Assembly (NCBI GenBank): GCA_021809435.1 | Contig: JAKBAD010000011.1 | Coordinates: 1-59,065, forward strand | DNA length: 59,065 nt | Origin: Pseudomonadota bacterium | Lineage (GTDB): Bacteria; Pseudomonadota; Alphaproteobacteria; Acetobacterales; Acetobacteraceae | Reading direction: 5' to 3' | Part shown: positions 1 to 59,065 of the stretch, piece by piece | Layout: each line of letters opens with the position of its first letter | Numbering within the stretch: position 1 is the stretch's first letter | The notes under the pieces: model-generated | Databases searched by the model: none | The model's input: the letters and a program-made list of their open reading frames with translations, nothing else | What the model was told of the DNA's origin: nothing | Program-made: the position numbers and the translations under genes

Positions 1-204
1 GGCCATCCGGTCGAGCGCACATTCAGCCGTCATCATCAAGCCCACGTGGTCAACTTCATCATTCCGCGCCTCGCGGTCGAGGCCGGCAAAGGCTTTTGCC
101 AGCTTGTCTTTCAAGCCAAAACAAAAATCCCGCCGGGCGATACGCGCAGCCTTGGCGTGGCCGTGCGCCAAATCAGCTTCACCGCACGAGACAACGGTGT
201 TTAG
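1..204 (+). CDS. C-terminal fragment of a glycan/glycosyltransferase-associated protein (5' end outside window)
   Basis: The frame is open from base 1 and ends at TAG 202-204, giving 67 residues. The readable part is a beta-rich tail with the segments FIIPRLAVEAGKG and GDTRSLGVAVRQISF. A closing stretch of the type P-x-x-G-D-x-R-x-LGVAVRQIxF is familiar to me from C-terminal domains of glycosyltransferase and sulfotransferase-like proteins in Acetobacteraceae, but the catalytic part is not in the window so no function can be fixed. The sulfotransferase at 45734 ends in a related-looking tail. The next gene starts 12 bases downstream, so the two may be co-transcribed. Confidence 0.55.
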   Translation, partial: GHPVERTFSRHHQAHVVNFIIPRLAVEAGKGFCQLVFQAKTKIPPGDTRSLGVAVRQISFTARDNGV

Positions 205-216
205 CGTCCCGGGCAT

Positions 217-1050
217 TTGCAAGTCATGACCCTCCAAAACGCCCGCATCGGCACACAAGCGCCGCTCTTCCGGCCCGGCGCCCTGTCCCTCGCGCCCCGC
301 TTCCCGGCGTGGCGTTTCCGGTCAAAGGCGGAGTTTGACGATTTTTGGCAACTCCACCAGTCAACTCTTGATAATCGCCACCTCCGCCAATTAGCCCTCG
401 CCACGCGCGACAAAACTTATGAGAGCCCCGGCACCTGCGCCGCCTGCCTCTGCCCCACCGGCTTTCACTCGGCGGTAAATGGCGAAAGCTTGAGTGATGG
501 CAGGCGCATGCCCAACTGGCGCGAGGAGCAGAAATGCGGCTGCCCGCACGGCCTGAACAACCGTCAGCGCGCGGTCCTGCACCTGGCCCAAGCCTGCGGG
601 CTCATGGGGTGGATGAAAACCCTCCTGCTTGGCGCTCCAGCAGACTTTACCCTTGCCTGGCAGGCCCGCGCGCCTGACGTCACGCAGCTTCGCCGCTTTC
701 ACTTCACCGGCGGCGCGGCGCACCTGGCGGTGGAAACCGCCTCCTGCCATTTCGCCATCTCGCAAGATGAGTTCCAAGACATCGAGCCCCTGCAGAGCGC
801 CCTGGCCGAACTCGCGCGGAGCCTGCTCCCCGGTGGACGGCTGATTTTCACCATCCCCTTCCACATCGATCTGGCCGCCTCCATCCTCGGCGCCGGCCCG
901 GCCATGCGCGCCTGCGCCAACCAACTCGGGTGGGATCTCTTGGACCAACTGAAAAACGCCGGCTTCTCAGATGCCGAGGCCCTGCTCTACTGGTCGGAGG
1001 AGCTGGGATACCTCGGCAACATGAATTTTTTGTTTTTGGCGATCAAGTAG
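217..1050 (+). CDS. SAM-dependent methyltransferase-like protein
   Basis: 277 residues from ATG 217 (a second in-frame ATG is at 226). The C-terminal half carries a late class I methyltransferase pattern: a segment ALAELARSLLPGGRLIFTIP resembling strand 5, then a terminal ELGYLGNMNFLFLAIK strand. The N-terminal half has several cysteines in pairs (CAACLCP, CGCPHG), which could bind a metal, as seen in methyltransferases that act on carrier-linked sugars. The glycine-rich SAM motif I is not obvious, so activity is uncertain. It lies in a surface-glycan region and could modify a polysaccharide sugar. The class assignment is an inference from fold-level similarity. Confidence 0.55.
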   Translation: MQVMTLQNARIGTQAPLFRPGALSLAPRFPAWRFRSKAEFDDFWQLHQSTLDNRHLRQLALATRDKTYESPGTCAACLCPTGFHSAVNGESLSDGRRMPNWREEQKCGCPHGLNNRQRAVLHLAQACGLMGWMKTLLLGAPADFTLAWQARAPDVTQLRRFHFTGGAAHLAVETASCHFAISQDEFQDIEPLQSALAELARSLLPGGRLIFTIPFHIDLAASILGAGPAMRACANQLGWDLLDQLKNAGFSDAEALLYWSEELGYLGNMNFLFLAIK

Positions 1051-1094
1051 GGACTTTGTGAAGAGGAAGAATTCTTATTATTCTGAATAACGAT

Positions 1095-1979
1095 ATGTTT
1101 CCTCTTGAAGTATTGAAAAGTGAGGATCACATGATGACATATGCCCATAAGATTGGCTACCTTGGTTCGTGTTTGTCGTCCATTCCGATCGCTACATTGG
1201 TCGATAATTACGGGTTTGAGGAGTGCTTCCGAGTTCATCATAACCGCAGCGATGCGTTCAGGAAGTACTATTGTGAGCGTTCAAGTAGAATGCTCAGTAG
1301 GGATTGGCTTGATAATTTTCTTGTTCCCAATGACGATGAAAATATTGCTCGGGACGCTGAGGAGTATCTGGACAATCAAATGCTGCCGCATATTGGATTT
1401 GGGGCAACGCTAAAAGGAATGCGTGGAAAAGGGGAAACCTTATTTGATATTCTAAGAAATAGCGTTCTTGATGTTATTTTGTTGGATAATTTCATGGATA
1501 TTGCCGCCAAATTGATGGTCAAAAAAAGTGATGCCGAGTTTGGAGGTAGCCCGCTATTTCTGAATCCACATTTTTATTCAAATCACGATGAAATAATTAG
1601 TGCATTCGAATTTACCGAATATCTGACCCCGCATGAATCAGCTTCTAACTGGAAGGTGATTTATCATTGGTTCAGGAGACTTCAGCCAAAAGCTAAGATC
1701 ATATTCATCTGTTTTCCATATGCAACTAGTCGTGATACAATGGAGCGTTTCAACCGCGCGAGAGATTTTTATATTGAATTCGAAAAAATCATGCGAGATG
1801 AAGATCTCGATATCATTCCGCCACTTGATGTCGAAGAAGAGTTCACCAACGGCCCCGGTGATTGGTACCATGTCAAGCCGTCTTTGTACCAAGCCCTGGC
1901 TGGCTACATATTTTTGCGTGTCGTCGCCAAATTCCCCAAAATGGGATCTGCCTATGTGCTAGAAACGGTAGGAGCTTAG
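1095..1979 (+). CDS. SGNH/GDSL-like hydrolase family protein, AT-rich gene
   Basis: 294 residues. An N-terminal YLGSCLSS block sits where SGNH hydrolases have their GDS nucleophile motif, and a C-terminal D-W-Y-H (GDWYHVKPS) fits the D-x-x-H catalytic block. Between them is a hydrophobic strand KIIFICFPYA. Such proteins often act as O-acyl esterases or acyltransferase partners in polysaccharide loci. The gene is visibly richer in A and T than the flanking genes, and codons such as ATT, AAA and GAT are common, so it was probably acquired. The start at 1095 is the first ATG; an alternative is ATG 1131. The assignment rests on motif order only. Confidence 0.5.
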   Translation: MFPLEVLKSEDHMMTYAHKIGYLGSCLSSIPIATLVDNYGFEECFRVHHNRSDAFRKYYCERSSRMLSRDWLDNFLVPNDDENIARDAEEYLDNQMLPHIGFGATLKGMRGKGETLFDILRNSVLDVILLDNFMDIAAKLMVKKSDAEFGGSPLFLNPHFYSNHDEIISAFEFTEYLTPHESASNWKVIYHWFRRLQPKAKIIFICFPYATSRDTMERFNRARDFYIEFEKIMRDEDLDIIPPLDVEEEFTNGPGDWYHVKPSLYQALAGYIFLRVVAKFPKMGSAYVLETVGA

Positions 1980-2088
1980 ACGAAAATGAAATGCTAAACC
2001 ATTGATTCTAGCAGAAGGAATTTTATCATGAGCACAGATCAGTGGGGCTGGGTTTGATCTGTTTGAACGGGCCAATATATTTTGTTTA

Positions 2089-2179
2089 GGGAGCCTCTGA
2101 TTAAATCCTAGAAGCTAAAATTAACTCATTGATATACATGGCTTAAGGCCGGTCAAAGAAAGCTTATTCAGAGTCTCCC
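2089..2179. repeat. MITE-like element with imperfect terminal inverted repeats
   Basis: The left end GGGAGCCTCTGATTAA (from 2089) is matched by the right end read on the other strand, GGGAGACTCTGAATAAGC (ending 2179). The 91-base interval has no coding capacity. TA occurs directly outside both ends (2087-2088 and 2180-2181), as for a TA target duplication, although a longer duplication is not visible. A partial second copy lies at 3698. The rest of the 1980-2348 intergenic stretch shows nothing else I can identify. Confidence 0.5.
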
Positions 2180-2348
2180 TAGGTACAAGTCCTGAGGTGT
2201 TGCACGTTCCGGAATCAATAGGGGGGAATTTTAGGCGGCTATGAGCAAATCCCCGCCAAATAACTTCAACGCAATTGCCGCTCCATTGTTTTTATGATAA
2301 AAATTTCGTCTGTGCTGCTAATGGCGCTTTCTTAGAGGGAAATATCCA

Positions 2349-3581
2349 ATGGATCTTCCGATCCAGCCGTTTGTATCGAAGCCAGATGCGGCATTGGAAT
2401 TAATTGGCCGTGCTGGGTTAAAGAATATCGACCCTTATGACCATGATTTATATAATATTCTGAAGAAAGTTTCCTGTTCGATCGCGCCCATTACGAATAA
2501 GGCGATCGAATCCGTGGATTGGAGCGCTGCATCTGGGGTGACAAAGCAGGTGCATGTTGCACCTGCTAACCAGATACTCCAACCTATTGATTACCGGAAT
2601 GGACGGCCGGATTGTTTTCCCTGGTTTCGTGGACGCTGGAACAGCCCAACGCCGGAATTTAATACCATACTCGTTACGAATGGCTATCTTCTTCTGCTGC
2701 CGGACGCCCCTATTGCCTTGTCTTCCTTGAGGCAGGTGATTGAGCCTTATGGTTCACGTTATCGTGGACTGTTGCACTATTATGATGCCGACGCATCAAA
2801 GATACTCGACGATGCCATAACGATAAACGGAACCGTCTTTAATATCATCGACGATGTCTGGGACTTAAATTTTTGTCATTGGATCTGCGATTGGTTGCCG
2901 AGACTGGCATTTCTGGGTAGTTCTGGTTTTGACAAAGACATGTATGTCGCCACATCGCCATTAACAACTAAATTTCAGATGGAAAGTCTGATGGCGGCGG
3001 GTTTTTCGCATGACCGTATCGTGCAGATGAAGCCTCGCACCGCAATTAAGGCTAAGAGGCTGATTGTTCCTTCGGACCTTGGGCAAATTCAGCATCCCGC
3101 CTATAAGGGTTCCCCTTGGGCGCTGAATTATCTGCGTGGGTCGATCGTAGCAAATCTGGCGCCACGGAAATTTGATGATTTGCCTAAGAAACTCTATGTT
3201 TCGCGGGGGGATGCTGACGGTAGGCGAATCTTGAACGAAGGGGAGCTGATGCAACGGCTCGAGAGGTTTGGCTTCAAATCTGTCTCATTGGTCGGGCGCA
3301 GCCTGGGTGAACAAGTGGCTTTGTTTAGTCGCGCGGATAATATCGTGAGCCTGCACGGTGCGGCCTTAAGTAATCTTGTTTTTGCACGACGGGATGTGCA
3401 CGTTGTAGAAATTTTTCCTCAGACTTACGGCACTCCCGCCTTTGCGGTTATCGCTACGGCCGCTGCCTTGAACTACGCGACATATATTAGTAGACATGTT
3501 CAAAGCGGCTCCAGAAGCCAGTTGGATGATATCATCTTGGATGTCGATGAATTCATTGAGAATTGCGCTGCTTATCTTTAA
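2349..3581 (+). CDS. Glycosyltransferase family 61 protein
   Basis: 410 residues. The C-terminal half has the GT61 (DUF563) signature in order: LYVSRGDADGRRILNE, then a block ending in SLGEQVALFSRADNIVSLHG, then AALSNLVFA. Mid-protein NFCHWICDWLPRL is the family's conserved N-F-x-H-W block. These enzymes add sugars such as xylose or GlcNAc in the cytoplasm or at the membrane, here probably to a surface glycan. GC content is intermediate between the preceding AT-rich gene and the rest of the window. It stands alone between two copies of the small repeat (2089 and 3698), so the gene may have moved or recombined with them. The family call is firm; the substrate is unknown. Confidence 0.85.
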   Translation: MDLPIQPFVSKPDAALELIGRAGLKNIDPYDHDLYNILKKVSCSIAPITNKAIESVDWSAASGVTKQVHVAPANQILQPIDYRNGRPDCFPWFRGRWNSPTPEFNTILVTNGYLLLLPDAPIALSSLRQVIEPYGSRYRGLLHYYDADASKILDDAITINGTVFNIIDDVWDLNFCHWICDWLPRLAFLGSSGFDKDMYVATSPLTTKFQMESLMAAGFSHDRIVQMKPRTAIKAKRLIVPSDLGQIQHPAYKGSPWALNYLRGSIVANLAPRKFDDLPKKLYVSRGDADGRRILNEGELMQRLERFGFKSVSLVGRSLGEQVALFSRADNIVSLHGAALSNLVFARRDVHVVEIFPQTYGTPAFAVIATAAALNYATYISRHVQSGSRSQLDDIILDVDEFIENCAAYL

Positions 3582-3697
3582 TAGCCACGATAAATGCCAA
3601 GGAAAACCTGTATAATTAGCGTTTTTCTGTTTTTAATAGATAAATGTGCCGTTTTGCGGAGATGAAACTTGGCTTCCTGGCGTAGAAAAGGATCTTA

Positions 3698-3751
3698 GAG
3701 TGCCTCTGACTAAGTCCGAGAAGCTAAAATTAACCTAAGGTTGGGCCGGTC
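3698..3751. repeat. Truncated second copy of the small inverted-repeat element
   Basis: The stretch TGCCTCTGACTAAGTCC (from 3701) followed by GAAGCTAAAATTAAC matches 2092-2125 with few mismatches. After an 11-base gap it matches again at CTAAGG..GGCCGGTC. The right terminal repeat present in the first copy is missing, and the copy runs into a poly-C tract. The remainder of 3582-3697 shows nothing recognisable. Confidence 0.55.
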
Positions 3752-3752
3752 G

Positions 3753-3763
3753 CCCCCCCCCCC
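3753..3763. repeat. Homopolymeric C tract (11 C)
   Basis: Eleven consecutive C residues at the broken end of the repeat copy, followed by two further C runs (3777-3793). It is upstream of the riboswitch and outside any gene. Tracts of this length are prone to slippage, so the count may also vary by sequencing error. Confidence 0.6.
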
Positions 3764-3819
3764 ACCTTTCCCATTGCCAAACCTTTCCCCCCCGCGTTAA
3801 GCTGCCCCTTATCCTCATC

Positions 3820-3999
3820 AGACGCAGGAGAGAGCGGGTGGAAACCCCGCCGCCGAAGGCGCAACCGGCCCCCGGAACCGCTCAGGCAAAAGGGCTGCGA
3901 ACGGGTTACAGGATACTCTGGAAAGCCGGCTGAAACGCCGCACCGACGGGGTCAAGAGCATGAAAATGCTCGAATCTCTCAGGTCCAAAGACAGAGGGG
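3820..3999 (+). promoter_or_regulatory. Tandem glycine riboswitch (gcvT-type), two aptamers
   Basis: Aptamer 1 (about 3824-3895) has GCAGGAGAGAGCGGG, the core CCGAAGGCGCAA, then GCTCAGGCAAAAGGGC. Aptamer 2 (about 3914-3998) has ACTCTGG at its start, CACCGACGGGGTCAA in the core, a GAGCATGAAAATGCTC hairpin, and the closing TCTCTCAGGTCCAAAGACAG. These are the conserved blocks of the glycine riboswitch family, and the short linker between aptamers is typical of the cooperative form. It lies 130 bases before the amidohydrolase gene, on the same strand, and so should control the 4129-9032 operon by glycine. Such riboswitches normally precede gcv or glycine transport genes. Confidence 0.93.
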
Positions 4000-4000
4000 G

Positions 4001-4037
4001 GTCAGGTCCGCCGGCTGTTACAGGCCGGCAAACTGAC
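4001..4037 (+). promoter_or_regulatory. Hairpin directly after the riboswitch, candidate expression platform
   Basis: Nested inverted repeats: GTCAG 4001-4005 with CTGAC 4033-4037, and inside them GCCGGC 4010-4015 with GCCGGC 4024-4029. No U-run follows, so it is not a classic intrinsic terminator. It could compete with aptamer 2 or shape the leader. The role is inferred from position only. Confidence 0.4.
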
Positions 4038-4128
4038 GAATGGGGGGGGTATTTGAACATCATCATCCAGGCCCAGCGCCGCCGCGCCGCCCTCATGCCC
4101 GTTCCCCCGGCCTGAAGGAGCAAGCCCG

Positions 4129-4884
4129 ATGCCCGACCTCTACGCCCCGCTCATCGAGCGCACCACCCACCCGGCCAAGCCGCCCGTGCTGCTGGTGTGC
4201 GAGCATGCCAGCAACCACATCCCGCCCGCGTTCGCCAATCTCGGCCTGCCCCAGTCAACCCTCCAAACCCACATCGCCTGGGACCCAGGCGCCCAGGGTG
4301 TCGCCCGCGCGCTCCGCGCCGCCCTCAACGCCGATCTGGTGGCCAGCACCGTCTCGCGCCTGCTCTACGACTGCAACCGCCCCCCCGAATCCCCGGGCGC
4401 CATGCCCGAAACCTCCGAAATCTACGAAATCCCCGGCAACAAGGCGCTCACCGCCGCCCAGCGCGCCGCCCGCACGGCCGCCATCTACACCCCCTTCCGC
4501 GCCGCCCTGGCCGCATTGATGGACCAGCACCCAACTGGCATCATGGTCACCGTGCACAGCTTCACCCCCATCTATCACGGCCAGCCACGCCGCTGCGAAA
4601 TCGGCGTCCTGCACGACACCGACACCCGCCTCGCCGATGCCCTGCTCGCCCAGCCCCCGGCCGAATTCCCCCACAAGCTGGAGCGCAACGTCCCCTACAG
4701 CGCCTCCGACGGCGTCACCCACACCCTCAAAACCACCGCGGTGGCGCGCGGCTGGCCCAACGTCATGCTCGAGATCCGCAACGACCTCATCGCCACCGCC
4801 CCCCAGCAGCACACCATGGCGCTCGCCCTGGCGCAGCTGCTCACCAAAGCCATCAAGACCCTGAAAGAGGCTGGAAATGTCTGA
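4129..4884 (+). CDS. N-formylglutamate amidohydrolase family protein
   Basis: 251 residues, near the usual family length. LLVCEHASNHIP near residues 22-33 is the conserved metal-binding block, followed by a TVHSFTPIY block around residue 140 that also carries a metal-ligand histidine, and MLEIRNDLI near 210. The family hydrolyses N-formyl-L-glutamate to formate and glutamate in histidine breakdown, but no hut genes are nearby. Here it is first in a glycine-riboswitch operon and its stop overlaps the next start by 8 bases, so its true substrate may be another N-acyl or gamma-glutamyl amide. A good ribosome site AAGGAG lies 11 bases before the ATG. Confidence 0.85.
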   Translation: MPDLYAPLIERTTHPAKPPVLLVCEHASNHIPPAFANLGLPQSTLQTHIAWDPGAQGVARALRAALNADLVASTVSRLLYDCNRPPESPGAMPETSEIYEIPGNKALTAAQRAARTAAIYTPFRAALAALMDQHPTGIMVTVHSFTPIYHGQPRRCEIGVLHDTDTRLADALLAQPPAEFPHKLERNVPYSASDGVTHTLKTTAVARGWPNVMLEIRNDLIATAPQQHTMALALAQLLTKAIKTLKEAGNV

Positions 4885-6241
4885 CGAACTGCTCAAAACC
4901 ATCACCGCCAAAGTCGAATCCGGCGAGATCGACACCATCCTGGTCTGCCTCGTCGACATGCAAGGCCGCCTGATGGGCAAGCGCTTCCACGCGCATAATT
5001 TCATCAAGCACGCGGTCCACGAAACCCATTGCTGCAACTACCTGCTGGCCACAGACCTCGAAATGTCCACCCCCGGCGGCTACCGCTCCAGCTCATGGGA
5101 GAACGGCTATGGCGACTACACCATGCACCCCGATCTCTCGACCTTCCGCCTCATGCCCTGGCTCGAAGGCACCGCCATGGTGCTCTGCGATCTGGTCGAT
5201 CACCACACCCACGCCCCCGTGCCCCATTCGCCCCGCCAAATCCTCAAGCGCCAGGTCGAGCGCCTGCACGCCCTTGGCGGCTATGAGGCGATGATGGCCA
5301 CCGAGCTGGAGTTTTTCCTGTTCGAAGGCAGTGTCGATGAAAACCGCAAGCGCGGCTTCCAAAACATCACCCCCCTCGGCGGCTTTTCCCAGGATTACCA
5401 CATCTTCCAAACCACCAAGGAAGAAGGGGTCATGCGCAAGCTCCGCAACGCCCTCTATGCCGCCGGCATCGAGGTCGAGTGCACCAAGGGCGAAGCCGAA
5501 ATGGGGCAGGAGGAGCTAAACCTCCGCTACGGCCCGGCACTGTTATGCGCCGAGCAGCACACCATCGCCAAGCACGCCACCAAGGAAATCGCCTGGCAGC
5601 AGGGGGTGAGCGCCACCTTCCTGCCCAAATGGCGCGCCGACAAGGTGGGCTCGTCGAGCCACATCCATTGCTCCTTGTTCAAAGACGGCGCCAACGCCTT
5701 CCACGATCCCGCCCGCCCCCTGGCCAAATCCGCGCTGATGGATCATTTCGTGGCCGGGCTACTCCATTACGCCCCCGAATATACCTGTTTTCTGGCGCCC
5801 TACGTCAACAGCTACAAGCGTTTCCGCAAAGGCACATTCGCCCCCACCAAGGTCGCCTGGTCGGTCGATAACCGTACCGCGGGCTTCCGCCTGTGCGGCG
5901 CCGAGTCAAAGGGCGTGCGCATCGAGTGCCGCATCGCCGGCTCGGACGTAAACCCCTACCTCGCCCAGGCCGCGCTGCTGGCGGCGGGCATCAAGGGCAT
6001 CGAAAAACAGCTCGCCCTGCCGCCCGAGGCGCAAGGCGATCTCTACGAGCAGAAACATATCAACGAAATCCCCCGCACGCTGCGCGCCGCCACCGAAACG
6101 CTCCGCCGCTCCGAGGTGCTGCGCGAGGCCATGGGCGATGACGTGATCGATCATTACGTCCGCGCCGCCGAAGTCGAGCAGGAAGAGTTTGACGCCGCCG
6201 TGACGGATTGGGAAATCAAGCGTGGTTTTGAAAGGTGCTGA
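4877..6241 (+). CDS. Glutamine-synthetase-family ligase (probable gamma-glutamyl amine ligase)
   Basis: 454 residues. The N-terminal beta-grasp domain (about 1-110) precedes the catalytic domain. Visible metal and ATP residues: ATELEFF (E143, E145), KGEAEMGQEE (E206-E213), SSHIHCS (H262, H264), and NSYKRFRKG with the NRTAGFR block near 332. It lacks the adenylylation-loop style of type I nitrogen-assimilating GlnA and resembles GS-like enzymes such as PuuA or GlnA4 that join glutamate to amines. It overlaps the amidohydrolase and is followed by an aldehyde dehydrogenase, which is the order of gamma-glutamylated amine breakdown. The substrate is not determinable here. Confidence 0.85.
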   Translation: MSDELLKTITAKVESGEIDTILVCLVDMQGRLMGKRFHAHNFIKHAVHETHCCNYLLATDLEMSTPGGYRSSSWENGYGDYTMHPDLSTFRLMPWLEGTAMVLCDLVDHHTHAPVPHSPRQILKRQVERLHALGGYEAMMATELEFFLFEGSVDENRKRGFQNITPLGGFSQDYHIFQTTKEEGVMRKLRNALYAAGIEVECTKGEAEMGQEELNLRYGPALLCAEQHTIAKHATKEIAWQQGVSATFLPKWRADKVGSSSHIHCSLFKDGANAFHDPARPLAKSALMDHFVAGLLHYAPEYTCFLAPYVNSYKRFRKGTFAPTKVAWSVDNRTAGFRLCGAESKGVRIECRIAGSDVNPYLAQAALLAAGIKGIEKQLALPPEAQGDLYEQKHINEIPRTLRAATETLRRSEVLREAMGDDVIDHYVRAAEVEQEEFDAAVTDWEIKRGFERC

Positions 6242-6242
6242 C

Positions 6243-7619
6243 ATGAAAGAACTGACCTGTATCTCCCCCATCGATGGCGCGGTGGTGGCCAAACGCCAAT
6301 CCGCCACGCCCGAGGCCGCCATCGCCAAGGTGGCCGCCATGCGCAAGGCGCAAAAAGCCTGGGCCGCCCGCCCGCTGGCCGAGCGCGTCGCCCTGGTGCG
6401 CAAAGCCACCGAAATCATCGGCGGCCAGACCGAGCGCATGGCCCGCGAGCTGGCGCTGCAAATGGGCCGGCCCATCCGTTACGGCGGCGAGTTCCGCGGC
6501 TTCAACGAGCGCGTCTCCTATATGTGCGACATCGCCGAAGCCTCGCTCAAGCCCATGGTCATCGAAGACAGCCCGACCGCGCTCCGCCAGATCGCGCGTG
6601 AGCCGCTGGGCGTGGTGCTGGTCATCGCCCCCTGGAACTACCCCTACATGACCGCCGTCAACACCATCGCCCCGGCGCTGGTCGCGGGCAATGTCGTGCT
6701 GCTCAAACATTCCGAGCAAACCCTGATGGTCGGCGAGCACATGGCCGAAGCCTTCCACGCCGCGGGCATCCCGGCCGATGTGTTCGACAACATCTTCCTC
6801 GACCATGCCGGCTCCGCCGCGCTCATCTCCGGGCGCCATGTCAATTTCGTCAATTTCACCGGCTCGGTGAAGGGCGGCGCCGCCATCGAGCAGGCGGCGG
6901 CTGGCACCTTCATCAACGTCGCCACCGAGCTCGGCGGCAAAGACCCCGCCTATATCCGCCACGATGCCAATCTCGACGCGGCGGTGGATGGCGCCATGGA
7001 TGGCGCCATGTTCAATGCCGGCCAGTGCTGCTGCGGCATCGAGCGCATCTATGTCCATGAGAGCCTCTACGACGCCTTCGTCGAAAAAGCCGTCGCCTGG
7101 GTCAAGGCCCTCAAGCTCGGCAACCCGCTCGATCAAGACACCACCATCGGCCCCATGGCCAATATCCGCTTCGCCCGCACGGTGCGCGAGCATATTGCCG
7201 AGGCCGTGGCCCAGGGCGCCATCGCCCACATCCCCACCATGCCGGCCGATGACGGCGGCGCCTATGTCACGCCGCAAATCCTCACCAACGTCACCCACGC
7301 CATGAAAGTGATGCGCGAGGAAACCTTCGGCCCCGTGGTCGGCATCATGAAGGTCAAGGATGACGAGGAAGCCATCGCGCTGATGAATGACAGCGATTTC
7401 GGCCTCACCGCCTCCCTCTGGACCGAAGACACCAAAGCCGCCGAGGCCATCGGCGCCCGGCTCGAAACCGGCACGGTCTTCCAAAACCGCTGCGACTACC
7501 TCGACCCCGCCTTGTGCTGGACCGGCTGCAAAGACACGGGCCGCGGCGCCGGCCTCTCGGTGCTCGGCTATCTGGCGCTCACCCGGCCCAAATCCTACCA
7601 CCTCAAGCGCCAGCTCTAA
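6243..7619 (+). CDS. NAD(P)-dependent aldehyde dehydrogenase
   Basis: 458 residues from ATG 6243, chosen because it directly follows the ligase stop (6241) and begins MKELTCISPIDG; an upstream in-frame start at 6222 would overlap the ligase. The cofactor domain has APWNYPY (130-135) and FTGSVKGG (205-212), the general base is in ATELGGKD (E229), and the nucleophile is C263 in FNAGQCCCG. Three cysteines in a row there are slightly unusual. By context it would oxidise an aldehyde made from the ligated amine to the acid, supplying a substrate for the amidohydrolase. The family is certain; the substrate is inferred. Confidence 0.92.
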   Translation: MKELTCISPIDGAVVAKRQSATPEAAIAKVAAMRKAQKAWAARPLAERVALVRKATEIIGGQTERMARELALQMGRPIRYGGEFRGFNERVSYMCDIAEASLKPMVIEDSPTALRQIAREPLGVVLVIAPWNYPYMTAVNTIAPALVAGNVVLLKHSEQTLMVGEHMAEAFHAAGIPADVFDNIFLDHAGSAALISGRHVNFVNFTGSVKGGAAIEQAAAGTFINVATELGGKDPAYIRHDANLDAAVDGAMDGAMFNAGQCCCGIERIYVHESLYDAFVEKAVAWVKALKLGNPLDQDTTIGPMANIRFARTVREHIAEAVAQGAIAHIPTMPADDGGAYVTPQILTNVTHAMKVMREETFGPVVGIMKVKDDEEAIALMNDSDFGLTASLWTEDTKAAEAIGARLETGTVFQNRCDYLDPALCWTGCKDTGRGAGLSVLGYLALTRPKSYHLKRQL

Positions 7620-7637
7620 GCGCCCGGCGGCATCGGT

Positions 7638-9032
7638 ATGTTCATCTCCAGCTTCGAGATCTTCAAGCCCGGCATCGGCCCCTCGTCATCCCACACGATG
7701 GGGCCGATGATCGCCGCCGTCCGCTTCCTCGCCAGCCTGCGCGAGGCGGCGGGGCAGGGGGGTAATCCGCCCACCCGCCTCACCGTCACGCTGCACGGCT
7801 CGCTGGCCTTCACCGGCAAGGGCCACGGCACCGACCGCGCCGTGGCCCTTGGCCTGCTGGGCTTCACCCCCGATACCCTCGACCCCGACGAGGCCGAGGG
7901 CGCGCTCACCTTGTTGCGCGCGCGCCAAACCCTCACGCCCCCCGGCCTGCCCGTGCTCCATTTCTCCCCCGAGCCCGACATCATCTTCGATTACGGCCCG
8001 CCATTGCCCGAGCATCCCAACGGCCTGGTGTTTCGCGCCTGGGCGGCGGATGACACGCTCTGCCTCGCGCTCACCTATGTCTCCGTCGGCGGCGGCTTCG
8101 TGCAAACCCTGGCCGAATTCACCGCCGCTGCGTCAGGCGCGCCGCCTGAAGCGCCCGGCCCCGCCTATCCCTACCCGTTCCGCAGCGCCGCCGAGATGCT
8201 GGCCATGGGCAAGGCGTCAGGCCACTCCATCGCCGCCATGATGCGCGCCAACGAAGAGGCCCACGGCATCACCGACCTCGATGCCGGGCTCGACCGCATT
8301 TCAGAGGCCATGACCGCCTGCATCGCGCGCGGCCTCACCCGCGAGGGCATCCTGCCTGGCGGCCTCCATGTCCGCCGCCGCGCCAAATCCATGTATGAAA
8401 CCCTCCAGCGCCAGCGCCAGACCAACCGCCAGCCCCCCCACGCGGTCAATGACTGGATCAGCGTCTATGCCCTGGCGGTGAACGAGGAAAACGCCGCCGG
8501 CGGGCGCGTGGTCACCGCCCCCACCAACGGCGCGGCGGGCACCATTCCGGCGGTGCTGCGCTACTGGCAAACCCAGTGCGATGACGTCACCGACGCCAAG
8601 CGCCGCGATTTCCTGCTCACCGCCGCGGCCATTGGCGGGCTCATCAAGCAAAACTCCTCCATTTCGGGCGCCGAGGTCGGCTGCCAGGGCGAGGTCGGCT
8701 CCGCCGCCGCCATGGCCGCCGCCGGCCTGTGCGCGGCTTTGGGCGGCACCAACGCCCAAATCGAAAACGCCGCCGAAATCGCGCTCGAACATCATCTCGG
8801 CCTCACCTGCGACCCCGCCGGCGGCCTTGTTCAGGTGCCCTGCATCGAGCGCAACGCGCTCGGCGCCATCAAGGCCGTCTCCGCCGCCTCACTCGCCCTC
8901 CTCGAAGACGGCAGCCACTTCATGCCGCTCGATAATTGCATCCGCGTCATGCTCCAAACCGGACACGACATGAACCAGAAATACAAGGAAACCTCCACCG
9001 GCGGCATCGCGGTCAACCTCCCCGAATGCTGA
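7638..9032 (+). CDS. sdaA: L-serine ammonia-lyase (single-chain, iron-sulfur type)
   Basis: 464 residues, full length for the one-chain form that fuses beta and alpha domains. The N-terminus [20 protein letters not shown] is characteristic. The alpha domain carries TAPTNGAAG near 293, [18 protein letters not shown] near 340 and [15 protein letters not shown] near 395, whose cysteines hold the [4Fe-4S] cluster that activates serine. The enzyme converts L-serine to pyruvate and ammonia in the cytoplasm. It starts 18 bases after the dehydrogenase and ends the riboswitch operon. Together with serine hydroxymethyltransferase (elsewhere) it would drain glycine through serine to pyruvate. Confidence 0.95.
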
Positions 9033-9241
9033 CCGCCTAAACCTTTCCTGCATTACCAAAAATGGTTCGAAATTTTGTGAGCTATAGTGCGCGCCACCTC
9101 AGCGGCGCCGGAATAAAAGCCGCGTTCAATGCCTGGGCATACACTCGCTGCACGATGAGCGGGGGCATGACCTGCGGCGGCAGGTTTGGTGATGACAATG
9201 ACACTACATCCGTGCTAAAAAGCCGGTGCAGGAGATATATC

Positions 9242-10023
<782 letters not shown>

Positions 10024-10032
10024 GTTCGCTGG

Positions 10033-10138
10033 TAAAATTTTCATACTAACTTTGATTTTTGGGTCTTGCGGGGTAATTGTAAAAATTTGGGCCAAAATCG
10101 AAAAGCGGTTCATAATAAGAGTTAGTATGAAAATTTTA
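10033..10138. repeat. 106-base element with perfect 19-base terminal inverted repeats
   Basis: TAAAATTTTCATACTAACT at 10033-10051 is exactly inverted at 10120-10138. The interior (10052-10119) is AT-rich and non-coding. It begins 9 bases after the TacT stop. It could be a MITE-like insertion or a very long RNA hairpin ending the tacAT transcript. No clear target duplication is visible. Confidence 0.6.
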
Positions 10139-10638
10139 TAAAACGGGTGTTTTTTTATATAATCTACCTGTTTCAGGATACAAAATAGTAGCCTAATGGG
10201 GGGGCGTCGAACAAAATTCAGCCGTTAAACCAGTTGTCTGGCTATACCAGAAAGCTCGGTAAACCGCCACTTTCCAGTCCATCTCCTCACCCGCAGCGGG
10301 CAAACAGCACAGCGTCGGCGCAACCGGAGAAAAAAGGCAATCGAATGCCATAAAAAGCAAAATACCACGCCCAAAAGTGAGGCTAAAAGCGCCCCGAAAA
10401 ATGCTAATTCCAAATGTTGACAAAAAGCGACGCCAGCATCAGGGCAAATCGCCACAGTGAAAGCCGTGCATGCCGCCGTTGGTCAGGCCAAAAAATAAGG
10501 CCCGGATGGGCGAAAAATACAAAACAATTGATTGAATGGGGCGACCCTGCCCTAGCTCGCCTGCTTTGGTTGTCAGGGGACAATCAGCCGAAGTCGCCAA
10601 GCTATCTTCTGGCGCATGCCAAAAGCCACGCCCCCGCC
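10139..10638. other. 500-base stretch without a convincing gene
   Basis: Composition is irregular and lower in GC at the left end. The only hint of coding is a 76-residue minus-strand frame (10225-10455) with one hydrophobic segment near LAFFGALLASLLGVVFCFLW, but it has no clear ribosome site and no recognisable family. It looks like decayed sequence next to the toxin-antitoxin island. Confidence 0.4.
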
Positions 10639-11847
10639 TCACTCGGCTGAAACCGCCACCCCCACGGGCTTGGCCGCGCGCCACACCAACGGCACCAGCA
10701 CCAGCGCCACGGCGGGCAGCACCAGGCGGTTGATTTCCCCCCAGCCGGCGCTGTGCAGCACGGCCCCGGCAAAAAACGAGGCCGAGGCCACGGTGGCGAA
10801 CACCATGAAGTCATTCGCCCCCTGCACCTTGTGGCGCTCCGAGGGGGTATGGCACGCCGCCACCATGGCCGTCGCGCCGATGAAGCCAAAATTCCATCCC
10901 ACGCCGAGCAGCACCAGCGCCACCCAGAAATGCGCGAGATCGACACCGCTCAGCGCCACCAGCGCCGATCCGCCAATCAGCAGCAGCCCGGCGGCCGCCA
11001 CCCGCTCCTTGCCAAACCGCGCCATCAGCCGGCCGGTGATAAAGCTTGGCCCATACATGGCCAGCACATGCCATTGAATGCCCAGCGCGGCCTGGTTGAT
11101 CGAATGGCCGTAAGCCACCATCGCAACCGGCGAGGCGGTCATCACAAAGGTCATCAACCCATAGGAAACCACCCCCGTCGCCATGGCCAGCACATAGCGC
11201 GGCGTGGTCAAAATACGTCCAAGCGGCCGGTCGGCCTCGGCGCCGTGCGCGCCCGCCTTGGGGGCGGGCGGGTGGCGCAGCAGCGCCAGCACCGGCAAGG
11301 CCAGCGCCGCCAGCCCGGCCTGGCCCAAAAAACTCCCCGCGAACCGCGCGCCGGGCAGGGCGTCGCGTGTCCAGATAACGATTTGCGGACCGATGATGGC
11401 GGCGATCAGCCCGCCGATCATCACCCGGGCAATGGCGGTCTGGCTGGCCGCGCCGGTTTCGCTGTCGGCGGCGGCAAAGCGGTAGCTTTGCACATAAGCG
11501 GCATAAAACCCGGCCGCGCAGGTACCGGCGCAAAACACCGCGAAGCTCCGCTCCATAATGCCCAGCGTGGCCACCAGCCCGGCCATCATGCCCATGCAGG
11601 CACCGAGCAAATAACCCAGCCGCCGGCCGAACCGGCGCATAATGAAGGCGGCGGGCAGGGTGCCGAGCGCCAGGCCCAAATTCACCAGGCTCACCGGCAG
11701 CGTGGCCAACCGCGGGTCAGAGGCCAGCTCCTGCCCGACCAGCCCGCCCAGCGACACGATGATCGGCGTGCTGGCGCCGCCCAGCGCCTGCGCCGCGGTC
11801 AGCACCCAAATATTACGCCGCGCGGCGCGATGGTCGTCCATGCTCAC
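10639..11847 (-). CDS. MFS transporter
   Basis: 402 residues with about 12 hydrophobic segments. The loop between helices 2 and 3 reads MRRFGRRLGYLLGA, the standard MFS signature G-R-R region, and the N-terminus opens with a helix ALGGASTPIIVSLGGLVGQ. It resembles the uncharacterised YfcJ/UMF-like drug or metabolite exporters rather than sugar carriers. No partner gene is adjacent: it is divergent from the GT4 gene and faces the decayed region. The transported compound cannot be told from sequence. Confidence 0.85.
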   Translation of the reverse strand: MSMDDHRAARRNIWVLTAAQALGGASTPIIVSLGGLVGQELASDPRLATLPVSLVNLGLALGTLPAAFIMRRFGRRLGYLLGACMGMMAGLVATLGIMERSFAVFCAGTCAAGFYAAYVQSYRFAAADSETGAASQTAIARVMIGGLIAAIIGPQIVIWTRDALPGARFAGSFLGQAGLAALALPVLALLRHPPAPKAGAHGAEADRPLGRILTTPRYVLAMATGVVSYGLMTFVMTASPVAMVAYGHSINQAALGIQWHVLAMYGPSFITGRLMARFGKERVAAAGLLLIGGSALVALSGVDLAHFWVALVLLGVGWNFGFIGATAMVAACHTPSERHKVQGANDFMVFATVASASFFAGAVLHSAGWGEINRLVLPAVALVLVPLVWRAAKPVGVAVSAE

Positions 11848-12100
11848 GGTCCTTCACACCTCGCGCCTCCCCGGAGACGGCTTATTGTCATCATTTCAGT
11901 CCCGGCCCAGGGCCGCGTCTGGCACATGAGCAGTCCCCCCCGTCCGGTCAAGCCTTGCCGCCGGTGGCCGGCACGGCCGGGCCGCAAAATTTTAATGCGC
12001 CCCCAAGTCCGGCTTGCCGAACGTCCCGGCAGGCCGCGCGATTAAGCAAGTCTCAATCCCACCATGTCACTCTGCCCCCGCCTTGAGAGACAAAAGGGAT

Positions 12101-12172
12101 ATGATGACCAGTCACGTCAAACCTCATCCATCCATCGTTTCGCCGTCCGGCCCGGTGCGCACCCATGCCTGA
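12101..12172 (+). CDS. Possible 23-residue leader peptide overlapping the GT4 start
   Basis: ATGATG at 12101 is preceded by AAAAGGG, a good ribosome site, and the frame (MMTSHVKPHPSIV...) ends at TGA 12170-12172, overlapping the ATG of the glycosyltransferase at 12165. This layout allows translational coupling. There is no homology evidence. The rest of 11848-12100 shows no other feature I can identify. Confidence 0.3.
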   Translation: MMTSHVKPHPSIVSPSGPVRTHA

Positions 12173-13535
12173 CACGCTCTCCACCTATCATCTGCCATCG
12201 CCATCCGCCGCGTCCCCGCGGCCCAAAATGGCCATCGTCAGCACCTATGACGAGCTGTGCGGCATCGCCGGCTACACCCGCGCGCTCGAGAAACAACTCG
12301 CCCCCTTCGTCGATCTCACCATCTTCGACCTCGACCAGTACCTCCTGCGCAGCCGCCACCGCCGCATCCAAAAACTGGCCGATGCCCACATCAAAGACAT
12401 CGCCGCCCAACTGCGCGGGTTTGACTGCGTGAACATCCAGCTCGAGCACGGCACGCTCGGGCGCACCGTTCCCCAAATCACCCGCCGCTTCGCGCGCCTC
12501 GCCAAGGCCGCGCCGGCGCTCTCGGTCACCTTCCACACCATTTTGCTGGGAGACGACATGCCGTGGGACATTGTCGGCCGCCTGCTGGCCCGTGGTCATG
12601 TCCGTTCGGCCGGGCGCGTCCTGTCCGACGCCACGCGCGGCGGCCGGCTGGGGCGCGGCATCCAGGGGCTGCTGCGCGGCCTGCAAGCCTCCAAGCCGGT
12701 GTCGGTCATCGTTCACACCAAGCGCGACCAGCGCATGATGCAAGATCTCTACGGCCTGCGCGCGGTCCATCACCACCCGCTCTCCTTCATCTCCCCCGAG
12801 GCCGCGCGCAGCCTGCGCGCGCGCACCAGCCGGGCGGCGCATCCGCGCCTGGCCGGCCTGCCCGCCACGGCCAAATTCATCGGCACGTTCGGGTTTCTCT
12901 CCGCCTATAAAGGCTTCGACACAGCCATCCGCGCGCTCGAATTCCTGCCCGCCGACCATCACCTGCTCATTTTCGGCGGCCTGCACCCCCAGGGCATCCG
13001 CCGCGAGGAGCCGCTCGATCCCTATATCCGCAAGCTGCTCTCCACCGCCCATATCGGCCAATCCCCGCTCGAGGCGTTGCGCGAGAGCGGGCTGCGCCTC
13101 GCCCCCAGCGGCGCCGAGCTCACCGCCCTGCTCAACGACCACCCCAACAGCCTGCGCGAGCGCGTGCATTTCATGGGCGCCCTGTCCGACGATGAGTTCT
13201 TCGCCGCCGCCGCGCTGTGCGATGTGGCGGTCTTCCCCTATCTCGAGGTCGGCCAAGCCAGCTCCGGCCCCATCTCCATCGCCCTCGAAATGGGCACGCG
13301 CATCATCGCCTCGCGCACAGCCGCCTTCCGGGCGTTCGCCCGCTACCATCCCGGCCTCATCGAATTTTTCGACATTGGCAATTTCGCCGAGCTGGCCACC
13401 CGCATCCAAAGCCCTGGCCGCTCCGCCGGCGTGCCCGAGCTGCGCTACAACACCGCCACCAACGCCGCCACCTATCTCGAGGCCAATTTCCTCCCCGCGC
13501 CAACCCCCGCGTTTCTGGCATGCGCCGCCGAATAA
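12165..13535 (+). CDS. Glycosyltransferase family 4 protein
   Basis: 456 residues with a two-domain GT-B layout. The N-terminal domain holds ELCGIAGYTRALE near residue 28 and an ELEHG-like acceptor block NIQLEHG. The C-terminal nucleotide-sugar domain begins at FIGTFGFLSAYKGFDTAI (about 240) and has RVHFMGALSDDEFFAAAALCDVAVFPY followed by SSGPISIALEMG, the E-x7-E-like region. It should transfer a sugar in the assembly of the polysaccharide exported by the following genes, and its stop lies inside the next gene's start region (overlap 13520-13535). Donor and acceptor are unknown. Confidence 0.88.
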   Translation: MPDTLSTYHLPSPSAASPRPKMAIVSTYDELCGIAGYTRALEKQLAPFVDLTIFDLDQYLLRSRHRRIQKLADAHIKDIAAQLRGFDCVNIQLEHGTLGRTVPQITRRFARLAKAAPALSVTFHTILLGDDMPWDIVGRLLARGHVRSAGRVLSDATRGGRLGRGIQGLLRGLQASKPVSVIVHTKRDQRMMQDLYGLRAVHHHPLSFISPEAARSLRARTSRAAHPRLAGLPATAKFIGTFGFLSAYKGFDTAIRALEFLPADHHLLIFGGLHPQGIRREEPLDPYIRKLLSTAHIGQSPLEALRESGLRLAPSGAELTALLNDHPNSLRERVHFMGALSDDEFFAAAALCDVAVFPYLEVGQASSGPISIALEMGTRIIASRTAAFRAFARYHPGLIEFFDIGNFAELATRIQSPGRSAGVPELRYNTATNAATYLEANFLPAPTPAFLACAAE

Positions 13536-14569
13536 CCCCTGGCGCGGCCCTGGCGGCGCTGCTCAGCCTGGGCGCCTGCGCCAGCCTGCCCGAAAGCGGC
13601 CCGCGTACCGATGCGGTACTGCACGCGGCGGGCTATCACCTGGTCCGGCTGGATATGGCCACCCCCAACCCGCCGCCGGCCGCCAGCCCGGCGCGGGGCA
13701 TGGCCGCGCTGCCGCCAGCGGCCCCCACCGGCCGCCTGGCTCCGGGTGACGAGGTGCAGATCACCCTGTGGGAAGCCAACCCGACCGGCCAAACCCTGCT
13801 CACCCAGCCCGCGCTGCGCCTCAGCCTGCGGGTCGGCGCGGATGGCAGCGTGGCCTTGCCCTATCTGGGGGTTTGGCACGTGGCAGGCGAGAGCGCGCCC
13901 GCCCTATCCTGCCGCATCGCGGCGGCTTTCGCCGCCCAAGGGCATCAAATCCAGGCCGCCGTGCTCGACACCACCCCCACCGCAGACCGTGTGGTGCTCG
14001 CGGGCGAGGCCGCCAAGCCCGGCCTCTACCCGCTGGCCGGCGCCCTCACGCTCAGCGCCCTCATCGCCGAGGGTGGCGGCGGTCGCGGCCCGGCCGATGA
14101 AACATTGGTGCGCCTGCGCCGCGGCGCCCATGAGGCCGAAATGCCGCTCTCCACCCTGCTCGCCGATCCCGCCGACGATATTCCCCTCGCCCCTGGCGAT
14201 GAGGTGACCCTGCTGCCCCGCCGCCGGTATTTTTACGCCTTCGGCGCCGTCAATCACCCCGGCCTGTTCCCTTACGATGCGCCCGCGCTCTCCCTGCTCA
14301 CCGCCCTCGCCGAGGCCGCCGGCCTGCGCGACGATCTGGCCGCCCCGCGCGGCGTGTTTCTCTATCGCCCCGGCCCCTCCCAAACCGTCTATCAGCTCGA
14401 CCTGAGCGACCCCGCCAGCGTCTTCGCCGCCAGCCGCTTCTCGCTCCATCCGGGCGATGTGCTCTATGTCAGCGATGCGCCGGTGGCCGATGCCGCCAAA
14501 ATTCTCTCCGCCATCACCGGGCTTGGCAACATCGCCGCCGTGCCGCGCAATTTCGGGGCGCCGTACTGA
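13520..14569 (+). CDS. Polysaccharide export lipoprotein (Wza/OPX family)
   Basis: 349 residues from ATG 13520, chosen because it opens a lipoprotein signal (MRRR start, hydrophobic core, lipobox LGAC with the modified Cys at 20). A poly_export domain follows (LAPGDEVQITLWEANPTG near 75, ADGSVALPYLG near 115), then two SLBB-type repeats (VVLAGEAAKPGLYPLAGALT and YFYAFGAVNHPGLFPYDAPAL). The protein forms the outer-membrane pore for capsule or exopolysaccharide export. It overlaps the GT4 gene by 16 bases and the next gene by one base (TGATG), so the cluster is one operon. Confidence 0.93.
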   Translation: MRRRITPGAALAALLSLGACASLPESGPRTDAVLHAAGYHLVRLDMATPNPPPAASPARGMAALPPAAPTGRLAPGDEVQITLWEANPTGQTLLTQPALRLSLRVGADGSVALPYLGVWHVAGESAPALSCRIAAAFAAQGHQIQAAVLDTTPTADRVVLAGEAAKPGLYPLAGALTLSALIAEGGGGRGPADETLVRLRRGAHEAEMPLSTLLADPADDIPLAPGDEVTLLPRRRYFYAFGAVNHPGLFPYDAPALSLLTALAEAAGLRDDLAAPRGVFLYRPGPSQTVYQLDLSDPASVFAASRFSLHPGDVLYVSDAPVADAAKILSAITGLGNIAAVPRNFGAPY

Positions 14570-16143
14570 TGGTCCTGAGCGCCGACGAGGCCCTTGCCGC
14601 CGTCTGCCGCGACCGGGGCAACATCGCGGCGCTGATCGCCACCGCCGAAACCCTCCACCGCGCGGATGAGCGGGAAACCGCCATCGCGCTGCTGCGCGCG
14701 GGGTTGGCCCTGGCCCCCGACAATGCCTTGCTGCTGCGCGCCCTGAGCGGCTTTCTGGCCGCCGCCGGCCGGGCGGACGAGGCCGAGCCCCTGGCCCGCG
14801 CGGCCGCCGCCCGCGCGCCCGAACAGGCCGAATATCAGCTCCATCACGCCCATGTGCTGTTTGCCTGCGGCCGCCCGGCGGCGGCCGAGGCCCCGCTGCT
14901 CGCCGCCCTGGCCCACATGCCCGGCAACGCCGCCGCCTGGTCCATGCTGGCCAGCTGCAACGAGCATCGGGGCCAGTTTGAGCGCGCCCTGGCCGCCGCC
15001 CGCGAGGCGGCCAAATGCGCCCCCGAAAATCTCGATCACGCCCTCCAATACGCGGCGCTGCTCAATGCCCGGGCCTGCCATGGCGATGCCCTGGCCGTCC
15101 TCACGCAGGCCGCCACCCACACGCCAGATGACCCGCGCCTCGCCCGCGCGCTCAGCGGCGTGCACGAGATGCTGGGCAATCTGCCCGCCGCCTTCGCCGC
15201 GGCCGAGCGGGCCTGCGCCCTGGCCCCCACGCTGCCCGACTACCAAGCCCACCGCGCCGCCCTGGCCGCGCGCCTTGGCGTGGTGGTGGCGCAAGCCCCG
15301 CCCGGCTGGGCCCCCCCCGCGTCACCGCCCCGTCAGCCGCCGCCGCCCCGCCCCCCGGCGCCGCTCGGCGCGCGCCTCGCCGAGCGCGGACGCATCATCT
15401 GGGCGCTGGCGCTGCGCGAAATGCGCACCCGTCATTCGCGCGCCTTGCTCGGGTATCTCTGGGCGGTGGCCGAACCCATTTCCCATCTCCTCACGCTCGG
15501 CATCATGTTCGCCTACGTCAATCACGCCCCGCCGCCGTTGGGCGACAGCCTGTTTGAATTTTATTGCAGCGGCCTGCTGCCCTATCTGCTGTTCGCGCAT
15601 GTGGCCGATGAGGTGATGCACGCCCGCAATTCCGCCGGCGCGCTGCTGCTGCTGCCCGGCCTGCGCACCACCGACATCATGGCCGCCCGCATATTCCTGC
15701 GCTTCATGACCGAAATCGCCGTGGCCGCGCTGGTGTTTGGCGCGTTTGGCCTGGCGGGCTACCGCACCTTGCCGGCCGCCCCGCTCACGGCCTTGCTGGC
15801 CTTCGCGGCGCTGGCGCTGCTGGGCGCGGGGGTTGGCGCGGTCAATCTGGTGCTGGTCAATTATTTCCACGGCTGGGAGACATTGTTCAACGCCGTCATC
15901 CGCCTGCTCTATTTCGCCTCGGGCATCTACTACACCCCCCTTACCATGCCCGACCAGGTGCGCGCCGTGCTGGTCTGGAACCCGGTGCTCCAGGGGGTCG
16001 AGCTGTTCCGCTCCGGCTTCTACCCCGCCTACACGCCCGTCTGGCTGGCGTTGCCCTATCTGTTCAGCTGGGTGGGCGGCGCGCTGGTTTTGGGCCTGGG
16101 GCTTGAGTTCGGGCTGCGCCGGCGCCTGCGCCCCGTATCATGA
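14569..16143 (+). CDS. Fusion of a TPR domain with a KpsM-type ABC-2 permease
   Basis: 524 residues, about twice the length of KpsM. Residues 1-235 are helical repeats of TPR type (for example AIALLRAGLALAPDNALLLRALSGF). A proline-rich linker spans about 243-265, then a complete ABC-2 permease follows from about 275 (IIWALALREMRTRHSRALLGYLWAVAEP) with six hydrophobic segments and the family end VLVWNPVLQGVELFRSGFYP. The permease moves the polysaccharide through the inner membrane with the ATPase encoded next, overlapping by ATGA. The cytoplasmic TPR part may recruit glycosyltransferases. The reading frame shows no sign of an assembly error at the join. Confidence 0.9.
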   Translation: MVLSADEALAAVCRDRGNIAALIATAETLHRADERETAIALLRAGLALAPDNALLLRALSGFLAAAGRADEAEPLARAAAARAPEQAEYQLHHAHVLFACGRPAAAEAPLLAALAHMPGNAAAWSMLASCNEHRGQFERALAAAREAAKCAPENLDHALQYAALLNARACHGDALAVLTQAATHTPDDPRLARALSGVHEMLGNLPAAFAAAERACALAPTLPDYQAHRAALAARLGVVVAQAPPGWAPPASPPRQPPPPRPPAPLGARLAERGRIIWALALREMRTRHSRALLGYLWAVAEPISHLLTLGIMFAYVNHAPPPLGDSLFEFYCSGLLPYLLFAHVADEVMHARNSAGALLLLPGLRTTDIMAARIFLRFMTEIAVAALVFGAFGLAGYRTLPAAPLTALLAFAALALLGAGVGAVNLVLVNYFHGWETLFNAVIRLLYFASGIYYTPLTMPDQVRAVLVWNPVLQGVELFRSGFYPAYTPVWLALPYLFSWVGGALVLGLGLEFGLRRRLRPVS

Positions 16144-16820
16144 TCAGCCTGCGCGACGCCTGCAAATCCTACCGCGCGGGCCATGAGCGGCGGCTCATCC
16201 TCGATCATGTCACGCTCGATCTGCCTTCCGGTCGGTCGATCGGCATTTTCGGCGCCAATGGCGCGGGCAAATCCACCCTGGTGCGGCTCATCGCGGGGGT
16301 CGAGCCGCTCGATCGCGGACGCCTCATCCGCACGCACCGCGTCAGTTTTCCCCTGGGCTTTGGCGGCACCTTCCACCCCCATCTCACGGGGCGCGAGAAT
16401 ATCCGCTTCCTGGCGCGCATCTACGGCGCCAATGAAGCCGAAACCCTCGATTATGTCGAGCGTTTCGCCGAGCTGGGCAGCTATTTCCGCGCCCCCCTCG
16501 AAACCTATTCATCGGGCATGCAGGCCCGCCTCGCCTTTGGCGCCTGCCTCGCCATCCGCTTCGATCTCTATCTGATCGACGAAGTCACCGCCGTCGGCGA
16601 TGCGCGTTTTCGCCGCAAATGCCTCGAAGCCTTCGAGGCCCGCGCCGCCCAGTCCGATGTCATCATCGTCTCCCACGATGAAACCACCCTGCGCGCCTGG
16701 TGCGACATGGGCGCCGTGCTGCATGGCGGCCAGCTCGAATTATACGAACATCTCGACGATGCCTTCGCCCGTCACCGCGCCCTGCTGCTCGGCGCCGCGC
16801 CCCTCGCCCCCACGCCGTGA
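16140..16820 (+). CDS. kpsT: Polysaccharide export ABC transporter ATP-binding protein (KpsT type)
   Basis: 226 residues. Walker A is GANGAGKSTL near residue 40, the signature is YSSGMQARLAFG near 122 (the relaxed SSGM form typical of KpsT), Walker B is FDLYLIDEV near 141, and the switch histidine is in IIVSHDE. It powers the permease encoded directly upstream. The start overlaps the permease stop by four bases, supporting equimolar synthesis. Confidence 0.95.
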   Translation: MISLRDACKSYRAGHERRLILDHVTLDLPSGRSIGIFGANGAGKSTLVRLIAGVEPLDRGRLIRTHRVSFPLGFGGTFHPHLTGRENIRFLARIYGANEAETLDYVERFAELGSYFRAPLETYSSGMQARLAFGACLAIRFDLYLIDEVTAVGDARFRRKCLEAFEARAAQSDVIIVSHDETTLRAWCDMGAVLHGGQLELYEHLDDAFARHRALLLGAAPLAPTP

Positions 16821-16831
16821 GGACCAACATC

Positions 16832-18013
16832 ATGGATACAATGCCCGTTTTCCCAAACCCGCAGGGCGCCACCGGCTCCACCCCCCGCCACCCCGCCGGG
16901 CAAACCCTGCGCCGCCGGGCGCGGCTATTGTCGTTTCTGGCCATGGTGGCGCTGCCCACGGCCCTCAGCGGCCTCTATGAATATGGCTTCGCGGCCGACC
17001 AATACGTCACCGTCACCAAATTCGTGGTGCGCGCGCAAGCGCCCCAAAGCGCCGCGCCCGCCACCATGGGCAGCGCCCTGACCGGCATGAACCCGATGCT
17101 GGCGCTGATCGAGGATTCCCAGGTCGTGGTGCAATATATCCAAAGCGGCCAGGCCCTGGCCGATCTGCCGCCCAGCCTCTCGCTCGACCAGCTCTTCGCC
17201 GCCCCGCGCGGAGATTTCTGGGCCCGCATGGGCGCCCATCTGCCGCCCGAGCGCCAGTTGCTTTACTGGCGCCGCATGATCCGCCCCAGCCTCGATTTGT
17301 CGTCAGGCATCATCACCGTCACCGTGCGCGCCTTCTCGCCGCAAGATTCGGCCCGCCTCGCCGGGCTGGTGCTGCAAGGCGCGCAAAATCTGGTCGACCG
17401 CATGTCGCGCGCCGCGCGCGCCAACGCGCTCTCCTATGCCCTCCAAACCGCCACTGCCGGCCGCGCCCAGCTAATGGCCGATGAAACCGCCCTGGCCGAT
17501 TACCGCAACCGCTACGCCGTGCTGTTTCCCGAGCTCACCGCCCAGCAGCAAAGCGGGGTTGGCGGCTCGGTGCTGCTCACCCTCGCGCAGGATGAAGCCC
17601 AGCTCGCCGCCCTGCGTGCCCAGGGCCAAACCAACCAGTCCCCCCAGGTGCAAATTCTCACCGCCCGCATCGCCGCCGAGCAGCACGAGGCCGACAGCCT
17701 CAGCGCCAAGCTGGCGGCCGCCTCTGGTGGGCCGCAAAGCCTGGCCAGCGTGATGAGCGGCTATGCCGCGCTCACCACCGCCGAAACGCTCGACCAGCAG
17801 CTCTACGCCGCCGACCTGCAAGCCCTGCAAAGCGCCCGCAACCAGGCCGATGAACGCTCCCTCTATCTGGAGAGCTTCGTGCAACCCCTGGTGCCCGCCT
17901 CCTCGGTCTATCCGGTGCGCTGGCTGGTCATGGTCGAAACCGCCGTGGCCGGGTTCATGCTCTGGGTACTGGCCATGCTGGTGGCCAACATGGTGCGCGA
18001 CCAGCTGGACTGA
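16832..18013 (+). CDS. kpsE: Capsule export inner-membrane/periplasmic protein (KpsE/CtrB type)
   Basis: 393 residues from ATG 16832, 12 bases after the ATPase gene; a longer frame from 16700 would run antisense-free but inside kpsT, so it is rejected. A first membrane helix (LLSFLAMVALPTALSGLYEY, about 31-50) and a last one (WLVMVETAVAGFMLWVLAML, about 366-386) enclose a periplasmic domain with a coiled-coil region (ALADYRNRYAVLFPE and QVQILTARIAAEQHEA). Proteins of this polysaccharide co-polymerase family link the ABC exporter to the outer-membrane Wza-like channel. The final 106 bases overlap the convergent glycosyltransferase gene. Confidence 0.9.
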   Translation: MDTMPVFPNPQGATGSTPRHPAGQTLRRRARLLSFLAMVALPTALSGLYEYGFAADQYVTVTKFVVRAQAPQSAAPATMGSALTGMNPMLALIEDSQVVVQYIQSGQALADLPPSLSLDQLFAAPRGDFWARMGAHLPPERQLLYWRRMIRPSLDLSSGIITVTVRAFSPQDSARLAGLVLQGAQNLVDRMSRAARANALSYALQTATAGRAQLMADETALADYRNRYAVLFPELTAQQQSGVGGSVLLTLAQDEAQLAALRAQGQTNQSPQVQILTARIAAEQHEADSLSAKLAAASGGPQSLASVMSGYAALTTAETLDQQLYAADLQALQSARNQADERSLYLESFVQPLVPASSVYPVRWLVMVETAVAGFMLWVLAMLVANMVRDQLD

Positions 18014-19212
18014 ACGGCCCGCCTGGGGCTGAGCTGGCCAATGAACGCCAGCGCCTCGGCCACATGGGCGCGCCAGCTGGGCGCCCGCCAGGCGGCCAGC
18101 CGGGCGCATTGGGCGGCGCGTTGGGGGCTGTCGGGCGCGGCATAGGCGGCAATCATCGCCAGCCAGCCCGCGCCATCCACGGGGTCGAGATAATCCGGCA
18201 CGCCCTGCCCAACTTCGCGGTGGGCGGCGATATCGCTGCACAGCACCGGCACGCCCATGGCCAGCGCCTCGGCCACCGGCAGCCCGTAGCCTTCCGCGAA
18301 CGAGGGCATAAGCAGCGCCCGTGCCCCCGCCACGCGCGCGGCCATCTCGCCATCGGGCAGCATCCCGGTCTCGATGACATGGCCGCGCAGCACCCGCGAG
18401 CGTTCCAGCAGGTCGATCACCTGCTCATTATCCCATCCCCGCCGGCCAATCACATAAAGCCGCGGCGCCCGCGCGCCCATCATCTCCACCAGCCGGCGCC
18501 ACACATGCAGCATCAACAAATGGTTCTTGCGCGGCTCGATCGTGCCGAGCATGACAAAATAAGGCCGCGTCTCGGCGGGCAAGGGGCCGGGCGCGCGCGG
18601 GCTTATCCCCAGCGGCAAGGCGGCGAGCGGCATATGCGGCAAAACCGGCCGCAGCGCCGTGGCGGTGGCCTGCGAATTGGCGATCACCCCATCGGCATAG
18701 GCCTCAATGGTTGCCAGCTTGCGGCGCAAATCCCCCACCCAGGCGCTGGGCACATATTCGGGCAGTTCAAGCGGAATCAGGTCATGCACCAGCGGCACGA
18801 ACAGCGCCCCGGTGCGCGCCAGCAGCCGCCCCAGCGGCGCGGTGAATTGCAGCGGATGGGTCGAGACATTCACATAAACCGGCCGCGCGCCACCGGCATG
18901 GCGGGGCAGGGCAGGGGCCAGAAACTGGCTGCGCGCCAGTTCGCCCAGCGCCCGCCGGCCCAGTGCGCGCATATCCCCGCGCTCCCATGCCGGCCCCAAC
19001 GCCTCAATCAGCGCCGCCACACGCGGCTGGCGCAGCCGCCGGAACCGCCCGCGCCAATAATCAAACGCCACAAACCGCAGCCGCCCGGGTGCCAATGCCA
19101 GCATCTGCTCGGCATAAGCAATCTCAACCCGGTCTATCCCGGTCAGCCTGCCTCGAAACAGCTGAAACAACAGCCGCGAAACATCCAGCCAAAGCTCGCC
19201 CTCGCCCCCCAT
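17908..19212 (-). CDS. Glycosyltransferase family 4 protein, convergent with kpsE-like gene
   Basis: 434 residues if started at ATG 19212 (MGGEGELWLDVSRL); a TTG at 19302 and an ATG at 19275 are in frame but have no family-like sequence. Signatures: GIDRVEIAYA at the N-terminus, FVPLVHDLIPLELPEY, then YFVMLGTIEPRKNH and LLMPSFAEGYGLPVAEALAMGVPVLCSD with the E-x7-E pair. It resembles mannosyltransferases of the WbaZ/MtfB kind. About 35 residues at the C-terminus (after FIGQLSPRR) lie antisense to the kpsE-like gene and look unlike the family, so the natural stop was probably lost. Confidence 0.85.
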   Translation of the reverse strand: MGGEGELWLDVSRLLFQLFRGRLTGIDRVEIAYAEQMLALAPGRLRFVAFDYWRGRFRRLRQPRVAALIEALGPAWERGDMRALGRRALGELARSQFLAPALPRHAGGARPVYVNVSTHPLQFTAPLGRLLARTGALFVPLVHDLIPLELPEYVPSAWVGDLRRKLATIEAYADGVIANSQATATALRPVLPHMPLAALPLGISPRAPGPLPAETRPYFVMLGTIEPRKNHLLMLHVWRRLVEMMGARAPRLYVIGRRGWDNEQVIDLLERSRVLRGHVIETGMLPDGEMAARVAGARALLMPSFAEGYGLPVAEALAMGVPVLCSDIAAHREVGQGVPDYLDPVDGAGWLAMIAAYAAPDSPQRAAQCARLAAWRAPSWRAHVAEALAFIGQLSPRRAVQSSWSRTMLATSMASTQSMNPATAVSTMTSQRTG

Positions 19213-19388
19213 ATTGGTGGCTCTCACCGGGCCTGTCGCCGTTTTTTGCCTGTCGGTCACCAGCCGCCTTCCCATTTTGGTCCCGCGCCGAGTTTCGGCC
19301 AAAATGGTTAAGCGCCGCTGAAAACCCCCCGCCGAAATCCGTCATCTCGCCAGGCGGTGGGGGCGGCGTTATCGCCGCCGCGCCGGCG

Positions 19389-20513
19389 TCACTCGGCGGC
19401 CTGCATCGCCGCGCGCGCCTTGGCCTGCGCCGCCATCAGGCAGGGCGAGGCGAATAAATGCCCCTTATACCCGCCCCGCAAGGTCAGCGCCGCCACCATG
19501 CTCCACAACCCCACGAACAGCCCCGTGAACCCGTTGGTGGCATAGGTGAAAAACACAAAGCCGGTCTGCGCGGCCAGCGCATGGGTGGCCAGAATGAACA
19601 CGCCGAAGGGGAAGGTGAAGCCCCACCAGCCCATGTTAAAGGGCAGCCCGCGCGGCACATGGGTCAGCGTCATGGCCATGGCCAGCACCAGCCACCAGGC
19701 GCCATAAGCCCATATAATCAGCCCGCCAATCACCCCCGCGCCCTGCGCCACGCTGGCCGCCGCCGCCAGCCCGGCGCCCGGAAACACCAGCCCCGCCGCA
19801 TGGCCCAGCAGCAGCAGCGCCAGCGACCCCGTGCCCAGCGGCCCCACCGCCAGCCACGAAGACACGCCCATCTCCGGCCCCGGCAGCTTATGCAGCGCCA
19901 GGCGCATGAACAAAATCGCCAAAATCGAAAAGGCCAGCGGCACCGAGAGCGCCCACAACCCATAGCCCTCCGCCACCAGCGCCAGCGCGTCGTGGCTGGG
20001 CAGGTTGGGCGCCAGCAGCCCCGCGCTCGCCGCTGAGACCTCACACGCCACAATCGGCAGCAGCCACACGGCGGTCATGTTTTCCAGCGCATGGCTTTGC
20101 TGCGTGAACATCGCATAAGGCACCCCCAGCCCAATCCCCACCGAGAGCACAGAATTCACATACCACAACGTCTCCGCCAGGGCGTAATCATGAGCAAACA
20201 CCGCCGTGCCGTTGACCAGCGTGGTCAGCCCCATCGGAATGGCGCCCAGAAACATCGGCATCACGGGGTGGCCGAAAATCAGCGCGGCCTCGCGCGGAAA
20301 CAACACCCAGCGGGCGAGATAGAGCAGCGAAAACACGCTGAACAGCCCGATATTAACCTCCCAAACCCCCATCGCCAGCCCGTGCAACGGCGCATAAGGG
20401 GCAAGCAGCAGCGCCAGCACGCCGGTGCCCATGGTCACGGTAAACCAGTTGGGGGTGAAATGCCGGATCACGTCGCTCTTGCGGGCGTGATGAGAGAGCG
20501 GAGTCAGAGACAT
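19389..20513 (-). CDS. TDT/SLAC1-family transporter (TehA/Ssu1-like)
   Basis: 374 residues from ATG 20513 (MSLTPLSHHARK); an in-frame start at 20564 adds a weak extension. NWFTVTMGTGVLALLL is the conserved first-helix block, and about ten hydrophobic segments follow, with FNMGWWGFTFPFGVFILAT near the end as in tellurite-resistance/dicarboxylate and sulfite transporters of this family. It is divergent from a LysR regulator of the CysB/YeiE style at 20616, and such pairs are often linked to sulfite handling. Exported ion not proven; malate, sulfite and chloride are all possible for the family. Confidence 0.88.
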   Translation of the reverse strand: MSLTPLSHHARKSDVIRHFTPNWFTVTMGTGVLALLLAPYAPLHGLAMGVWEVNIGLFSVFSLLYLARWVLFPREAALIFGHPVMPMFLGAIPMGLTTLVNGTAVFAHDYALAETLWYVNSVLSVGIGLGVPYAMFTQQSHALENMTAVWLLPIVACEVSAASAGLLAPNLPSHDALALVAEGYGLWALSVPLAFSILAILFMRLALHKLPGPEMGVSSWLAVGPLGTGSLALLLLGHAAGLVFPGAGLAAAASVAQGAGVIGGLIIWAYGAWWLVLAMAMTLTHVPRGLPFNMGWWGFTFPFGVFILATHALAAQTGFVFFTYATNGFTGLFVGLWSMVAALTLRGGYKGHLFASPCLMAAQAKARAAMQAAE

Positions 20514-20567
20514 AGCAACAACCTGCCTTTCGTTGCCCTCGAGATAAGCCTCCCAAAACAACATTAA

Positions 20568-20590
20568 AAACTGATTATTGTTTTCAGTTT
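20568..20590. promoter_or_regulatory. Inverted repeat between the transporter and LysR genes, candidate operator
   Basis: AAACTGA at 20568-20574 and TCAGTTT at 20584-20590 are perfectly inverted with a 9-base spacer, in the AT-rich divergent intergenic region. Position and symmetry suit a LysR-type binding site controlling both genes. Binding is inferred. Confidence 0.5.
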
Positions 20591-20615
20591 AATAGATTTA
20601 AATTATACTAAGCCC

Positions 20616-21503
20616 ATGACCCTCGAGCAGCTACGCATTTTCATCGCCGTCGCCGAGCGCGAGCACGTAACCCGCGCGGCCCAGGCGCTCAACCTCACCC
20701 AGGCGGCGGTCTCGGCCTCCATCGCGGCGCTCGAAGCCCAAACCGGCACGATGTTGTTCGACCGCGTGGGCCGCAACATCGCCCTCACCCCCGCCGGGCG
20801 GCTGTTTTTGCCCGAAGCGCGCGAAGTCCTGGCCCGCGCCCACGCCGCCCGCGCCCTGCTCGATGACATATCCGGTCTCGCCCGGGGCGAGCTGCGCCTG
20901 CACGCCAGCCAAACCATCGCCTCTTATTTCCTGCCCGCCCTCATCGCCGGTTTCCACGCCCGCCACCCCGGCGTCGCGTTGGAACTCGCCATCGGCAACA
21001 CCGCCCAGGCCGAGCAGGCGGTACGCGCCGGCATCGCCGATCTGGGCTTCGTCGAAGGTTCGGTCGAAGCGCCCGACCTCACCGTGTCGGCGGTCGCGAC
21101 CGAGGAAATGGGCATCTATGTGCCCCCAACCCACCCCTGGGCCGATGGCCACGCCCTCACCATCCCCGAACTCACCCGCGGCGCCTGGGTGTTTCGCGAA
21201 CAGGGCTCGGGTACGCGTGAGGCCTTTCTCGCCGCGCTCAGCACCCAGGGCGTGGCGCCTGGCGCGCTCACCATCGTGCTCACCCTGCCCTCCAACGAGG
21301 CCGTGCGCGAAGCGGTCATCGCTGGTGCCGGCGCCGCCTGCCTGTCGCCGCTGGTGTGCAGCCGCGCCGTGCAGGCCGGCGCCCTGGCACGCGCCAATTT
21401 CGCCCTGCCCGCCCGCCATTTCTACGCCGTGCGTCACCCGCAACGCTACTTCACCCAGGCCGCCCGCGCCTTTCTCGAAGCCCTCCGCCCCGCCTCAGCC
21501 TGA
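20616..21503 (+). CDS. LysR-family transcriptional regulator (CysB/YeiE-like)
   Basis: 295 residues, normal length. The N-terminal winged helix reads TLEQLRIFIAVAEREHVTRAA with helix NLTQAAVSASIAALE, then LFDRVGRNIALTPAG. The effector domain begins near ELRLHASQTIASYFLP, which matches the YeiE/CysR subgroup (A-S-x-T-I-x-x-Y-x-L-P). It very likely controls the divergent TDT transporter and itself. A sulfur-related effector is an inference from subgroup and partner. Confidence 0.92.
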   Translation: MTLEQLRIFIAVAEREHVTRAAQALNLTQAAVSASIAALEAQTGTMLFDRVGRNIALTPAGRLFLPEAREVLARAHAARALLDDISGLARGELRLHASQTIASYFLPALIAGFHARHPGVALELAIGNTAQAEQAVRAGIADLGFVEGSVEAPDLTVSAVATEEMGIYVPPTHPWADGHALTIPELTRGAWVFREQGSGTREAFLAALSTQGVAPGALTIVLTLPSNEAVREAVIAGAGAACLSPLVCSRAVQAGALARANFALPARHFYAVRHPQRYFTQAARAFLEALRPASA

Positions 21504-21591
21504 CGATCATCAAGGCCCGCCTCGTCCCGCATGCGCTAAAACCCCTCTTTCCGGTCATCGCGACCCGCCTATATCAGAGGAGCCCAGGCCC

Positions 21592-22185
21592 ATGCGTAAA
21601 ACCGCTTTTGCCGCGCCCTTGTTTCTGGCGCCCTTGCTCGCCGGCTGCGCGGTCGCCCCGCCCGCCGGGCCCGATGTCATGGTCCTCCCCGGCCCTGGCG
21701 TCAGCTACCAGCAATTCCAGCAAGATGATTACGAGTGCCGGGCGGTTGCCGCCAACAGCATTGGCGGCGGCGCCCAGGCGGCCACCAACAACGCGGTGGG
21801 CACGGCGGTGGCGGGCACGGCGGTGGGGGCGGCGGCGGGCGCGCTCATCGGCGCGGCGGCTGGCAATGCCGGGGCGGGCGCGGCCATTGGCGCGGGCACG
21901 GGGCTGGCGGTGGGCGCCAGCGCCGGCGCCGCCAATGCCCAAGCCTCCGGCGCCGACCTGCAATGGCGCTACGATACCACCTACGCCCAATGCATGGGCG
22001 CCAAGGGCAACCAGGTGCCGCCCATGCCCGCCCAACAACCAGACTACACCTACCCCTATCTGCCCTATCCGCCCTACGCCTATTATCCCGGCTATGGCTA
22101 TCTCTACCCGCCGGTCATCTTCACCTACGGCTTTGGCTGGGGCTGGCATGATCGCGTCTACCCGCCCGGCCGTTGGCACCATTGA
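21592..22185 (+). CDS. Glycine-zipper lipoprotein with Tyr/Pro-rich tail
   Basis: 197 residues from ATG 21592 with AGAGGAG upstream. The signal peptide ends in lipobox LLAGC. Residues 60-115 are a glycine/alanine zipper (repeats of GxxxG such as GTAVGAAAGALIGAAAG) able to span or insert in the outer membrane. The C-terminus is rich in Tyr, Pro and Trp (YPYLPYPPYAYYPGYGY). A YMGG-like family architecture is plausible, and the role is probably in envelope structure. It sits downstream of the LysR gene without obvious functional link. Confidence 0.75.
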   Translation: MRKTAFAAPLFLAPLLAGCAVAPPAGPDVMVLPGPGVSYQQFQQDDYECRAVAANSIGGGAQAATNNAVGTAVAGTAVGAAAGALIGAAAGNAGAGAAIGAGTGLAVGASAGAANAQASGADLQWRYDTTYAQCMGAKGNQVPPMPAQQPDYTYPYLPYPPYAYYPGYGYLYPPVIFTYGFGWGWHDRVYPPGRWHH

Positions 22186-22196
22186 GCGGACCGTCC

Positions 22197-23102
22197 TCAC
22201 CCTCGCCCGGGTGAGGGCAAAAACAGCCCCGCCGCCTTTTGCACCTCACTGGCGATAAACGCGCCCGTCACCTTCACCCGCGCCAATTCCCGGATGTCGG
22301 AGGGCACCAGCAGCCAAAAACTCCTCACCAGCCTGATCTCCCCGCCCAGCACCCGCACCAGCCGGGGGTCATGATCGGCCAGAAAACACGGCAGCACGCA
22401 CAGCCCCGCGCCAGCCCCCGCGGCTTCCTGCTGCGCCAGCACGTTCGAGAGCCGCAGCCTGGGCTCAATCCCCTTGGTCACGCTGGCGGCATAATCCAGC
22501 TCGGGCGCGAACAGCATGTCGTCGATATAAGAAATAAACGCCATCCTGGTCACATCCTCGCGCCTCGCCACCCGCGCGGCCAGCGCGGGCACGCCATAAA
22601 GTCCCAGCTCATAATCGGTCAGCTTGCGCGCATGTATCCGCCCCCCGCTCGGCCGAGAGAGCGAAATCGCCAAATCCGCCTCGCGTTTCGAGAGCGAAAA
22701 CCCCCGTGGCGCCGCCGCCAGCTCAATTTGCAAGCCCGGATGCAGGCCTGAGAGCGCCCCGATGCGCGGCGCCAGAAATCGCGTGCCAAACCCGTCCGGC
22801 ACCCCCACCCGCACCGTGCCCGCAACGCTGGCCCGGCTCTGCCCGGCATCCTCCTCGATCGAGAGCACCAGCGCCTCCACCGCCTCCGCCCGCCGCAGCA
22901 GCGCCTCGCCATGGGGGGTGAGCGCATAGCCCGACACCCGCCGCTCAAACAGTTTCAGCTCCAGCGTCCCCTCCAGCGCGCCCAAATGCCGGCTCAGCGT
23001 TGAGTGCTCCACCCCCAGCCGCCGGGCGGCCAAAGTCAGCTTCCCCGCCCGCGCCACGGCCAGAAAACTCTTCAGCAGATCCCAGTCAAACCGCCTATCC
23101 AT
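22197..23102 (-). CDS. LysR-family regulator, divergent from mmsA
   Basis: 301 residues from ATG 23102 (MDRRFDWDLLKSFLAVARAG); the frame is open further upstream but the family starts here. The helix-turn-helix reads KLTLAARRLGVEHSTLSRHLGALE, followed by LFERRVSGYALTPHGEALL. The effector domain has VRVGVPDGFGTRFLAPRI. It is divergent from the valine degradation operon and is the likely activator or repressor, with 86 bases between starts. Control is inferred from the divergent arrangement. The stop at 22197 is only 11 bases from the lipoprotein gene end (convergent). Confidence 0.9.
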   Translation of the reverse strand: MDRRFDWDLLKSFLAVARAGKLTLAARRLGVEHSTLSRHLGALEGTLELKLFERRVSGYALTPHGEALLRRAEAVEALVLSIEEDAGQSRASVAGTVRVGVPDGFGTRFLAPRIGALSGLHPGLQIELAAAPRGFSLSKREADLAISLSRPSGGRIHARKLTDYELGLYGVPALAARVARREDVTRMAFISYIDDMLFAPELDYAASVTKGIEPRLRLSNVLAQQEAAGAGAGLCVLPCFLADHDPRLVRVLGGEIRLVRSFWLLVPSDIRELARVKVTGAFIASEVQKAAGLFLPSPGRG

Positions 23103-23188
23103 GTCAATTCCCGCACAGCCACTTTGCGGTCTTACCCCTATTCCCGTGCACAAATTCATGCAAACTTGTATCAAAACCGGAGGATATC

Positions 23189-24685
23189 ATGCGCGAAATC
23201 GGTCACTTCATCGGCGGCAAACACGTACCCGGCAGTTCGGGCCGCTTTGCCGATGTGTTCAACCCCTCAACCGGCGAGGTTCAGGCACGCGTGGCGCTGG
23301 CCACCGCCGCCGAGCTGCGCGCGGCGGTCGAAAATGCCCGCGCCGCGCAAATCGGCTGGGCCGCCCAAAACCCGCAAAAGCGCGCCCGCGTGCTCATGAA
23401 ATTCCTCGAGCTCATCGCCAGGGAGCACGACACCCTGGCCGCCCTGCTGGCCTCCGAGCACGGCAAAACCATCCCCGACGCCAAAGGCGACATTCAGCGC
23501 GGCCTTGAGGTCATCGAGTTCTGCCTCGGCATTCCCCACCTGCTCAAGGGCGAGTTCACCGATTCCGCCGGCACCGGCATCGATGTGTTCTCCATGCGCC
23601 AGCCGCTCGGCGTGGTCGCGGGCATCACGCCCTTCAACTTCCCGGCCATGATCCCGCTTTGGAAAGCCGGCCCCGCGCTCGCCTGCGGCAACGCCATGAT
23701 CATGAAACCCTCCGAGCGCGACCCCTCCGTGCCCATGCGCATCGCCGAATTGTTCCTCGAGGCCGGTCTGCCGCCCGGCGTGCTCAACGTGGTCAATGGC
23801 GATAAAATCTCCGTCGATGCCATCCTCGATGACCCCGACATCAAAGCCGTCGGCTTTGTCGGCTCCACCCCCATCGCGCAATATATCTATGAGCGCGCGG
23901 CCCAAACCGGCAAGCGCGCCCAGTGTTTCGGCGGCGCCAAGAACCACGCCATCATCCTCCCCGATGCCAACATGGACCAGACGGTGGACGCCCTGATCGG
24001 CGCCGGTTACGGCTCTGCGGGCGAGCGCTGCATGGCCATCTCGGTCGCCGTGCCGGTGGGCGAGGGCACGGCTGAGCGCCTGATCGAAAAGCTCATCCCC
24101 CGTGTCGAGGCGCTCAAAATCGGCCCCTCCACCGACATGGTGGCCGATTACGGTCCCCTGGTCACGCGTGAGGCCGTCAAGCGTGTCGAGGGCTACATCG
24201 CCACCGGCGCCGCCGAGGGCGCCAAGCTCCTCGTCGATGGCCGCGGCTTCAAACTTCAAGGCTATGAGAACGGTTTCTACATCGGCGGCACGCTGTTCGA
24301 TCATGTCACCAAGGACATGACGATCTATAAGGAAGAAATCTTCGGCCCCGTGCTCTCGGTCGTGCGCGCCAAAACCTACGAGGAAGCCCTGGCCCTCGCC
24401 ACCGATCATGAATATGGCAACGGCACCGCCATCTTCACCCAAAGCGGCGATGCCGCGCGTGATTTCTGCGCCCGCGTGCAGGTTGGCATGGTGGGCGTCA
24501 ACGTGCCCATCCCCGTGCCCATCGCCTATCACACGTTTGGCGGCTGGAAGCGCTCGGGCTTTGGCGATCTCAACCAGCACGGCCCGGATTCGATCCGCTT
24601 CTACACCAAAACCAAAACCGTCACCGCCCGCTGGCCCTCCACCAACAAGGATGGCGCGAGCTTCGTGATCCCCACCATGAATTAA
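23189..24685 (+). CDS. mmsA: CoA-acylating methylmalonate-semialdehyde dehydrogenase
   Basis: 498 residues from ATG 23189 with GGAGG before it. Nucleophile C281 in SAGERCMAIS; the usual ELGGK general-base block is replaced by CFGGAKNHAII (near 246-255), the hallmark of this CoA-acylating subgroup. The C-terminus GWKRSGFGDLNQHGPDSIRFYT is typical. It converts (S)-methylmalonate semialdehyde to propionyl-CoA in valine breakdown, and also malonate semialdehyde to acetyl-CoA. It is first in an operon with the isobutyryl-CoA dehydrogenase, hydrolase and mmsB, giving every step from isobutyryl-CoA apart from the crotonase step, which must be encoded elsewhere. Confidence 0.95.
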   Translation: MREIGHFIGGKHVPGSSGRFADVFNPSTGEVQARVALATAAELRAAVENARAAQIGWAAQNPQKRARVLMKFLELIAREHDTLAALLASEHGKTIPDAKGDIQRGLEVIEFCLGIPHLLKGEFTDSAGTGIDVFSMRQPLGVVAGITPFNFPAMIPLWKAGPALACGNAMIMKPSERDPSVPMRIAELFLEAGLPPGVLNVVNGDKISVDAILDDPDIKAVGFVGSTPIAQYIYERAAQTGKRAQCFGGAKNHAIILPDANMDQTVDALIGAGYGSAGERCMAISVAVPVGEGTAERLIEKLIPRVEALKIGPSTDMVADYGPLVTREAVKRVEGYIATGAAEGAKLLVDGRGFKLQGYENGFYIGGTLFDHVTKDMTIYKEEIFGPVLSVVRAKTYEEALALATDHEYGNGTAIFTQSGDAARDFCARVQVGMVGVNVPIPVPIAYHTFGGWKRSGFGDLNQHGPDSIRFYTKTKTVTARWPSTNKDGASFVIPTMN

Positions 24686-24775
24686 AAGTTTTTTGGGTGC
24701 CGCCTTTTTTACAAAAAAGGCGGCGTCTTTCGTGGCCCCTTTTTGAAAAAAGGGGCCACACCCCCAAAAACTTTT
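24684..24775. repeat. Nested palindromic repeat, cruciform-like (terminator-type)
   Basis: An outer inverted pair (AAAAGTTTTTTGGGTG 24684-24699 with CACCCCCAAAAACTTTT 24759-24775) encloses two perfect hairpins: GCCGCCTTTTTT/AAAAAAGGCGGC (24699-24724, loop AC) and GTGGCCCCTTTTT/AAAAAGGGGCCAC (24732-24759). The RNA would fold as a three-way junction. It overlaps the mmsA stop and fills the gap to the next gene. A related copy is at 40680. Confidence 0.8.
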
Positions 24776-24794
24776 GAAACATTAAGGTTATACC

Positions 24795-25934
24795 ATGGAT
24801 TTCTCCCTCACCGAAGATCAGCAGGCCATCCGCGACATGGCGGAAAATTTCGCCGCCGCCGAAATCAGCCCGCATGCGCTTGAATGGGATGAAACCAAAA
24901 CCTTCCCCGTCGAAACCCTGCGCCACGCCGCCTCGCTGGGCTTTGGCGCCATCTACGCCGCCGAGGATCATGGCGGCACCGGCCTCAAACGCATCGACGC
25001 CGCGCTGATCTTCGAGGCCCTCGCCAAGGCCTGCCCCACCATCGCCGCCTATATCTCCATCCATAACATGTGCGCCTGGATGATCGATCGCTACGGCACC
25101 GATGCCCAGCGTGCCCACTATATCCCCAAATTGGCGAGCATGGCGTATCTCGCCTCCTATTGCCTCACCGAGCCGGGCGCGGGGTCGGATGCCGGCGCCT
25201 TGCGCACCAAGGCTGTCCGCGATGGCGATGAGTATGTCATAACGGGTGAAAAACAATTCATCTCCGGCGCCGGCACCGCCGATCTCTATGTCGTCATGGC
25301 CCGCACCGCCGATACCGGCCCGCGCGGCATCTCCGCCTTCCTCATCGAAAAAGACACGCCGGGTCTCTCCTTCGGCGCCAATGAGAAAAAAATGGGCTGG
25401 AATGCCCAACCCACCCGCGCCGTGCTCATGGATCAAGTCCGCGTTCCCGCCAGCGCCCTGCTGGGGGTTGAGACTAAGGGCTTCAACATCGCCATGGCCG
25501 GGCTCGATGGCGGGCGCCTCAACATCGCCGCCTGCTCAGTGGGCGGCGCCCAGGCCGCGCTCGATAAGGCCATCGCCTACATGGCCAGCCGCAAGGCCTT
25601 TGGCCAAAACCTCAATCATTTCCAGGCCCTGCAATTTCGCGTCGCTGAAATGGCCACCAATCTCGAAGCCGCGCGGCTGTTCCTCTGGCGCGCGGCCTCG
25701 GCGCTGGATGCCAAAACCCCCGACGCCACGCGGCTCTGCGCCATGGCCAAGCTGTTCGTCACCGACCATTGTTTCGAAATCGCTAACCAGGCCCTGCAAC
25801 TTCACGGCGGCTATGGGTATCTGGCCGATTATGGCATTGAAAAACTGGTGCGTGATTTGCGTGTGCACCAAATTCTCGAAGGCACCAACGAAATCATGCG
25901 CGTCATCATCGCGCGCGGCCTGCTGGCGGAGTGA
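24795..25934 (+). CDS. Isobutyryl-CoA dehydrogenase (acyl-CoA dehydrogenase family)
   Basis: 379 residues. FAD-site blocks are YCLTEPGAGSDAGAL (near 117-131) and QFISGAGTADLYVVMAR; the C-terminal HGGYGYLADYGIEKLVRDLRV is followed by HQILEGTNEIMRVI with the catalytic glutamate. It oxidises isobutyryl-CoA to methacrylyl-CoA with electron transfer to ETF. Placement between mmsA and the hydroxyisobutyryl-CoA hydrolase supports the valine pathway assignment over short-chain butyryl activity. The C-terminal Arg/Glu pattern is of the ACAD8 kind. Confidence 0.92.
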   Translation: MDFSLTEDQQAIRDMAENFAAAEISPHALEWDETKTFPVETLRHAASLGFGAIYAAEDHGGTGLKRIDAALIFEALAKACPTIAAYISIHNMCAWMIDRYGTDAQRAHYIPKLASMAYLASYCLTEPGAGSDAGALRTKAVRDGDEYVITGEKQFISGAGTADLYVVMARTADTGPRGISAFLIEKDTPGLSFGANEKKMGWNAQPTRAVLMDQVRVPASALLGVETKGFNIAMAGLDGGRLNIAACSVGGAQAALDKAIAYMASRKAFGQNLNHFQALQFRVAEMATNLEAARLFLWRAASALDAKTPDATRLCAMAKLFVTDHCFEIANQALQLHGGYGYLADYGIEKLVRDLRVHQILEGTNEIMRVIIARGLLAE

Positions 25935-25937
25935 ATC

Positions 25938-26978
25938 ATGGACGTTATCATCGAAAAAACCCACGCGCTCGGGCGCATCCGCCTCAACCGCCCCAAGGCG
26001 ATCAACGCGCTCACCTTGCCAATGATCGAGGCCATCGCCAGCGCCTTGCCAGACTTCGCCGCCGATCCTGACATCGCTGCCGTGCTCATCACCGGCGAGG
26101 GCGAGCGCGGCCTGTGCGCGGGTGGCGATATCCGGGCCCTCTATGATGCGCGCGCCCATGCCGGCCCCCATGCCGAGGCGTTTTTCCGCGCCGAGTACCG
26201 CATGAATGCCGCCATCAAGGAATTTCCCAAGCCCTATCTGGCGATCATGGATGGCATCACCATGGGCGGCGGCGTCGGCGTCTCGGCGCACGGGTCGGTA
26301 CGAATCGTCACCGAACGCACCCGCATGGCGATGCCCGAGACCGGCATCGGCTTCTACCCCGATGTTGGCGGCACCTGGCTGCTCAGCCGCGGCCCTGGCG
26401 AATTCGGCACCTATCTCGGCCTCACCGGTGATTCCTTTGGCGGCGCCGATGCCATCCTCGCCGGCTTCGCCGATTATTTTGTCAATTCCAGCCAGCTCCC
26501 CGCCCTCATCGCCGCGCTCGAAACCCTGCCCGCGACCGCGACGCTCGCTAACATACAAGATCTGGTCAAAGGATTTTCCGAATCCCACGAGCCGCCCCAC
26601 ACCCCCCATCTCCCCGAGATCGACCGCGCCTTCGCCCATGACCGCCTGGAAGACATCATCGCCGATCTCCAAGCGTCCCCCAGCGATTTCGCCAAAAAAA
26701 CGCTCGCCGTCATGGCCCAGAAATCGCCCACCTCCATGAAGGTGACCCTCAAACTGCTCCGCCTCGCGCGCGGCTCGGCAACGCTCGAGGAGTGCCTGGA
26801 GCGTGAATTCATCGCCACCCAGCGCGTGGTGCTTTCGGATGAATTCTACGAAGGCGTGCGCGCCGCCGTGGTCGATAAAGACCGGTCCCCGCGCTGGAAC
26901 CCTGATAAACCCGAAGACGTGACCGACGAACTGGTCAATTCCTATTTCACCATCAAGCTGCCCAAGCTTTTCCCCTAA
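25938..26978 (+). CDS. 3-hydroxyisobutyryl-CoA hydrolase (enoyl-CoA hydratase family)
   Basis: 346 residues, longer than a crotonase (about 260) and at the HIBCH length. Blocks: LNRPKAINALTLPMI, GLCAGGDIRALY (oxyanion region), DGITMGGGVGVSAHGSVRI, and the hydrolase-type AMPETGIGFYPDVGGTW with the catalytic Glu/Asp. The enzyme releases 3-hydroxyisobutyrate from its CoA ester so that MmsB can oxidise it. The start is 3 bases past the dehydrogenase stop, showing tight coupling. Confidence 0.93.
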   Translation: MDVIIEKTHALGRIRLNRPKAINALTLPMIEAIASALPDFAADPDIAAVLITGEGERGLCAGGDIRALYDARAHAGPHAEAFFRAEYRMNAAIKEFPKPYLAIMDGITMGGGVGVSAHGSVRIVTERTRMAMPETGIGFYPDVGGTWLLSRGPGEFGTYLGLTGDSFGGADAILAGFADYFVNSSQLPALIAALETLPATATLANIQDLVKGFSESHEPPHTPHLPEIDRAFAHDRLEDIIADLQASPSDFAKKTLAVMAQKSPTSMKVTLKLLRLARGSATLEECLEREFIATQRVVLSDEFYEGVRAAVVDKDRSPRWNPDKPEDVTDELVNSYFTIKLPKLFP

Positions 26979-26999
26979 ACATTCCCGGAGGAACCCACC

Positions 27000-27887
27000 A
27001 TGAGCGAGAAAATCGCCTTTATCGGCCTCGGCAATATGGGCCTGCCCATGGCCGCCAACCTGCTCAAGGCCGGGCACGACGTCACCGGCTTCGACCTCGC
27101 CCCCAATGCCAAGATGTTGGCTGAAACAGCGGGTTTGAAATTCGCGGTGAGCGCGGCGCGCGCCGTCGCGGGGGCCAGTATCGTCATCACCATGCTGCCC
27201 ATGGGCAAGCATGTGCTCAGCGTCTGGGGTGAGATCGTCGCCGAACTCGCAGCCGGCACCTTGATCATTGACAGCTCGACCATCGATGTCGAGAGCGCCC
27301 GCAAGGCCCATGAGCTGGGCGCCCGCCACGATCTGCTCACCCTCGATGCCCCGGTCTCTGGCGGCACCATGGGCGCGCAGGGCGCCACCCTCACCTTCAT
27401 GGCGGGCGGTGCCGAGGCCGCTTTTCTTCGTGCACAACCTGTTTTGGCCCAGATGGGCAAGCGCGCCGTGCATTGCGGTGGCCCCGGCGCCGGCCAGGCC
27501 GCCAAAATCTGCAATAACATGATCCTGGGCATCTCCATGGCCGGCGTCGCCGAGGCGTTTGTTCTTGGTGAGAAACTAGGCCTCTCCCACCAGGCCTTGT
27601 TCGATGTCGCCTCCACCTCCTCGGGCCAATGCTGGGCGCTCACCACCAACTGTCCCGTCCCCGGCCCCGTCCCAGCCTCGCCCGCCAACCGCGAATACCG
27701 TCCCGGTTTCGCAACGGCCCTGATGCTGAAAGACCTCAAGCTCTCGCAAGAGGCCGCGCTCGCCGCCGGGGCCGCCAGCCCCATGGGCGCCCAGGCCGCC
27801 GCCCTCTATGCGCTGTTCGAGAAACAGGGTCATGGCGGCGATGATTTCTCGGCGATCATCAATTTCTTCCGTGGCATTACCACCTGA
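27000..27887 (+). CDS. mmsB: 3-hydroxyisobutyrate dehydrogenase
   Basis: 295 residues. NAD site GLGNMGLPMAANLLKAGHDV at the N-terminus; DAPVSGGTMGAQGATL (substrate block, near 115); GGPGAGQAAKICNNMILG with the catalytic lysine near 170. It oxidises 3-hydroxyisobutyrate to methylmalonate semialdehyde, the MmsA substrate, closing the pathway. CWALTTNCPVPGPVPASPAN is the HIBADH-specific region. It ends the operon, and a stem at 27908 follows. The ribosome site GGAGG is 8 bases before the ATG. Confidence 0.95.
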   Translation: MSEKIAFIGLGNMGLPMAANLLKAGHDVTGFDLAPNAKMLAETAGLKFAVSAARAVAGASIVITMLPMGKHVLSVWGEIVAELAAGTLIIDSSTIDVESARKAHELGARHDLLTLDAPVSGGTMGAQGATLTFMAGGAEAAFLRAQPVLAQMGKRAVHCGGPGAGQAAKICNNMILGISMAGVAEAFVLGEKLGLSHQALFDVASTSSGQCWALTTNCPVPGPVPASPANREYRPGFATALMLKDLKLSQEAALAAGAASPMGAQAAALYALFEKQGHGGDDFSAIINFFRGITT

Positions 27888-27907
27888 AATTGGCTTTATG
27901 TGGGTTT

Positions 27908-27945
27908 GCCCGCCAAAAATGTGGTTTTCTGTGGTTTTGGCGGGC
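27908..27945 (+). terminator. Hairpin after mmsB
   Basis: GCCCGCCAAAA at 27908-27918 pairs perfectly with TTTTGGCGGGC at 27935-27945; the stem's own A/T end and 16-base loop are compatible with transcription termination in both directions, although no U-run follows. The loop contains two copies of the GTGGTTTT repeat described next. Confidence 0.55.
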
Positions 27946-27980
27946 TGATTTCGTGGTTTTGAGTGGCGTTTTGTGGTTTT
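27921..27980. repeat. Phased GTGGTTTT direct repeats in the mmsB-kinase gap
   Basis: Exact GTGGTTTT copies begin at 27921, 27931, 27953 and 27973, with a variant GTGGCGTTTT at 27963. Spacings of 10, 22, 10 and 10 keep the copies on nearly the same helix face. This could be an iteron-like protein-binding array. It lies within about 1 kb of the GC-skew switch of the window. Confidence 0.5.
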
Positions 27981-28023
27981 GCGTGCCTTTACAGCCGCGC
28001 GCCGCTGCGCCACTCACGCCACC

Positions 28024-29028
28024 ATGACCCAGCCCGACGACCGCGCCCCCGCCCGCGCCGATTTCATCGCCCGCCACCAGCGTGTCCCCGCTCCGGCGGC
28101 CCTGCCGGCCGATGCCTCGCCCCGCCGCTATTACCGGCTGGAGGGCACGGGCGAGCTGCTCATGGAGGTCACCCCCAACGCCCCCGACTTCACGGCGTTC
28201 ATAACGGTTTCAAACCATCTCCGCGCACTCGGCCTCTCCGCCCCCCGCATCCTGGCCGCCGAACCTGATCAGGGTTATGCCCTGATCGAGGATTTCGGGG
28301 CTGATACCTTCACCCGCCTGCTGGCCAGCGGCGCCGATGAGGTGGGGCTTTACGAACTGGCGGTCGATGCCCTGATCGCCTTGCACAACGCCCCCGCCGG
28401 CGCCCAAATCGCGCTGCCCGCCTATGACGAGGCGCCGCTGTTCGAGGAGCTGCGCATGTTCACCCGCTGGTACGTGCCCAACTGCGCGCCGGGGGTGGTG
28501 ATCGAGGCTTTCGAGGAAAAATTCCTCGCCCTCTGGCGCGCCGCCCTGGCGCCCGTTTCCGCCACCCGCGAGGCGCTGGTGCTGCGCGATTATCATGTTG
28601 ATAATCTTATGGTTCTTCCCAACCGCCTGGGCCCCGCCCGTTGCGGCCTGCTCGATTTCCAGGACGCCCTGCTGGGCTCGGCCGCCTATGATCTCGTGTC
28701 GCTGACCCAAGATGCCCGGCGTGATCTGGCCGAAGGGCTGGAGGCGCATTTATTGCGGCGCTACCTCGCCCACCGCCCGGGGGTGGATGAAGCCGGGTTC
28801 CGCCAGGCGTTCTGGCTGCTGGGCGCCCACCGCCACACCAAGATTTTGGGTAATTTCGAGCGTCTCTCCAAGCGCGATGGCAAGCATGGCTATCTTGCCC
28901 ATCTACCGCGCGTGCAGCGCCTGTGCGCGCAAGCCCTTGAACAAGCGGGCTTGAGCGAGATCATCGCGCTCATGGACGCCGAATTGCCCGGCTGGCGCTC
29001 TCACCGGCCTCAGCCTTCCAGCCGGTAG
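28024..29028 (+). CDS. AmgK-like sugar kinase (aminoglycoside phosphotransferase fold)
   Basis: 334 residues from ATG 28024 (MTQPDDRAPARADFIARH); the frame is open to 27973, within the repeat array. The kinase motifs are VLRDYHVDNLMVL (H-x-D-x4-N, near 187) and GLLDFQDALLGSAAYDLVSL. This fold and the DFQDA block match AmgK, the anomeric MurNAc/GlcNAc kinase of cell-wall recycling, which usually neighbours murU and tsaE; neither is here. Catalysis is cytoplasmic. The last 19 bases overlap the end of kdpE (convergent). The precise sugar is inferred. Confidence 0.75.
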   Translation: MTQPDDRAPARADFIARHQRVPAPAALPADASPRRYYRLEGTGELLMEVTPNAPDFTAFITVSNHLRALGLSAPRILAAEPDQGYALIEDFGADTFTRLLASGADEVGLYELAVDALIALHNAPAGAQIALPAYDEAPLFEELRMFTRWYVPNCAPGVVIEAFEEKFLALWRAALAPVSATREALVLRDYHVDNLMVLPNRLGPARCGLLDFQDALLGSAAYDLVSLTQDARRDLAEGLEAHLLRRYLAHRPGVDEAGFRQAFWLLGAHRHTKILGNFERLSKRDGKHGYLAHLPRVQRLCAQALEQAGLSEIIALMDAELPGWRSHRPQPSSR

Positions 29029-29693
29029 CCTATGCCGGGTTCGGTTTTGAGCTGGGCGGCGAAGCCCCCGCCCAGCTTCTTGCGCAACTGGCCGATATAG
29101 ACGCGCAGATACGCGACATCCTCGGTATGGGCCGGGCCCCAGAGGGCGGTGAGAATCTGGCGGTGCGTCAGCACCCGGCCCTGGTTGCGGGCCAGCAGCA
29201 TCAGCAGCGCGTGTTCGCGGCGTGTCAGGGCCACCAGCTCGCCCTGTACCCGCACATCGGGGCGGTCGGGGGTGAGGGTGAGCCCGGCGATGTCGGGCAG
29301 GGTTTCGGCGGTGCGGCCGCTGCTGGCATGGCGCAGCGCGGTGCGGATGCGCGCCATCAGCTCGCCCAGCGAAAACGGCTTCTCGACATAATCATCCGCC
29401 CCGGCATCGAGCGCGGCGATCTTCTCGCCCTCCCGGTCGCGGGCCGAGAGCACGATCACCGGCACCGCCGAGAATTCGCGCAGCCTGGTCAGCACCTCCT
29501 GGCCGTCGAGGTCGGGCAGGCCGAGATCGAGCAGCACGAGGTCGGGGGCATTGCCCGCGATCAGCCGCAACCCCTCCTGGCCGCGCTCGGCGCGCAGCGG
29601 CTCAAACCCGGCGGCGCGCAGGGCGGGGGTGAGGAAGCGGTGGATCTGGGGCTCATCGTCGATGACCAGAATACGGGGCAGGCCGGTGCTCAT
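29010..29693 (-). CDS. kdpE: Response regulator KdpE
   Basis: 227 residues. Receiver domain with the phospho-acceptor in LVLLDLGLPDLDG (D54) and the acidic pair DDEP at the N-terminus; VPVIVLSARDRE and a lysine in DDYVEKPF complete it. The C-terminal OmpR-type winged helix has TRREHALLMLLARNQGRVLTHRQILTALWG. It activates kdp transcription when phosphorylated by KdpD, whose stop overlaps this start by four bases. The C-terminus is convergent and slightly overlapping with the kinase gene at 28024. Confidence 0.96.
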   Translation of the reverse strand: MSTGLPRILVIDDEPQIHRFLTPALRAAGFEPLRAERGQEGLRLIAGNAPDLVLLDLGLPDLDGQEVLTRLREFSAVPVIVLSARDREGEKIAALDAGADDYVEKPFSLGELMARIRTALRHASSGRTAETLPDIAGLTLTPDRPDVRVQGELVALTRREHALLMLLARNQGRVLTHRQILTALWGPAHTEDVAYLRVYIGQLRKKLGGGFAAQLKTEPGIGYRLEG

Positions 29694-32317
29694 GCGGCGG
29701 GCAGTTCAACAGAGATGACGGTGCCCGGCAAGCCATCCGCCGGCAGGTCGGGGCGCGGACTTTGGGCGCTGATCCGCCCGCCCATGGCCTCGGTGAAGGC
29801 CTTGGCGATGGCCAGGCCCAGCCCCGTGCCCGGCGCCACCCGGTCCCCGCGCGAGGCACGGAAGAAACTGTCGAACACCGCGTTCAGCTCATCGGCCGGA
29901 ATGCCCACCCCGGCATCGGCGATGCCCAGCCGCACCATGGCGCCCGCGCGCGTCGCGGTGATCTGGATCTGGCTGCCCTGGGGGGCGTATTTCACGGCGT
30001 TATCGAGCAGATTGACCAGCACCTGCTCGAGCAGCGTGGGGTCGGCGATGAGCTGGGCGGCGTCGGGGGCGATCCGTACCGCGCTATAGGCCGTGCCGGC
30101 CACGCGGCCAATCGCCGCTTCCACCAGCTCGGCCACCATCAGCCGCTCGGCCTTGGGTGTCAGCGTGCCCGCCTGCACGCGCGCCATGTCCATGATATTG
30201 GCGAGAAATTTCCCCATGCGCGCGGTCTCCTCGATGATCGAGCTGAGCAGGTCGGCGCGGGTGGGGGCATCGAGCGCGGTGCCCGCCTGGTCCAGGGTCT
30301 CGGCGGCGCCCCTGATGGCGGTGAGCGGCGTGCGCAAATCATGGCTGAGCGAGGAGAGCAGGGCGTTGCGCAGTTTCTGGCTGTCCTGGCGGGCTTCGGC
30401 GCGGGCGGTGCTGGTGGCCAGCCGGGCGCGCTCGGCGGCCAGCGCCGCCTGCCCGGCCAGGGTGGCCAGGGTTTGGGCCAGCGGCGCGGGCGGCGGCGCC
30501 TGGGGTTTGGCGCCCAGCACGCCAATCACCTGGCCGCTGGCGCGCAGGGGCAAAAACCGCCAAGGGCAGCCGGGCAGGGTGCTGGTGCCCAGGCCGGTTT
30601 CGGTGTCATGGCCAAAGCACCATTGTGCCGCCGCGCGCGCACTTTCCGAGAGCACCAGCCCCGGCGGCGAGGTGGCTTCGAGCGCCAGCCCGCGCGGGCC
30701 GTGCAGCAGCACGGCGCCGCCCTGGGTCATGGCGGCGGCTTCCTCGGCGGCGCCGCGCAGCACGTCGGTGAGGGTGGCGGCGCGCGAGAAGCGCTGGCCG
30801 ATGGCCGAGATGCGCCGCAGCGCCTCGACCCGCGTGCCCGCCGCCGCGGCTTCCGCCCGCACCCGCCCCGAAAGCTGGCCGGTGAGCAGCCCGACGACCA
30901 GAAACACCACCAGCGCCGCGATGTCGCGCGGGTCGTTGACCGAGAAAGTATGCACGGGCGGCAGAAAGAAGAAATTCCACGACAAGAACGCGACCAGCGC
31001 CGTGAACAGGCCGGGCCAGGGGCCCGAGCGGCTGGCCATGAGCACGATCAGGCCAGTGAAGATCATGCCCATGGCCTCGCGCGGCACATAGGCGGTGGCG
31101 GCCAGGCCGAGCAGGGTGGTGAGCCCGAGCAGCGCGCTGGCGACGGCATAAGGCTCCCACGCGGCCGCGCGGCGGGGCGGCTTGGCGCGGGCGGGCAGGG
31201 CGGCGGGCACGGGAATGAGGTGGAGCGTATAGGCCCCGGCCTGTTCGGCCAGGCGCTGGTGCAGCCGCCGGCGGCCAAAGCGCAGCTGGGCGCTGGTGCG
31301 CCCGAGCACGATATGGGTGACATTATTGGCCGCCGCATGGCTGAGCACGGCGGCGATGAGGTCTGGAGAATCCTGAGTGAGCACGCTGGCGCCGAGTTGG
31401 GCGGCGAGGTCGAGCGCGGCCTGCAAGCCGGGCGGGGTTTCGCCCTGCTCGATATGCAACACCGTGAGCGGGGCGTGCAGCGCCTCGGCCAGGCGGGCGG
31501 CGTGGCGCACCACATTGCTGGCCGCCGCATCCGCCCCCGCCAGGGCCAGCACCTTCTCGGCCACCGGCCAAGGGCCGGGAATGGCGCTTTTTTGCATATA
31601 GAGCGTCACGTCGCGGTCGATCCGCTGGGCGGCGCGGCGGAGCGCGATCTCGCGCAGCGCGCCGAGATTGCCTTCGCGGAAAAACCCCTCGAGCGCGCGG
31701 GCGGCGATGTCGGGGCGGTAGATCTGGCCTTCGGCCAGGCGGGCGCGCAGCTCGGTGGGGGGGATGTCGATGAACTCGATCTCATCGGCGAGGTCGAGCA
31801 CGGTGTCGGGCAGGGTTTCGGTCACGCGCACGCCGGTGATGCGCGCGATCTGGTCGTTCAGCGATTCGAGATGCTGGACGTTGAGCGTCGTCCAGACATT
31901 CAGCCCGGCATCGAGCAGGGCTTTCACGTCCTGCCAGCGCTTGGCGTGGCGCAGGCCCGGCGCGTTGGTGTGGGCCAGCTCATCGACCAGCAGCAGCTGG
32001 GCCTTGCGCGCCAGCGCGGCCTCGAGGTCGAATTCCTCCAGCACTTTGCCCCGGTAGGGCACGGCGAGGCGGGGCAGCATCTCCAGCTCGCCGATTTGCG
32101 CCGCCGTGCCCTGGCGGCCGTGGGTTTCGATGAAGCCGGCCACCACATCGGTGCCCTTGCGCCGGGCCTCGTGGGCGGCGGTGAGCATGTCGAAGGTTTT
32201 GCCGACCCCTGGCGCGGCGCCCAGAAAGATTTTGAGATGCCCGCGCGGAGCCAGGCTGCTGGCCATGATGCTGGCCAGCAGCGCGTCAGGGTCGGGACGT
32301 TTGTCCGCGGACGGCAT
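29690..32317 (-). CDS. kdpD: Sensor histidine kinase KdpD
   Basis: 875 residues, normal for KdpD. Order: KdpD N-terminal domain with Walker A GAAPGVGKTFDML (33-45), a UspA-like domain (about 245-370, with HIVLGRTSAQLRFG), four hydrophobic helices (about 395-480), a GAF-like region, then the kinase core with H659 in SHDLRTPLTAIRG, N-box LLDNAVKYAP and G-boxes DAGVGIP and GTGLGLAI. It senses potassium limitation or turgor and phosphorylates KdpE. It is seven bases downstream of kdpC in the kdp operon. Confidence 0.96.
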   Translation of the reverse strand: MPSADKRPDPDALLASIMASSLAPRGHLKIFLGAAPGVGKTFDMLTAAHEARRKGTDVVAGFIETHGRQGTAAQIGELEMLPRLAVPYRGKVLEEFDLEAALARKAQLLLVDELAHTNAPGLRHAKRWQDVKALLDAGLNVWTTLNVQHLESLNDQIARITGVRVTETLPDTVLDLADEIEFIDIPPTELRARLAEGQIYRPDIAARALEGFFREGNLGALREIALRRAAQRIDRDVTLYMQKSAIPGPWPVAEKVLALAGADAAASNVVRHAARLAEALHAPLTVLHIEQGETPPGLQAALDLAAQLGASVLTQDSPDLIAAVLSHAAANNVTHIVLGRTSAQLRFGRRRLHQRLAEQAGAYTLHLIPVPAALPARAKPPRRAAAWEPYAVASALLGLTTLLGLAATAYVPREAMGMIFTGLIVLMASRSGPWPGLFTALVAFLSWNFFFLPPVHTFSVNDPRDIAALVVFLVVGLLTGQLSGRVRAEAAAAGTRVEALRRISAIGQRFSRAATLTDVLRGAAEEAAAMTQGGAVLLHGPRGLALEATSPPGLVLSESARAAAQWCFGHDTETGLGTSTLPGCPWRFLPLRASGQVIGVLGAKPQAPPPAPLAQTLATLAGQAALAAERARLATSTARAEARQDSQKLRNALLSSLSHDLRTPLTAIRGAAETLDQAGTALDAPTRADLLSSIIEETARMGKFLANIMDMARVQAGTLTPKAERLMVAELVEAAIGRVAGTAYSAVRIAPDAAQLIADPTLLEQVLVNLLDNAVKYAPQGSQIQITATRAGAMVRLGIADAGVGIPADELNAVFDSFFRASRGDRVAPGTGLGLAIAKAFTEAMGGRISAQSPRPDLPADGLPGTVISVELPAA

Positions 32318-32324
32318 GGGCTGA

Positions 32325-32897
32325 TTATGGGGCGTGGAGCTGGCTCAGGGCAAGGTTGAGCTCCAGCACATTCACATGCGCGGTGCCGATGATGCCCAGC
32401 ACCGGCTGGCGGGTATGCGCGGTGACCAGCGCCACCACCAGCGCCGCGGGCAGATGGCGCGCGGCGGCGATGGCCGGGGCCTGGCGCAGCGCGTTATCCT
32501 GGCTGATGTCGGGGTCGAGCCCGGAGCCGGAGGCGGTCACCGCATCGGCGGGCACGGGGCCGGGCCCGTAGGCGGTTTGATAAGCGCTAACACGGGTTTT
32601 GATGGTTTGCAGCAGCGCTGACGAGCTGGAGGCGAGGTTGGAGGCGCCCGAGGTCGCGCTGTTATAAGGCGGCGTGAGCGCCGAGGGGCGGGGGGTGAAC
32701 CAGAGCGGGCCGGTGAAAGCCTGGCCGATCAGCGCCGAGCCGATGGCCTGGCCGTTTTGCATGATCAGCGAGCCATTGGCCTGCCAGGGCAGGGCGGCCT
32801 GCATGGCGCGCGTGAAGCCCCAGGGCAGCATGACCCCAAGCAGGAGGGTGAAGGCGATGACCAGGGAAATGGTCGGGCGGAGTTCGCGGAGGATCAT
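32325..32897 (-). CDS. kdpC: Potassium-transporting ATPase subunit KdpC
   Basis: 190 residues from ATG 32897 (MILRELRPTISLVIAFTLLL); a longer frame to 33416 is just kdpB antiparallel phase and is rejected. One N-terminal membrane helix, then the periplasmic domain with GQAFTGPLWFTPRPSA, NSATSGASNLASSS and TASGSGLDPDIS, which are the KdpC hallmarks. It stabilises the KdpFABC complex. The gap to kdpB is 11 bases and to kdpD seven. Confidence 0.95.
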   Translation of the reverse strand: MILRELRPTISLVIAFTLLLGVMLPWGFTRAMQAALPWQANGSLIMQNGQAIGSALIGQAFTGPLWFTPRPSALTPPYNSATSGASNLASSSSALLQTIKTRVSAYQTAYGPGPVPADAVTASGSGLDPDISQDNALRQAPAIAAARHLPAALVVALVTAHTRQPVLGIIGTAHVNVLELNLALSQLHAP

Positions 32898-32908
32898 GGT
32901 GGCACCGG

Positions 32909-34942
32909 TCAGGAGAAGATGTGGAACAGGCCAAGCCCCATATCGATGAGCTTGATGCCGGCAAAAGGCGCGATGATGCCGCCCAGCCCGTAAATGAGCA
33001 GGTTGCGCTTGAGCAGCTGGGCGGCGCCGATGGCGCGGAACGCCACGCCCTTGAGGGCGAGCGGCACCAGCGCCACGATGATGAGGGCGTTGAAGATGAC
33101 GGCCGAGAGGATGGCGCTTTCGGGGGTTTTCAGCCCCATGATGTTGAGGGCGGCGAGTTGGGGGTAGAGCGGCACGAAAATGGCCGGCAGGATGGCGAAA
33201 TATTTCGAGATGTCGTTGGCGATGGAAAAGGTGGTGAGCGCGCCGCGGGTGATGAGCAGCTGTTTGCCGATTTCGACGATCTCGATGAGCTTGGTGGGGT
33301 CGCTGTCGAGATCGACCATGTTGCCGGCCTCGCGCGCGGCCTGGGTGCCGGTTTGCATGGCCACCCCCACATCGGCCTGGGCGAGCGCCGGGGCGTCGTT
33401 GGTGCCGTCGCCGCACATGGCCACCATGCGCCCCTCGGCCTGCACCTTGCGGATATAATCGAGCTTGTTCTGGGGCGTGGCCTCGGCGATGAAATCATCG
33501 ACCCCGGCTTCGGCGGCAATGGCGGCGGCGGTGATGCGGTTATCGCCCGTGACCATGATGGTGCGGATGCCGAGTTTACGCAGAGCCTCGAAGCGGGATT
33601 TGATGCCGGGCTTGACGATGTCCTTGAGCTCGATGAGCCCGAGCAGATGGCCATTATGGGTGACGGCGAGCGGCGTGGAGCCGGCGCGGGCGATGCGCTC
33701 GACCTCGGCGGTGAAGGCGTCGGGCGGCTCGGCCCCCAGCCCGGCCAGCACCGAATCGACCGCGCCCTTGCGGTAGCTTTGGCCGTTGAAATCGAGCCCC
33801 GAGGTGCGGGTGTTGGCGGAGAATTTGATCATTTCGGCGCCCTCGGGGGGCTGGCGGGTGAGGCCGTGGCGGTCGCGGGCGAAGGCCAGGATGGAGCGGC
33901 CCTCGGGCGTGTCATCGCCGAGCGAGGAGAGCAGGCAGGCTTCGGCCAGGTTCGCCTCGCTCACCCCCGGCACGGGGTAGAAGCCAGAGGCCATGCGGTT
34001 GCCAAAGGTGATGGTGCCGGTTTTGTCGAGCAGCAGGGCATCGACATCGCCCGCCGCCTCGACCGCGCGGCCCGAGGTGGCGACGACATTGAAGCGCACC
34101 AGCCTGTCCATGCCCGCGATGCCGATGGCCGATAACAGCCCGCCGATGGTGGTGGGGATGAGGCAGACGAGCAGTGCCGCCAGCACGGGAATGGAGAACA
34201 GCAGGCCGGAATAACGCCCGAACGCCGCCAGCGTGACGACCGCGATGAGGAAGATGAGCGTGAGCCCGGCGAGCAGGATGTCGAGCGCGATTTCGTTGGG
34301 GGTTTTGCGGCGCGAGGCCCCCTCGACCAGGGCGATCATGCGGTCGATGAAGGTGGCGCCGGCATCGGCGGTGATGCGCACGATGAGCCAGTCGGAGACT
34401 ACCAGCGTGCCGCCGGTGACCGCCGAGCGGTCGCCGCCCGCCTCGCGCACCACGGGGGCGGATTCGCCGGTGACCGCGCTCTCGTTGACGCTCGCCACGC
34501 CCTCGATCACCTCGCCATCGGAGGGGATGAGGTCGCCGGCCTCGACGAGCACGACATCGTCGCGCCGCAGCTCGGTGGCGGGGACGAGGCGGTGGAGTGA
34601 GCGGTCGGGCGGGGCGATGAGCAGTTTGGCGTTCGCCTCGGCGCGCGCGCGGCGGAGGCTCTCGGCCCGCGCCCGGCCGCGGCCCTCGGCCACCGCCTCG
34701 GCGAAGGTGGCGAACAGCACGGTGAGCCACAGCCAGGCGGCGATGGTGAAGCCAAACCACGGGCGCGCGCCGCCATAGGCTTCGCCGGCCGCGACCAGCG
34801 TGACCAGGGCGGCGACTGTCTCGGTGACGAAAATGACCGGGTTGCGCGCCAGGCTGGCGGGGCTGAGCTTGAGCACCGCATCAAGCGCCGCGCGGCGGAG
34901 AATGGCGCCATCGAACAGGGAAATGGTTTCGGGGGCGGACAT
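32909..34942 (-). CDS. kdpB: Potassium-transporting P-type ATPase subunit KdpB
   Basis: 677 residues, full length. Actuator loop has [12 protein letters not shown] (near 153-164), phosphorylation site LLLDKTGT (D306), ATP-binding residues near [15 protein letters not shown], and hinge motif [21 protein letters not shown] near 515. Hydrophobic pairs lie at both ends. KdpB hydrolyses ATP to drive uptake of potassium through KdpA at the inner membrane. The gene is two bases downstream of kdpA. Confidence 0.97.
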
Positions 34943-34944
34943 GG

Positions 34945-36642
34945 TTAGAAGGTCTTTCCGGCTTGCAGGAGGAAATGTTCGGCGAGGGGGCCGAGCGTGT
35001 CGGCGGGCATGAATTGCAGGCCACCCAGGATGATGATGACCCCCACCAGAAGCCCCACGAAGAGCGGGCCGGTGGTGGGGAAGGTGCCGCTGGAGGCCGG
35101 CAGCCGGGGCTTGGCCGCCAGCGAGCCGGCAATGGCCAGAACCGGCACCATGAAGGCAAAGCGACCGAGCAGCATGGCGATGCCCAGCCCGTAATCGAGG
35201 AGCGGCGTGTCGGCGCTGAGGCCCGCCATGGCGGAGCCGTTATTCTCGGTGGCCGAGGACCAGGCATAGAGCATCTCGGAGAGCCCGTGCGGGCCGGCAT
35301 TGGCGAGCGAGGCGAGGCCCGAGGCCGTGAGCAGCGACAGCCCCGCCCCGCCCAGAATGAGCAGCGTGAGAATGAGCACGGCCAGCATGGCGAGCTTGAT
35401 CTCGCGGGCCTGCACCTTCTTGCCCAGATATTCGGGCGTGCGCCCGACCATCAACCCGGCCACGAACACCGCGAGCAGGGCAAACACGATGATGGTGTAG
35501 AAGCCAGACCCCACGCCGCCGGGCGTGACCTCGCCCAGTTGCATGAGAAACAGGGGCACCAGGCCGCCGAGGGGGGTGTAGCTGTCGGTGAAACCATCGA
35601 CAGCCCCCGTGGAGGTGCCGGTGGCCGAGACGTTGAAGGTGGTGGAGGCGGGGATGCCAAAGCGCATCTCCTTGCCTTCCCAATTGCCCTGTGGGGCGAC
35701 GCCGGCGGCGATGTGGAGCGGGTTGCCGGCGGCTTCGGCGGCGTAGCTGGCCACGCAGCCAGCGGCCAGAAGCACCGCCATGGAGAGCATGAGCGCGCGG
35801 CCTTGGGCCGGAGCCTTGACCATGTGCCCGAAGCTGAGCGGCAAGGCGAAGCCGATGACCAGCAGCAGCGCGTTCTCGAGCAGGTTGGTCAGCGCGGTGG
35901 GGTTCTCAAACGGGTGGGCGGAATTGGCGTTGAAGAAGCCGCCGCCATTGGTGCCCAGTTCCTTGATCGCCTCTTGCAGCGCCACGGGGCCGAGCGCGAT
36001 GGGCTGGGCGGCGCCGGTTTGCACGAGATGCACCGTGACGCTGGCCGCGAAGCTTTGCGGCACGCCCGCCGCCACCAGCAATATTGCCGCCACCAGCGCC
36101 ACGGGCACCAGCAGGTAAAGGGTGATGCGGGTGAGGTCGGTGTAGACATTGCCAAGGCTGGTGAGATGCGAGCCGGTAAAGGCGCGCATGACCGCCGCCG
36201 CCGCCGCGATGCCCGCCGCCGCCGAGAGGAACATATGCACGGCCAGCCCATAGCTTTGCGCGCCGAGGGAGATTTGGCTCTCGGGCGTGTAGGCCTGCCA
36301 GTTGGTGTTGGTGACGAAGCTGGCGGCGGTGTTGAAGGCCAGGCGCGGCGACATGCCTGGGATGTGGGCGGGATTGAGGGGCAGGTAATATTGCAGCCGC
36401 AAAATGGCGTAGAGCAGGACGAAATGCACCAGTGACAGCAGGAGCAGGGCCACGGCATAGGCCTGCCAGCCCATCTGGCGCGCGGGGTCTATGCCGCACA
36501 GGCGATAAAGGCCGCCCTCGAGCGGGGCGAGCCAGCGGACGCGGCCTTCGAAAATGGCCGCCATATAGCGCCCGAGCGGCAAGGCAAGCCCGAGGACCAC
36601 AGCGAATAACAGGCCGATATAGGCCAGGCCGGAGAGGGTCAT
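34945..36642 (-). CDS. kdpA: Potassium-transporting ATPase subunit KdpA
   Basis: 565 residues from ATG 36642; a TTG two codons earlier is in frame but not needed. Ten hydrophobic segments; the selectivity-filter type blocks include [33 protein letters not shown] and [17 protein letters not shown]. KdpA is the high-affinity potassium channel subunit. It starts three bases after the KdpF stop, so kdpF, A, B, C, D and E read as one transcript. Confidence 0.97.
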
Positions 36643-36644
36643 GG

Positions 36645-36731
36645 TCAAAAATCCTCAGGGCGCAGCAGGGCCCAGAGCAGATAGAGGAACAGCAGGGTGG
36701 CGAGCGTGCCAGCGAGCGAAAGCGCGATCAT
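36645..36731 (-). CDS. kdpF: KdpF micro-protein of the Kdp complex
   Basis: 28 residues, too short for most gene callers: ATG 36731 begins MIALSLAG and the end is LYLLWALLRPEDF, the KdpF consensus (Y-L-L-Y-A-L-L-R-P-E-x-F). It is one membrane helix that stabilises KdpA-KdpB contact. The start ATG overlaps the TAA of the micro-protein before it (TAATG), and its stop is 3 bases from kdpA. Confidence 0.85.
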   Translation of the reverse strand: MIALSLAGTLATLLFLYLLWALLRPEDF

Positions 36732-36814
36732 TACACGTGCCCACAAGCGGGGACGTAGGCCAGTAGTAGCACGAACAGGCCGAGACCGACGACGAGAGAG
36801 ATGAGATCACCCAT
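36731..36814 (-). CDS. 27-residue single-helix membrane micro-protein ahead of kdpF
   Basis: ATG 36814 is preceded by AAAGGAGC, a strong ribosome site, and the peptide is MGDLISLVVG followed by a Leu-rich helix and ending AYVPACGHV. Its stop overlaps the kdpF start, so it is translationally coupled. Similar short helices with a terminal cysteine region occur ahead of kdpF in some alphaproteobacteria, as I recall, without known function. It may be an extra assembly peptide for KdpFABC. Confidence 0.65.
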   Translation of the reverse strand: MGDLISLVVGLGLFVLLLAYVPACGHV

Positions 36815-37103
36815 GAGCGGGGCTCCTTTCAGTCTGGCGGTTTGGGCCTTGAGATATAAAGACGCGATGGGGAAAGCCGGGCGGGCGCGTAAAGGGGCTG
36901 TAAAGCCGGGGGTGGCGTGGGTTTTGTCAGGATGGGTTGAGGTGCTAATAAATTCTTTTTCTTTGGCTTGATGGGGAAAAATGTTTTTAAATTATCGCCA
37001 AGTATGGAGTTTTGGAAAAAATTTATATATTCGAGCGCAGGGGCTGCCGGGGGTAAAGCTTTTTGTGGCAGACTGACCCGGTGGCCGGTTGATGGAGGGG
37101 TGA
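36815..37103. promoter_or_regulatory. Divergent promoter region between kdp and cys operons
   Basis: 289 bases without a gene. It becomes AT-rich at 36945-37035 (runs of T then A, TTTATATATTC at 37020-37030), suitable for promoters of the divergent kdp and cys operons. No recognised riboswitch, KdpE site or hairpin was found by eye. Confidence 0.5.
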
Positions 37104-38021
37104 GTGGCGTTTGAAGCGGGCAAGGGCCTGACGCATCTGGAGCGTTTGGAGGCGGAATCCATCCATATCATGCGTGAGGTGGTGGCGGAGACCGAGAAGC
37201 CGGTGATGCTCTATTCGGTGGGCAAGGACAGCGCGGTGATGCTGCATCTGGCGCGCAAGGCGTTCTATCCGAGCCCGCCGCCATTTCCGCTGCTGCATGT
37301 CGATACCACCTGGAAATTCCGGGCCATGTATGAGCTGCGCGACCGCATGGCGCGCGAGAGTGGCATGGAGCTGCTGGTTTATCAAAACCCCGAGGCTTTG
37401 GAGAAAGGCATCAACCCGTTCGACCATGGCGCGCTGCACACGGATATGTGGAAAACCGAGGGGTTGAAGCAGGCGCTGGATAAATACGGGTTCGATGCCG
37501 CCTTTGGCGGGGCGCGCCGCGATGAGGAGAAGAGCCGCGCCAAGGAGCGGATTTTCTCGTTCCGCTCGGCCAATCACCGCTGGGACCCCAAGAATCAGCG
37601 GCCCGAGCTTTGGAACCTCTATAACGCCCGCAAGGCCAAGGGCGAGAGCATAAGGGTGTTTCCGATCTCGAACTGGACCGAGCTTGATATCTGGCAATAT
37701 ATCCATCTGGAGACTATCCCGATCGTGCCTTTATATTTCGCGGCCAAGCGGCCGGTGGTGGAGCGCGACGGGCTGCTGATCATGGTTGATGATGAGCGCT
37801 TCCGGCTCAAGCCCGGTGAGGTGCCGCAGATGAAATCGGTGCGCTTCAGGACGCTGGGCTGCTACCCGCTGACGGGGGCGGTGGAATCGGAGGCGACGAC
37901 GCTGCCCGAGGTTATTCAGGAGATGCTGCTGACCACCACCTCTGAGCGCCAGGGACGGGTGATTGACAAGGATGGCGGCTCGGCCAGCATGGAGAAGAAG
38001 AAGCAGGAGGGGTATTTCTGA
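37104..38021 (+). CDS. cysD: Sulfate adenylyltransferase small subunit
   Basis: 305 residues starting at GTG 37104, with GGAGGGG six bases before. PP-loop of the ATP pyrophosphatase fold is [14 protein letters not shown] (near 36-49), followed by [26 protein letters not shown], and [15 protein letters not shown] at the end. With CysN it makes adenylylsulfate from sulfate and ATP. The stop codon overlaps the cysN start. The start is not an ATG, but the upstream site and conserved N-terminus leave little doubt. Confidence 0.96.
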
Positions 38022-39931
38022 TGGCTGATCTGCAGGAAAGCTCCTATCAGGCCGATGAGCTGATCGCGCGCGATATCGATGCCTATCTGGCGCAGCACCA
38101 GCATAAATCGCTGTTGCGGTTTATCACCTGCGGCTCGGTGGATGATGGCAAATCGACGCTGATCGGGCGGTTGCTCTATGATTCGAAGATGATCTTCGAG
38201 GATCAGCTGGCCGCGCTCGAGGCGGATTCGAAAAAGATCGGCACGCAGGGGCAGAATATCGATTTCGCGCTGCTGGTGGATGGGTTGGCCGCCGAGCGCG
38301 AGCAGGGCATTACCATTGACGTGGCGTACCGGTTTTTCGCCACCGAGAAGCGCAAATTCATTGTCGCCGATACGCCCGGCCATGAGCAATATACGCGCAA
38401 CATGGTCACCGGCGCCTCGACGGCGGATTTGGCGGTGATTTTGATCGATGCGCGCAAGGGTGTGCTGACCCAGACGCGGCGGCATTCTTACCTCGTCAAT
38501 CTCATTGGCATCCGCCATGTGGTGCTGGCGGTGAACAAGATGGACCTGATTGGCTATGATCAGGCGAAATATGACGCGATTGTGGGCGAGTACAGGGCGT
38601 TTGCCGAGAGCATTGGCATTGGGGCGTTCACCGCGATGCCGATTTCGGGGTTTGTGGGCGATAATATCACCCATAAATCGGCGCATACGCCCTGGTATGA
38701 CGGCCCGACGCTGATGCATGTGCTCGAAACCGTCGAGCTGAACGTGACCGCCGACCAGGAGCGTAAATTCCGCCTGCCGGTGCAGTGGGTGAACCGGCCT
38801 GATCTCGATTTCCGGGGCTTTTCGGGGCTGATTGCCAGCGGCACGGTGGCGCCGGGAGATGCGGTGCGGGTGCTGCCTTCGGGCAAGACCTCGGTGGTGA
38901 GCCGGATTGTCACGCTCGATGGCGATTTGGCGCGCGCGGTGGCTGGGCAGTCGGTGACGGTGACTTTGGCCGATGAGATTGATTGCTCACGGGGCGATGT
39001 GATCACCAAGGAAGATGAGCCGGTGCAGGTGGCCGACCAGTTCGAGGTCACGCTGGTGTGGATGAGCGATGAGGCGCTCTCGGTCGGGCGGGCTTATTGG
39101 CTGAAAATGGGCACGCAAACCGTTTCGGCCACCGTGCAGGCGCCGAAATATCAGGTGAATGTGAATACGCTTGAGCATATGGCGGCCAAGACGCTCGAGC
39201 TCAACGCCATTGGCGTGGCGCAGATTTCGACCGACCGGGCGATTCCGTTCGAGGCGTATGACGCCAACCGCGCGCTGGGCGGGTTCATTTTGATCGACAA
39301 GATGACCAATGCCACGGTGGGGGCGGGAATGATCCGCTTCGCGCTGCGCCGCTCGCAGAATGTGCATTGGCAGGCGCTGGATGTGTCGCGCGATGTGCGG
39401 GCGGGGCTGAAGAACCAGCGCCCGGCGGTGCTGTGGTTTACCGGCCTCTCGGGCGCGGGCAAGAGCACCATTGCCAATCTGGTCGAGAAGAAGCTGGTGC
39501 GGATGAACCGCCATACGTTTCTGCTCGATGGGGACAATGTGCGCCACGGGTTGAACAAGGATCTGGGCTTTACCCAGGCGGACCGGATTGAGAATATCCG
39601 CCGGGTGGGCGAGGTGACCAGGCTGATGGCCGATGCCGGGCTGATTGTGATCACCGCGTTCATCTCGCCGTTCCGCTCGGAGCGCGAGATGGTGCGCAAG
39701 ATGATCCCCGAGGGCGAGTTTTTCGAGGTGTTTATCGATACCGCGCTGAGCGATGCGGAGGCGCGCGATGTGAAGGGCTTGTATAAGAAGGCGCGGGCGG
39801 GTGAGCTGAAGAATTTCACCGGCATCGACAGCCCCTATGAGCCACCGATGGCGCCGGAAATTCATATTGATACCGCCAGGATGAGCCCGGAGGCGGCGGC
39901 GGAGCTGATTATCGAGAGGTTGATTCCATGA
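38021..39931 (+). CDS. cysNC: Bifunctional sulfate adenylyltransferase large subunit / adenylylsulfate kinase
   Basis: 636 residues. N-terminal GTPase (1-445): P-loop [14 protein letters not shown] (near 38-51), [12 protein letters not shown], and [10 protein letters not shown]-terminal APS kinase (about 470-636): P-loop [11 protein letters not shown] near 475, [16 protein letters not shown], and [13 protein letters not shown]. The first half drives APS synthesis with CysD by GTP hydrolysis; the second phosphorylates APS to PAPS. This fused form is common in alphaproteobacteria. PAPS serves reduction or sulfotransfer (see 45734). Confidence 0.97.
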
Positions 39932-40680
39932 CCGATCTGGAGTTGGCGGAGGCGATTGCGCGCCAGGCGGGCGAGCTGCTGCTGGGGCTGCGGGGCTGCG
40001 GGCTGTTTGCCGGCAAGAGCCTGGGCCGGGCCGGGGACAGGGTGGCTAATGCGTTTATCCTGGAAGCCTTGCGCGAGCACCGGCCTGGGGATGCCGTGCT
40101 CTCGGAGGAGGAGCAGGATAATCCGGCGCGGCTGGAGGCCCGGCGTGTGTGGGTGGTGGACCCGCTGGATGGCACCCGCGAATATGGCGAGGGGCGGGCC
40201 GATTGGGCCGTGCATGTGGGGTTGAGCGTGGATGGACAGCCCGCCCTGGGCGCCGTGGCGCTGCCGGGGCTTGGCGAGGTGCTGGGCGCGCGCCCGCGCC
40301 CGCTGCCCGCCCTGGGCGCGCCGCTGCGCATGCTGGTGAGCCGCACCCGCCCGGCCAAGGAGGCGCTGGCGGTGGCCGAGGCCTTGGGCGCCACGTTGGT
40401 GCCGATGGGCTCGGCGGGCGCCAAGGCGATGGCGGTGCTGCGCGGGGAGGCGGATGTTTATGTGCACACCGGCGGGCAATATGAGTGGGATAATTGCGCG
40501 CCGGCCGCGGTGGCGCTGGCGGCCGGGCTGCATGTGTCGCGCGTGGATGGCAGCCAGCTGGTTTATAACAATGCCGACCCTTATTTGCCGGATTTGCTGA
40601 TTTGCCAGAAACAGCTGGCGCCGCGTGTGCTCGACGCGCTGCGGGGGGAGGCGGGAGTAGGCACCGCCCAACAGGGATAA
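39928..40680 (+). CDS. cysQ: 3'(2'),5'-bisphosphate nucleotidase
   Basis: 250 residues. Metal site: [22 protein letters not shown] (E near 52-54) and [26 protein letters not shown] (D-P-L-D-G-T), then [23 protein letters not shown] near 190. It belongs to the inositol-monophosphatase superfamily and removes the 3' phosphate from PAP, relieving product inhibition of PAPS-using enzymes. It overlaps cysNC by four bases (ATGA). A hairpin follows the stop. Confidence 0.94.
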
Positions 40681-40691
40681 AGTTTTTTTGC

Positions 40692-40726
40692 GCCGCTTTT
40701 TGTTCACAAAAAGCGGCCTCTTTTTT
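40692..40726 (+). terminator. Rho-independent terminator after cysQ
   Basis: GCCGCTTTTTG 40692-40702 pairs with CAAAAAGCGGC 40707-40717 (4-base loop) and is followed by CTCTTTTTT. A second, diverged copy of the right half occurs at 40734-40766 (TTTTTGTTCACTAAAAGCGGC). The sequence context AAAGTTTTTTTG before it resembles the nested repeat at 24684. Confidence 0.8.
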
Positions 40727-40847
40727 AACGGGTATTTTTGTTCACTAAAAGCGGCTACTTTTTTGTGCCTTCGTTTCCCGGCGCCGCATGGCAGGGTTTC
40801 TGACGTTTGGTTTGCCTTGGCCGGGGCGCTGCCCGTAAGCGGGGGGT

Positions 40848-42227
40848 ATGAGCCAGAGCCTTGATTCAGACGGATTGCCCGACGGGTTGCGCCAGCAGGC
40901 GATGTTTGCGGTCGCCATGTCGGTGTTGTTGTCGGTGCTTGATTATGCGGTGGTGAATGTGGCGCTGCCGCGCATCGCGGCGAGCATTCACTGCTCGGAC
41001 TCGGCGGCGATTTGGGTGGTGAACGCCTATCAGCTCGTGACGCTGGTGGCGCTGTTGCCGGTGGCGGCGATGGGCGATCGGCTGGGCCATGCGCGCCTGT
41101 GTTTGGCTGGAATCGGGCTGTTTCTGCTGGCCTCGGTGTTGTGCGCGCTGTCGCGCGATTTGCCCGAGCTGGCGGCGGCGCGCGGGCTGCAAGGGCTGGG
41201 GGCGGCTTGTATTCTGGGCGTGAACGCGGCGCTGCTGCGCCAGATTTATCCGGCGCGGATTTTGGGCCGGGGCATTGCCCTGAACGGGCTGGTGATTGGG
41301 CTGGGCGTGGCGCTGGGGCCGACCGTGGCCGCCTGCGTGCTGGCCGTAACCAGCTGGCCTTGGCTGTTTTTGATTAATTTGCCGCTGGGCGGCTTGGGGA
41401 TTTATTTCGCCCTGAAGGCTCTGCCCGAGACGCCGCGCGTGAACGCGCCGTTTGATTATGTGAGCACGCTGTTGCTGGCGCTGGCCGTGGGGCCGCTGAT
41501 TGTGGGGGGCGATGGGTTCGCGCATCAGGAATCGGTGGCGCTGGATGTGACGCTGATTGGCGTGGGGCTGGCGTGTTTGGGGGTGCTGGTGGTGCGCCAG
41601 CTGGACATGACCGATCCGCTGCTGCCGGTGGATTTGCTGCGGCGCCCGGCGTTCAGGGTGGCGTTTTTGACCGGGTTCGTGGCGTTTGTGGGCTCGAATT
41701 TCTTTATGATCCCGATGCCGTTCGCGCTCATGAACGTGCTGCATAAGGGGCCGGTGGCGACGGGGCTTTTGATTACCCCCTGGCCGGTGGCGATTATGGT
41801 GGTGGCGCCAGTGGTGGGGCGGTTGACCGACCGGCTGCCGGCCGCCGTGCTCTCGAGCATTGGGCTCGCCATGACCGGCACGGGGTTTTTTCTGCTCTGG
41901 AGGATGGGGGCAGAGCCCAGCAATTTCGCCATTGCGTGGCGGGTGTTTCTGGCTGGGGCCGGGTTTGGGATTTTTCAGCCGCCCAATAACAAAGCCATGT
42001 TGATTACCGCGCCCAAGAGCCGCACGGGTGGGGCGAGCGGGATGATCTCGGTGGCGCGGCTGATGGGCCAGACGGTGGGCGGCATGCTGGTGGCGTTGAC
42101 GCTGGGGCTGGTGGCCGAGGCGCCGACCCAGACCTGTTTGATGCTGGCCTCGGTGACGGCTTATGGCGCCGCGGGGATTTCGGTGTCGCGCTATTTTGTC
42201 AAAGGCGGGCGGGTGGTGAGCGGGTAG
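40848..42227 (+). CDS. DHA2-family MFS drug-exporter-like transporter
   Basis: 459 residues with about 14 hydrophobic segments. The DHA2 signature lies in helix 1 (LDYAVVNVALPRIA) and motif A in GDRLGHARLCLAGI; helix 5 contains GVALGPTVAACVL. Export of an aromatic or antiseptic-like compound by proton antiport is the usual role. It lies just ahead of a TetR regulator and detoxification genes on the same strand, which suggests a stress-response unit. No partner membrane-fusion protein is adjacent. Confidence 0.9.
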   Translation: MSQSLDSDGLPDGLRQQAMFAVAMSVLLSVLDYAVVNVALPRIAASIHCSDSAAIWVVNAYQLVTLVALLPVAAMGDRLGHARLCLAGIGLFLLASVLCALSRDLPELAAARGLQGLGAACILGVNAALLRQIYPARILGRGIALNGLVIGLGVALGPTVAACVLAVTSWPWLFLINLPLGGLGIYFALKALPETPRVNAPFDYVSTLLLALAVGPLIVGGDGFAHQESVALDVTLIGVGLACLGVLVVRQLDMTDPLLPVDLLRRPAFRVAFLTGFVAFVGSNFFMIPMPFALMNVLHKGPVATGLLITPWPVAIMVVAPVVGRLTDRLPAAVLSSIGLAMTGTGFFLLWRMGAEPSNFAIAWRVFLAGAGFGIFQPPNNKAMLITAPKSRTGGASGMISVARLMGQTVGGMLVALTLGLVAEAPTQTCLMLASVTAYGAAGISVSRYFVKGGRVVSG

Positions 42228-42267
42228 GGGCCGCGGGGCGATTTAAGAGCGCCGGTGGGGCTTGTTT

Positions 42268-42290
42268 TTTAGTGATCGTTCTATTATTTA
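42268..42290. promoter_or_regulatory. Possible TetR operator/promoter before 42297
   Basis: TTTAGTGATCGTTCTATTATTTA directly precedes the TetR start. GATCGTTCTATTA resembles the half-sites (A/G-TCGTTCTAT) of several NemR/TetR regulators. The second half is poorly conserved, so this is a weak suggestion. Confidence 0.3.
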
Positions 42291-42296
42291 AGCCTT

Positions 42297-42908
42297 ATGG
42301 CACGCCCCCGCACCCTTGATGACGATGAATTGCTCGACCGCGCCCGCGATGTGTTCTGGCGCCAGGGCTATGCTGGCACCTCGCTGCGGGATTTGACCGA
42401 TGCGACAAGGCTGTCGGCGGCCGCGCTCTATAACCGGTTTGGCGACAAGGCCGGGCTGTTTCGCGAGGTTTTGCGCCGCTATGCCGATACCGGGCTGAGC
42501 CAGGGGCTGTTGCCCTCGCTCGCGGCGATGAGCGACCCGCGCGATGCGATTATGGGCTTTTTCATGCAGCTGGTCGCGCTTTCCTGCGCGCGCGACATGC
42601 CTTCGGGCTGTTTGCTGATCAACACCGCGCTCGATGGCGCGGTGGATGCCGGCACGCTGGCGCTGGTGCGCGCGCGGCTGGCCGAGGTGGAGGCGTTTTT
42701 GCGCGCCCAGATAGAGCGCGCCCAGGCCGCCGGGCTGCTGCCCGCCGGGGTGGTGCCGGAGGTGGCTGCCGAGGGGCTGTTTGGCGCCGTGCTGGCGCTG
42801 CGGGTGCTGGCCCGGCTCGACCCCGACCCCGCGCGGCTGCGCCGGCTGGTGGAGGCGGCTTTTTTGCCACTTGGATTGTCTTTGAACGTGGAGGATGAAA
42901 CTCTGTGA
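42297..42908 (+). CDS. TetR/AcrR-family transcriptional regulator
   Basis: 203 residues. N-terminal helix-turn-helix (about 10-55): RARDVFWRQGYAGTSLRDL and RLSAAALYNRFGDKAGLFREVL. The ligand domain contains CARDMPSGCLLINTALDG, the Gly-Cys-Leu block of YbjK/NemR-like repressors, so an electrophile sensor is plausible. It overlaps the next gene by four bases (GTGA), and so it would co-regulate the GST-like genes and likely the exporter upstream. Confidence 0.9.
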   Translation: MARPRTLDDDELLDRARDVFWRQGYAGTSLRDLTDATRLSAAALYNRFGDKAGLFREVLRRYADTGLSQGLLPSLAAMSDPRDAIMGFFMQLVALSCARDMPSGCLLINTALDGAVDAGTLALVRARLAEVEAFLRAQIERAQAAGLLPAGVVPEVAAEGLFGAVLALRVLARLDPDPARLRRLVEAAFLPLGLSLNVEDETL

Positions 42909-43609
42909 TCGATCTGTATTACTGGACCACGCCGAACGGCCATAAGGTGACGATTTTTCTTGAAGAGGCCGGGGTGCCTTACAAGATCGTGCCGGTCAAT
43001 ATCAGCAAGGGCGAACAGTTCAGCCCGGAATTTCTGGCCATTTCACCCAATAACCGGATGCCCGCCATTGTTGACCAGGCTCCTTCCGATGGCGGCGCGC
43101 CGCTGAGCATTTTTGAGTCGGGCGCGATTTTGGAATATCTCGCCGATAAGACCGGCCAGTTTCTGCCCACCAGCGCGCGCCCGCGCTTTGAGGTTTTGCA
43201 ATGGCTTTACTGGCAGATGGCCGGGCTTGGGCCGATGGCCGGGCAGAACCACCATTTTGTGCAATATGCGCCCGAGCGGATTCCTTATGCGATGGAGCGC
43301 TACATTAAAGAAACCAACCGGCTCTATGGTGTGCTCGATAAGCGCCTGGAGGGGCGGGAGTTTATCGCTGGGGGGTACTCGATCGCGGATATGGCGTGCC
43401 ATCCGTGGATCAAGCTGCATAAGAACCAGAAGCAGGATCTCGAAGAGTTTCCGAACTTGAAACGCTGGTTCGCGCAGGTGGGTGAGCGCCCGGCCGTGCA
43501 GCGGGCTTATGCGCTGGCCGATCAGGTGAACACCGCGCCGGTGGTGAGCGAGGAGGCGCGCGCGATTTTGTTTGGCCAGACGGCGGCCAACCTGCCGGAG
43601 GCCCCGTGA
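42905..43609 (+). CDS. Glutathione S-transferase / disulfide-bond oxidoreductase (YfcG-like)
   Basis: 234 residues from GTG 42905. Thioredoxin-like domain: MIDLYYWTTPNGHKVTIFLEEAGVPY with the YfcG-type T-P-N-G-x-K motif, then NNRMPAIVD with cis-Pro and a FESGAILEYLADK gamma-glutamyl site. Helical domain with QYAPERIPYAMERYIKETNRLYGVLDKRL. YfcG enzymes reduce disulfide bonds of small molecules using glutathione. Coupled to the TetR gene upstream and the next GST. Substrate unknown. Confidence 0.9.
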   Translation: MIDLYYWTTPNGHKVTIFLEEAGVPYKIVPVNISKGEQFSPEFLAISPNNRMPAIVDQAPSDGGAPLSIFESGAILEYLADKTGQFLPTSARPRFEVLQWLYWQMAGLGPMAGQNHHFVQYAPERIPYAMERYIKETNRLYGVLDKRLEGREFIAGGYSIADMACHPWIKLHKNQKQDLEEFPNLKRWFAQVGERPAVQRAYALADQVNTAPVVSEEARAILFGQTAANLPEAP

Positions 43610-44307
43610 TGCCCAGCCCGGTCAAGCTTTATGATCTCGCCGCGCGGGACGAGGATATTCGCTTCAGCCCCTATTGCTGGCGCGTGCGTTTCGCGTTGGC
43701 GCACAAGGGGTTGCCGGTGGAAACGGTGCCCTGGCGGTTTACCGAGAAGGCGGCGATTGGCTTCTCGGGTCAGGGCAAGGTGCCGGTGATCGTGGATGAC
43801 GGGCGCTGCGTGGCGGATAGCTGGAAGATTGCCGAATATCTCGAGGCGACTTATCCCGACCGGCCTTCGCTGTTCAACGGCCAGACCGGCCATGCGCTGG
43901 CGCGCTTTGCCGCTGAATGGACCGATAATGTGCTGGTTCCGACCATCGCGCGGCTGATTCTGCCCGAGGTTCACGACATGCTGCACCCGAAGGACCAGGA
44001 TTACTTCAAGACCACGCGCGAAGCGTTTTTTGGCTGCAGCCTCGATGATCTGGCGGCGGGGCGCGAGGCGCATCTGGCCGCGCTGCGCCAGGCGCTGCGG
44101 CCGCTGGCGGCGACGCTGGAGCACCAGGCCTATGTGGCCGGCGAGGCCCCGGCTTATGCCGACCATGTGGTGGCCGCGGCGCTGCAATGGCTGCGCGTAT
44201 GCAGCCCGCACGATGTGACCAGCGACCAGCCCGCCCTGGCGGGGTGGTTTGAGCGCATGTTGAATGCCTATGACGGCATGGCCAAGGCCATGTCCGCCGC
44301 AGCCTGA
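43609..44307 (+). CDS. Glutathione S-transferase family protein
   Basis: 232 residues from ATG 43609 (a GTG one codon earlier is possible). N-terminal thioredoxin-like domain: YDLAARDEDIRFSPYCWRVRFALAHKGL, with S-P-Y-C in the usual catalytic position, VPVIVDDG and DSWKIAEYLEATYP. C-terminal helical domain with a long DMLHPKDQDYF loop. It resembles beta-etherase-like GSTs. Start overlaps the preceding stop (GTGATG), so these genes form one transcript with the HAD and DsbA-like genes. Confidence 0.85.
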   Translation: MPSPVKLYDLAARDEDIRFSPYCWRVRFALAHKGLPVETVPWRFTEKAAIGFSGQGKVPVIVDDGRCVADSWKIAEYLEATYPDRPSLFNGQTGHALARFAAEWTDNVLVPTIARLILPEVHDMLHPKDQDYFKTTREAFFGCSLDDLAAGREAHLAALRQALRPLAATLEHQAYVAGEAPAYADHVVAAALQWLRVCSPHDVTSDQPALAGWFERMLNAYDGMAKAMSAAA

Positions 44308-44320
44308 GCAGGGGGAGGCC

Positions 44321-44998
44321 ATGTCTGACATCAAAGCCTGTGTTTTTGACGCTTATGGAACCTTGTTTGACCTGGCCTCCGCCGCCGCGCGCTGCCCGGA
44401 TGTGCCCGAGGCCGCGCGCGCGCCGCTGAGCGCGCTGTGGCGCGACAAGCAGCTGCAATATACGTGGCTGCGCGCCCTGCAGGGGCGCTATGATGATTTT
44501 CGCCAGGTGACGGCGGAGGCGCTTGAGTTCGCGCTCGACAGCCTGGGCTTGGCGGCGCCCGAGCGCCATGGCGCCTTGATGGCGTTGTTCGACACGCTGC
44601 GGGCGTTCCCCGAGGTGCCCGACATGTTGCGCCGCTTGCGCGCGGCAGGGCTCAAGACCGCCATCCTCTCGAACGGTACGCCTGAGATGCTGGCCTCGGC
44701 CATTGGCAGCGCTGGGCTGGAGGGGCTGTTTGACGAGGTGCTCTCGGTGCATCCGCTGCGGACCTATAAGACCGACCGGCGCGTGTACCAGTATGCGCTC
44801 GATACGCTGGGCCTCTCGGCGGGGGAGATCAGTTTTCAGTCTTCCAATGGCTGGGATGCCTATGCGGCGGCGGATTTTGGCATGCGCGTGGTGTGGTGCA
44901 ACCGCTATGGCCAGCGGCCTGAGCGTTTGCCCGGCCAGCCGGCGCATGTGATCACTTCCCTCGCGGCGTTGCCCGCCTGCCTGGGGCTGGCGCCGTGA
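44321..44998 (+). CDS. Haloacid dehalogenase type II family protein
   Basis: 225 residues from ATG 44321, with GGGGGAGG before it. HAD blocks: VFDAYGTLFD (nucleophile D9), LSNGTPEML (motif II, near 120), YKTDRRVYQYAL (lysine, near 155) and SSNGWDAYAAADFGMRVVWCNR (motif IV). The family removes halide from 2-haloacids by an ester intermediate on the aspartate. Its location after GSTs and before a DsbA-like protein suggests xenobiotic detoxification. Substrate not shown. Confidence 0.88.
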   Translation: MSDIKACVFDAYGTLFDLASAAARCPDVPEAARAPLSALWRDKQLQYTWLRALQGRYDDFRQVTAEALEFALDSLGLAAPERHGALMALFDTLRAFPEVPDMLRRLRAAGLKTAILSNGTPEMLASAIGSAGLEGLFDEVLSVHPLRTYKTDRRVYQYALDTLGLSAGEISFQSSNGWDAYAAADFGMRVVWCNRYGQRPERLPGQPAHVITSLAALPACLGLAP

Positions 44999-45639
44999 GG
45001 GGGCCGCATCTGGTTTATTTCGCCGACCCCATGTGCTCATGGTGCTGGGGGTTCTCGCCGGTGATCGAGGCCATTGAGCGGGAGTTTGGTGAGGATTTGC
45101 CCGTGCGGCTGGTGCTGGGCGGGCTGCGGCCCGGCCATGAGGTGGCGATGACCGCCGCCGACCGGGCCGATATCCGCCAGCATTGGACGCATGTGCACGA
45201 GGCCTCGGGGCAGCCATTTGATTTTGGCTTTTTCGAGCGCGAACGCTTTGTGTATGACACCGAGCCCGCCAGCCGCGCCGTGGTGGCCGCGCGGCGGGAT
45301 GGCATGGCCAATGCCCTGGCCATGCTGGCGCGCATTCAGCGCGCCTTTTACGCCGAAAACCGCGATGTGACCGCGCGCGGCGAGCTGGCGGCGCTGGCGG
45401 CCGAGCAGGGCATGGCGCCCGAGCTGTTTGAAGCCCGCTTTGAGGCCCCAGATGTGAGTGAGGAAACCTGGCGGGATTTCGCCATTACCCAGCAGGCTGG
45501 CGTGCGGGGCTTTCCGGCGTTGATTGCCGGGGCGGGCGATGGGCGTGAGTATGCGCTGGTGACCAGCGGGTTTCAGCCAGCCGCGCGGATTGTGCCGGCG
45601 CTGGCGGCGTGGCGCGGCGCGCTGGGCCAGGCGGGGTGA
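44995..45639 (+). CDS. DsbA-family (FrnE-like) thiol oxidoreductase
   Basis: 214 residues from GTG 44995, overlapping the dehalogenase stop. The N-terminus YFADPMCSWCWGFSPVIEA carries a C-S-W-C active site, and the C-terminal GVRGFPALIAG has the cis-proline. There is no signal peptide, so it works in the cytoplasm, unlike DsbA proper. The HCCA isomerase/FrnE relatives reduce or isomerise disulfides or glutathione adducts. It likely shares the transcript beginning at 42297. Confidence 0.85.
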   Translation: MRGPHLVYFADPMCSWCWGFSPVIEAIEREFGEDLPVRLVLGGLRPGHEVAMTAADRADIRQHWTHVHEASGQPFDFGFFERERFVYDTEPASRAVVAARRDGMANALAMLARIQRAFYAENRDVTARGELAALAAEQGMAPELFEARFEAPDVSEETWRDFAITQQAGVRGFPALIAGAGDGREYALVTSGFQPAARIVPALAAWRGALGQAG

Positions 45640-45733
45640 GGGCGGCGGGCGCGGCGCTTGGGAGGATTTAGGGAAAGTTAAGAGGTTTTGAAATAATCTG
45701 ACGCCGCACCGGTTTTGGATTTTTTGTTAGTAA

Positions 45734-46981
45734 ATGAAGCTGTATTTTTATCACCTCAAGAAATGCGGCGGCACCACCATGAATTTTTGGCTGGACACGC
45801 TTGGTCCGGCGGCGCGGGTTTATGATCCGTCCTGGCATTTTAACGATAGCGGCGGCGGGTATTTTGCGGGTGAGGAGCCGGGGGAGGTTACCCGCATGGG
45901 GCGCAGCGTGTTTTATGTGGCGGATATCGTGCATACGCACGCGCCGATCCGCTCATGCGCGCCGCCCGGGACGTTCTGCTTTACCATGTTGCGTGACCCG
46001 GCGGCCCGGCTTGTCTCGCAATATACCGACTGGCAGAGGCTGGGGGCGCATGATCTCGCCACGCTCACGCCGCCCGAGCGTGCCTGTGTTGCCGATGCCG
46101 CTCACCTGTCTCTGCCCGCGTATTTGCGCCGCTATGCCAAGACCATCGGGCGCGGTTTGTTCGATAATCACCTCACCCGCGCGCTGGCGGCCGGGCGCAT
46201 GGGGCTTGCCGCTTTTCATCTCGAAGATGCCGCCCGCTTGCTGCCCGAGGCCCTGCGCGCCCTGCATGAGGATTACGATTTCGTTGGGCTGACTGAAACG
46301 TTCGATCTGAGCCGCCAGGCCTTGTGCGCCCGGCTCGCTCTGCCGCCGCAACCTCCGGCGCCCCGCCTCAATGGCAGCGCCGCCTCAGCCGCGCCGCCCG
46401 CCTTGCCCGATGAGGCGCGCGACACACTGCTCCGCAATGATGATGTTTTATATGACGCCGCCCGCCGCCTGTTTGCGCAACGCCACTTGGCCGAGGCCGA
46501 GCAATATGACCAAGCCCGCTTCGAGGCGGGGGACGTGCCCGGTTGCCTGAGCCGGATGCAAGGGAGTTTTGATCAGGGCGCGGTTAAATTCACTGTTTCA
46601 GGGCCGGTGTTTGGCAGCTTTCTGCATGGGCGCGATGGTGGTTTCGCGGGGCCTCATGCGGTTTGGACCCAGGCGGGCCAGATGGCCACGCTCTATGTGC
46701 CAGTGCCCGCCGGGCTGCCGGTTGAGCTGTTGCTGTGGGTGCGCGGCTATGCCCATGAAACCCAGCGCGCGGGGCTGGCCGTGCGGGTTGATGGCGCGCC
46801 CGCCGCGTTTACCGCCGATTATCCGCCCGGCTATGCCGAGCGGCTGATCATCCGCCATTTGCCAATACGCGATTTTGTCAGGCTGGAGTTGGCCGTTCCG
46901 CAGGCCCCCGCGCCCGACCCGCAAGACCCGCGCCCACGGGGGATCTCGTTTGATGGCTATGGCTGGCGGGCCTGTTTGTAG
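45734..46981 (+). CDS. Sulfotransferase-like protein with C-terminal beta-rich domain
   Basis: 415 residues. YHLKKCGGTTMNFWL near the N-terminus is the 5'-phosphosulfate P-loop (K-x-G-G-T-T), and FTMLRDPAARLVSQY near 80-95 is the 3'-phosphate site (R-D-P-x-x-R-x-x-S). The helical middle follows sulfotransferase order. The last 130 residues form a separate domain (VSGPVFGSFLHG... GISFDGYGW) of a glycan-binding flavour. It probably transfers sulfate from PAPS to a glycan or lipid; the donor comes from cysDNC upstream. No classical signal peptide. The start lacks a strong ribosome site. Confidence 0.7.
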   Translation: MKLYFYHLKKCGGTTMNFWLDTLGPAARVYDPSWHFNDSGGGYFAGEEPGEVTRMGRSVFYVADIVHTHAPIRSCAPPGTFCFTMLRDPAARLVSQYTDWQRLGAHDLATLTPPERACVADAAHLSLPAYLRRYAKTIGRGLFDNHLTRALAAGRMGLAAFHLEDAARLLPEALRALHEDYDFVGLTETFDLSRQALCARLALPPQPPAPRLNGSAASAAPPALPDEARDTLLRNDDVLYDAARRLFAQRHLAEAEQYDQARFEAGDVPGCLSRMQGSFDQGAVKFTVSGPVFGSFLHGRDGGFAGPHAVWTQAGQMATLYVPVPAGLPVELLLWVRGYAHETQRAGLAVRVDGAPAAFTADYPPGYAERLIIRHLPIRDFVRLELAVPQAPAPDPQDPRPRGISFDGYGWRACL

Positions 46982-46988
46982 CCTGAGG

Positions 46989-47783
46989 TTAGGGCGTGGG
47001 GCTGGCGGGAGTGGGGGGTGGCGCGGCGTTTGGCTTGAGCGTGGCGGGTGGTGTGGCGGCGGTTGGGCTGGTGGCTGGTTTGGTGGGCGCGGCGGGCGTG
47101 CCGGGGCTGGCCGGTGCGGAGGCGGCTTGGCTGGCGGTGGCCGTGGTGGCGCCAGCCGATGTGGAACGAGTTGGTGTGGTGGTGGCTGGTGTGGTGGTGG
47201 CGCCAGCTTGTGTGGGGCTGGTGGCGGCAGTGGGGGTGGTGCTGGCTGGAGGCGATGCCGGGGCGGCGGGTTTGGGGGCGGCGGGTTTAGGGGCTGGGGG
47301 CGGCGCGACGGGCACGGTGTAGTCGGGCACGATGCGGGCTTGCTGGGTGCCGTCGATGACCAGCACGTGCAGGCCGATGGGCAGGGGTGTTTTGCTGGTT
47401 TGGGTGACCGAGACCAGATTGCCGTTGGTTTCCTGGACGATATATTCCCAGCCCTTGGTGTCGGCCACCGCCTGTTCGGCCGCCGCGCCGCCGATGCCGC
47501 CGACCAGCGCGCCGCCAATGGCGCCCAGGGCCGTGACCTCGGGCGGGCCGACGATTTGCGCGCCCGCCACGCCGCCCGCCGCGCCACCCGCCGTGGCCCC
47601 CACCGCGCCGTTGGCGGTGATGAGCACGGCGCGCGCGCCGATGATGACCCCGCGCTGCACGGGCGCGGCCTGCTGGGCGGCCGCGGCGGCATAGGTGTTG
47701 GGGGAGTAGCTGTCATGGCAGCCGGTGAGGGCGGCGGGCAGCAGGAACATGGGCAAGGCAAGACGGCGCAAGGCGGGATCCAT
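46989..47783 (-). CDS. Glycine-zipper lipoprotein with Pro/Ala/Thr-rich tail
   Basis: 264 residues. Signal peptide with lipobox ALTGC (Cys 22). Residues 40-110 form a glycine/alanine zipper (ANGAVGATAGGAAGGVAGA... GAIGGALVGGIGG), then WEYIVQETNGNLVSVTQ matching the SlyB/OmpA-like lipoprotein core. The remaining 110 residues are low-complexity Pro-Ala-Thr repeats, likely reaching through the periplasm. A peptidoglycan-linked or envelope-stress role is typical. Its start is divergent from the ferredoxin-globin gene. The tail's GC-rich repeats make its length prone to assembly error. Confidence 0.8.
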   Translation of the reverse strand: MDPALRRLALPMFLLPAALTGCHDSYSPNTYAAAAAQQAAPVQRGVIIGARAVLITANGAVGATAGGAAGGVAGAQIVGPPEVTALGAIGGALVGGIGGAAAEQAVADTKGWEYIVQETNGNLVSVTQTSKTPLPIGLHVLVIDGTQQARIVPDYTVPVAPPPAPKPAAPKPAAPASPPASTTPTAATSPTQAGATTTPATTTPTRSTSAGATTATASQAASAPASPGTPAAPTKPATSPTAATPPATLKPNAAPPPTPASPTP

Positions 47784-47976
47784 GATTTTGGTGGGGTGGG
47801 GGTAATTTAGCCGCTGGGGGGGTGGCTGTCACGCGCGGGGGGGTAACAAAGTGATGGGGGCGCGGTTGGTTGACTTATCGAAAGCGCGGCGCAGAGTGGC
47901 GCCGTGGCAGACAGCCCGCTTGTGAAACGAGCCCGCCGGGCCGGTTTGCGGGGGGCGGTGAACGTGGAGATGTGAG

Positions 47977-48879
47977 ATGAGTGACGCGCCCGCGCCGGTG
48001 GTGAGCTATTTGGGCAACAAAATTTCGGTGCGGGAGGGCGAGACGGTGCTCAACGCCCTGCTCAGGGCCGGATTGGATGTGGCGTTTTCCTGCAAGGCGG
48101 GCAGTTGCCAGACCTGTTTGATGAGGTGCGTGGAGGGGGAGTTGCCCGAGCGCACGCAACGCGGACTCTCGGACGAGGTGCGGGCCATGGGGTATTTCAT
48201 GCCCTGCCGGTGCAAGCCGGTGGGGGATATGGTGCTGGCCCCAAAGAACCCGGCGGATTTGAGCGCCGTGGCCGCCAAGCCCAGCCCAGTGGCCAGCGCG
48301 GCGGCGCCCGAGATTGCCTATCCCGAGACCGACCCCGGCTTGTGGGCGGAGTTGCAGGAGGGTGGCGACAAAGTGCGCCGGATTTTGGAGGAGTTTTACG
48401 ACGCGGTGTATGCGGATGAGGCGCTGGCGCCGTTTTTCGAGCGCGTCTCGAAAGAGCATATCGCCGGGCAGCAATATACCTTCATGAAGCGCTGCCTGTT
48501 GGGGGAGAAGGTGTATTTTGGCGACCGGCCGCGCAATGCGCATCACTGGATGGTGATTTCGGAGGCGCTGATGGACCACCGCCAGGCGCTGATGCACAAG
48601 GCGCTGCGCGATAATGGGCTGACCCCCAGCCAGGCGGAGCGCTGGATGCGGCTGGAGGAGCATTTTCGCGGTGATATTGTGAAGGCGGAGGCGTGGCCGA
48701 AGCGCATTGGCGACCGGGAGGTGGTGTTCGAGGGCGTTGGGCAGGAGGTTTTGACGGTCGCCACGCTGTGCGATTTTTGCCAGGCGGAAATTGATGCCGG
48801 TACCAGGGTGGTGGTGCACCAGCGGCGCGGATGGGTGAGTTGCCCGAACTGCGCGGAGGCGGCGGTGCTGCGGGCGTGA
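47977..48879 (+). CDS. Three-domain fusion: 2Fe-2S ferredoxin, truncated globin, zinc-ribbon-like tail
   Basis: 300 residues. Domain 1 (1-95): plant-type [2Fe-2S] ligands C39, C44, C47 in SCKAGSCQTCL and C77 in MPCRC, with VREGETVLNALLRAG before them. Domain 2 (about 130-240): truncated-haemoglobin helices, ILEEFYDAVYADEALAPFFERV, then FGDRPRNAHHWMVISEALMDH where H189 or H190 is in the proximal haem position. Domain 3 (260-300): CDFCQAE (C265, C268) and CPNC (C289, C292), a four-cysteine zinc-ribbon-like site. An electron relay from the cluster to a haem that binds O2 or NO is plausible. Neighbours give no clue. Confidence 0.85.
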   Translation: MSDAPAPVVSYLGNKISVREGETVLNALLRAGLDVAFSCKAGSCQTCLMRCVEGELPERTQRGLSDEVRAMGYFMPCRCKPVGDMVLAPKNPADLSAVAAKPSPVASAAAPEIAYPETDPGLWAELQEGGDKVRRILEEFYDAVYADEALAPFFERVSKEHIAGQQYTFMKRCLLGEKVYFGDRPRNAHHWMVISEALMDHRQALMHKALRDNGLTPSQAERWMRLEEHFRGDIVKAEAWPKRIGDREVVFEGVGQEVLTVATLCDFCQAEIDAGTRVVVHQRRGWVSCPNCAEAAVLRA

Positions 48880-49096
48880 GGGCGCGCGGTGGCGGCGCAT
48901 GGGGGGTGAGGCCCGTTGGGGGGCTTGCATGATCGCGTGGGACAGCCTAGATGATGGGTTGTCGATCTTGGTACTGAACTTTGTTTTCCGCGTTCATCGC
49001 GGTGCTGATGATATTCCTCTTCAAAATCGATCTGAGTAAGTCGCGGCGCATGTTGTTCCGCGGTGAAATCCTTGTGACTGATTGAAAGGAATCGTC

Positions 49097-49306
49097 ATGA
49101 CCACTGGAACCGTAAAGTTTTTTAATGCCACGAAGGGGTTTGGTTTCATTAAGCCCGATAATGGCGGCGATGATGTGTTTGTGCATATCTCGGCCGTTGA
49201 GCGCGCGGGCATGAGCACCATTACCGAGGGGCAGAAGCTGAGCTTCGAGGTCGCCATTGATCGCCGCAGCGGTAAAATGGCCGTCGATAAGCTGGCGGCT
49301 GCGTAA
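49097..49306 (+). CDS. cspA: Cold-shock protein (CspA family)
   Basis: 69 residues from ATG 49097 (a TTG at 49082 would extend it, but TTG with no family sequence is unlikely). RNP1 KGFGFI and RNP2 VFVHIS are present, with the usual five-strand OB fold. It melts RNA structure at low temperature. The leader 48880-49096 is long, as in cold-shock mRNAs. The gene is followed by a hairpin at 49352 and an array of further stems. Confidence 0.95.
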
Positions 49307-49324
49307 AGCCGCACGCTATTGCTT

Positions 49325-49566
49325 AGCGGACGGCGAAGGCCGCCCGCTTCAGAAGATGCCCTTGCGGGCATCTTCCATGAGATATGACGTTTATGGCCGC
49401 GCGGAGATCCGCTTGCGGGCCATTGATGCCCTCCGGCGGAGGGGCTTTGGCATTTAAGCCTTCCTTCATCTCATTTTGATCATTTAACCGCGCCATGCGC
49501 GGTGTGGGGCGTTCGTGTTTTGGCGAACGGCCTTGTCGTAAATTGCCGGCTGATTGCCGGCCAAGG
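49325..49566. repeat. Array of at least seven hairpins between the cold-shock gene and a small ORF
   Basis: Successive stems: 49325-49348; GAAGATGCCC/GGGCATCTTC 49352-49375 (10 bp perfect); 49393-49423 with inner GCGGA/TCCGC; 49427-49445; ACCGCGC/GCGCGGT 49487-49503; CGTTCG/CGAACG 49510-49529; and TTGCCGGC/GCCGGCCAA 49543-49564. They are different sequences, so this is not one repeat unit. One or more could end cspA transcription, and the last ones sit in the leader of the small gene at 49576. About 24 percent of this stretch has no stem. Confidence 0.6.
49352..49375 (+). terminator. Strong hairpin after cspA
   Basis: A ten-base-pair perfect stem with a TTGC loop, 46 bases after the stop codon. 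There is no clear U-run, so termination may need help or read-through may occur into the small gene downstream. Confidence 0.5.
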
Positions 49567-49575
49567 AATAAAATC

Positions 49576-49746
49576 ATGGTCTATTCTGTTTCAATGATGA
49601 AAGCGCCGATTGCGCGCGTTGGTCATAAGGCGGCGTCTCACGCGCCGGGCGATATCCAGAGCCAGGCGCAGCATGCCCGGATTGTGCCGGTGTACCAGCT
49701 TACGCCAGCCGAAATTCGCAAAGTCGTTGAGGATGTTTTGGGGTAA
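49576..49746 (+). CDS. Small hypothetical protein, 56 residues
   Basis: ATG 49576 with AAGGA eleven bases before. The product begins MVYSVSMMKAPIARVGHKAA and ends QLTPAEIRKVVEDVLG, the last part forming an amphipathic helix. It is basic in the first half. I do not recognise a family. Its position after a cold-shock gene and a hairpin-rich leader suggests it could be part of a stress-linked mRNA. Alternative: it is an incidental frame, but codon use matches the neighbours. Confidence 0.5.
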   Translation: MVYSVSMMKAPIARVGHKAASHAPGDIQSQAQHARIVPVYQLTPAEIRKVVEDVLG

Positions 49747-49793
49747 AAACGGTGTTGGTGGGGTTAACGCATTCGATCCAAACGAATGCTGAT

Positions 49794-50294
49794 CTAACCA
49801 CGCTGTGCGGGGGGCGCGACGGAGGAGATGAGCGCCGCCCAGCCGATGCCGGCCCCCACCGCGATGCCGAGCGCCACTTCGGCGAGGCGGGTGGCGAGGA
49901 AGGCGGGCATGGACTCGGTGTGGGGCACCAGCATGAGGATGGTGATGGTGACCGCCGAGACCTGGGTGGCGCCTTCGAGCGCCAGCTCGTGGCAGAGCAC
50001 ACCGGCCAGGATGATGCCGAGTAGATAAACAGGCAGGGAATCGCCAAACATCAGCACCAGGGCGAGGCCGATGGCACCGCCGATGACGCCGCCCAGCGCC
50101 TGGTTGTGGGCCATGGATTTCATCGCCCGCATTTCGGTTTGCAGCACCAATATGGCGGTGATCGAGCCCCAGAATTCCTGGCGCAGTCCGAGCCAGTGAG
50201 AGGGGGCGTAGGCCAGCCCGGCGGCCAGCGCGAGCAGGGTGCCGCGCATCAGCCCGGTGCCCAGGCGGGTGATGAGGGTTTGGGGGGTGGTCAT
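49794..50294 (-). CDS. FUSC-like / aromatic-acid-exporter family membrane protein
   Basis: 166 residues, a single short form. Four to five hydrophobic helices, with GTGLMRGTLLALAAGLAYAPS near the start, SITAILVLQTEMRAMKSMAHNQALGGVIGGAIGLAL in the middle (the FUSC_2-like R-x-x-G region), and ARLAEVALGIAVGAGIGW at the end. Larger FUSC proteins export aromatic acids or siderophores; this small one may pair or act in envelope stress. It is one base downstream of the TPP-enzyme gene, so the two share a transcript. Confidence 0.75.
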   Translation of the reverse strand: MTTPQTLITRLGTGLMRGTLLALAAGLAYAPSHWLGLRQEFWGSITAILVLQTEMRAMKSMAHNQALGGVIGGAIGLALVLMFGDSLPVYLLGIILAGVLCHELALEGATQVSAVTITILMLVPHTESMPAFLATRLAEVALGIAVGAGIGWAALISSVAPPAQRG

Positions 50295-50295
50295 G

Positions 50296-52659
50296 TCAGG
50301 CGGGTTTCAGGGCGTCCTCGCAGGCGGCGAGGATGGCGGCGGCGTCCATTTCATATTCGCGGTACAGGCTCTCGACCGTGCCTGATTGCCCGAACCGGTC
50401 GGGGCCGAGGGCCATGACGCGCTGGCCACGGACCGCGCCCAGCCAGGCATGGGCGGCGGGGTGGCCATCGAGCACGGTAACCAGGGCGGCGTCGGGGGCG
50501 AGGGGGGAGAGAATATCCTCGATATGGGCGCGGATGCGGTAGCCTTGCCGGCGGCTGCGCTGCACGGCCCGCCAGCCGGCATAAAGCCGGTTGGGCGAGG
50601 TGATGGCGAGCAGCCCGGCCGAAGGTTCGCGTGCGCGCAAGGTGGCGAAGGCTTTTTCGGCCTCGCCCGCCAGCGGGCCCTGATAGGCGATGGCGATTTT
50701 GGCGCCCGGCGCGGGCGGCACCACCCAATGGGCGCCGGCGATGACGTGGCGGGCGTTCAGCGCGCGTTCGGGCTGGGGCAGGGGCAGGTTGGAGAGGCGC
50801 AGCCACACGGCCGAGCCGTTGGGGCGCTGCATATAATCGAAGGCATGGCGCAGCAGGATGCGCAGCTCATCGCAATAGCTGGGCTCGAAGGTGGCGAGCT
50901 TGTCTTGCACGATGCCGAGCAGCGGGGTGTTAGTGGCCTGGTGCTGGCCGCCCTCGTGGCTCAGCGTGAGGCCGCTGGGGGTGGAGACCAGCAGGAAGCG
51001 GGCATCTTGGTAGCAGGCGTAATAAAGCGCATCGTGGCCGCGATTGACGAACGGGTCGTAGACGGTGCCGATGGGCAGGATGCGCGCGCCGTAAAGCTCG
51101 TGGGCCATGCCGGCCGCGCCGAGCAGCAGGAACAAATTTTGTTCGGCGATGCCGAGCTCGATATGCTGGCCCTTGGGGTTGGTGCCCCAGCGCTGGGCGG
51201 AGGCGAGCTTGCCGTCGCGGAAAATATCTTCCTTCACTTCGCGGTCGAACACGCCGCGGCGGTTGATCCAGGGGCCGAGATTGGTGGAGACCGCGACATC
51301 GGGGCTGGTGGTGACGATGTGGCGGGTGAGCTGGGCGGTTTCGGCGTTGGCGCGGCCGATTTCGGAGAGCAGCTCGCCAAAGCCCGATTGGGTGCTCATG
51401 CGCCGCCCCACCGTGCGCGGCTGGGGGAGCTGGGCAGGCACGGGGACGGCGGGGGCGGAGAGCTTGCGCCCCTCGGGGGTGAGGGGCTGGGTGTAGGGGG
51501 CGGCGGCGATCAGCCGTTCGGCGGCGCGCGGGTCGGTGAGCCCCTCGAAACGGTCCCATTCATGGCCAGGGCGGATGTGGTGGCGGGCCTTGAAGGCGTC
51601 CATCTGCTCAGGGGTCATGAGGCCGGCATGGTTATCCTTGTGGCCGGCGAAGGGCATGTTGTTGCCCTTGATGGTGTAGGCCAGGAACAAAGTGGGGCGC
51701 GAGGACTGGGCGGCCTTGGCGAAGGTCTCGGTGAGGGTGCCGAGATCATGGCCGGCGAGGTTGGTCATCAGGGTGTGGAGGGTGTCATCGGAGAGCGGGT
51801 CGATGATGGCGCGGACATAGCGGTTGCGGCCCAGATCGCGGGTCAGCGCCTCGCGCCAGGCCGGGCCGCCCTGGAAGGTGAGGGCGGAATACTCGGTGTT
51901 GGGGCAGTCATCGAGCCATTTTTTGAGGCTCTGACCGCCGGGGCGGGCGAAGGCGGCTTCGAGCTGGCGGCCATATTTGAGGGCCAGCACGTTCCAGCCC
52001 ATGTCGCGGAACAGCCCCTCGAAGCGGCCGAACAGCCGGTCGGGCATGACCGAATCGAGGCTTTGGCGGTTGTAATCGACCACCCACCAGACATCGCGCA
52101 CGCCGTGCTTCCAGCCTTCGAGCAGGGCTTCATAGATATTGCCCTCGTCGAGCTCGGCATCGCCCGCGATGGCGACGGAGCGGCCCTTGAGCAGGCCCTC
52201 ACGCGCGAGGCCGTGGCACTCGGCGTAATCTTGGATGAGGGAGGCGAAGGAGGTGAGCGCCACGCCGAGCCCCACCGAGCCGGTGGAGAAGTCGATCTCG
52301 GGGCCGTCCTTGGCGCGGGAGGGATAGGCCTGGGCGCCGCCGAACTGGCGGAGATTCTGAATGGCTTCGAGCGATTGGCGGCCGAGCAGGTAGTTGATGG
52401 CGTGCAGCACGGGGGCCGCGTGGGGTTTGACGGCCACGCGGTCCTGGGGGCGGAGCGCATCGAAATACAGCGCCGCCATGATCGAGGTGACGGAGGCGCA
52501 GGAGGCTTGGTGGCCGCCGACTTTCAGGCGCTCGGGGTTGGGGTGGCCGTGATTGGCGTGATGGATCATCCAGGAGGCGAGCCAGAGCAATTTGCGCTCG
52601 ATCTCGGCCAGCGTGTCCAGTTTCCCCGTGCCGTGAAGGAGCGGCCTGATTTGGTTCAT
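50296..52659 (-). CDS. Transketolase-like / pyruvate-dehydrogenase-E1-like TPP enzyme
   Basis: 787 residues from ATG 52659 (MNQIRPLLHGTGKLDTL); an in-frame ATG at 52695 is rejected as too far from the family start. TPP-binding region GDAELDEGNIYEALLEGW with VVDYNRQSLD, the E1 homodimer form (G-D-x-E-x-D-E). Pyrimidine domain has IELGIAEQNLFLLLGAAGM, and STPSGLTLSHEGGQHQATNTPLLGIV is characteristic. Relatives include AceE, MdeB and uncharacterised transketolases of Rhizobiales. The substrate is unknown, probably a 2-oxo acid. The second gene in its operon is the FUSC-like protein. Confidence 0.85.
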   Translation of the reverse strand: MNQIRPLLHGTGKLDTLAEIERKLLWLASWMIHHANHGHPNPERLKVGGHQASCASVTSIMAALYFDALRPQDRVAVKPHAAPVLHAINYLLGRQSLEAIQNLRQFGGAQAYPSRAKDGPEIDFSTGSVGLGVALTSFASLIQDYAECHGLAREGLLKGRSVAIAGDAELDEGNIYEALLEGWKHGVRDVWWVVDYNRQSLDSVMPDRLFGRFEGLFRDMGWNVLALKYGRQLEAAFARPGGQSLKKWLDDCPNTEYSALTFQGGPAWREALTRDLGRNRYVRAIIDPLSDDTLHTLMTNLAGHDLGTLTETFAKAAQSSRPTLFLAYTIKGNNMPFAGHKDNHAGLMTPEQMDAFKARHHIRPGHEWDRFEGLTDPRAAERLIAAAPYTQPLTPEGRKLSAPAVPVPAQLPQPRTVGRRMSTQSGFGELLSEIGRANAETAQLTRHIVTTSPDVAVSTNLGPWINRRGVFDREVKEDIFRDGKLASAQRWGTNPKGQHIELGIAEQNLFLLLGAAGMAHELYGARILPIGTVYDPFVNRGHDALYYACYQDARFLLVSTPSGLTLSHEGGQHQATNTPLLGIVQDKLATFEPSYCDELRILLRHAFDYMQRPNGSAVWLRLSNLPLPQPERALNARHVIAGAHWVVPPAPGAKIAIAYQGPLAGEAEKAFATLRAREPSAGLLAITSPNRLYAGWRAVQRSRRQGYRIRAHIEDILSPLAPDAALVTVLDGHPAAHAWLGAVRGQRVMALGPDRFGQSGTVESLYREYEMDAAAILAACEDALKPA

Positions 52660-52759
52660 GGCCCCACATCTAGGGCAAGCAGCGCCTGAGCGCAAAGATT
52701 AGCGCGCGGCGGGGGCCATGAAAAAACGGTGCCGGGGGCGGTTTTACGGCCCGTGGAGC

Positions 52760-53026
52760 TTAGTTGTCGTCGTCGTCATCTTCCTCATTGTAGGCGCAGG
52801 GCGGCGCATAGCCATTGGCGGCCGCCCATTGGTGTTCGCGCCATTGATGCTCGCGCCATTCATGACGCTGCCAGTCGGCTTGGCGCTGGGCTTCGTACCA
52901 GCCGGGCGGGGGCGGCGGCGGGGCATAGGCCGGGCCGCCCCAGACGACGATTTGCGCCATGGCGGGGGCGGCGAACAGCGTGAGCAGGGCGCCGAGCATG
53001 AGGGGTTTTTGGAAACGCTTGAGCAT
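52760..53026 (-). CDS. Small secreted protein with W-R-E-H-Q repeats and acidic tail
   Basis: 88 residues. A clear Sec signal peptide ends with AAPAMA-Q (cleavage near 24). The mature part has a proline run (PPPPPPGWYEAQ), two tandem WREHQ repeats preceded by WQRHEW, and ends in a run EEDDDDDN. His/Trp-rich and acidic segments may bind metals or polyanions. No family recognised. Its gene lies alone between the TPP gene and a 450-base gap. Confidence 0.7.
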   Translation of the reverse strand: MLKRFQKPLMLGALLTLFAAPAMAQIVVWGGPAYAPPPPPPGWYEAQRQADWQRHEWREHQWREHQWAAANGYAPPCAYNEEDDDDDN

Positions 53027-53167
53027 GGTGACCTTCCTGGCGATGGCGGCGGGGCGCCGTGGCGCGCTGTGCCGATGCGGACTATATGGCCAGGGAAAGC
53101 GGCGCGATTGCGGGAAGATGATGGCGGAGATGGGATGTTTGATGGCCAGATCAAGGCGGATATAAAA

Positions 53168-53199
53168 CGCCCCGCAAACCTACAATGGCCTGCGGGGCG
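53168..53199. terminator. GC-rich hairpin in the 53027-53475 gap
   Basis: CGCCCCGCA 53168-53176 pairs with TGCGGGGCG 53191-53199 across a 14-base loop. It could end transcription of an adjacent gene but has no U-run. The rest of the 449-base gap (53027-53475) holds no gene or other feature I can support. Confidence 0.45.
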
Positions 53200-53475
53200 C
53201 GGCGGGACGGGGTTTGCGTGGACAGGGCGCGAAGCCCGACCCGCCCGTGAACTTTGAAAGCGCGGCCATTGTGCCCGCGATGGGGCTGGCGATCAACCCA
53301 TGTGAACCGTGAAGGCGGCTGACCGCCGGGCCGGGCTCTGGTTTAGCGAGACTATTTATATGGGGCGGTAGGCGCCCGTTGCCAGACAATTTTCATGTGA
53401 TGCAGCACCGGCTGGCATTGTTTTGGCGCGTAATTTCAAGTGTCTGATGTGAAAATTCCGTTTTCGAGCGGAGGG

Positions 53476-54855
53476 TTATGGCGCTGATCCGCCAGGGGCG
53501 AGGGCGAGGGCGCGGCGCAGGGCGGTTGGGATGTGAGCGGGGAGGTCTTCGGCCAGCAGCCCGTCTCCGGCCTGGGTGGCGGCCTCGCCATGCAGCCATA
53601 CGCCCGCGCAGGCGGCTGGGAAGGACGCCATGCCCTGGGCGAGCAGGGCGCAGATGAGGCCGGAGAGCACATCGCCCGTGCCGCCGGTGGCGAGGCTGGG
53701 GGGCGCGTTGCTGTTGATGGCGGCAAGCCCATCGGGGGCGGCGATGATGGTGTCTGGCCCCTTGAGCACCACCACGGCGCCGGTGAGGCGGGCGGCTGCC
53801 CGCGCGGCGGCCAGCTTGTTGGGGCCAGGGGGGCCGAAGACGCGCGCGAACTCGCCCGCATGGGGGGTGATGACGCTGACGCCCTTGAGACGGCCGGGCT
53901 GGTTGGCGCAGGCGGTGAGGGCGTCGGCGTCGGCGACGATGTGGAGGGCGGGATGGGCGGTGAGGAGGGCGAGCGCCTGGCCGGCACGCTCGACGCCCAG
54001 GCCCGGGCCGACGACGAAGCTGTGGCGGCGCGGGTCTTGCAGCAATGTGGCCAGCGGGGCCTGGCGGTGCAGGATGCCGGGTTCGGGGATGATGAGCGGA
54101 TGCTCGGCCGCCAGCGAGACGATGCCCGCGCCCGCGCGCCGGGCGGCCTGGGCGCACAGGCGCGCGGCGCCGGGCAGGCTGCCCGAGAGCACGCACAGCT
54201 CGCCGGCGGAGAATTTATGGGCGGTGGGGCTGCGCGTGGGCAGGGTGAACAGGGCGGGGGTGTTTTCGAGGGTCTGGGGCTGGATGGTGTCGAGCACGGC
54301 GGGGGGCAGGCCGATATCGGCCAGGACCAGCGCGCCGCAGAGCGCGCGGCCGGGGTAGAGCAGGTGGCCGGGTTTTTTGCGGAAAAATGTTACGGTGAGG
54401 GCGGCTTGCGGGGCGAAGCCCAGGGGCTGGCCGGTGGCGCCGTCGAGGCCGGAGGGCACGTCGATGGCGACGAGGCGGCGGGCGGCTTGGAGCAGGGCGG
54501 TGCAATGGGCATCGAGCGGGCGGGTGAGGCCGGCGCCGAACAGGGCGTCGATGACCAGATCGGCGCGGGTGACATCATTCAGGGTGGCCTGGGCGGGCGT
54601 GAGGCATTTGACCGCCCAGCCCGCGCGGGCCAGATGGCGGGCGGCCACCCGCCCGTCGCCGCCATTATTGCCCGGCCCGATGAGCGCCAGCGTGCGGCAG
54701 GGCGCGAAGCGGCGCGAAATGGCGCGCGCCACGGCGCGGCCCGCGGCTTCCATGAGGGCGGGGGTGTTGTTGGCCAGGCGGTCGGCCTGGGCCATCTCGT
54801 CTGGGGTTAACAGGGCGGTGACAAAACCGTTGGGCATTTGGAACTTCTCTGTCAT
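53476..54855 (-). CDS. nnr: Bifunctional ADP-dependent NAD(P)H-hydrate dehydratase / epimerase
   Basis: 459 residues from ATG 54855 (or ATG 54837, MPNGF). N-terminal epimerase domain: GPGNNGGDGRVAARHLARAG (near 57-76) and DALFGAGLTRPLD. C-terminal dehydratase domain: GAGIVSLAA..., VVLKGPDTIIAAPDG, and SLATGGTGDVLSGLICALLAQGM with the G-T-G-D motif. It repairs hydrated NADH and NADPH. It is divergent from the parA-like gene with only about 28 bases between starts. Confidence 0.94.
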   Translation of the reverse strand: MTEKFQMPNGFVTALLTPDEMAQADRLANNTPALMEAAGRAVARAISRRFAPCRTLALIGPGNNGGDGRVAARHLARAGWAVKCLTPAQATLNDVTRADLVIDALFGAGLTRPLDAHCTALLQAARRLVAIDVPSGLDGATGQPLGFAPQAALTVTFFRKKPGHLLYPGRALCGALVLADIGLPPAVLDTIQPQTLENTPALFTLPTRSPTAHKFSAGELCVLSGSLPGAARLCAQAARRAGAGIVSLAAEHPLIIPEPGILHRQAPLATLLQDPRRHSFVVGPGLGVERAGQALALLTAHPALHIVADADALTACANQPGRLKGVSVITPHAGEFARVFGPPGPNKLAAARAAARLTGAVVVLKGPDTIIAAPDGLAAINSNAPPSLATGGTGDVLSGLICALLAQGMASFPAACAGVWLHGEAATQAGDGLLAEDLPAHIPTALRRALALAPGGSAP

Positions 54856-54883
54856 AACCTTGCTGCACGGCACAAAGGGAGAG

Positions 54884-55519
54884 ATGAGTATGGGCAAGGT
54901 TATCGCGGTTGCACAGCAAAAAGGCGGCGCGGGCAAGACCATGCTGGCCGCCCAATTTGCCGTGGCGCTGGCCGAGGCGGCGCGGGTGGCTTTGCTCGAT
55001 ATCGACCCCCAGGGCAGTTTAAGCGTGTGGGGCCGGCTGCGCGAGGGCGCGGCCAAGGCGGTGCACGGCGTGGAGGTGACCAGCGTTTCAGGCTGGCGGC
55101 TGGGGGCGGAGCTGGAGAAGCTGAAGGCCGCTCATGATTTCGTGCTCATCGACACGCCGCCGGTGATCGATTCGGATGCCAGGCGGGCGGTGCGCGCCGC
55201 CGACCTTGTGCTGATTCCGATGAATCCCTCGCCGCCCGATTTGTGGGCCGCCGAAGGCACGTTGAAACTGGCCGCCGAGGAGAAGCGCCGGGCGGCGCTG
55301 ATTTTTAACCGCGCGCCCGCGGCCTCGAAGCTGCGCAAGCGGCTGGAGGCCGAGATTGGCGCCCGCGGGCTGACGCTGCTGCCCGTGGCGCTGGCCAACC
55401 GCGCAGGCTATGCCAACGCTTTTGCCGATGGGCTGGGGGTGACGGAAGCCGGGCCGGCCACCCAGGCGGCGGATGAAATTCGCGCGGCGGTTGCGGCGTT
55501 AACCGCCATGATGCCTTAA
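54884..55519 (+). CDS. parA: ParA/MinD-family ATPase
   Basis: 211 residues from ATG 54884 (MSMGKVIAVAQQKGGAGKT). Deviant Walker A KGGAGKTMLAAQ (near 14-25), a DIDPQGS block (Walker A'-linked aspartates), and FVLIDTPP (Walker B). Short relatives without an adjacent ParB, such as this one, often position plasmids, chemoreceptors or carboxysomes, or act in genome segregation. No parB or parS was seen. It is not sufficient to call a replication origin. Confidence 0.88.
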   Translation: MSMGKVIAVAQQKGGAGKTMLAAQFAVALAEAARVALLDIDPQGSLSVWGRLREGAAKAVHGVEVTSVSGWRLGAELEKLKAAHDFVLIDTPPVIDSDARRAVRAADLVLIPMNPSPPDLWAAEGTLKLAAEEKRRAALIFNRAPAASKLRKRLEAEIGARGLTLLPVALANRAGYANAFADGLGVTEAGPATQAADEIRAAVAALTAMMP

Positions 55520-55574
55520 GGTGTTGATGAAGCAAAATTCTCGAAATTGCCATTAACCTGCAAAAAAGAGCATA

Positions 55575-55753
55575 TTCACTATTGCCAAGCTGCCTAAATT
55601 CCGCCACATAAGGGACGTGGCATGAACCGAGCGGAAACGGCGCCTCTGGCGACGATCTGTAAGGCAAAAAAGTCAGCCGCCAAGTTTAGGGAGCGAATAA
55701 AAAGAGGCATCCAAAGAGGTGCTGGGCCGGCTGAAACAGCCGGCCTTTTTTTT
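55575..55753 (+). ncRNA. Candidate small RNA with a strong terminator
   Basis: Between the parA gene and the YciI gene (convergent), 55520-55816 has no firm ORF. A TTGCCA hexamer near 55547 and TATTCACT near 55571 could be a promoter, and the stretch ends in a textbook terminator. The internal pair CCAC(55604)/GTGG gives a small stem. A 40-codon frame from 55622 (MNRAETAPL) is possible but has no stop before the terminator. The RNA is inferred. Confidence 0.35.
55725..55753 (+). terminator. Strong Rho-independent terminator
   Basis: GGCCGGCTG 55725-55733 pairs perfectly with CAGCCGGCC 55737-55745, loop AAA, followed by eight T. It would stop transcripts reading from parA or from the candidate small RNA on the plus strand, 64 bases before the converging YciI gene. 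Confidence 0.9.
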
Positions 55754-55816
55754 GGCCGCGTGCATGAAAATGCAGGCTTTGCCGGCGGAACCCGCGCCGG
55801 AGACATGCAGGAAACT

Positions 55817-56107
55817 TCAGCCGAGCCGGCGCAGGAAGCGGCTGACGCAGACCTCGCCCCACACGCCTTGGCGCATGAACGGGTCGTTAGCGATGAACGA
55901 ATCGACCGTTTCGCGGTCGGGTGCCTCGACGATGAAGCAGGAGCCGATCATTTCGCTGCCGTCGTCGGATTGCAGGGGGCCGCCGAAGATGATGCGCACG
56001 CCTGCGGCTTCGCCCTCATCGCGGTGGGTGCGATGGTCGGCGTACAGCTCAAGGCGGCGGGGCAGGGCGTTGGGGGCGTCTAGCGCATGAACGGCGAACA
56101 GCGGCAT
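55817..56107 (-). CDS. YciI-family protein
   Basis: 96 residues from ATG 56107 (MPLFAVHALDAPNA); a longer frame reaches 56356 over the FAH start, so it is rejected. HRTHRDEGEAAGVRIIFGGPL carries the conserved His and GGP block, and GSCFIVEAPDRETVDSFIANDPF is the second half of the ferredoxin-like fold. YciI proteins act as chlorohydrolase-like or signalling proteins; none is fully defined. It is divergent from the FAH-family gene at 56216. Confidence 0.9.
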   Translation of the reverse strand: MPLFAVHALDAPNALPRRLELYADHRTHRDEGEAAGVRIIFGGPLQSDDGSEMIGSCFIVEAPDRETVDSFIANDPFMRQGVWGEVCVSRFLRRLG

Positions 56108-56215
56108 GGGTTTGCCTCTTTCCTCATCGGCGACCCGGCTACCCGTAACGGCAAAACCGTGCTTTGACACGATGCATGATCGCCACCCAGCCATGACGGG
56201 GAAGGGAGAGAGCCC

Positions 56216-57049
56216 ATGAAGCTGCTGAGATACGGGGACAAGGACCAGGAAAAATGGGGCATGCTCGACGCGCAGGGGCGAATCCGCACGCTCGAGGATG
56301 CGCTGCTGACCGTGAGCGGCGAGGTGCTTGGCCACCAGTGGCTGGCGCAGCTGCAAAAGCTAGACCCCGAGACGCTGCCGCTGCTCAAGGCCGAGCGACG
56401 AATCGGGGCTTGTGTGCCGATGCCGCGTAATTTTGTGTGCGTGGGGGCGAATTATGCCGACCATGCGGCCGAGGCCGGGATGAAGACACCCCGCGAGCCG
56501 ATTTTGTTTTTGAAGGCGCTCTCGGCGTTTTCGGGGCCTTATGATGATATTGAGATGCCGCCCGGCAGCCAGAGCACCGATTATGAGGTGGAGCTGGGCG
56601 TGGTGATGGGCGCCAAGGCCAAGCGGGTTTCGGAAGAGCGCGCGATGGAGTACGTGGCCGGCTATTGCGTGGTGAACGATGTGTCGGAGCGCGAATTTCA
56701 GACCAGACGCGGCGGGCAGTGGGACAAGGGCAAGGGCTATGATAGCTTTGGGCCGGTGGGGCCGTATTTTGTCACCAAGGATGAGGTGCCAGACCCGCAG
56801 GCGCTGAATTTATGGACCGATGTGGATGGCGAGCGCCGCCAGGACAGCAACACCGCCCAGATGGTGTTTGGCGTGCGGCATTTGGTGGCTTATGTGTCGC
56901 AATTCTTCACGCTGCATCCGGGCGATATTATTGCCACCGGCACCCCGGCGGGGGTGGGCATGGTGAAGGGGTTTTTGCGTGCGGGCCAGGTGGTGCGCAT
57001 GGGGGTTGAGGGGCTTGGCGAGCAGCGGGCCCGCATTGTGGAGGGATGA
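56216..57049 (+). CDS. Fumarylacetoacetate hydrolase family protein
   Basis: 277 residues with GGGGAAGGGAGAGA before the ATG. The FAH fold starts near 70: PRNFVCVGANYADHA, then the metal site DYEVELGVVMG (E near 122-124) and VVNDVSERE. The C-terminal GDIIATGTPAGVGM closes it. Family members include ureidoglycolate lyase and 2,4-dioxo-pentonate/oxaloacetate decarboxylase-type hydrolases. It is followed at once by an ABM-fold protein, and the two probably act together. Substrate unknown. Confidence 0.9.
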   Translation: MKLLRYGDKDQEKWGMLDAQGRIRTLEDALLTVSGEVLGHQWLAQLQKLDPETLPLLKAERRIGACVPMPRNFVCVGANYADHAAEAGMKTPREPILFLKALSAFSGPYDDIEMPPGSQSTDYEVELGVVMGAKAKRVSEERAMEYVAGYCVVNDVSEREFQTRRGGQWDKGKGYDSFGPVGPYFVTKDEVPDPQALNLWTDVDGERRQDSNTAQMVFGVRHLVAYVSQFFTLHPGDIIATGTPAGVGMVKGFLRAGQVVRMGVEGLGEQRARIVEG

Positions 57050-57050
57050 G

Positions 57051-57341
57051 ATGGTTACTGAATTCGCCGAAATTGAAGTGAAGCCCGGCATGGAGGCCGC
57101 GTTCATCGAGGGCGTGGAAAAGAGTAAGCCGGCGTTTTTGCGCTCAACGGGCTGCCACGGGGTGGGGTTGGTGCGCAGCGTGGAAACCCCGCTGAAATTT
57201 GTGCTCCAGGTGCAGTGGGAGAGTGTGGAGGCCCATATGGTGACGTTTCGGGCGTCGCCGGAGTTTCAGGAATGGCGGGGGAATGTGGGGCATTGCTTTG
57301 CCGCGCCGCCGCATGTGTGGCACGGCGAGACGGTGGCCTGA
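57051..57341 (+). CDS. Antibiotic biosynthesis monooxygenase (ABM) family protein
   Basis: 96 residues from ATG 57051, one base after the FAH-family stop. ABM ferredoxin-like fold: TEFAEIEVKPGMEAAFIEGVE, SVETPLKFVLQVQWESVEAHM and FQEWRGNVGHCFAAPP. Small ABM proteins act as cofactor-free oxygenases or as stress proteins. Its coupling to the hydrolase hints at a shared small aromatic or ketone breakdown step. Confidence 0.88.
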   Translation: MVTEFAEIEVKPGMEAAFIEGVEKSKPAFLRSTGCHGVGLVRSVETPLKFVLQVQWESVEAHMVTFRASPEFQEWRGNVGHCFAAPPHVWHGETVA

Positions 57342-57343
57342 AC

Positions 57344-57832
57344 GTGCGCGGCTGGCTGCTGGCGGGGCTGATGGGCTTGGTGCTGGCGGGGCCGGCGCGG
57401 GCGCAGATGACGCCTGACAATATCGCCGAGCTGCTGGCCGCGCAGAATGCCTATCGGGCGCCGCTGGGGCTGGCGCCGCTTGGCTGGTCGGACCAGTTGG
57501 CGGCACAGGCACAGAGATGGGCCGAGCATCTGGCCGGGATTGGCCAGCTTGTGCATAGCGGGCCGGGGCAGAATTTGGCCATGGCCCAGGCGGGCACGGA
57601 GACGCTGACCCAGCTGGTGGATTTGTGGGGCGGCGAGGGACGATATTTCGTCGATGGCGCGTTCCCCGATATCTCGACCACTGGCAACTGGGTGGATGTG
57701 GGGCATTACAGCCAGATCATCTGGCGCTCGACGCGGCTTGTGGGCTGCGGGGGCGCGGAGCAGAACGGGCTGGATGTTTTGGTGTGCGATTATGATCCGC
57801 CAGGTAATGTGATGGGCGAGCGGGCTTATTGA
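57344..57832 (+). CDS. CAP/SCP-family secreted protein
   Basis: 162 residues from GTG 57344, chosen because it opens a signal peptide (WLLAGLMGLVLAGPARA-Q). CAP-domain blocks: HSGPGQNLA (near 83), GHYSQIIWRSTRLVGCG (near 121-137) and LVCDYDPPGNVMGERAY, with the conserved His and Cys residues. PR-1-like proteins are common in eukaryotes but also secreted by bacteria, with lipid-binding or defence roles. It follows the ABM gene by two bases, an unusual neighbour for a secreted protein. A GC hairpin (57836-57865) follows. Confidence 0.85.
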   Translation: MRGWLLAGLMGLVLAGPARAQMTPDNIAELLAAQNAYRAPLGLAPLGWSDQLAAQAQRWAEHLAGIGQLVHSGPGQNLAMAQAGTETLTQLVDLWGGEGRYFVDGAFPDISTTGNWVDVGHYSQIIWRSTRLVGCGGAEQNGLDVLVCDYDPPGNVMGERAY

Positions 57833-57952
57833 CCGCCGCCCGGCGCTGATTGGAACGGCGGGCGGAATTTGCTAGGCTGGAGGGCAGGGCCCGGCGTCTG
57901 GCGCGTGGTGCGGCGGAACCGGCCGGGTTGATGAAGGGTTTGGATCCACCTT

Positions 57953-58684
57953 ATGCCCATGGTTAAATACCGGCTTTATCAGCCGCGACTGGCGCCACGC
58001 CGCACCAGGATGGAGGTGCCCGGCTGGGGCGGCACCAAGGCGCCGCGCCAGGATGGCGAGCATGAGCAGGGCTGGCATTGCCTGCCTTTTGTCGAGGGGG
58101 CGCAATATGGCATCGAGCTGTTCTACCCCCACGAACATGAGATGCGGGTTGCCCATGAGAACGGGGCGTTCAAATTTGACGGCGAGTTTGGCGCGCCGCC
58201 CAGCCCCGGCCTGCAATGGCCGCCTTTCCGGGCGTTTGGCGCGGGGTTTTACACGTATCAGTTGCTGCTCGATCTGAAGGTGCCCGAAGGTTGGGCGGTG
58301 CGCGCCGAGCCGCATCCGCGCTTTTACCTGAGCGAGGCGGGCGATGTGCCGCTGGCGGTGCCCGCCTTGCTGCGGACCTCGTGGTGGCCGATGATTAATT
58401 TTGTGGTGTTCAAGGCGCCGCCCGCCGGGCAGGTGCATGTGTTTCGCCCGGGTGAGCCGTTTATGCAGCTGTGCGTGGTGCCGGCCGAGCCGGATTTGAC
58501 GCTTGAGCCGATGACCGCCGAGGAAGCCGCCGAGCGGGAAATGCAGGCGCGGCGCATTCATGCCAGCCGCGAGACGCTGGGGCAGGAAACACGCTGGACC
58601 TCTTCGACCCACACGGTGTTCGATGGCACCTACCGGCGCATTTTGGGCGCCGCGCGCGCCCGCGGGCGCGAGGATCAAAGCTGA
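57953..58684 (+). CDS. DUF6065-like hypothetical protein
   Basis: 243 residues from ATG 57953 (a second ATG at 57959). WHCLPFVEGAQYGIELFYPHE near 37-57 resembles the block R-C-L-P-x-x-x-A-x-x-x-G-W-E-I of DUF6065 proteins of alphaproteobacteria. PVPALLRTSWWPMINFVVFKAP follows near 130. No catalytic motif or signal peptide seen. I recall the family but not a function. The gene stands alone with its own upstream region. Confidence 0.6.
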   Translation: MPMVKYRLYQPRLAPRRTRMEVPGWGGTKAPRQDGEHEQGWHCLPFVEGAQYGIELFYPHEHEMRVAHENGAFKFDGEFGAPPSPGLQWPPFRAFGAGFYTYQLLLDLKVPEGWAVRAEPHPRFYLSEAGDVPLAVPALLRTSWWPMINFVVFKAPPAGQVHVFRPGEPFMQLCVVPAEPDLTLEPMTAEEAAEREMQARRIHASRETLGQETRWTSSTHTVFDGTYRRILGAARARGREDQS

Positions 58685-58702
58685 GGCATGGCCTGGTGTC
58701 CC

Positions 58703-58937
58703 GGTTCTGAAATCCGTTGGATTTCAGAACCATCATACTAGAGCAATATGTGTTTAGATTGACGCGGCAGCGTCAAGATAAACACATGAAATTGCTCGCC
58801 AATATCAAAATTAGAGCCTCAAGCTAAAAGCTTGAGGCTCTAGAGCATTTTCCATTCACATAGGTTCATGAAAAATACTCCAACTCTTTGTTTAAGCGAG
58901 CAACTTTATCCAATCAAATGAGTCCGTTTGATTGGAT
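58703..58937. repeat. Four consecutive palindromes before the IS end
   Basis: (1) GGTTCTGAAATCC 58703-58715 with GGATTTCAGAACC 58719-58731, perfect 13 bp. (2) GAGCAAT...GACGC 58741-58765 with GCGTCAAG...ATTGCTC 58770-58797, imperfect. (3) AGAGCCTCAAGCT 58813-58825 with AGCTTGAGGCTCT 58829-58841, perfect 13 bp. (4) ATCCAATCAAA 58908-58918 with TTTGATTGGAT 58927-58937, perfect 11 bp. They fill the gap between the hypothetical gene and the transposase. GC is lower than elsewhere. Confidence 0.75.
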
Positions 58938-58960
58938 GTCGCTCTAGGTTCTGTCTGCAT

Positions 58961-59065
58961 TCATCGTAACCAGATCATGGCGCAGGCGAGATGCACGAAG
59001 CCCATGAAGGCTTTGACGGTTTTTTCGCATCGGAGGGCGATTCTTCGGAAGCGTTTGAGTTTGTT
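58961..59065 (-). mobile_element. 3' end of an IS5-family transposase (truncated by window end)
   Basis: 34 residues in frame to TGA at 58961: NKLKRFRRIALRCEKTVKAF then MGFVHLACAMIWLR. The block R-R-I-A-L-R-x-E-K-T-x-x-x-F is the C-terminus of IS5-group DDE transposases. CTAG at 58944-58947, a possible target of YTAR type, may mark the element end, since GGTTCTGTCTGC follows it. The rest of the element lies outside the window, so I cannot say whether it is active. Confidence 0.85.

Follow-up and report, generated by a model that had tools for sequence, protein, structure and literature searches.

A gcvT-like tandem glycine riboswitch preceding a probable gamma-glutamyl-ethanolamine operon in Acetobacteraceae

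Putrescine is degraded by the PuuA/PuuC/PuuD route, in which the amine is glutamylated, oxidised and hydrolysed. A comparable route was published for ethanolamine, which is converted via gamma-glutamylglycine to glycine and glutamate; this gamma-glutamyl-ethanolamine pathway is known from Chromohalobacter salexigens, Agrobacterium tumefaciens and Phaeobacter MED193 (PMC10132767) and was proposed, with GlnA4, in Streptomyces (PMC6529630). The Phaeobacter operon RpiR-GGAH-EtoVWX-ligase-ALDH-FeADH was raised on PE, a lipid headgroup, and encodes EtoX, which binds ethanolamine with a Kd of 7.9 uM (PMC10132767). In the structure of Csal_0678 ethanolamine is held by Glu220 (PMC12410723, from which the ligand of structure 4uab is also taken). 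The families of the C. salexigens-type pathway tabulated in PMC9397018 include PF00171 (ALDH) and PF05013 (amidohydrolase).

Passages of PMC6944388 describe glycine riboswitches preceding glycine-degradation genes as raising expression, and those of PMC3766115 on regulons place sdaA under glycine riboswitches in beta-proteobacteria and in two mycobacteria. The terms "ethanolamine" and "glutamine synthetase" are absent from the main text of PMC3766115, and no report combining a glycine riboswitch with a gamma-glutamyl-ethanolamine operon was found in literature searches. Since the pathway is already published, the new part here is the riboswitch.

The window considered, i.e. the whole stretch of DNA analysed, comprises 59,065 nt of a Pseudomonadota bacterium (Acetobacteraceae; GCA_021809435.1, contig JAKBAD010000011.1, positions 1 to 59,065). 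Its genome is called G000 below, C3 and C4 are other contigs of G000, and G162, G167 and G170 are relatives of the same genus. It seems that a catabolic operon, itself acquired, has gained a riboswitch for what it produces, a reading that follows from the membership of the operon in the ethanolamine route and from its leader being a near-copy of the gcvT riboswitch.

The operon and its leader

Both aptamers (Table 1) exceeded the RF00504 gathering score of 32 bits and were the sole matches at that threshold in an Rfam search of the window. This covariance search confirmed the tandem glycine riboswitch of the preliminary description and moved its start from 3820 to about 3815. FGase, the first gene of the same-strand operon, begins 124 bases past the aptamers and overlaps the ligase gene by eight bases, and 18 bases separate ALDH from SdaA. 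The gene content reported earlier (FGase, GS-like ligase, ALDH and SdaA) was recovered by the respective family models, SdaA qualifying as a one-chain L-serine ammonia-lyase by the TIGR00720 cut-off. As also stated before, no glycine-cleavage gene occurred among the ORFs of the operon (4129-9032); gcvT was found on contig C3, behind a tandem glycine riboswitch of its own (C3:196600-196790).

Table 1. Features of the riboswitch-operon locus (positions in the window).
Feature	Position	Strand	Evidence
Possible sigma-70-like promoter	3774..3802	+	by eye: TTGCCA, 17-base spacer, TTAAGC
Segment matching the gcvT leader of G000 (C3)	3807..4014	+	199/209 identical, 95 %
Glycine riboswitch aptamer 1	3815..3907	+	RF00504, 62.4 bits, E 1.4e-10, model 1-94 of 94
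Glycine riboswitch aptamer 2	3908..4004	+	RF00504, 52.1 bits, E 7.5e-8, model 1-94 of 94
Hairpin, likely expression platform	4001..4037	+	GTCAG..GCCGGC..GCCGGC..CTGAC
Shine-Dalgarno-like G-run and TTG start codon, counterparts of those of gcvT	4042..4055	+	leader alignment
Putative 20-codon leader ORF	4053..4115	+	stop abuts FGase Shine-Dalgarno AGGAG (4116-4120)
FGase family gene	4129..4884	+	PF05013, 139 bits
GS-like ligase gene	4877..6241	+	PF00120, 331 bits
Aldehyde dehydrogenase (ALDH) gene	6243..7619	+	PF00171, 408 bits; scanned from 6246, probable ATG 6243
L-serine ammonia-lyase SdaA gene	7638..9032	+	TIGR00720, 570.9 bits vs cut-off 345.1

The presence of a PF00171 ALDH and a PF05013 amidohydrolase beside a PF00120 ligase agreed with the composition of the ethanolamine pathway. 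The sole PDB relative found for FGase was 2odf (Atu2144), the best one for the ligase was 5dm3, and the ALDH was 56-74 % identical to ALDHs adjoining related ligases. The FGase-family enzyme is likely a gamma-glutamylglycine amidohydrolase, the GS-like ligase, for which we infer the substrate, likely a gamma-glutamylethanolamide synthetase, and the ALDH likely a gamma-glutamyl-aminoacetaldehyde dehydrogenase. Between G000 and G162 the four genes displayed dN/dS values of 0.05-0.23, indicating purifying selection, which was strong for the ligase (0.05) and the ALDH (0.07). The dS values of FGase, GS and ALDH (0.06-0.13) lay below those of gcvT (0.26) and SdaA (0.21), which hints at recombination.

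The two promoter-like hexamers were also present in G162; the promoter is regarded as weak because a consensus promoter scan of the leader gave no site at the scan threshold. The hairpin arms were common to gcvT leaders of the genus, and no U-run followed the hairpin. Scans for transcription terminators uncovered no terminator-like site in the operon leader or in the gcvT leader, and the fold stability of the whole operon leader resembled that of shuffled sequences (z 0.02, the gcvT leader reaching z -1.37). The putative 20-codon leader ORF was open in G000 and G162 and may be translated, in which case translational coupling from it to FGase could occur. The leader is predicted to bind glycine and, by analogy, would be ON in its presence.

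The operon leader was identical to the gcvT leader of its own genome at 184 of 190 positions and displayed 76-83 % identity to 14 gcvT copies from 13 other genomes. All 93 bases of aptamer 1 were the same as in aptamer 1 of the gcvT riboswitch; one stem of aptamer 2 carried a paired exchange of A-U for G-C, as read from the alignment. The likeness included the hairpin, the Shine-Dalgarno-like stretch and the TTG start. From the hairpin to the TTG, the operon leader of G162 aligned with the gcvT leader of G000 better than 2000 out of 2000 shuffles, and past the TTG similarity was weak (27 out of 2000 shuffles were equally good). A short T-run after the hairpin, encountered in the gcvT leaders of G000 and G162, was missing in the operon leader. 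The operon leaders of G000 and G162 differed at three of 190 positions and both kept the hairpin stem. Altogether, the gcvT glycine sensor appears from these alignments to have been duplicated in front of the acquired operon.

The preliminary description had not recognised the riboswitch as a copy of the gcvT leader.

Related operons and spread of the riboswitch

In a tree of 63 rows, obtained by a quick method with 44 of 80 genome loci, the ligase grouped with those of Salipiger and Nioella (SH-aLRT 100) inside a mostly Rhodobacterales set. Gene presence was scored at 72 well-flanked loci by identity thresholds chosen for this analysis: FeADH was found at all 72, FGase at 68, ALDH at 67, RpiR at 61 and TRAP subunits at 59. 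Neighbours using glycine were few in these 72 clusters (GlyA and SdaA once each, BhcC twice, BhcB three times). GlyA and SdaA adjoined the cluster in Salipiger and in G167, bhc genes did so in Aminobacter, Paracoccus and Roseovarius mucosus, and a riboswitch with gcvT lay near the ligase cluster at loci L060 and L071. A structure prediction for the TRAP binder, made without relatives, reached a pLDDT of 37.5. TRAP binders of the mostly Rhodobacterales set were related to the ethanolamine binder Csal_0678, to which that of a Chromohalobacter cluster (L103) was 90-92 % identical; the Glu matching Glu220 of Csal_0678 was invariant in all 40 aligned TRAP binders (40 of the 69 listed).

The gamma-glutamyl amine route suggested in the preliminary description was upheld by homology (ligase tree and cluster contents) and is now assigned specifically to ethanolamine. 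As judged from sequence, the operon enzymes belong to the published gamma-glutamyl-ethanolamine route and do not form a new pathway.

Within the genus, the operon of G167 consists of permease-FGase-GS-ALDH-FeADH-GlyA-SdaA, its permease belongs to PF13520, and it is devoid of riboswitch; its GlyA and SdaA lend substance to the glycine-serine-pyruvate steps imagined earlier. The operons of G000 and G162 are without permease, FeADH and GlyA. No PF00465 Fe-ADH was found in either of them, and no uptake gene (TRAP or permease) in that of G000. FeADH was present in the operons of G167 and G170 and was 76-77 % identical to the Salipiger cluster enzyme. A candidate Fe-ADH gene (PF00465) of G000 is located at C4:613551-614633, adjoining a second, paralogous ligase and a PF13520 permease; its product shared 50-51 % identity with the FeADH of the Salipiger cluster and displayed, by eye, a His-rich motif. 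This gene would be the best candidate for the missing dehydrogenase, acting in trans: the operon being without FeADH, the chain would depend on an enzyme encoded beside the paralogous ligase. The alcohol dehydrogenase previously expected elsewhere thus has a candidate outside the operon. The one GlyA found in G000 is encoded on C4.

The riboswitch preceded the operon in two out of five operon-bearing genomes of the genus (G000 and G162) and was missing from the other three. These are the only two genomes known to combine them, so that the same gene order with riboswitch, as looked for in other genomes, was found in one of them, G162. A model built here from 15 aptamers, including those of the window, gave two matches at E <= 1 on 89 related clusters from other taxa, both before gcvT; none of the 89 carried a riboswitch before the ligase cluster, which rules out that the riboswitch is general to ethanolamine clusters. 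Applied to 44 ligase loci that whole-genome searches had provided, the same model detected only G000, G162 and two weak matches (16.8 and 13.6 bits); these loci comprised 1.5 kb on each side, so that a riboswitch farther upstream would escape, and the scan covered 30 of the 33 class-level genomes that had a match, the other three having yielded no locus.

Proposed mechanism and competing readings

The best overall explanation, with a probability of roughly 0.68, is a gamma-glutamyl-ethanolamine operon with a gcvT-derived leader, switched on by its own product glycine. It draws on the covariance matches of both aptamers, the grouping of the ligase, the contents of related clusters and their ethanolamine binders, the recurring glycine-using neighbours, the closeness of the two leaders and the low dN/dS values. 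It is weakened by the small number of riboswitch carriers, the FeADH missing from the operon, the lost T-run, the want of terminator-like sites, a leader fold that resembles shuffles in stability, the weak similarity past the TTG and the rarity of GlyA, SdaA and bhc neighbours. The acquired operon would most likely turn ethanolamine into glycine and help to convert glycine to pyruvate. The ligase would join glutamate and ethanolamine, the amide would be oxidised to an aldehyde by an Fe-dependent alcohol dehydrogenase from outside the operon (the candidate on C4), the operon ALDH would convert the aldehyde to gamma-glutamylglycine and the FGase-family enzyme would split the latter into glutamate and glycine; glycine could then be turned into serine by the C4 GlyA and serine into pyruvate by the operon SdaA. 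The duplicated gcvT leader, hairpin, Shine-Dalgarno-like stretch and start codon included, would have been set before the native ribosome-binding site of FGase, and control may reach FGase via translation of the leader ORF ending at its Shine-Dalgarno. Glycine most likely raises operon expression, as gcvT switches generally do, alongside the glycine cleavage system; with glycine as product and the leader most likely an ON switch, the operon would be switched on by what it makes.

A bolder proposal, advanced tentatively at somewhat less than even odds, takes the riboswitch for a portable cassette: an ethanolamine operon obtained by horizontal transfer would have received a duplicate of the whole gcvT leader, from aptamers to start codon, where a relative has its uptake gene. 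The duplicate would replace the protein regulator of related clusters, and glycine would act via a leader peptide that derives from gcvT and to which the first enzyme is coupled. A close riboswitch copy before an acquired operon whose probable product is the riboswitch ligand would be a clear natural regulator swap, from the protein beside most related clusters to an RNA. It also provides genome-based support, independent of biochemistry, for a gamma-glutamyl-ethanolamine route ending in glycine. Moreover, the cell offers a testable pair of near-identical riboswitches, one preceding genes that would make glycine and the other genes that break it down.

It is unlikely that the operon was repurposed after FeADH loss, its ligase using either a different amino alcohol or a substrate (amine or amino-aldehyde) for which no alcohol dehydrogenase is required, with glycine not the main product. 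FeADH is indeed missing from both riboswitch-bearing operons and present in G167, G170 and all well-covered relatives, and the C4 enzyme, more distant from that of Salipiger than those of G167 and G170, adjoins another ligase and a permease. However, strong purifying selection acts on both ligase and ALDH, FGase and SdaA were retained, a glycine sensor was gained and G000 does possess an Fe-ADH family gene with a His-rich motif. Somewhat unlikely is a recent riboswitch insertion without regulatory effect on FGase, or an OFF switch limiting glycine over-production: the near-identity of the two operon copies, the paired exchange in aptamer 2 and the kept hairpin stem argue against it, as do the switches described in passages of PMC6944388 as raising expression, although FGase lies well past the aptamers with its own Shine-Dalgarno, the scans gave no terminator-like site and the carriers are only two genomes.

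That the riboswitch serves SdaA (glycine to serine to pyruvate), the ethanolamine genes merely standing in between, would agree with the sdaA regulons placed under glycine riboswitches in PMC3766115. This is very unlikely, SdaA being encoded at the end of the operon, over 3.6 kb past the aptamers, and all four genes standing in one row without riboswitch in G167. Such a role of SdaA is compatible with the best explanation. A Puu-type polyamine operon or an ammonia glutamine synthetase operon would display the same broad families (GS-like, ALDH) and is nevertheless highly improbable: the hydrolase is of FGase type, and scores were 225.4 for GGputSyn (cut-off 650), 207.7 for PuuC (850) and 244.9 for GlnA (TIGR00653; 429.15). 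Both Puu-type polyamine catabolism and an ordinary ammonia glutamine synthetase were rejected on these scores, all far below the curated cut-offs; among the analogues named earlier, GlnA4 was well chosen and PuuA/PuuC were not.

Comparison with described systems

The operon shares its chemical logic with the PuuA/PuuC/PuuD route but has an FGase-type hydrolase instead of PuuD, and its ligase and ALDH fall far below the Puu cut-offs. As in the sdaA regulons, SdaA stands under a glycine riboswitch; the passages of PMC3766115 on those regulons name no gamma-glutamyl-amine genes. The ligase, ALDH and FGase families are common to gamma-glutamyl-ethanolamine systems, and the Rhodobacterales ethanolamine clusters provide the closest ligase relatives and the same order FGase..GS-ALDH. 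In contrast to gamma-glutamyl-ethanolamine systems, the operon of G000 is without FeADH, TRAP transporter and RpiR, while SdaA was added and a glycine riboswitch lies upstream. Its leader agrees with the gcvT tandem riboswitch on C3 in nearly all aligned positions, in the hairpin, in the Shine-Dalgarno-like stretch and in the TTG start, but it is followed by another operon, has lost the T-run, and its start opens a short leader ORF.

Riboswitch and operon in the window

The preliminary description of a tandem glycine riboswitch over an operon with ligase, ALDH, amidohydrolase and SdaA was confirmed for both aptamers and all four genes, while the riboswitch start had to be moved to about 3815. 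In a cmscan search of the whole window, the two RF00504 aptamers were the sole Rfam matches reaching the gathering threshold. ALDH and SdaA were spaced by 18 bases. The genome (G000; 2.65 Mb in 12 contigs, with the window as contig C9) contained four RF00504 matches, namely the window tandem and a second tandem immediately upstream of gcvT (C3:196600-196790).

Riboswitch aptamers and operon genes in the window
Feature	Position	Strand	Evidence or remark
Glycine riboswitch aptamer 1 (RF00504)	3815-3907	+	cmscan vs Rfam, 62.4 bits (gathering threshold 32)
Glycine riboswitch aptamer 2 (RF00504)	3908-4004	+	cmscan vs Rfam, 52.1 bits (gathering threshold 32)
FGase	4129-4884		first operon gene after riboswitch
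GS-like ligase	4877-6241		
ALDH	6243 (probable ATG)-7619		
SdaA	7638-9032		

Directly 3' of the operon (9062-10023), a TacA-like antitoxin gene (PF08681) was followed by a GNAT acetyltransferase gene (PF13508), likely forming a TacAT-type toxin-antitoxin pair.

Origin of the leader and proposed switch

The window leader and the gcvT leader of the same genome displayed 95% identity across 209 bases. Their aptamers were identical at 184 of 190 positions, compared with 177 of 190 for the gcvT aptamers of G162, the only other genome of the genus with a riboswitch before the operon, and 76-83% for 14 other gcvT copies from 13 genomes (ends of five rows were placed by eye, and the gcvT copies of G153 and G174 were left out). 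The operon aptamers of G162 were also closest to the G000 gcvT copy (185/190, versus 178/190 to their own). In a FastTree tree, the two operon copies paired (0.913) and were nested in a clade with the gcvT copies of both genomes (0.975). Judging from these sequences, a single copying event inside the G000/G162 lineage likely placed the gcvT riboswitch before the operon. The differences between the window and gcvT aptamers preserve the structure: aptamer 1 was unchanged, and aptamer 2 displayed an A-U for G-C exchange in one stem.

All ten leaders compared carried a hairpin with GTCAG and CTGA[CT] arms 3' of the aptamers. From this hairpin to the TTG start, the alignment of the G162 operon leader to the G000 gcvT leader beat 2000 out of 2000 shuffles; past the TTG, similarity was weak (27/2000 shuffles equally good). 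Translational control was the simpler reading of the leader, because a G-run and start codon lay immediately 3' of the hairpin in the gcvT leaders compared and no terminator-like site was found in either of the two leaders scanned (operon and gcvT). The gcvT-type start opened a 20-codon frame in the operon leaders of G000 and G162, the stop of which (4113-4115 in the window) abutted the FGase Shine-Dalgarno sequence (4116-4120). If this leader ORF is translated and FGase translation is coupled to it, the effect of the switch would reach the FGase start 70-odd bases further on. Coupling is suggested by two near-identical sequences, and 20-codon open frames are not rare in GC-rich DNA. Glycine is stated to raise expression through switches before glycine-degradation genes in a passage of PMC6944388, and raised expression is likewise given for Streptomyces griseus glycine-riboswitch work where PMC12674515 cites it. 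By analogy with other switches before such genes, the operon switch would be ON.

RF00504 matches were present in 34 of the 38 genus genomes. Among 20 stretches taken from 17 of these, 17 had gcvT downstream and one (L148) stopped at a contig end, while in G173 (L146:6973-8488) and G155 (L157:805-2352) the riboswitch preceded a FAD-dependent D-amino-acid-dehydrogenase-like gene. Six of 11 family stretches from other genera (L028, L030, L032, L034, L037 and L038) displayed no GcvT match (E 1e-15), and their riboswitches may stand before other genes.

Ligase kinship and operon variants

Judged by curated cut-offs, the window ligase scored far too low for glutamine synthetase or for gamma-glutamylputrescine synthetase, and the window ALDH scored too low for PuuC. 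Ligase matches at E <= 1e-100 were found in nine of 150 family genomes (own genome counted), the family ligases other than that of the window operon being 44-57% identical to it. Among the matches listed, the closest relatives beyond the genus belonged to other families, mostly in Rhodobacterales. The Salipiger abyssi ligase reached 72% identity, and the best 80 of 589 relatives (genome loci) 65-73%. A quick tree of 63 ligases, with SH-aLRT support and no bootstrap, included 44 of these 80 loci (thinned for speed), nine plasmid, four genus, three family (one long-branched) and three paralogous rows. It points to horizontal gain of the window-type ligase by the genus, because the ligases of the genus grouped with Salipiger and Nioella (SH-aLRT 100) within a mostly Rhodobacterales set and the family's own copies branched outside it.

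Within the genus, 26 of 38 genomes had a ligase match (E <= 1e-100) but only five a window-type ligase (at least 85% identity): G000, G162, G170, G167 and G161. The G162 operon displayed the gene order of the window, with riboswitch, at 95.7% identity over 5350 bases. G167 carried permease-FGase-GS-ALDH-FeADH-GlyA-SdaA on one strand; compared with it, both riboswitch-bearing operons were without permease, FeADH (Fe-dependent alcohol dehydrogenase) and GlyA. G170 displayed GS-ALDH-FeADH (L139:3261-12622), with no FGase found within 19 kb around it, and G161 permease-GS, its contig ending within the ligase. The operons of G167, G170 and G161 had no riboswitch, L139 giving one chance-level match of 13.4 bits. 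In G170 the three genes adjoined a choline/ethanolamine-kinase-like gene (PF01633) and two oxidoreductase-like genes.

Between G000 and G162, dN/dS values (FGase 0.21, GS 0.05, ALDH 0.07, SdaA 0.23; gcvT 0.19) indicated purifying selection on all four operon genes. As a separate observation (window 3807-9032 versus the G162 operon stretch L138), dS was lower for FGase, GS and ALDH (0.06-0.13) than for gcvT (0.26) and SdaA (0.21), a hint that the two lineages have recently exchanged DNA.

G000 displayed two FeADH matches, C4:158255 (35% identical to the Salipiger cluster enzyme) and C4:613551-614633 (51%). The latter lay directly 3' of a second ligase (47% to the window ligase) and was adjoined by a divergent permease. 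It is the best candidate for the gamma-glutamylethanolamide dehydrogenase missing from the operon, with the permease for uptake, but its role may be confined to the second ligase. The same trio occurred in G162, its permease cut by the contig end. This locus of GS-like ligase, FeADH and divergent amino-acid permease (C4:612216-614633; L025:5478-9709) was also present in G068 and G167, and neither ALDH nor FGase matches were found in the stretches of the four genomes. One GlyA copy was found in G000 (C4:137885), as well as a second FGase-family gene (C8:107343, 37% identical).

Comparison with known systems

The Salipiger cluster was ordered FGase-GS-ALDH-FeADH-GlyA-SdaA. Genes of the beta-hydroxyaspartate cycle (bhc), which consumes glycine, adjoined the cluster in Aminobacter (L043:7001-15354) and Paracoccus pantotrophus (L044:7001-14134), and lay within 10 kb of the ethanolamine cluster in Roseovarius mucosus (L101:635-12797). 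In a Rhodobacteraceae MAG (L060:12713-14134), a glycine riboswitch and gcvT directly followed the FeADH of this cluster; in L071 such a pair lay within ~5 kb upstream. Glycine-consuming genes recurred near related clusters, which is genomic evidence for glycine as the pathway product, but they did so as single cases and not as a rule: among 72 clusters with enough flanking DNA, GlyA, SdaA and GcvT were each found once, BhcC twice and BhcB three times within 9 kb of the ligase.

According to PMC3766115, sdaA belongs to glycine-riboswitch regulons in beta-proteobacteria and two mycobacteria, and serine genes are termed rare. The titles and abstract openings listed by full-text searches of open-licence literature contained no description of a glycine riboswitch joined to this operon, and passages from two papers naming both glycine riboswitch and ethanolamine offered no link to it. 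The gamma-glutamyl-ethanolamine pathway has already been published. Riboswitch class and pathway are thus each already known, and their combination and the copying route from a gcvT leader were not found described in those titles and abstract openings.
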